Shown piece by piece: positions 1-21,730 of a DNA stretch of 21,730 bases. The translations under genes were made by a program, and so were the position numbers. The notes below the pieces were generated by a model, which was given only the letters and a program-made list of their open reading frames with translations, made no database searches and was not told the origin of the DNA. This stretch comes from a virus. Location: the IMG/VR virus record IMGVR_UViG_3300037119_004713, positions 1 through 21,730 of that record. One strand, written 5' to 3'. Position 1 is the stretch's first letter. Each line of letters begins with the position of its first letter.

Positions 1-1
1 T

Positions 2-619
2 GGGGTGGATCTTCCCGGCGCCGGAACCACCAACATTGATGGAACGAATATCACTACGCAGGACACTTGGGGTCCGGGGATCCGGGTGGCGGGATCGCTG
101 ATCTCGCTCCAGGGCAGGGTTGATGAGGCAGGGGGCGGGCGCGTCCAGCAACAGGGGAACGGATTTCAGGGAACGCGCACCAAGGACCGCACGGCGCTCG
201 AAATCGGCAATCTCAAGAACGGCCGGGTAAGCGTTGCGATCAACGGCACCGATCGCAGTTTATCGAGTCTTCCGCACGCGGTGAGCTTCAAGGACTCCGG
301 CGCCGATCAGACGCACGTCACGGTTCAGATCGATCGGCATAGTGTGGCCCCCTACCTGCATGCAACGCTGATCGAAGCGGTTGCGGGGCTGGCGAGCAGC
401 AAGCGCCACAATGTGGTGCACGAGGTCGACGGCGGCATTCTCTACGGCGAGCGCACTGCGGCCGAGCTTGGCGACGCCGCACATTCGGTGAACCTGCGAA
501 AGTTCAGGCGCCAGGAAGCCTGGGACAGCACGGGCAACCGCAAGCTCTTCGCCAGTGGTACGGCGGCGGCCGACCCGTGGAAGACGGTCGACGGCACGTC
601 GGTGATCACCCCGGCTTAG
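2..619 (+). CDS. Unrecognised protein, 3' end (5' partial); possible virion or tail-fibre C-terminus
   Basis: The reading frame is open from the left edge of the window and ends at TAG 617-619, so the true start is probably outside; a GTG at position 5 has no visible ribosome binding site. The 205 visible residues are rich in Gly, Thr, Ser and Asn and have no membrane segment. The first part (GTTNIDGTNITTQDTWGPG and the GRV-rich segments) looks like beta-structured, low-complexity phage structural sequence. The last 25 residues (ASGTAAADPWKTVDGTSVIT) resemble in style the C-termini of phage fibre or spike proteins, which is an impression and not a family match. The gene is followed by hairpins whose T-runs face the other strand, so it converges with the leftward accessory genes. 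I do not recognise the family. Confidence 0.55.
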   Translation, partial: GVDLPGAGTTNIDGTNITTQDTWGPGIRVAGSLISLQGRVDEAGGGRVQQQGNGFQGTRTKDRTALEIGNLKNGRVSVAINGTDRSLSSLPHAVSFKDSGADQTHVTVQIDRHSVAPYLHATLIEAVAGLASSKRHNVVHEVDGGILYGERTAAELGDAAHSVNLRKFRRQEAWDSTGNRKLFASGTAAADPWKTVDGTSVITPA

Positions 620-620
620 A

Positions 621-652
621 GCAAAAAAAGACCCGGCGCCTGAGCCCGGGTC
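621..652 (-). terminator. Rho-independent terminator, leftward
   Basis: The inverted repeat GACCCGG (630-636) / CCGGGTC (646-652) is preceded on the + strand by seven A (623-629). Read on the - strand this is a GC-rich hairpin followed by seven T, the standard intrinsic terminator. It lies just after the stop of the rightward gene ending at 619 and would also block leftward transcripts from entering it. In the rightward direction it lacks a T-run. Confidence 0.7.
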
Positions 653-717
653 CGCAGTTGTTGAGGCAGAAAATGCAGGGCAAGCACACCCGGCACGCTT
701 ATCTTACCCCGATGGAC

Positions 718-757
718 GGGAAAAGAAAACCCCGAGCGATCCGACGCGCTCGGGGTT
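718..757 (-). terminator. Rho-independent terminator, leftward, strong
   Basis: An 11-bp perfect stem, AACCCCGAGCG (728-738) / CGCTCGGGGTT (747-757), has an 8-base loop. On the - strand it is followed by TTTTCTTTTC. It is the first terminator met by transcripts of the leftward gene 829-1062, with a second terminator about 100 bases further on. The 75 bases between the two terminators show no reading frame I would trust. Confidence 0.85.
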
Positions 758-828
758 CCAGTCTTGGCCGCTGCAAGCAGACCGGCCAGTCCGAAAGGGA
801 CCACGGACGGCGGGATGGTAGCACGAGA

Positions 829-1062
829 TCAGCCTTGCGCCACTAACTTCCGCGGGCGGCCGCGGAGCGCCGGGGGCTCGGCCGCAATGCGCTTGACAGC
901 GGGGCTAACCGCTTCGATCCACTCGGCGACGAGGGCGGCCTGTTCTCGCGTCACCCATCCGTTGACGTGGGTGTAGCCGGCCCTTTCGAGCCGCCGCCGG
1001 ATGGTGCGGGGGGATGGGGTGTATTCGATCCTTGCCCGCTGGGTGATCGTGTAGGTGGTCAT
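829..1062 (-). CDS. Small basic protein with AT-hook-like C-terminus, possible DNA-binding protein
   Basis: 77 residues. The start ATG is preceded on the - strand by AAGGGAGA about 5 bases upstream, a good ribosome binding site. The N-terminal half (SPRTIRRRLERAGY, about residues 17-30) is an Arg-rich stretch that could be a short helical DNA-contacting segment; WVTREQAALVAEWIEAV (36-52) looks like an amphipathic helix; the C-terminus carries RGRPRK (67-72), which matches the AT-hook core GRP flanked by basic residues. No family is recognised. It is transcribed leftward and ends about 70 bases before a strong terminator. Its upstream region contains the first copy of the 31-bp repeat with a palindromic core, so it may be regulated from that site or may bind it; this is inference. 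The absence of a recognisable HTH keeps the functional call weak. Confidence 0.6.
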   Translation of the reverse strand: MTTYTITQRARIEYTPSPRTIRRRLERAGYTHVNGWVTREQAALVAEWIEAVSPAVKRIAAEPPALRGRPRKLVAQG

Positions 1063-1087
1063 TTCGTTTCTCCCTTACGATGACTAA

Positions 1088-1118
1088 GATATAATGCAGC
1101 CCGCGGCAAATTAATTTG
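1088..1118 (+). repeat. 31-bp direct repeat, copy 1
   Basis: This segment matches 2901-2931 with one mismatch (GCCCGCGGC here, GCCCACGGC there). It contains TATAAT at 1090-1095 and most of the perfect 14-bp palindrome GCAAATTAATTTGC (1106-1119). Only in this copy is there an outer inverted pair, ATAATGC (1091-1097) / GCATTAT (1121-1127), which makes a 37-bp dyad. It lies 26 bases upstream of the leftward gene 829-1062. Confidence 0.85.
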
Positions 1119-1127
1119 CGGCATTAT
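1091..1127. promoter_or_regulatory. Probable operator: 37-bp dyad with AT-rich palindromic core
   Basis: Palindrome GCAAATTAATTTGC (1106-1119) is centred in a wider dyad with ATAATGC / GCATTAT arms (1091-1097, 1121-1127). It lies directly upstream of the leftward gene 829-1062 in a GC-rich genome, where such an AT-rich symmetric site stands out. A TATAAT box is inside it on the + strand, but I see no matching -35 at normal spacing. Repressor or activator binding is inference. Confidence 0.45.
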
Positions 1128-1157
1128 GTAGCAAACGCACCAACGTCTAAAAAGACC

Positions 1158-1334
1158 TTAAACTGCTCGGCTGATAAGCCAAATCACGGTTCCATAGACG
1201 AGGCCACCGGCAACAGCGGCAAACAGGAACCCTTGGATTGGGTGCCCGCCATATATAGGGCGTTTCAAAAGAGACAAAGCCAAGGAAAGGCAGCCAAGGA
1301 CTGCGCCAATTATAAACGCTACCAGATAGGGCAT
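1158..1334 (-). CDS. Small membrane protein with two transmembrane helices
   Basis: 58 residues from ATG 1334-1332 to TAA 1160-1158. The sequence starts MPYLVAFIIGAVLGCLSLAL, giving a first membrane helix at about residues 3-22. A short basic/polar loop (KRPIYGGHPIQ, about 24-34) follows, then a second helix at about 35-55 (FLFAAVAGGLVYGTVIWLI), and the C-terminus is ISRAV. A helical hairpin of this size could be a holin-like, superinfection-exclusion or toxin-like peptide; nothing in the sequence decides. No Shine-Dalgarno is obvious. A 16-codon frame starting at 1369, whose ATG overlaps the stop of the zinc-ribbon frame (TAATG), overlaps this start and could couple translation. Codon use reads as coding and the leftward neighbours are on the same strand. 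Confidence 0.6.
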   Translation of the reverse strand: MPYLVAFIIGAVLGCLSLALSLLKRPIYGGHPIQGFLFAAVAGGLVYGTVIWLISRAV

Positions 1335-1368
1335 TCGATGCGCTTCGCGCCTTTGGGGCCTTTAGGCA

Positions 1369-1596
1369 TTAGTCGTCCTTAAGTGCGCTAGCGCAGGAGT
1401 GGCACGCACCATCGCGGTCCCGATACGTCCCGTAAGGAATCACCGCACCGCAATAGGCGCATGTGCGATCGTCGCGCTCGGCAGCGCGCCGCTGTTCAGC
1501 CTCGCGTTCCTCAATTCGACGCTTTTCTCGTTGCCCACGATTTTATCCGACCTCCGTGCCGCAGCTACCCGCTATCATATAGAAGGCGTCATCCAT
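1369..1596 (-). pseudogene. Zinc-ribbon small protein interrupted by an in-frame TAA
   Basis: One - strand frame runs from ATG 1596-1594 to TAA 1371-1369, 76 codons, with a single internal TAA at 1545-1543 (codon 18). Before it is MDDAFYMIAGSCGTEVG; after it comes a highly charged helix (REKRRIEEREAEQRRAAE) and then a zinc-ribbon-like pattern: CAYC, GAVIPYGTYRDRDGA, CHSC, with four cysteines spaced CxxC-N15-CxxC counting GAVIPYGTYRDRDGA. The part after the stop has no ATG, GTG or TTG before the zinc motif, so it could be translated only by stop readthrough, a rare start codon or not at all. The residue style on both sides fits one former protein, so I call it a pseudogene. A sequencing error is possible. 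Function unknown; phage zinc-ribbon peptides of this size are common. Confidence 0.5.
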
Positions 1597-1636
1597 GCGC
1601 GACAGGCACGCGTAAGGCGGGGCGGGTGGCGCACGA

Positions 1637-1660
1637 GGGGCGGCTGTGGCTAGCCGCCCC
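1637..1660. terminator. Hairpin after the antitoxin gene, possible weak terminator
   Basis: A perfect 9-bp stem, GGGGCGGCT (1637-1645) / AGCCGCCCC (1652-1660), has a 6-base loop and lies 10 bases beyond the antitoxin stop. There is no T-run on either side, so it may act as an RNA-stabilising or Rho-related structure and not as an intrinsic terminator. Confidence 0.4.
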
Positions 1661-1669
1661 ATTCAGCGT

Positions 1670-2182
1670 TTAGGCGGCTCTGTCCGCCTCTTCCCATTCA
1701 TCAACCTTACGCTCAAACTTGACCGGAGCTGGATGCAGTTCGTCTCGTTCGTCCAAGTCTGTCAGGGCGCTGTTCAGCAGCTTCTTGAGCACAGAGGCGT
1801 CACCCTTCCTGAGGTTGGCGGCAAGGAATATTGCCCGGAGAAGCTTCTCGGAGCTTCCGGGTATTTCGCATTCCCCTTTTTCCCATCTGGCTACGGATTG
1901 GCTGTTGTTGCCCAGCCTTGTCGCCATCTCAGCTTGAGTGAGGCCCATGGTCTTGCGCAGGAATCGTAGCTCTTTCGGCGTCAATCCCTTTCGGTGCAGA
2001 ACAAGATAGCGGCCAATTGCCGCGTGCAGCCCGCTAATGTCCTTAATGTTAGTGTAAGTGTCGCCGTCGTTCTCCCAGAACTCGTACCCGTTCAGAAGAA
2101 AAATCCCGTCCAGTCCGCAGCCGGTATATGGTAGCGGATCAGATACATCTTCACCACTTCGGTAGAAGTGCTGTTCGGTCAT
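1670..2182 (-). CDS. MqsA-like HTH antitoxin of a DUF4258-type toxin-antitoxin pair
   Basis: 170 residues. ATG 2182-2180 overlaps the TGA of the upstream toxin-like gene (ATGA), and GGAGG lies a few bases upstream, which selects this start over earlier ones in the frame. The N-terminal part has the pattern YTGCGLDGIFLLNGYEF (about 19-35) followed by an acidic linker, which I recall from the MqsA/YgiT-like antitoxins paired with DUF4258 proteins. Residues about 67-122 form an XRE-type helix-turn-helix (LTPKELRFLRKTMGLTQAEM, then NSQSVARWEKGECEIPG). The C-terminus is Lys/Glu-rich. Only one Cys (C22) is in the N-terminal domain, so a canonical CxxC zinc site is absent. In this family the protein neutralises the toxin and represses its own operon. 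The transcript is leftward, toxin first, which is the MqsR-MqsA gene order. Confidence 0.75.
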   Translation of the reverse strand: MTEQHFYRSGEDVSDPLPYTGCGLDGIFLLNGYEFWENDGDTYTNIKDISGLHAAIGRYLVLHRKGLTPKELRFLRKTMGLTQAEMATRLGNNSQSVARWEKGECEIPGSSEKLLRAIFLAANLRKGDASVLKKLLNSALTDLDERDELHPAPVKFERKVDEWEEADRAA

Positions 2183-2388
2183 AGATCCTCCCACTCCACC
2201 GTCTTTATAAATAGACGTTCTTGACGCATCACTATTGTTACCACGCCTATTTCCCGTGCTTTCTTTCTCCTTTCTACCACCTTGCATTTCCATTCTCCCG
2301 GATATTTTCCAGCCTCGATTTCCCCTACGATGTCCTCCGTTCGAAGCACTCTTAGTGCGTCATTCGTATCAATGCCGCGTTCGTCCAT
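2179..2388 (-). CDS. DUF4258-like toxin, apparently missing its N-terminal segment
   Basis: 69 residues from ATG 2388-2386. MDERGIDTNDALRVLRTEDI matches the start of DUF4258 proteins, which usually read like (T/S)PHAxxRMxERGI; the later strands KCKVVERR, GVVTIVMR and LFIKTVEWED fit the RelE/MqsR-like small beta sheet. The codons just upstream of the ATG still encode the family-like PHVWER, but before them comes a stop and no usable start codon, so the His of the PH motif lies outside the translated region as it stands. The frame may therefore be a 5'-truncated, weakened or dead toxin. The gene overlaps the antitoxin by 4 bases. It faces away from the fragment starting at 2401 with only 12 bases between, leaving no room for two normal promoters. 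Confidence 0.6.
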   Translation of the reverse strand: MDERGIDTNDALRVLRTEDIVGEIEAGKYPGEWKCKVVERRKKAREIGVVTIVMRQERLFIKTVEWEDL

Positions 2389-2400
2389 TCGCTCCCAAAC

Positions 2401-2751
2401 ATGCGGCCCCCAGCCGACTTAGGGCAAGCCAAAGAGCAAGCAGAAGACCCCCAAGGGGATGCTGCAACAGAGCAGCCACCGCCCCAGGTGCTTCCTATTC
2501 CGCTGCCGGTTGACATTGTCGAGGACCAGGCCGCCGCCGATGCCCGCGAGCGCCGAGAAGCCGAAGCCAAACAGCGGGAGATAGACGATCTTGTCGCCCA
2601 GCAGGGAATGTATGTGGAAACACGCGAAATTAATGACGCTACCCAACGGATGGCGACATACTCTCGGCAGCGCGATGGCGGCGACCGGGTCGAGGCCGGC
2701 GAGGGAGGCGAGGGAGGCGAGGGAAGCGTGCATTGGAAGCACTCCAGCTAG
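2401..2751 (+). pseudogene. Fragment of a small coiled-coil/membrane protein family
   Basis: The frame encodes an acidic, Pro/Gln-rich start, then PIPLPVDIVEDQAAADARER and a charged helix (REAEAKQREIDDLVAQQGM), then INDATQRMATYS. I recall alphaproteobacterial proteins in which this order is followed at once by a transmembrane helix and a C-terminal domain. Here, straight after MATYS, the frame turns into a Gly/Glu-rich tail made by a 9-base tandem repeat and stops, and the other two frames give no hydrophobic helix either. There is no Shine-Dalgarno before ATG 2401. Both ends therefore look cut. The opposite strand has an open hydrophobic frame (2742-2419), but it is antisense to the helix and less convincing. 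Confidence 0.45.
2701..2727 (+). repeat. 9-base tandem repeat, three copies
   Basis: GAGGGAGGC is present at 2701-2709 and 2710-2718, with GAGGGAAGC at 2719-2727. It encodes a Gly/Glu run at the damaged 3' end of the fragment 2401-2751. Confidence 0.8.
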
Positions 2752-2900
2752 GGGCCCAGGGCGGGATGCCCGGCTTGCCTTGCTAACCGCCGGCGGGCTC
2801 GGCTGCCCGCCTAGCGCCGGAGGAGCCCCGCTCCGGGAGGGGAAGGACTTGTTGCCCTTCCATGCATTAAGATATAGTCGAGCCGCAGGGTAGCGTCAAG
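2752..2900. other. Non-coding stretch with two GC-rich hairpins
   Basis: No convincing gene. Inverted repeats are GGCGGGC (2792-2798) / GCCCGCC (2805-2811), and CCGGAG (2817-2822) / CTCCGG (2831-2836). TTAAGATATAG at 2868-2878 resembles the left part of the 31-bp repeat that follows at 2901, as if a degenerate partial copy. Hairpins without T-runs upstream of the TSCPD gene could insulate it from upstream transcription. Confidence 0.4.
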
Positions 2901-2931
2901 GATATAATGCAGCCCACGGCAAATTAATTTG
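2901..2931 (+). repeat. 31-bp direct repeat, copy 2, upstream of the TSCPD gene
   Basis: This copy differs from 1088-1118 at one base. TATAAT is at 2903-2908, CAAATTAATTTG at 2920-2931, and the sequence runs straight into the ribosome binding site GGAGGG (2931-2936) of the gene starting at 2940. The outer dyad arm seen in copy 1 is absent. It is well placed to be the promoter/leader of the TSCPD gene, although no good -35 is seen. Confidence 0.85.
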
Positions 2932-2939
2932 GAGGGATC

Positions 2940-3341
2940 ATGAACATTCGGCAGGCTTTCCGACGCGCCCCGCCAGCGCGGCGGCGCAGCGAGACGGTCA
3001 AGGCGAAGTTCGGCGCGCCCGGCGGGGAATTCACCCTGTTTTTGACCGTCAGCTATTTCGACAACGGCGACCCGATAGAGGTGTTCTGCGCCGACGCAGG
3101 GAAGACCGGAACCGACATGGCGCACGTGACCGCAGATGCCTGCGTGCTGATTTCATTGGCGCTTCAGGCCGGTTATACCATTGAGGATCTTCAGCACTCG
3201 TGTTCGACTATTCCGGTCCCGTTGCCAGACGGCAGTGAGGGCGAGCGACCCGGAAGCGTGGTCGGGGTGATCCTGGAAGCCCTTGCGGAAGGGCGGAATC
3301 TGTTGCAAAGTAAGCCCACGGGGCCTGCCCCAGCCGGGTAA
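2940..3341 (+). CDS. Stand-alone TSCPD-domain protein (ribonucleotide-reductase C-terminal-like)
   Basis: 133 residues, with ATG preceded by GGAGGG at ideal spacing. After a basic N-terminus (residues 1-20), residues about 32-90 follow the TSCPD pattern known from the C-terminus of B12-dependent ribonucleotide reductases and from short phage proteins: FTLFLTVSYFDNGDPIEVFC, then GKTGTDMAHVTADACVLISL and ALQAGYTIEDLQHS; GSVVGVILEAL (105-115) completes it. The reductase catalytic domain is not here, so no nucleotide-reducing activity is implied. The role of the isolated domain in phages is not known to me. The TSCPD match is from memory of the pattern. It is the first rightward gene before the head genes and appears to be expressed from its own promoter region at 2901-2931. 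Confidence 0.7.
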   Translation: MNIRQAFRRAPPARRRSETVKAKFGAPGGEFTLFLTVSYFDNGDPIEVFCADAGKTGTDMAHVTADACVLISLALQAGYTIEDLQHSCSTIPVPLPDGSEGERPGSVVGVILEALAEGRNLLQSKPTGPAPAG

Positions 3342-3504
3342 GCTCTGGGGGAGGAAGTGGCGGCAGCGACGGCTCGGGTTGCCCGTGAAGGGTCCACCTC
3401 CCCCAATCCTTAAATCAGCGGCGGTATTTCAAGCACTTGCCCGGTGTTCGCTTTCCTGTCATTAATGGCCCAACTTAGAACCCTGTCGAGCAGAAGGGTC
3501 GGGC

Positions 3505-3930
3505 TTGGAAGACGACGACGTTCGGATCCCGGTGGAAATTGCCAAGGCGGCGATCGACGAGGATCTGCGTTTGGTGGGCGGATTTGCCTACGTCTCAAAG
3601 CGCGGCGGGGAACTCCTAACCGACACCCAAGGCGACAGCATCGACGGAGAGGTGCTGCGCGAGGCGGTTCATGAATTCATGAAGACCGGCCGAACGCTTG
3701 GGTTCATGCATGCGCAGGGTGAGGACGGCACGCCGGTTTCGGCCGGTGAGGTGGTCGAGATGGCCGTCTTCGCCGGTGATTTCCGGCCGCCCGGTATGGA
3801 TCCAGACGTGGATGCGATGTGGGTCGTGACCAAAATTCACGATGAATCCGCTTGGGCGATGGTGAAGGCGGGACTCATGACCGGATTCAGCATCGGCGGA
3901 AAAGCGCAGCGGGAACCAGTTGATGACTGA
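3505..3930 (+). CDS. XkdF-like prohead serine protease (capsid maturation)
   Basis: 141 residues from TTG 3505, with GAAGGG (3493-3498) 6 bases upstream. The sequence follows the phage XkdF family: DLRLVGGFAYVSKRGGELLT (about 21-39), GDSIDGEVLREAVHEFMKTG, GFMHAQ with the likely catalytic His69, EVVEMAVFAGD, MWVVTKIHDESAWAMVKAG, and TGFSIGG with the likely nucleophile Ser129. In the family this enzyme cleaves scaffold and capsid precursors inside the prohead. The family normally continues with a segment like KLxEISLVDRPANP; here that segment is encoded in the next gene in another frame. The TGA at 3928-3930 is reached just before it, so the protease is either naturally short or completed by frameshifting. 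Confidence 0.82.
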   Translation: MEDDDVRIPVEIAKAAIDEDLRLVGGFAYVSKRGGELLTDTQGDSIDGEVLREAVHEFMKTGRTLGFMHAQGEDGTPVSAGEVVEMAVFAGDFRPPGMDPDVDAMWVVTKIHDESAWAMVKAGLMTGFSIGGKAQREPVDD

Positions 3931-4699
3931 AAAGCCGCGCAAGCACAGGCTCACGAAGATCAGGCTCCATGAGATATCTCTCGTTAACATACCCGCGGAG
4001 CCCAACAGCCTGATTACGATTTTCAAGCGCGGCGAGTCCGCAACCATGATGGAGGACGGCGTGACCGATCAGGAGCGCATGAACGACGAACTGAGCAAGG
4101 CAGCGGAAAAGATCACGGAACTGACGGCGGTCAACACCGCCCAGACGGCCGAAATCACTAAGCTCAAGGCTGATCTTGCCGAGTCCCAGGAGCGCGTCAC
4201 TGCGGTCACCAAGGCCGCGGCCGAGGGCGAGGATCCCGACGAAGCTCTGCTGAAGTCGGCATCGCCGGCGCTTGCGGCCAAGTTGATCGAACTCAAGAAG
4301 GCGAACGAGGCTGCCGCAGCGGCGCTGGCGAAGATCGCCGACGAAACCGAAATCGCCAAGATGGCGAAGGTGGTGGCGACTGAATACAGCCATCTCCCGA
4401 TCAAAGCGGAAGATTTCGCACCCGTTCTTAAGCGTGCCGCCAACTCGATGCAGCTTGCCGATTTCGGTGAACTCTCCCGGGTGCTGAAGGCCGCCGATGC
4501 GCTCGCCCAAGAGGCGACGATGGTCCGCGGCTTCGGACGGGACGTCAGGCCGACCTCAGCAGAGCAGGAGATTCAGAAGGCGGCCGACGCGCTGGTGGCC
4601 GCACACAACCTGTCGCCGGCGGAAGCATATGACCGGGCCCTTACGCAGAATCCGCGGCTTTACGCCAAGTACCAGGCCGAGCGCGGCGCGGCGAACTAG
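3923..4699 (+). CDS. Protease tail segment plus coiled-coil scaffold-like protein
   Basis: 258 residues from ATG 3923 (a TTG sits one codon before), overlapping the protease stop by 8 bases. Residues 8-36 read HRLTKIRLHEISLVNIPAEP and FKR, which is the usual C-terminal segment of XkdF-type proteases. Residues about 45-145 are a long Ala/Glu/Lys coiled coil (ELSKAAEKITELTAVNTAQT), followed by a helical region and a charged C-terminus (QNPRLYAKYQAERG), as expected of an internal scaffolding protein that guides capsid assembly. In PBSX-type systems protease and scaffold can be parts of one polypeptide. Here the two frames differ by +1, so the link would need a frameshift at GAC-TGA, or reinitiation at the overlapping ATG. 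Confidence 0.7.
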   Translation: MTEKPRKHRLTKIRLHEISLVNIPAEPNSLITIFKRGESATMMEDGVTDQERMNDELSKAAEKITELTAVNTAQTAEITKLKADLAESQERVTAVTKAAAEGEDPDEALLKSASPALAAKLIELKKANEAAAAALAKIADETEIAKMAKVVATEYSHLPIKAEDFAPVLKRAANSMQLADFGELSRVLKAADALAQEATMVRGFGRDVRPTSAEQEIQKAADALVAAHNLSPAEAYDRALTQNPRLYAKYQAERGAAN

Positions 4700-4719
4700 A
4701 ACGATAGGAGGCGGCCGCC

Positions 4720-5079
4720 ATGGCCCTGCAGGAAAATATCCAGACCTATACCTACGAGTCGGAGGCGGCCATTGCGCAATACGTGGCCGTGATCCCCTCG
4801 GCCACCATCCCGCGCGGATGCGTGACGGCCGGCGCCGGCGCCACCAAGGTGCTCGGCGTCACGATTCAGGCGGTTTCCGCAGCGAACCGGGCCATCGCCG
4901 TCGCCAAGGGCGGGATCGTGAAGGCCAAGGCGGGCGCCGCGGTGGCGCTCGGCGCGATCGTTACCACCGACTCGACCGGCCGGGCGGTGACCGGCGCTTC
5001 CGGCTTCGGCGTCGCCATCACGGCGGCGGGCGCGGCCAATGAAATCATCGAAGTCCAGTGGGGACCGGTTCCCATCTAA
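4720..5079 (+). CDS. Head decoration/cement protein (DUF2190-like)
   Basis: 119 residues. AGGAGG (4706-4711) lies 8 bases before the ATG, the strongest ribosome binding site in the window, as expected for an abundant virion protein. The sequence is Ala/Gly/Val-rich beta structure: YTYESEAAIAQYVAVIPSAT, then KVLGVTIQAVSAANRAIAVA, GGIVKAKAGAAVALGAIVTT and GFGVAITAAGAANEIIEVQW. This pattern of small-molecule-scale beta sandwich next to the capsid gene is typical of DUF2190-type capsid cement proteins that bind the outer capsid surface. It sits 18 bases before the capsid gene. Confidence 0.75.
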   Translation: MALQENIQTYTYESEAAIAQYVAVIPSATIPRGCVTAGAGATKVLGVTIQAVSAANRAIAVAKGGIVKAKAGAAVALGAIVTTDSTGRAVTGASGFGVAITAAGAANEIIEVQWGPVPI

Positions 5080-5097
5080 CGTAGAGAGGATATGACC

Positions 5098-6117
5098 ATG
5101 GAACCGGCAGATTTCGGCGTCCAGATCAATAAGGCCATCGGCCAGTCCGATGTGCATGTTAACCGGCCGCTGACTAATGTGTCGGTTGCCTACATGCAGA
5201 ATACCAACGATTTCATCGCGAACCGGATCTTCCCGGTTGTGTCGGTGTCGAACCAGTCGGACACATTCTGGAAGTTCGATCGGGCCGACTGGAATCGGAA
5301 CGAGATGAAGCTTCGCGCCGATGCGACCGAGTCGGCCGGCGTGACCTTCAACCTGTCGCAGGATAGCTACTATTGCCCGGTCTATGCGGTGCACCACGAG
5401 ATCGGCGACCAGCTTCGCGCCAACGCAGACTCCTTCCTGCAGCTTGATCGCGCCGCAACCGAGCTGATTACCCGGAAGGCGTTGATCTTCCAAGAGGTTA
5501 TCTGGGCGAACAGCTTCTTCAAGACCGGTGTCTGGAACACGCTGAAGACTGGCCTTGCCGCAACGCCGGGTGCCAACCAGTTCCTGCAGTGGAATGATGC
5601 GGCGTCCGAGCCGGGCAAGGATATCAAGTCCTGGAAAGCTGATATCGAACAGGCGACCGGCTTCACGCCGAACGTCCTGGTTCTGGGCTCAACGACCTAC
5701 CGGATTTTGAGCGAGAATGATGCGATCATCGACCGCATCAAGTACGGCCAGACTCCAGGATCGCCAGCGATCGCAACGAAGTCGGCGATGGCCCAGCTGT
5801 TTGAGGTCGACCGCATCGAGGTGCTGAAGGGTATCGTCAACTCCGGCCCGGAGGGCGGCACCGAGTCCAACGCATACATCGCCGCGGCGAAGTCGGCGGC
5901 GCTGTTCTACGCGGCCCCGAGCGCTGGGCTGATGGTGCCGTCGGCCGGCTACACTTTCGCCTGGACCGGTTATCTGGGCGCCAATGCGATGGGCGGCCGG
6001 GTCAGCCAGTTTCGTCGGGAGCTGGTGCGGTCCGATCGCTTCGAGATCGAGCTTGCGTTTGCTCCCAAGGTGGTTGCTCCTGACCTCGGGGTCTTCGCGA
6101 CGGCGGCTGTTGCCTGA
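5098..6117 (+). CDS. Major capsid protein
   Basis: 339 residues from ATG 5098; AGAGAGGA (5083-5090) is 7-8 bases upstream of it, while the alternative ATG at 5092 is too close. Signature segments are NTNDFIANRIFPVVSVSNQS (about 36-55), then SQDSYYCPVYAVHHEIGDQL, the helix-rich AATELITRKALIFQEVIWAN, and the late domain PNVLVLGSTTYRILSENDAI. These resemble the HK97-fold capsid proteins found next to XkdF proteases and DUF2190 proteins. The role as shell subunit also follows from gene order (protease, scaffold, decoration, capsid) and from the strong terminator right after the gene, which typically separates the highly expressed head genes from connector genes. Confidence 0.85.
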   Translation: MEPADFGVQINKAIGQSDVHVNRPLTNVSVAYMQNTNDFIANRIFPVVSVSNQSDTFWKFDRADWNRNEMKLRADATESAGVTFNLSQDSYYCPVYAVHHEIGDQLRANADSFLQLDRAATELITRKALIFQEVIWANSFFKTGVWNTLKTGLAATPGANQFLQWNDAASEPGKDIKSWKADIEQATGFTPNVLVLGSTTYRILSENDAIIDRIKYGQTPGSPAIATKSAMAQLFEVDRIEVLKGIVNSGPEGGTESNAYIAAAKSAALFYAAPSAGLMVPSAGYTFAWTGYLGANAMGGRVSQFRRELVRSDRFEIELAFAPKVVAPDLGVFATAAVA

Positions 6118-6140
6118 AGCCTGCTTTAGGGTGATATTCG

Positions 6141-6172
6141 AGGGCGGGGCAACACCCCGCCCTTCGCTTTTT
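6141..6172 (+). terminator. Rho-independent terminator after the capsid gene
   Basis: A 9-bp perfect stem, AGGGCGGGG (6141-6149) / CCCCGCCCT (6155-6163), has loop CAACA and is followed by TCGCTTTTT. It lies 24 bases after the capsid stop. Connector genes downstream would depend on partial read-through. Confidence 0.9.
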
Positions 6173-6185
6173 GGAGCCCCCGCAG

Positions 6186-6623
6186 ATGCAAACAATCACC
6201 GAATACGTTGTCCGCAAGCCGGTCACCATTCTCGGCAAGAACTACGCTCCGGGGGACAGGATCGATGATCCGAACATCAAGCCGGGGGTGCTCGCCACGC
6301 TCGTGAACACGAAGCGGATCGGCACTCAGGTGCGGGTGCAGACTGCCTCGACCACCGTTGATATTCCCGAGAGCGAGGTGCGTGCCGATATCGAGCAGTC
6401 CGTGGCGGGTGCCGGCGCGCCGGACCCGGTCGAACCCGAGCAGTCTCCGCTCCTGAAAGCATGGCGGGCGCAGTATGATTCCGAACCTCATGGCCGCGGC
6501 GGCACCTTCCGGAACTGGATGTGCCAGCAGGCCAGCAACCGTAAGCTCCGGTCGAATGGATCAAACGAAGAGATCGTGGCCCGCCTCGACCTCGCGGGCT
6601 TCAAGCCTGGAGGTTCAACCTGA
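6186..6623 (+). CDS. Head-tail region protein, unrecognised, with possible SAP/HeH-like C-terminus
   Basis: 145 residues from ATG 6186; GGAG at 6173-6176 is 9 bases upstream, which is better than the in-frame TTG at 6171. The N-terminal third (TEYVVRKPVTILGKNYAPGD) is a short beta domain that resembles small phage head-completion proteins. The middle is an acidic linker. The last 35 residues (NWMCQQASNRKLRSNGSNEE then IVARLDLAGF) have the helix-extended loop-helix look of SAP/HeH/LEM-type modules, a weak resemblance. Its stop overlaps the next start by one base. Position directly after the capsid and before the connector suggests a virion role. Confidence 0.6.
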   Translation: MQTITEYVVRKPVTILGKNYAPGDRIDDPNIKPGVLATLVNTKRIGTQVRVQTASTTVDIPESEVRADIEQSVAGAGAPDPVEPEQSPLLKAWRAQYDSEPHGRGGTFRNWMCQQASNRKLRSNGSNEEIVARLDLAGFKPGGST

Positions 6624-7336
6624 TGGCACTGATCGTTGAGGACGGCACCGGCGATCCGGACGCCAACAGCTACGTTTCCCAGGCCGACGCGACCGCCTAT
6701 CTGGCGCTGATGGGTGTGACGCTATGGGCGGCGCTGACGTCCGACGAGAAAGACGCCAAGTTGATCATGGCCAAGCTCCTGGTCGATGATGGCGCGACCT
6801 ATATCTATGACGGCGACCGGGTTGGCACCGAGCAATCGGGGGAGTGGCCGCGCCTCGGCGCGACCTACGGCCGGACCGGGCCGGAGGTGCCCAGCGACAC
6901 GATCCCGCCGGAGATCAGGCGCGCGCAGATCGTGGCGGCTGGCGGGCTGACTGACGGGACGATCAACTCCGGCGGCAGCCCCGGGTCGCTTGGCGAGTCC
7001 GGGCTGGTGAAGTCGAAGAAAGTCGACACCCTGGAGGTTGTCTATTTTAGCCCGAAGGAAACCGGGCTGGACGCGAGCGCGGGAACATCGGCCGGCGCCT
7101 CCGGACCGTTCGCGGATCTGGGATGGCCGTCGATCACCGCGATCGTGGCGCCGCTGCTGGATATGGATGCCTACGCCGATCTGAACCCTACTGAGGCCGG
7201 CGGCATCGATGCTGACGTTGCCGCCCGGCGAGGCCCCATGTGGACGCGGCCGTCCTACGGCGGGATCTGGGACGTCGGCCAGAATGATGCCGTTCGGGGC
7301 GGCGACTCCGAACTTCTCAGCAACCAGCAGGTGTAG
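6623..7336 (+). CDS. DnaT-like family head-tail connector protein
   Basis: 237 residues. The N-terminus MALIVEDGTGDPDANSYVSQ, then ATAYLALMG and AALTSDEKDAKLIMAKLLVD, followed by EWPRLGATYGRTGPEVPSDT, IPPEIRRAQIVAA and KKVDTLEVVYFSP, matches the phage 'DnaT-like ssDNA-binding' family, whose members sit after the capsid gene and are thought to be gp6/gp15-like connector adaptors; the DnaT name is historical. The middle and the C-terminal 50 residues are Gly-rich and longer than in the short members of the family. The function is inferred mainly from gene order. Confidence 0.7.
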   Translation: MALIVEDGTGDPDANSYVSQADATAYLALMGVTLWAALTSDEKDAKLIMAKLLVDDGATYIYDGDRVGTEQSGEWPRLGATYGRTGPEVPSDTIPPEIRRAQIVAAGGLTDGTINSGGSPGSLGESGLVKSKKVDTLEVVYFSPKETGLDASAGTSAGASGPFADLGWPSITAIVAPLLDMDAYADLNPTEAGGIDADVAARRGPMWTRPSYGGIWDVGQNDAVRGGDSELLSNQQV

Positions 7337-7338
7337 CG

Positions 7339-7734
7339 GTGGACTACAATTCGATGCGCGCTGCCGCGGCCGAGATGATCCTCGATTTCGGCAACGGGCA
7401 GGAAGTCACATTCCACCGGAAGAACGTCACCAGCTATGATGCGGTCGCCGACGTCGAGACGACGGGCGCGGAGATCGTGGTTTCGGTGCCATGCGTGATC
7501 GTGCCGCGCGCGGCAAACGATAGGTCGACCCCCTACAACGACCTGACTTTGACCAACTTTCTGAAGATCCTCGTCCCAGCAACCGGGCTCGGGGTGTTCC
7601 TGCCGGCGCCCGGCGACCAGATCGAAGTCCCCGGCGAGGCAGACCGCTTCACCGTGACTGACGTCAAAACTATCCGGCCGGATGGCGTGGCCGTGGTTCA
7701 CACTCTCCAGGCGGAGAAGGGGGCCACGACTTGA
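7339..7734 (+). CDS. Head-closure (stopper)-like protein
   Basis: 131 residues from GTG 7339, 2 bases after the upstream stop. Segments GQEVTFHRKNVTSYDAVADV, then VSVPCVIVPRA, FLKILVPATGLGVFLPAPGD and DRFTVTDVKTIRPDGVAVVH give a small all-beta protein of the size and pattern of siphophage stopper/neck proteins (for example SPP1 gp16-like), which seal the connector after DNA packaging. No motif proves this; the call rests on position between the connector and the tail completion gene. Confidence 0.6.
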   Translation: MDYNSMRAAAAEMILDFGNGQEVTFHRKNVTSYDAVADVETTGAEIVVSVPCVIVPRAANDRSTPYNDLTLTNFLKILVPATGLGVFLPAPGDQIEVPGEADRFTVTDVKTIRPDGVAVVHTLQAEKGATT

Positions 7735-8141
7735 TCAAGGCGCGGTTCGATCCGAAGAGCTTCGATGCTGGCGACCTCACCATGCGGTCGATCAAGCGGG
7801 TCATTTTCGCGAGCCATACCGACCTCGACCGCAACCTGCGCCTGCGCAATCCATTCGACACCGGCTTTTCCGCAAGCTCGTGGTTTGCCCAGTCGAACGG
7901 CGCGCCAGCGCAGCATCCGAACCCACCGACGAAGGGCGGCCCAGGTAGCCGCGGCGCATCCGATCCGAACGTGATGATGGATTCCATCGGCGCGACGCTC
8001 ACGCTGGCCAATTCCGCAGCCTACATCGGCAAGCTGAACGAGGGCTGGTCGCCGCAGGCTCCCGCCGGATGGATCGACGCCTGCGCGAACATGTACCAGG
8101 ACTTCATCCAGATCCACACGATGCGGGAGCGCGGGAAATGA
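7731..8141 (+). CDS. HK97 gp10-like tail completion/neck protein
   Basis: 136 residues starting with TTG at 7731, which overlaps the preceding TGA. RNPFDTGFSASSWFAQSNG (about 39-57) and SAAYIGKLNEGWSPQAPAGW (about 95-114) match the HK97 gp10-like pattern (TPVDTGxLRxSW ... YxxxLExGhSxQAPxGm). In that family the protein sits between the head closure protein and the tail terminator. The gene stops with ATGA shared with the next start. Confidence 0.75.
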   Translation: MIKARFDPKSFDAGDLTMRSIKRVIFASHTDLDRNLRLRNPFDTGFSASSWFAQSNGAPAQHPNPPTKGGPGSRGASDPNVMMDSIGATLTLANSAAYIGKLNEGWSPQAPAGWIDACANMYQDFIQIHTMRERGK

Positions 8142-8356
8142 CAATCGACCGAGATGCGCTTGCCGGATTTCTTCGAGAGCATGACGATGACATGGTCATC
8201 GTGCCGCGCAAACTGCTCGCGCGGGTGCTGGATGCGGCTGAGGACGATAGCAGAACCGCTGAGCATCATGACGCTTTAATATCGTCGCGATCGGAATATC
8301 GTCGCGATCGGCAAGCCATTCGTGACTTGCGGATCGCTGCGGGTATCAAGTCATGA
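8138..8356 (+). CDS. Small helical protein of unknown function
   Basis: 72 residues. ATG 8138 overlaps the preceding TGA (ATGA), and the gene's own TGA overlaps the next ATG (ATGA), so it is translationally coupled on both sides. The sequence is charged and helical: MTIDRDALAGFLREHDDDMV, then KLLARVLDAAEDDSRTAEHH and a basic C-terminus (YRRDRQAIRDLRIAAGIKS). A perfect 17-bp tandem duplication lies inside its 3' half; since 17 is not a multiple of 3, the C-terminal frame must differ from that of a one-copy ancestor. No family is recognised. Confidence 0.6.
   Translation: MTIDRDALAGFLREHDDDMVIVPRKLLARVLDAAEDDSRTAEHHDALISSRSEYRRDRQAIRDLRIAAGIKS
8278..8311 (+). repeat. 17-bp perfect tandem duplication inside a gene
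   Basis: AATATCGTCGCGATCGG is present at 8278-8294 and again at 8295-8311 with no base between and no mismatch. The unit contains the near-palindrome TCGTCGCGATCG. Confidence 0.95.
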
Positions 8357-8817
8357 GCGTCTGGCGCGGCATCCGGTCCGACCTCCGGGCCATCCTGCTG
8401 ACGGTGGCCGGCATCCCCGATGTCCGCTGGGAGGGCAAGAGCAAGATCTACACGGCAGGCGGCGCGGTGGCCGATATCGAGCCCGCGGCCGGCGTCCCCT
8501 GGATCAAGGAAAAGCTCGCCAAGGCCGGGGCGGAAACGGTGACGCTCGGCGCTTGGGGCCAGACTCAGGAGGGCGGCATCTACATGCTGGATCTCTACTG
8601 GCCGGCCAACGGTATCATGCACGAGGGCGAGGATCTGGCCGACAAGATCAGGTTAGCCTTTTACCACGGCCGCGAGGTGGCGGCTTCTGGCCCGGATCAG
8701 GTGACGGGAACGGTGACCTCGGCGGAAGCGCGGGACATGATCGAGGGCGACGGCTGGCTGATCTTTCCCATCCGGATTGAATTCTACTTCCGCCGCTTCA
8801 CTCGGCAGGCGGCGTGA
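8353..8817 (+). CDS. Tail terminator-like protein (DUF4128-like)
   Basis: 154 residues. ATG 8353 overlaps the preceding TGA. WRGIRSDLRAILLTVAGIPD (about 4-23) and KSKIYTAGGAVADIEPAAGV, PWIKEKLAKAGAETVTLGAW, YMLDLYWPANGIM, DKIRLAFYHG and DGWLIFPIRIEFYFRRF follow the phage tail-terminator-like family, whose ring caps the tail tube and joins it to the head connector. The position after the tail completion gene is the usual one. The tail tube gene, which is usually next, is displaced 3.2 kb by the accessory block 8839-11921. Confidence 0.7.
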   Translation: MSVWRGIRSDLRAILLTVAGIPDVRWEGKSKIYTAGGAVADIEPAAGVPWIKEKLAKAGAETVTLGAWGQTQEGGIYMLDLYWPANGIMHEGEDLADKIRLAFYHGREVAASGPDQVTGTVTSAEARDMIEGDGWLIFPIRIEFYFRRFTRQAA

Positions 8818-8838
8818 CAGTGCATGGAAGGTTAAAAG

Positions 8839-9267
8839 ATGGCGACCTACGTCTACGTCACCGCCACCGGGGCGCTGGTTTCATGGAATCCGAGCGACAG
8901 CGATCCGGTTGCGCCGGATGCGGTGCTGACGGCAAAGGGCTTTAGCAAGGCCGCGGGCCTCCTGCCGCTGGACGCGACGCACCGCTGGGATGCGGCAACC
9001 CACGCGGTCGTGGTCGTGGCCGCACAGAAGTCCATGCCGACGCAGCAGGAGTTCTGGAAGCGGTTCACCCCGGCCGAGCGGACTGCGCTGCAGACGATCC
9101 TCCGGACCGGGTCGCTTGCTGCGCAGGACGGGCTCCGGTCGTTCAAGGATTACATCCAGTCGGCGCCGCTCGTTGACTGCAACGATGCGTATATCCTGAC
9201 ATCGGTCCAGACGATGGAGAGCGCGGGAGTCATTGCGGCGGGCCGCGCCGTGCAGATCGTCGTCTGA
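8839..9267 (+). CDS. Accessory virion-type protein, unknown
   Basis: 142 residues; AAGG about 8 bases before ATG. Residues 1-62 form a short beta domain (TYVYVTATGALVSWNPSDSD then HRWDAATHAVVVVAAQ). Residues about 64-142 are helical: PTQQEFWKRFTPAERTALQT, then GLRSFKDYIQSAPLVDCNDA and SVQTMESAGVI. This helical part resembles a small unnamed domain seen in phage fibre-region proteins (xxFxxLFTPxEqxAi). The stop TGA shares a base with the next ATG. Tail or fibre assembly role is inference from position. Confidence 0.55.
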   Translation: MATYVYVTATGALVSWNPSDSDPVAPDAVLTAKGFSKAAGLLPLDATHRWDAATHAVVVVAAQKSMPTQQEFWKRFTPAERTALQTILRTGSLAAQDGLRSFKDYIQSAPLVDCNDAYILTSVQTMESAGVIAAGRAVQIVV

Positions 9268-10076
9268 TGGCAATTCCTCGCTTTCCCGATGGTGCGTGCC
9301 TGCCGATCGACGTGGCGTCCAATACCGCGATCTCGTCTGCGCTCAGGCTGGCACTTCCGGGAACGGCAAACACGAAATCGGCCTATACCCAACTTGTCGC
9401 ATCAACAGCCAACGATATCAACCTGTTGCATATCGAGTTGGCCATCAATGCCCAGACGACTAGTGGCGATACCTTTGCCATCGACATAGCGGTCGGAGCC
9501 GCCGGCTCAGAAGTGGTCATCATCCCGGATCTGGTGCTTGGGTGGGCCAATTTTCCGATCGCGATGCAATTGACGCTCCCGATCAATATTCCGGCCGGCA
9601 GTCGCATAGCGGTGCGCGTTCAATCGGGAGGGAACAACGCGAGCAACCGCGCGGCGGTAAGCATCCAGGGCTATTGCAGCAACGTTGATGGATATGCCGG
9701 CGTCGACGCCATCGGATATAACAGTGCAGCTACCAAAGGCACTTCGATGACGCCTGGAGCGGCCAACGTAAAGGGCAGCTACGCGCAACTTATATCATCG
9801 ACGGCAAGGGCATACTCTGGAATTTTCTTCACCGTGGATTGTTTGTTCTCGGCTCCTGCTAGGCTATACCTGATTGATCTGGCGATAGGTGCCGCAGCGT
9901 CCGAAGTCATTATGATCCCGAATATTTACGTCAACTTTAAGGGCGCCGACTCTGGCGGGTGCACTTGCTCTGGCTTCATCCCGATGTCAATCGCTGCGGG
10001 CACACGCATCGCCGCGCGGTGTCAGCAGGACAGCACTGCATCTGCAATACAAATAACCGCATACGGGGTGTACTAG
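9267..10076 (+). CDS. Two-domain beta-sandwich virion protein, internally duplicated
   Basis: 269 residues. The two halves repeat one pattern: DIAVGAAGSEVVIIPDLVLG with LPINIPAGSRIAVRVQ in the first (about 17-128), and DLAIGAAASEVIMIPNIYVN with FIPMSIAAGTRIAARCQ in the second (about 150-269). A jelly-roll or similar beta sandwich is likely. Such proteins occur in phage tail-fibre and decoration clusters. There is no signal peptide or membrane segment. The second half has a Cys-rich GCTCSG segment. No enzymatic motif is visible. Confidence 0.6.
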   Translation: MAIPRFPDGACLPIDVASNTAISSALRLALPGTANTKSAYTQLVASTANDINLLHIELAINAQTTSGDTFAIDIAVGAAGSEVVIIPDLVLGWANFPIAMQLTLPINIPAGSRIAVRVQSGGNNASNRAAVSIQGYCSNVDGYAGVDAIGYNSAATKGTSMTPGAANVKGSYAQLISSTARAYSGIFFTVDCLFSAPARLYLIDLAIGAAASEVIMIPNIYVNFKGADSGGCTCSGFIPMSIAAGTRIAARCQQDSTASAIQITAYGVY

Positions 10077-10077
10077 G

Positions 10078-10401
10078 ATGGCATGGGCAGTAGAGGCTTC
10101 AGGATCGCAAACAGCGACGATATCGACCGAGCATTCACTGGCAACGCCAACGACGATCGCGACCTATGTGTTTTCGGTCGACACGGTGAATATGGTTCTC
10201 GGCGATGCAGTAGAGCTTCGCGCTTATGAAATGATCGACGCGACCAACTACCGCGAATGTTTTAAGCTGACCTATCAGCATGCGCAAGCGCAGCCAGGAA
10301 AGAAGTTCCCACCGATAGACTCAACAACACAGGCGAAGTTCACGCTGAAACAGACGGCTGGGACGGGAAGAGTTTTCCCATGGAGACTTAGGAGCATCTA
10401 G
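10078..10401 (+). CDS. Small conserved phage protein, unknown
   Basis: 107 residues, starting one base after the preceding TAG. MAWAVEASGSQTATISTEHS, then TPTTIATYVFSVDTVNMVLG, VELRAYEMID and FTLKQTAGTGRVFPWRLRSI fit a family I recall from many GC-rich phages near fibre genes, with the invariant-looking LKQTAGTGRxFxW ending. All-beta; function unknown, presumably virion. Confidence 0.65.
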   Translation: MAWAVEASGSQTATISTEHSLATPTTIATYVFSVDTVNMVLGDAVELRAYEMIDATNYRECFKLTYQHAQAQPGKKFPPIDSTTQAKFTLKQTAGTGRVFPWRLRSI

Positions 10402-10404
10402 CGG

Positions 10405-11442
10405 GTGCTTTACCAATACGGACTCCTGATTGAGATCCCGACGAGCGCGGCGGCGTCGGGCGTTGGCGCCTTTGCGGCCACCGAAGCTCCGGACGTCATT
10501 TCGGCTACGGGCAGCCTTCCGATCGCCGGCACTGTCAACGCTACCGAGGCGCCGGACACTCTCGCCAGTGCCGGCTCGTCACCTATCACTGGCGTCGGTG
10601 CTATCGCCGAGGCGCCTGACACTCTTGCCGCGGCAGCCTCGCTTCCGTCCGCGGCCACGCTGGCGGCGACTGAGGCTGGCGACGCTATCGCCGCAACTGG
10701 CTCGATTTCGATCAGCGCCACCTTTGCGAAGACCGAGGCGCCGGACACGCTGGCGACAACCGGTGGAGCGCCAGCGGTTGCCGGCAATCTGGCAGTGGCC
10801 GAGGCGCCGGACATCCTCGCCGCGGCGGGATCGCTCTCGATTTCCGGGGCGACGGCAATGGCCGAGGTGCCCGATGCCCTCACCAGCATGGGATCGCTGG
10901 CGGCTACTGGCACCCTTGCCGCAACCGAAGCTGGAGACACCATCGCTTCGATCGGCGTCGCGGCGGTCGGCGGTGTCGTGGGGGTGGCCGAAGCGCCAGA
11001 TACCCTTGCCGCCGCCGGTAGCTTGCCGATCGGCGCGGTGGCCAACTTGGCCGAAGTACCGGACACCGTTGTCGCTGCCGGCTCACTCCCACTCGCCGGA
11101 TCACTCGCCGCTACCGAGGTTTCGGACACCATCGCGTCGGCCGGAGGTTCCCCGGAGGGCGCGGGAGCGCTCGCACAGGCCGAGGCGCCGGACACCGTTG
11201 TCGCTGCCGGATGGTTTTATATCGAGGCTGCGCTGGACGTCACCGAGGCCAGTGACACCATTGTCGCTGTCGGGATCGACGTCACCGCGACCCATGTAGT
11301 GACCCCGCGCGAGCGCCGGGCAACGGTATTCTCCGAGAACCGGAGATCTATGGTATCCTCCGAAAACCGGCGGGCGACGGTTCCGGCTGATAGCCGCGAG
11401 GCAATGGCGCAGACTGATAATCGGAGGCTGAGAGCGGCATGA
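10405..11442 (+). CDS. TEAPDTL-repeat virion protein
   Basis: 345 residues from GTG 10405. After about 20 residues, some 13 copies of a 20-22-residue unit follow, with consensus LAATEAPDTLAAAGSLPIxG (about residues 27-300). Copies vary at the third position (TEAPD, AEAPD, TEAGD, AEVPD), with hydrophobic, small and Gly residues at fixed places, which suggests stacked beta hairpins. The last 45 residues form a second repeat of 9 residues (RRATVFSEN, RRSMVSSEN, RRATVPADS, REAMAQTDN). This layout is known to me from unnamed proteins of alphaproteobacterial phages. The same unit recurs in the tail protein from 19459. The gene overlaps the next by ATGA. It is likely a surface-exposed tail or fibre component. 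Confidence 0.7.
   Translation: MLYQYGLLIEIPTSAAASGVGAFAATEAPDVISATGSLPIAGTVNATEAPDTLASAGSSPITGVGAIAEAPDTLAAAASLPSAATLAATEAGDAIAATGSISISATFAKTEAPDTLATTGGAPAVAGNLAVAEAPDILAAAGSLSISGATAMAEVPDALTSMGSLAATGTLAATEAGDTIASIGVAAVGGVVGVAEAPDTLAAAGSLPIGAVANLAEVPDTVVAAGSLPLAGSLAATEVSDTIASAGGSPEGAGALAQAEAPDTVVAAGWFYIEAALDVTEASDTIVAVGIDVTATHVVTPRERRATVFSENRRSMVSSENRRATVPADSREAMAQTDNRRLRAA
10726..10752 (+). repeat. 27-base segment identical to 21109-21135
   Basis: A TEAPDTL unit of the 345-residue protein is identical over 27 bases (10726-10752, core GACCGAGGCGCCGGACACG) to the last unit of the large tail protein at 21109-21135. Close variants occur at 20155-20181, 20356-20382 and 21049-21069. Such identity between two genes 10 kb apart is a potential recombination point. 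Confidence 0.85.
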
Positions 11443-11702
11443 GTTGGAAAAAGGATCCAGCCGAGGTGCTGGACTACGCGGTCGACTGGCCCAAGCGGCT
11501 GGCCGGCGACACGATCGTCTCGTCCACCTGGATTATCCCGCCAGCGATTACCTCGCCGTCGAATTCGTTCGATCCGGACGAAACCGTCATTTGGCTGGCC
11601 GGTGGTGACCTGGGCGACACCTATCATCTGATCAACGAAGTCGAAACCACAGGCGGCCGGACGATGCGCTGGTCGACCAACCTGATCATGCTGGAGCGAT
11701 GA
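11439..11702 (+). CDS. Small fibre-region protein (Gp77-like pattern)
   Basis: 87 residues, starting in the ATGA overlap. KDPAEVLDYAVDWPKRLAGD, then TIVSSTWIIPPAI, ETVIWLAGGDLGDTYHLINE and VETTGGRTMRWSTNLIMLE match a common small phage protein pattern (DYxxDWxxxLxGDTIxxSxW ... TTVWLSGGxxGxxYxLTNxVTTxxGRT). These proteins accompany fibre or baseplate genes; the exact function is not known to me. Confidence 0.7.
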   Translation: MSWKKDPAEVLDYAVDWPKRLAGDTIVSSTWIIPPAITSPSNSFDPDETVIWLAGGDLGDTYHLINEVETTGGRTMRWSTNLIMLER

Positions 11703-11705
11703 GCG

Positions 11706-11921
11706 GTGGCTTGCGGCCTCTGCGCGCGTCTGAGAGCCCTTCTGGCGGCCGGTGCGCCGCACAGCACCCCTCCCCTGGAGCGAAGCCCGGATGCCGCCTA
11801 CAGCGACGCCCTGAGCGCGCTGCGCCTTGACAGACGCCAGTCGTTTGAGGAAAATGACGTCGACGCTCCGGGTGTGTACCTAGGCACTAGCATGCGGAGC
11901 CGGTCGAGGCGAATGCCTTAA
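11706..11921 (+). CDS. Small protein of unknown function
   Basis: 71 residues from GTG 11706. It begins with CGLCARLRALLAA (a CxxC near the N-terminus), then a charged stretch DAYSDALSALRLDRRQSFEE after an initial AA pair, and DAPGVYLGTS near the end. Its TAA is immediately followed by a terminator-like hairpin, so it closes the accessory block. No family recognised; the start is uncertain. Confidence 0.45.
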   Translation: MACGLCARLRALLAAGAPHSTPPLERSPDAAYSDALSALRLDRRQSFEENDVDAPGVYLGTSMRSRSRRMP

Positions 11922-11957
11922 CGCCCGGTTCTGCAGAGCCGGGCGTTCCGATTATTT
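11920..11957 (+). terminator. Probable terminator closing the accessory block
   Basis: AACGCCCGG (11920-11928) pairs with CCGGGCGTT (11939-11947), and the inner GGTTCT / AGAGCC extends the stem with one G-T pair. It is followed by TTCCGATTATTTCC, a weak T-rich tract. It overlaps the stop codon of the gene ending at 11921. A further small dyad TGACAG (11965-11970) / CTGTCA (11983-11988) follows; nothing else is seen before the ribosome binding site of the tail tube gene. Confidence 0.6.
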
Positions 11958-12063
11958 CCATCCGTGACAGCCGTCCGCCGCTCTGTCATAGTTCGGCTCG
12001 CCACCGGGATCTGAACGCGGGCGCCCGGCCGGTTCCAGATGACCCGCCAGGAGAGGTGGCCGG

Positions 12064-13593
12064 ATGGCCGAACTGCTTTGCTCCCCCCAGGTAGCGTCTG
12101 GCCCCCTCGCGGACATGGGCTATGCTGAAGAGGTTTGCTACGGATTTGCTCCCGCTGTAGTTGCACTGAAAACTCTTCGCCGGCGTAGCACGACCCTAAC
12201 CTTGACGAAAGACTCCTACGACTCCGAGGAGGTCCGTTCCGACCGCATGGTGTCGGACAGCCGCCACGGCATGCGGCGCGCATCCGGCGATATCGTGACC
12301 GAGCTTTCGCCCGGGTCGCACGCCGACTGGCAACAGGCGCTCCTGGGTGGCGTGTGGGTGCAGCCCACCCCTATTGTCATGTCAACCACAACCATGACGT
12401 TCACGCCGCTTTCGGACGGATCGGTCCAGATCGAAGGCATCGGGATCGATTGGGCGACGCTCGGCTATCGCATCGGTGACACCCTCAAGATCACCGGTTC
12501 GGTGAATAACACCTACAATAACAAGATCTTCACCATCTTTTCCGTCCCGTTGACCAACCGCGTGTTTGCGTGGCCGTCGAGCCAGTTCACCGGCGTGGGC
12601 GCGGCGCCGCTGTCTGCCGGCACAATCTCCACCGGCGGCTCCCGCTGCCAGATGGGTAATATCTACCGGTCCTTCACGGTTGAGCGCGCCTTCACCGATA
12701 TCGGATCGTTTATCACCTTCAACGGGATTCGGCCCAACCAGATGGCGGTCGACCTTCCGCCGACCGGTATCGCAACCGCGACCTACTCAGTGATCGGCCA
12801 GGACGCCAATCCGATCTCGCGCGCGTCGATCGATGGTTTGGCGGAGATCGTGATCACCCAGGTTGGCGCCGGGACGCTGACCTTCAACGGTGCGACGAAG
12901 AAGATCACCAGGAGCAGTGGGTCCTGGATCACTGATGGGTTCACCGTCGGCAGCCGCGTGGTGTTCTCGGGAACCGGCATCACCGATGTCCAGAACCGGA
13001 ACCCGCGGACCATCACCAAAATCGACTCGGCGACCGTGATCACCGTTGCCTCGGCGATCCAGACGGGTGGCCCATACTCGGGCCCGTTCGAGATCCTGCG
13101 CGTCGGCCTGCCTGACTATACGCTGGTGAGTGATGAAGACGTGCTGGTGGCGGTCTCGGGCGTGCTTCTCAAGGACGGCACACCATGCGCGACGATCACC
13201 GGCATGAACTTCAGCATCGACAACCAGATGAGCGGTTCCGAGGTGGTCGGCGCCAACATCATCCCGACGGTGCTATATGGTATCCAGTGCGTGGTTTCCG
13301 GCACGATCACCGTCTTGTTCGACCGAGGTGGCCTGGGAGAAGCGCTCTACAACGCCTTTGACCTGGAACAGGACGATATTACCCTGATCATGCGGCTGGA
13401 CACCGCGGCCGGAGATGACGCGATCACCTTTACCTTCCCCCGCTGCAAGATCAACACAGGGTCGATCGGCGACGCGGTGGCGGAGGGCCTGCCGGTTTCG
13501 TGCGACTTCCGCGCACTGAAGCCGCATGCCGCCTTCCCGCTGGCGCCGGTCTCCCAGATCGTCATCAGCGACACGACGGTCCCGCCGGCCTGA
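12064..13593 (+). CDS. Major tail tube protein with two inserted beta domains
   Basis: 509 residues; AGGAGAGG (12049-12056) is 7 bases before the ATG. ADMGYAEEVCYGFAPAVVAL (about 16-35), then KTLRRRSTTLTLTKDSYDSE, EEVRSDRMVSDSRHGMRRAS and ELSPGSHADWQQALLGGVW match the start of the phage tail tube family (GYxEExxyGxxPAxpaxkxLRrtg ... S.EirsDRqv.dxrhG). Family members of about 300 residues lack two segments present here, about 110-195 (GYRIGDTLKITG, IFTIFSV) and about 262-345 (DGFTVGSRVVFSGTG, ITKIDSATVITVA), which resemble each other and look like inserted Ig/OB-type domains that would stand out from the tube. The C-terminus (CDFRALKPHAAFPLAPVSQI) is the usual final strand. It forms the inner tube through which DNA passes. 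Confidence 0.82.
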   Translation: MAELLCSPQVASGPLADMGYAEEVCYGFAPAVVALKTLRRRSTTLTLTKDSYDSEEVRSDRMVSDSRHGMRRASGDIVTELSPGSHADWQQALLGGVWVQPTPIVMSTTTMTFTPLSDGSVQIEGIGIDWATLGYRIGDTLKITGSVNNTYNNKIFTIFSVPLTNRVFAWPSSQFTGVGAAPLSAGTISTGGSRCQMGNIYRSFTVERAFTDIGSFITFNGIRPNQMAVDLPPTGIATATYSVIGQDANPISRASIDGLAEIVITQVGAGTLTFNGATKKITRSSGSWITDGFTVGSRVVFSGTGITDVQNRNPRTITKIDSATVITVASAIQTGGPYSGPFEILRVGLPDYTLVSDEDVLVAVSGVLLKDGTPCATITGMNFSIDNQMSGSEVVGANIIPTVLYGIQCVVSGTITVLFDRGGLGEALYNAFDLEQDDITLIMRLDTAAGDDAITFTFPRCKINTGSIGDAVAEGLPVSCDFRALKPHAAFPLAPVSQIVISDTTVPPA

Positions 13594-13620
13594 TCCCTTG
13601 CCGGCGGGTTTGCCGGCGGG
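13581..13620 (+). terminator. Hairpin at the end of the tail tube gene
   Basis: CCCGCCGGC (13581-13589) pairs with GCCGGCGGG at 13600-13608, or alternatively with a second identical GCCGGCGGG at 13612-13620. The stop codon TGA 13591-13593 is in the loop. Only GTTT follows the second copy region, so it may attenuate transcription and not fully stop it. Mutually exclusive pairings are possible. Confidence 0.5.
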
Positions 13621-13684
13621 TAGTGTTTAACACGGTGCAATCGACTTGCGCCGTGCGAAACCTCACCAAAAAGGGATCAGAATA

Positions 13685-14110
13685 GTGGACCTGAACGATT
13701 TCAAGGCCAATGACGAGCCGCAGTCGCTCGTGCTCGTGCATCCGGTAACGGGGGCGGACCTGACCGCCAACGGTGCGCCGATGACCCTGCACATCATCGG
13801 CCCGGACCACCCCACCATGCGGGCGCTTGAGCGCAAGGTGACCGATCGCCGACTCAAGCAGGCGTCGCGGACTAACCGCGTCGAAATCACCGCGCAGATG
13901 GTGGAAGAGGAACTGATGGAGCGGCTGGCAACGGCGATTGTCGGCTGGGAAAATATCTACGCCGGCGGCAAGCCGGTGGAATGGTCGCACGAAGAGGCTC
14001 GGCAGCTTGTACAGGACTATCCGGTCTTTCGGGAGCAGATCGCGCAGTGCTTTGGTGATCGCGGAAATTTTCTGGCGGCGGCTTCGGGGAAGACCTCGAA
14101 GCCGCTCTGA
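13685..14110 (+). CDS. Tail assembly chaperone (lambda gpG-like)
   Basis: 141 residues from GTG 13685, preceded by AAGGGATCA. The start LNDFKANDEPQSLVLVHPVT (after an initial VD), then DLTANGAPMTLHIIGPDHPT, ALERKVTDRRLKQASR, TAQMVEEELMERLATAIVGW and EEARQLVQDYPVFREQIAQC followed by DRGNF follow the chaperone pattern of siphophages, in which the protein coats the tape measure before tube assembly. The order tube, chaperone, tape measure is standard. Near its 3' end is the heptamer AAATTTT, which allows a fraction of ribosomes to move into the -1 frame and make a 272-residue extended form. Confidence 0.78.
   Translation: MDLNDFKANDEPQSLVLVHPVTGADLTANGAPMTLHIIGPDHPTMRALERKVTDRRLKQASRTNRVEITAQMVEEELMERLATAIVGWENIYAGGKPVEWSHEEARQLVQDYPVFREQIAQCFGDRGNFLAAASGKTSKPL
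14065..14071 (+). promoter_or_regulatory. Programmed -1 frameshift site (slippery heptamer)
   Basis: In the chaperone frame the codons are GGA AAT TTT CTG, so the heptamer reads A AAT TTT, which fits X XXY YYZ. The -1 frame is open from 14059, just after its TGA at 14056-14058, and continues to 14502. The window between these two stops is 14059-14110, and the heptamer is in it. GC-rich sequence follows (CTGGCGGCGGCTTCGG), which could form a stimulatory structure. Confidence 0.72.
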
Positions 14111-14502
14111 GGGGCGCTGTCCGCGCCCAGTTCGACTTGGGGCAGACATGGGAAGATGGGCGCACGCTGAGAGAGCACCTGGAAGCGGCGGAGGCCGCCA
14201 CCGGGCGCGTGCCGGAGCGTCTGCAGACGCCGCCCCTGCCCGCGTGCTTCGAGCGTCACCTGAGGATCTGGGGCGACTTGCACCGGCGGCGGCGGGCCAC
14301 CGACATGGGTGGGCTCCTGCCGTTCTCCTGGGAGGCGATGGCCGCTTACTGTCAGGTGACCGGGGAGGTGCTAGGCCGGGCCGACGTCCGGATTGTGGAG
14401 TCGATCGAAGAGGAGTTTTTCGAGGCGCGCGCGGCCGGCGAGGAGCGGCGGACGAAGACGGAAGAGCGGCGCGCGGCGAGCAAGGGCGTAGCGAGGCGGT
14501 AG
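14065..14502 (+). CDS. Frameshift extension of the tail assembly chaperone (gpGT-like T part)
   Basis: After the slip the product reads on in the -1 frame as SGGGFGEDLEAALRGAVRAQ, then FDLGQTWEDGRTLREHLEAA, ATGRVPERLQTPPLPACFER, RATDMGGLLPFSWEAMAAYC and a charged C-terminus (EEFFEARAAGEERRTKTEER). The frame has no ATG; the only conventional starts are a TTG at 14137 and later codons, with no ribosome binding site, whereas the residues before 14137 already look coding. This is the usual situation of lambda gpGT-type extensions, made at a low ratio and needed for tail assembly. The full G-T product would have 272 residues (129 + 143). Confidence 0.68.
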   Translation, partial: KFSGGGFGEDLEAALRGAVRAQFDLGQTWEDGRTLREHLEAAEAATGRVPERLQTPPLPACFERHLRIWGDLHRRRRATDMGGLLPFSWEAMAAYCQVTGEVLGRADVRIVESIEEEFFEARAAGEERRTKTEERRAASKGVARR

Positions 14503-14509
14503 CGGGGCT

Positions 14510-14746
14510 ATGAAGCGGGTAGGGATCATGACATGTGCGGACTGCGGAAAGGAGGCGCTAATTTACGCCAGTGGCCGCTGCCGCACATGTTATCAGGTCT
14601 GGCGCCGAGGGAAATTTACGGCGGCGGCGGGGGCGGACTGTATCGGGATTAATGGAAAGTCGAAATATCTAGGTATATTTGATACGACTGATGAAGCGAG
14701 GCTGGCATACTTAGACGCAGCTAACGAATATGGGATCGTTACTTAG
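14510..14746 (+). CDS. Remnant of a zinc-finger/AP2 homing-endonuclease-type gene
   Basis: 78 residues from ATG 14510 (ATG 14528 is an alternative). Residues 9-27 have CADC and CRTC (C9, C12, C24, C27) followed by YQVWRRGKF, which resembles the finger at the N-terminus of phage HNH endonucleases (CxxC...YxxGxCxxCYxxWRR). Residues about 46-73 (INGKSKYLGIFDTTDEARLA then YLDAANEYG) are the second half of an AP2 DNA-binding domain (NGKRKYLGxFDTxEEAaxAYdxAAxE). The HNH nuclease and the first AP2 strands are missing between them. Base composition is lower in GC than the neighbours, and the gene sits between chaperone and tape measure, a common insertion place. It is either an internal-deletion relic or a small DNA-binding protein; no nuclease motif remains. 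Confidence 0.62.
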   Translation: MKRVGIMTCADCGKEALIYASGRCRTCYQVWRRGKFTAAAGADCIGINGKSKYLGIFDTTDEARLAYLDAANEYGIVT

Positions 14747-17700
14747 ATGGCGAACCAGATTTCTTTAGGTGTGGAAGTAGATAGCTCAGACGTCAAGTCG
14801 GGCGAGGCCGCCTTCGCCCGACTGACCAAGCAGTTGCACGCCACCCAAACCGAACTCGACCGGCTAGCGAAATCGTCGGCCGGCGCCGACGCGGAGATCC
14901 GGCGCGCCGCTAAATCCCAGAGTTCGCTGGACGCTGCGGGGAAATCCGCAGCGGCACAGGTGACACGCCTTAACGGGGCGCTATCCAGCACCGCGAGCCT
15001 TGCGCGCGCCGTCCAGGGGGCGTTCGCGGCCTTCGTGGGAGCTGGTTTCGTCCGGAGCCTCATGGACACGACCACACAACTTCAGCAGATTAACCAGACA
15101 TTCGAGTTTGTAGCTGGCTCCGCCGCGGGCGCGCGGCAGGAAATGGACTATGTCACCAAGACCGCCGAGGCTCTCGGTCAAGGTATCCTGTCCTCCGCCA
15201 ACGCGTATTCCGGCCTTCTCGTTGCCGCCAATGCGTCGAACATTTCACTGGAGGACACGCGCAACCTCTACGAGGGTTTGTCGTCGGCCGCGACCGTCCT
15301 TAATATGAACCAATACCAGTTGGAAGGCGCGATGAACGCCGTCCAACAGATGATGTCCAAGGGCGTGGTACAGGCCGAAGAGTTGCGCGGACAACTGGGC
15401 GAACGGCTAAAGGGCGCGTTCAACCTGGCTGCAAAAAGCATGGGGATGGATGTTAAGGAACTGAGCAAACAGCTGCAACTCGGGAATATCTCTACCGCAC
15501 GTTTTGTCGCCGCTTTCGGTCCGTATTTACAGAAAATATTTGAGGAACGAGCTAAAAATATTCAGAGTACTACCAAGTCGATGAATGCACTCGATAATGC
15601 CATGCTGCATTTACGCGAGTCGGTAATAAAGGGCGGTTTCCAAGAAGCGCTTACCACAGTACTGGACATCCTGACCGGCATTGCGTCGTCCCAAGAAGCG
15701 ATCAGTGTCGCACAGGGTCTTGGCAGCGCCTTCAAGTTTATGGCCACCCACGGCGAAGCGGCGGCGATGACGCTCGGCCTGATCGCCAGGGCGTTCTTCG
15801 GGCTTCCCGGGCTAATCGCCGGCGGCGCCGCGGCGCTGTTGCTCTTCACCCAGCGGACGGTGGAGGTCGGCGCCGAGCACGTCAAGATCGGGGCGATCAT
15901 CTCGGCGTTCTGGACCGCCACCGTCAACAGCGCGCAAGCCGCCGGCGAGCTAGTCGCGGCGGTCTGGGATTTTATCGCGGAGTCGGCAGCAGTGGTTCCG
16001 ACCCGGCTTGCGCTGCGCTGGGCGGAGGTAAAAGGCGACTTTGCCAGCCTCGTGAAGTGGCTCACCGACAAGTGGGCGTCACTCATGACGATGCTGTCAG
16101 AGGGCGCCGCCAAGGTTCCGTTTTTTGGCGAATTAGCGGATTCACTGGCGAAAAACGCCCAGGGCGCGAAGAACTTTTCGGCCGAAATGACGGCAATGAT
16201 GAAGGATGCCGACGCAGCCGCCGACGCCGCGACGGCGGGGCTGGCGAAACAGGAGGCGGCGCGGGGCGCCGTCAGTGCGGCATATCAGAAATTCATGGCG
16301 CTGGACGCCAATGCCACACTGGCCAACGCTGCCGCGACCGCAGAAGCCAACCAGCGTGAAGAAAATGCCCGGATGGAAAAACTCGACGGGCTGAAGAAGA
16401 TGGTCGGGGCAACCGACGAACTCACGGGTTCAACGGGTGCGCTGGCCGACGCAACCACCAAAGCCGGCGGTGCCGCCAAAAAGCAAGCCGACGAACTGGC
16501 TGGCGCGAAGAAAGTCCTGGAGGAATTCAAACTCGCCAACCAACGGGCCCGCGAGGCGCTGACGGCAGGGATCACGACTGACCGCGATAACGCGATCGCC
16601 GAAGGGGTGCAGAAGCTTCAGGACGCGCTACACGGCACGAACACGTCGATGGAGCAATTCCTGAAAACGGCCGGCTACACGCGCGAGCAATTCGAGGCGA
16701 TGCTCGGCAATACGCATGACATGACCGCGCAGCTCTCCAAGCAGGCTGACTTGGTCGGGTCCATTGCCGAAGGGCTCAAGAGCTTCCAGACGGGTGATCT
16801 TGCCGGCGGCGGGACCAGCATCGTTCAGGGCTTGTCCGATGCGCTTTTCGGCGAACAGATGAAAAACGCCTTCGATGATCTCGCCACCAAGCTGGCGAAC
16901 GGGATCAAGGGCGCGCTGGGCAAGAGCGGATTGCTGAGCGGGAATGCGCAAATGACTTCCGCGGTAGGAAGCGGGATCGCTACCGCGGCCATCGGTGGTA
17001 TGAATGAGGACGCATCCACAGTAGGCGCCGGCATCGGGCAGGCGGCGGGCGCCGTGCTTGGGAGTTTCATTCCCGGGGTCGGCACCGCGATCGGCAGCGT
17101 CCTGGGTGCCCTTGCCGGCGGTGGCATCGCTAAAGCCCTCAGCGGCGGCTCGGACTTCAAGCGCGCCAGCGGCGTCGCCTTCGAAGGCACCCCATACGAG
17201 CGCAGCGTTCGGACCAGCGACACCGTGAAGGTCGGCCGACAGGATCTTGCACTGGAGGGCCGCTTCGCCTTCCAGGCGGTCAAGGACATCCTGGGCGACT
17301 TCCAGGGCGCGCTGACCGATTATGTCAAGAGCACCGGCGGGACGGTGGCGGCCGGAACCAAGCTGGTGGTCGATCAGGCCGCGGCGCTCAAAGCGATTAC
17401 CGGCGCGGTCAACGAAAAAGGCATCAAGGGGACTGGAAAAGAAGGCAAGGAAGCCGGCGAGAGGATCCAGGCGAGGGTAGCGGAGATCATGGCCATCGCC
17501 GGGCTGATCGTCCAGAAGGCCGAGCCGCAACTCACCGAGGCGCAGCGGCTATGGCGCGAGGCGCAAAAGAAGTTCTCCGACGAGAACGTGGCGATCCTGC
17601 GCGATTTGGGCTTCAGCGCAGCCCAAATCGCCAAAGCGCAGCAGGCGGTCAGGGCCGATATCGTGAACGCCTTCGACCAGGAAATGGCCGGCGCGTTGAT

Positions 17701-18766
17701 CGACACCGGTCGCGCTACCAAACAGCAACTCGACCTCTGGAAGCAAATCGAACTGAAGGCGCTGCACGACCGCCGCGCCCAGTCACTCGCGACCGCCAAA
17801 GAGATCGGCGCCAACGTCGATCTGGTGCTGGCGAACTTCGCCGGCCAGCGGGCCGAGATCGTGGAAAAGTGGAAGGAGATGGTCGACGCGCTGGCACCGC
17901 CGATCGAAGCGAAAATCACCAACCGCGAGCGCTTGGATTTCGCGGATTCGATCCTCGACCAGCTGACGACCATCAACAAGGGTGCTGCCGCTTCGCGCTC
18001 GGCGATTCAGCATTGGTATATGGTTCAGGTGGCGATCGCGAAAGACAACCGGATCCAGATGATCGCGGAGGCGAGGCGGCTGGGCCTGTCCGTGCTGGAC
18101 GTCAACCGGCTGTATAATCAGCAGATTGTCGAGATCAATAAGGCGCGCGACGATCTTCTGACCGCCAAGGCACGCGAGGCCGCCCAGGCGCAGGTGGCGG
18201 CGGTGACTGACCTCCTGGGCAAGCTGAACGACCGGATGAAGGATCTAGTCAGCCAACGCAGCGACGTCATGCAGGAACTGACGAAGCGGGCCAACGAAGC
18301 CCGGCAGGCCGAAGAGGCGCTGGCCGACGCGCGCAAGGGGCTCGCGGTGTCGACGCTGGCGCCGGGGGGGCCGCTGGATGTCTTCAAGGCGCTGCAGGCG
18401 CAGTTCAACGAGTCGGTGGCCACGGCGAAGACCGGCGATGCCGGCGCCGCTAGCGATGCCGGCCGGCTGGCCCAACAGTTGCTCGAAGCCGGCCGAAACG
18501 TTTACGGCTCCAGCACCGGCTATGCCAGCCTCTTCAAGCAGGTGAACACCTCGCTGACCGGGGTGCAGGGCGTCTTCGACAAAGAGGCCGACCGCATCGA
18601 GGCGGTGCTGGACAAGGAAACCTTTGCCGACGTCACCGAAAAGAGCACGACCGCGCTTCTCAAGGCGCTGGGATCGATCGATGCCACGATGGACCGGGTG
18701 CAAAAGTCTATCGACGCACAGACAGCTAAACTAACTACGGCGCAACAAAAGTCTAAGGTGGCATAA
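14747..18766 (+). CDS. Tail tape measure protein
   Basis: 1339 residues, starting directly after the preceding TAG. It is the longest gene of the window, as expected for the protein that sets tail length. Residues about 75-270 are the tape measure N-terminal domain (SLMDTTTQLQQINQTFEFVA, then NAYSGLLVAANASNISLEDT, NQYQLEGAMNAVQQMMSKGV, VQAEELRGQLGERLKGAF). A hydrophobic segment (TLGLIARAFFGLPGLIAGGA) lies near 343-363, and a Gly/Ala-rich one (AIGGMNEDASTVGAGIGQAA through GALAGGGIAKAL) near 745-800. Long Ala/Glu/Lys helical stretches cover the rest, with a coiled coil near the C-terminus (about 1140-1220). The first codons and the region 15480-15650 are less GC-rich than the rest. By the usual 1.5 angstrom per residue rule of thumb the tail would be near 200 nm. 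Confidence 0.92.
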   Translation: MANQISLGVEVDSSDVKSGEAAFARLTKQLHATQTELDRLAKSSAGADAEIRRAAKSQSSLDAAGKSAAAQVTRLNGALSSTASLARAVQGAFAAFVGAGFVRSLMDTTTQLQQINQTFEFVAGSAAGARQEMDYVTKTAEALGQGILSSANAYSGLLVAANASNISLEDTRNLYEGLSSAATVLNMNQYQLEGAMNAVQQMMSKGVVQAEELRGQLGERLKGAFNLAAKSMGMDVKELSKQLQLGNISTARFVAAFGPYLQKIFEERAKNIQSTTKSMNALDNAMLHLRESVIKGGFQEALTTVLDILTGIASSQEAISVAQGLGSAFKFMATHGEAAAMTLGLIARAFFGLPGLIAGGAAALLLFTQRTVEVGAEHVKIGAIISAFWTATVNSAQAAGELVAAVWDFIAESAAVVPTRLALRWAEVKGDFASLVKWLTDKWASLMTMLSEGAAKVPFFGELADSLAKNAQGAKNFSAEMTAMMKDADAAADAATAGLAKQEAARGAVSAAYQKFMALDANATLANAAATAEANQREENARMEKLDGLKKMVGATDELTGSTGALADATTKAGGAAKKQADELAGAKKVLEEFKLANQRAREALTAGITTDRDNAIAEGVQKLQDALHGTNTSMEQFLKTAGYTREQFEAMLGNTHDMTAQLSKQADLVGSIAEGLKSFQTGDLAGGGTSIVQGLSDALFGEQMKNAFDDLATKLANGIKGALGKSGLLSGNAQMTSAVGSGIATAAIGGMNEDASTVGAGIGQAAGAVLGSFIPGVGTAIGSVLGALAGGGIAKALSGGSDFKRASGVAFEGTPYERSVRTSDTVKVGRQDLALEGRFAFQAVKDILGDFQGALTDYVKSTGGTVAAGTKLVVDQAAALKAITGAVNEKGIKGTGKEGKEAGERIQARVAEIMAIAGLIVQKAEPQLTEAQRLWREAQKKFSDENVAILRDLGFSAAQIAKAQQAVRADIVNAFDQEMAGALIDTGRATKQQLDLWKQIELKALHDRRAQSLATAKEIGANVDLVLANFAGQRAEIVEKWKEMVDALAPPIEAKITNRERLDFADSILDQLTTINKGAAASRSAIQHWYMVQVAIAKDNRIQMIAEARRLGLSVLDVNRLYNQQIVEINKARDDLLTAKAREAAQAQVAAVTDLLGKLNDRMKDLVSQRSDVMQELTKRANEARQAEEALADARKGLAVSTLAPGGPLDVFKALQAQFNESVATAKTGDAGAASDAGRLAQQLLEAGRNVYGSSTGYASLFKQVNTSLTGVQGVFDKEADRIEAVLDKETFADVTEKSTTALLKALGSIDATMDRVQKSIDAQTAKLTTAQQKSKVA

Positions 18767-18808
18767 TACTACCTACTAACTAGCTAAACACATACAGGAG
18801 AAGAGACT

Positions 18809-19216
18809 ATGACTTTGCAATACTCGATCGCAGTAAATAACGCCCGCTTGGACGCCGTCGAAAGCACCACTGGTGCTTCGGCGGTGATGAAGATCCGGAC
18901 CGGGGCGCCGCCGGCCAACTTGGCGACCGCCGACTCCGGCAGCGTGCTGGCGACGCTCAGCCTGCCGTCCGACTGGATGAGCGCCGCCGCCTCGGCGGTT
19001 AAGGCCCTCTTGGGGACATGGCAGGACTTGTCGGCTGATGCCGCCGGCAGCGCCGGCCACTTCCGGATCTATGCCACGGATGGCACCACCAAGCACATCC
19101 AAGGCACGATCACGGCGACGGGCGGCGGCGGCGACATGACCGTCGACAACGTCGTGTTCGCCGCGGCGCAACCGTTCTCCGTTACCTCTTTCACGCTCAC
19201 CGCAGGGAACCAGTAA
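18809..19216 (+). CDS. Tail-region structural protein, conserved in phages
   Basis: 135 residues. AGGAGAAGAG precedes ATG 18809. IAVNNARLDAVESTTGASAV, then MKIRTGAPPANLATADSGSV, TLSLPSDWMSAAAS, GTWQDLSADAAGSAGHFRIY and PFSVTSFTLTAGNQ match a common phage family (LrxyTGxpPAnxAaadtGtlLaei.LPsDWmaaa ... SFTLTaGN). All-beta; found next to tape measure or fibre genes. The 42-base gap before it is AT-rich and contains short CTA/TAG repeats. Confidence 0.7.
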   Translation: MTLQYSIAVNNARLDAVESTTGASAVMKIRTGAPPANLATADSGSVLATLSLPSDWMSAAASAVKALLGTWQDLSADAAGSAGHFRIYATDGTTKHIQGTITATGGGGDMTVDNVVFAAAQPFSVTSFTLTAGNQ

Positions 19217-19217
19217 C

Positions 19218-19430
19218 ATGGCCAAGGCCGACACGGATTATCTCGAATTCCGGAACATCCGCCATACCGAGCGCATGCTGGCCACGGCGGATGACTACAC
19301 CGTCACCGGCGTTCGGTTGGAGTCGAAGAAAGACGCCAACGAGCCCGGCATGGTGGTGACCTTCACCAGGGAAGAGGCGCCGTCCATCATCAAGGTAATC
19401 AAGGAGGTTCTGGCTAAGCGGGGAAAGTGA
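19218..19430 (+). CDS. Small tail-region protein, unknown
   Basis: 70 residues, starting one base after the preceding TAA. DTDYLEFRNIRHTERMLATA and VRLESKKDANEPGMVVTFTR followed by EEAPSIIKVIKEVLAKRGK give a small alpha/beta protein with a basic C-terminus. Tight spacing with its neighbours indicates one transcript. No family recognised. Confidence 0.6.
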   Translation: MAKADTDYLEFRNIRHTERMLATADDYTVTGVRLESKKDANEPGMVVTFTREEAPSIIKVIKEVLAKRGK

Positions 19431-19458
19431 TGCGCATAAACGCCAAAAGGGCGTGTAA

Positions 19459-21730
19459 ATGCCAACAAGGGTCGGCGGCGCTGACGTACTAGTCACAACG
19501 ACAACCTCCAGCACTACTTACGATGCTACATCGGATTTTAGTGTTGTCGGTGGCGCTGATCATGTTTTAATTGCCGCTGTCCTATTAGATCAGGACGTAA
19601 GCGCCGCAGACCCTTCGGTTACTGCCGAGGGGGTCGCCATGACCAAGGCGATCTCGCGGATCCACGCCAGCGGCTCCGGATACCCGCTTGTCGGGGTCTG
19701 GTATCTGATGAACCCCAGCCCCGGGCTCACCACGATATCTGTGGTGCTGGGTGGAATTACCTTCAAGGCCGCCATCATCCATGTTGAGGAATGGAGTGGT
19801 GTCGATCCGGCCGACCCTATCGGGGCCACGAACTCAAACGAAAACGTAACCGGCGACGTCGCTCGGAGCTTAATACCCGAGGCATCCGGGAACGTTGTCA
19901 TCGCGGTACAGGCGCGCCGCGGCGCCACGGCGGCCGGACCGTATTTTACGCCGGATTCCAGCGTCACCGAAGTGACGGACGAAGTCAGCGGCACCGGCGG
20001 CAACCTGTCCGACATAAAGGCGTGGGTAGGTTACTACACGACCGTCGGGACCAGCGCGGTCAACGTCGGCGCAACTGAGACGACAGGAACCACCAACCAA
20101 GCCTGGGCAGCGGCGGAATTTCGCGCCGGAGCGGCAACGATCGTCGGAACTTTGGCGAAAACCGAAGCGCCGGACACGCTCGCCTCCGCCGGCAGCCTCT
20201 CGATCAAGGGTGTGCTCTCCCAGACGAACGCGGTCGACACGCTGGCTGCCGGCGGCAGCCTCTCGATCACCGGCGTGCTCGCGGCCACCAATGCGGCCGA
20301 CACCCTCGCCGCGGCCGGCAGCAGCGGGACTGGTGTTATTTCAGGCACCCTCGCGAAAACCGAGGCGCCGGACACGCTGGTGGCGACAGGAACGGCGGTC
20401 ACCGGGGGCGTCTATCAAACCGGAGTTTATCGCCCCGGCGTCTACATCGACTATGGGAACCAAGGGCAGGGCACCCTCGCAAGAGCCGAGGCGCCGGACA
20501 CCCTCTCGGCGACAGGCAATCCACTCAACCGCGGCTCTCTGGCCGTTGCCGAAGCACCAGACACGCTGGTGGCTGCAGACATTCTGGTGCATGGTGGCGT
20601 TTACCTGCCCGGCGTTTACCTGCCCGGAACCTACTGGGATTACGGGGCGATGGGCGCCGCCACACTGGCGGTCACCGAAGCTCCGGACACGCTGGCCGCC
20701 GCCGGCAAGCTATCGATCCGCGGCGCGCTTGCGCGAACCGAGGCACCAGATACCGTCAGGGCTGCCGACGTCGCGGCCTTCGGTGGCGTCTATCTCGCCG
20801 GCGTCTATCGCGCCGGCGTCTATCTCGACTATGGGCAGGTCGGAGTCGGCGTTGGCGGCGGAATTGAGGCGCCGGACACGCTGGCCGCGACCGGCAAGCT
20901 ATCGATCCGCGGCATCCTCACGAAGGCAGAGGCGCCCGACACCCTCGTCGCGTCCAGCGCCGGCGCCTACGGCGGGGTTTACCTGCCAGGGGTTTACCTG
21001 CCGGGAGTGTACCAAGGGGTCGGCTCGCCGGCTCATGGCGTGCTCGCGAAGACCGAGGCGCCGGACATCCTCGTGGCGCACGGCCGGGTCCCGATCAAGG
21101 GCGTCCTTGCGAAGACCGAGGCGCCGGACACGCTGATAGCGACCCTCTTCCTGGTGGTGGTGGCGCCGCCGGATATTCACGGCCCGGTCGGCGATCGCAT
21201 TTACATTGTGGAAAGCCTTTTCACGACAACATTTTACCTGCCTCCCGGTGTCGATCCGCCGCCGCCGTCCGCAACTGCCTCCTGGGAGGGAACCGCGGCT
21301 TTCCCGGTGGCTGGCCGCGGCTTCGAGGCGGAGGCGGTGGGGGTCCCGACCCTGCCGCCTTACGATTTCCGCGTCGCCAACGTCGATTTCACCACCCGGC
21401 CCAGCGATCCGGACCGGCCGAGTGCGTGGTGGGATGGCCGGCTGATCGATCCAGGCGACCTCACCCGGGCGATCAGCCTGACTTCGGTCGGCGCCGGGTC
21501 GGTCGAATCCTCCGGCGGCACCATCGTGATCGACAACACCGACGGGATCTATGACTCGGTGCTGGACGATTCCTATGCGGTTTCCCAGAACATCGCAGTC
21601 CGGCAAGCCGACCCAAGCGCGAACTGGATCGACTTCGAAACGCTCTGGCATATGCGGATCACCGGCATATCGATCAGCGAAACCGAGCTTACGCTCGAAG
21701 TCGAAGAGCCGGTCTCCTACGCCCAGAATC
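19459..21730 (+). CDS. Large TEAPDTL/GVY-repeat tail protein (3' partial)
   Basis: The frame starts at ATG 19459 with AAAAGGG 8 bases upstream and is open without a stop to the window end, at least 757 codons. Residues 1-231 are a beta-rich domain (HVLIAAVLLDQDVSAADPSV, then PLVGVWYLMNPSPGLTTISV, AAIIHVEEWSGVDPADPIGA). Residues about 232-567 carry 12 units of the LAKTEAPDTLAAAGSLSIxG type. Four of them are extended by a second motif, GVYxxGVYxxGVYxDYG, at about 20407-20451, 20593-20646, 20782-20833 and 20971-21015. Residues from about 640 (RVANVDFTTRPSDPDRPSAW, then WDGRLIDPGDLTRAISLTSV, GTIVIDNTDGIYDSVLDDSY) resemble the phage tail-tip family in which a measured 'feature' domain precedes a hub-like module. 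Position after the tape measure and size suggest a tail-tip or receptor-binding structure. Confidence 0.75.
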   Translation, partial: MPTRVGGADVLVTTTTSSTTYDATSDFSVVGGADHVLIAAVLLDQDVSAADPSVTAEGVAMTKAISRIHASGSGYPLVGVWYLMNPSPGLTTISVVLGGITFKAAIIHVEEWSGVDPADPIGATNSNENVTGDVARSLIPEASGNVVIAVQARRGATAAGPYFTPDSSVTEVTDEVSGTGGNLSDIKAWVGYYTTVGTSAVNVGATETTGTTNQAWAAAEFRAGAATIVGTLAKTEAPDTLASAGSLSIKGVLSQTNAVDTLAAGGSLSITGVLAATNAADTLAAAGSSGTGVISGTLAKTEAPDTLVATGTAVTGGVYQTGVYRPGVYIDYGNQGQGTLARAEAPDTLSATGNPLNRGSLAVAEAPDTLVAADILVHGGVYLPGVYLPGTYWDYGAMGAATLAVTEAPDTLAAAGKLSIRGALARTEAPDTVRAADVAAFGGVYLAGVYRAGVYLDYGQVGVGVGGGIEAPDTLAATGKLSIRGILTKAEAPDTLVASSAGAYGGVYLPGVYLPGVYQGVGSPAHGVLAKTEAPDILVAHGRVPIKGVLAKTEAPDTLIATLFLVVVAPPDIHGPVGDRIYIVESLFTTTFYLPPGVDPPPPSATASWEGTAAFPVAGRGFEAEAVGVPTLPPYDFRVANVDFTTRPSDPDRPSAWWDGRLIDPGDLTRAISLTSVGAGSVESSGGTIVIDNTDGIYDSVLDDSYAVSQNIAVRQADPSANWIDFETLWHMRITGISISETELTLEVEEPVSYAQN
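20152..21160 (+). repeat. Interleaved coding repeats (TEAPDTL and GVY units)
   Basis: Units of about 63 bases with core GAGGCGCCGGACACG recur 12 times here, interrupted by four GGCGTCTAT/GGGGTTTAC-type blocks coding GVYxxGVYxxGVY. The first unit starts at 20152. The spacing keeps the reading frame throughout and the variable positions are mainly third codon bases, so these are protein repeats and not a CRISPR array. Confidence 0.85.

Follow-up and report, generated by a model that had tools for sequence, protein, structure and literature searches.

The tail assembly chaperone gene of this virus very probably undergoes ordinary programmed -1 frameshifting of the phage λ G/GT type, with the slip taking place at the heptamer A AAT TTT. 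Such a shift had been proposed in an initial annotation, and the reading is supported, at the level of sequence comparison, by the families of the two protein domains, by synteny, and by the overlap and slip motifs seen among relatives. The signal of the window (the whole stretch of 21,730 nucleotides that was analyzed) is a textbook example of known phage chaperone frameshifting; the wider observation, which goes beyond the window, is that the direction of the shift appears to be mixed within one homologous family.

The tail gene locus

The tail genes and the elements of the slip site lie on the plus strand, in the order tail tube, G, T, tape measure. The major tail tube protein gene (12064 to 13593, 509 aa) matches Pfam Phage_tube_2 (3.2e-26) and PHROG_290 (6e-46), and the tape measure protein gene (14747 to 18766, 1339 aa) matches TMP_3 (6.4e-23) and PHROG_2335 (9.7e-41). 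Between the two, in the position of a G/GT-type chaperone, lies G (13685 to 14110), which encodes the 141-aa short form of a gpG-like tail assembly chaperone; it begins with GTG, preceded by a putative Shine-Dalgarno-like AAGGGA (13671 to 13676) read off the sequence, ends with TGA (14108 to 14110), and belongs to a known chaperone family, PHROG_313 (6.3e-15). The structural hits of its AlphaFold model (pLDDT 90), with E values down to 2.8e-5, are predicted viral proteins that bear the name tape-measure chaperone or tail assembly chaperone. With the limit set at E 0.1, a Pfam scan gave no match for the G half; neither domain, G or T, gave a meaningful result against solved structures, and the Rfam and tRNA scans of the window were empty.

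A very stable hairpin (13577 to 13615), among the strongest 40-nt folds of the window, is found between the tail tube gene and G, in the same place as the annotated terminator of Mannheimia phage 1152AP2; it could lower the expression of G or serve as a terminator. Between T and the tape measure gene, a small ORF (14510 to 14746, starting at ATG 14510 or 14528; 72 to 78 aa) carries two CxxC pairs and an AP2-like C-terminus. It matches Pfam AP2 at 0.0015, below the cut-off, and PHROG_99, HNH endonuclease, at 5.6e-7, with both matches restricted to the AP2-like part, and it may be what is left of a homing endonuclease, or else a small protein that binds DNA.

The slippery heptamer, the overlap and a predicted hairpin

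The G frame shares 52 open bases (14059 to 14110) with the -1 frame, bounded by a TGA at 14056 to 14058 ahead of the -1 frame and by the G stop codon at the other end, exactly as had been claimed. Within this overlap lies AAATTTT (14065 to 14071), whose phase in the G frame, A AAT TTT, bears out its earlier assignment to the X XXY YYZ form; it is the sole strict heptamer of this form in the overlap. Among 5,002 codon positions read in frame across the genes of the window, there are 11 strict X XXY YYZ heptamers, only 2 of which have AAA or TTT as YYY. The number of the latter kind expected by chance in 17 codons is 0.007, and when the codons of G were shuffled, one appeared in the overlap in 0.9% of the shuffles. 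The window thus has, in frame and inside the overlap, the X_XX.Z_ZZ.N heptamer of bacterial -1 signals (PMC4066793), and its A_AA.U_UU.U belongs to the class H_HH.U_UU.Y, which is among the most efficient in Escherichia coli (PMC4066793). An upstream Shine-Dalgarno-like stimulator, an optional element located 6 to 17 nt before the heptamer, was not found in the preceding 25 bases (TCGCGCAGTGCTTTGGTGATCGCGG). The predicted junction reads ...GDRGNF|SGGGFGEDLEAALR..., and the predicted junction peptide of the G-T fusion is GNFSGGGFGEDLEAALR; the -1 reading of the sequence agrees in this respect with the passage from RGNF to SGGGFG given in the initial annotation.

To this can be added a putative stimulatory hairpin that had been missed previously. 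It is predicted at 14077 to 14106, with 13 bp, an AAGA loop and a folding energy of -24.4 kcal/mol, and it ends just before the G stop codon. The spacer that separates it from the heptamer is 5 nt long (14072 to 14076), and published bacterial -1 stimulators begin 5 to 8 nt downstream (PMC4066793), a distance that the predicted hairpin matches. The 40-nt windows that start at 14072 to 14076 have energies of -24.9 to -25.7 kcal/mol, which places them in the top 0.06 to 0.12% across the 21.7 kb, and the fold of 14072 to 14125 has a z of -2.56 relative to dinucleotide shuffles. When codons were randomized synonymously, the observed stability was reached in 389 of 20,000 cases for the -1 frame and in 19 of 20,000 for the G frame. 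A stimulatory hairpin common to the whole family was looked for in the relatives described below and was not found, and only some members have one. The mean fold z of the motif classes with more than one member is only -0.3 to -0.7, and compact hairpins at 5 to 6 nt occur in some other members of the A AAT TTY class (L136, L154 and L186).

The T domain and the -1 frame

The -1 extension, T, runs from 14071 to 14502, with a TAG stop at 14500 to 14502, and adds 143 residues past the slip. Over 14071 to 14499, G+C by codon position is 0.74/0.55/0.85 in the -1 frame, which resembles the 0.64/0.46/0.77 of the tape measure gene; the remaining two frames over the same interval are without this pattern. 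The extension matches PF23812 (Phage_TAC_18) at 5.5e-11 and 42.9 bits (cut-off 27), as do all seven of the aligned homologous T domains, and no other Pfam family is seen in the T half at E up to 0.1. AlphaFold gives a five-helix domain with a pLDDT of 93.5. Both the G+C pattern and the PF23812 match uphold the view that the -1 frame is coding from the slip site onward.

The earliest ATG, GTG or TTG in the T frame is TTG 14137, and T could be translated independently, with no frameshift at all, if ribosomes initiated at a weak start or reinitiated once G had ended. Yet TTG 14137 lies within the conserved domain, so that a start here would remove the first conserved helix, and it has no Shine-Dalgarno-like sequence ahead of it; the earlier claim that the -1 frame lacks a ribosome binding site and an ATG stands. 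In a few relatives T does have a GTG or TTG close to its start, but in the first sample of 62 non-redundant loci, 51 have no ATG, GTG or TTG before profile column 10, and among the 11 that have such a codon near the T start, a Shine-Dalgarno-like sequence accompanies it in one (L081, GTG 2522). Furthermore, the similarity among T domains extends right to the slip site itself. Independent translation of T is for these reasons judged quite unlikely, and homologues with their own T start, named beforehand as the observation that would speak against a frameshift, do not overturn it. T has the character of the second domain of a G/GT-type gene, that is, one placed in an overlapping frame without a start of its own, and the overlap recurs in 118 of 118 relatives.

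The sequence at the site, AAT TTT CTG, has a C after TTT, and a +1 shift at TTT_C could also be imagined, like that of the 21 relatives in which AAC TTT C is the usual reading, all the more as the +1 frame is open from 13917 to 14510. Against this, the T domain sits in the -1 frame, where the T profile also finds its best match in the window; the +1 frame does not encode a T domain, and its G+C pattern of 0.87/0.72/0.54 is noncoding. A +1 shift as the source of the window's fusion is accordingly considered exceedingly improbable. The 191-aa ORF that crosses the site in the +1 frame was rejected because of the same noncoding pattern. The openness of this frame from 13917 to 14510 is an effect of the G+C-rich composition and could mislead gene callers.

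Proposed mechanism

With -1 frameshifting at A AAT TTT as the preferred reading, we infer from the sequence the slippage itself, its efficiency and the roles of both products. Most ribosomes would end G at the TGA at 14108 to 14110 and yield the 141-aa chaperone. A minority would pause at the predicted hairpin (14077 to 14106) while AAT occupies the P site and TTT the A site; the tRNAs for Asn and Phe would then both slip one base back, presumably simultaneously, moving from AAT TTT to AAA TTT, and translation would resume in the -1 frame at TCT (Ser) and proceed to 14500 to 14502. The product would be a G-T fusion, GT, of 129 + 143 = 272 aa, made alongside the 141-aa short form. In λ, the partner of gpG is the tape measure protein and that of T is the tail tube subunit (PMC5009743); by analogy, the abundant short copies would bind the tape measure protein, and the scarce long copies would use their T domain to bring in the tail tube subunit. 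In an earlier study, the frameshift efficiency of two chaperone genes was 6-7% (PMC3711429).

Conservation of the site among relatives

Relatives were collected by tblastn against phage records and by alignment-based scans of IMG/VR, the latter seeded with the T domain regardless of its position relative to G. After removal of copies, 118 non-redundant loci with both domains were obtained. T overlaps the end of G out of frame in every one, 97 of them having it in the -1 frame and 21 in the +1 frame; T in frame with G, or as a separate gene, is seen in none of the 118. A slip motif is likewise present throughout, at or next to the matching codon, and in 116 loci the slip codon falls at most one position from the same profile column. 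The -1 motifs are G GAT TTT in 34 loci, T TTT TTG/C in 29, A AAT TTY in 18 (the window included), other T TTT sites in 10, G GGA AAR in 4 (R being G or C, as seen in GGGAAAG and GGGAAAC), and C CCT TTC and G GGT TTT in 1 each. The 21 +1 sites are mostly AAC TTT followed by CGA, CAA, CAG or CGC. Because the motifs vary at the same profile column, it is the site that is conserved, and not the heptamer universally; by this sequence comparison, the heptamer appears as one among several interchangeable versions. The earlier expectation of conservation in homologues therefore held for the displaced open frame (118 of 118), but neither for the exact heptamer, with A AAT TTY in 18 of 118, nor for the -1 direction in 21.

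The nearest relative of the window, L016, is 34% identical and has T TTT TTG at the same place, and the same layout is found in the isolated phages Roseobacter CRP-6, Mannheimia 1152AP2 and Pasteurella Pmp13. Single-protein scans of viral contigs, queried with G, with T or with the tail tube protein, revealed no close relative of the window besides identical contigs from sibling samples. Scans of genome contigs found no relative, and therefore no host or prophage could be placed; the seven-row alignments are too divergent as scan queries.

Metagenome contigs do get genes split by sequencing or assembly errors, and a single gene broken in this way, or a decaying pseudogene, might also present two overlapping frames. 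But over their stretches of overlap with the window, contigs from samples 3300037070 and 3300037071 show no difference from it, and the one from 3300037071 spans the site, although the two are perhaps not fully independent data. In addition, every one of the 118 relatives, isolated phages included, has the displaced frame at the matching codon or beside it, and none has a single open frame. An error or pseudogene is hardly credible in this light. The fusion might instead arise by slippage of RNA polymerase rather than of the ribosome, and transcriptional slippage likewise joins frames in bacteria. It requires longer homopolymer runs, however, whereas no A or T run at the site exceeds four bases, and the relatives with G GAT TTT and G GGA AAR are also without a long run; this explanation is thought most improbable.

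G GAT TTT, the commonest -1 class, is canonical only in the A-site tetramer T TTT, and GAT re-pairs poorly on GGA. Members of this class (L014, L020, L022, L030 and others) often have GAG GAG about 20 nt upstream, and it is possible that they use a single-tRNA slip with a Shine-Dalgarno-like stimulator. Several public records treat the T frame incorrectly. It is started too late, as a separate gene, in CRP-6 (gp44) and in P26059A_0023, and it is not annotated in the record of Limnohabitans phage DC31; the T frames concerned are those of L005 (3058 to 3363), L006 (3458 to 3685) and L009 (3345 to 3823).

The direction of the shift

A tree built from 101 fusion proteins gathers the +1 members into a single group, broken only by L106, a -1 member with A AAT TTT at 1486 to 1492 that is nested inside it. 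A 35-row tree unites L106 with three +1 members on a branch with support 100/99. An AU test rejected the +1 members as one clade without L106, with p = 0.001, a value that is somewhat optimistic given that the grouping was picked after the first tree had been seen. Since this arrangement is rejected, the direction of the shift seems, on the tree, to have changed more than once. The +1 relatives are L006 (3311 to 3319), L009 (3333 to 3341) and 19 more non-redundant loci among L032 to L174; Curvibacter phage P26059A and Limnohabitans phage DC31 are among their sources.

Versions of the chaperone frameshift that use +1 or -2 are known in other phages (PMC5009743, PMC3498833), and the frame of a +1 shift would also be reached by -2, but the Phe tRNA could re-pair from UUU onto UUC, which favors +1, as argued for influenza PA-X (PMC3498833). 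In PA-X the site is UCC_UUU_CGU, with the +1 shift at UUU_C (PMC3498833), and the 21 relatives carry TTT, nearly always followed by C, at the homologous codon. By sequence, this likeness would hold for the +1 relatives only, the window itself being assigned to -1. The window's AAT TTT C is compatible with the -1 heptamer as well as with the UUU_C motif of +1 sites. There is a further proposal, for which we see the case as evenly balanced: that the direction of the shift has flipped between -1 and +1 at one phenylalanine codon within one homologous family, with at least two changes on the tree, and that sequences of the window's AAT TTT C type would be the natural bridge and may slip both ways at some level. 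No description of mixed -1 and +1 use at one codon within one homologous family was found in the open-licence literature.

Comparison with known systems

Programmed -1 frameshifting to give gpG and gpGT is well described for phage λ (Levin 1993; Xu 2004; reviewed in PMC5009743), and conserved frameshifting in tail chaperone genes is already established (Xu 2004, cited in PMC5009743; PMC10885494). Like λ, the window has a chaperone gene between the major tail protein and the tape measure, a second overlapping frame that would be reached by a -1 shift, and predicted short and long products. The heptamer was correctly noted to differ, reading A AAT TTT instead of the G GGA AAG of λ, and in the window it is followed 5 nt downstream by a strong predicted hairpin. 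The T domain of the window matches PF23812, unlike the λ G and T families; with PF23812 found only in the T half, and no family in the G half down to the limit of E 0.1, membership in the Pfam families of λ gpG and gpT was not detected.

Closer counterparts are the PF23812 (Phage_TAC_18)/PHROG_313 chaperones of CRP-6 (gp45-gp44) and Mannheimia phage 1152AP2, which have homologous G and T domains and a slip codon at the same or the neighboring position. Their slip sites are G GAT TTT and G GGA AAG, respectively, as against A AAT TTT in the window, and their second frame is recorded as a hypothetical gene of its own. The chaperones of Vandenendeviridae and Andersonviridae are also similar, the -1 slip taking place on a run of T where the chaperone frame ends and the -1 frame being free of premature stops (PMC12846349); for these only a conserved GTTTTT run is reported (PMC12846349), and they are likened to the window by layout, not by homology.

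Implications

For the window, the gene model is corrected from two genes to one gene with two products, and in several public records the second frame has been mis-started or missed. The +1 relatives offer candidates from phages for the class of +1 sites at UUU_C that was predicted from influenza PA-X (PMC3498833). Taken together, the relatives constitute a ready set in which the displacement of the frame is always kept, whereas slip motif, stimulator and shift direction all differ between members, and the evolution of recoding signals is therefore testable in this family.
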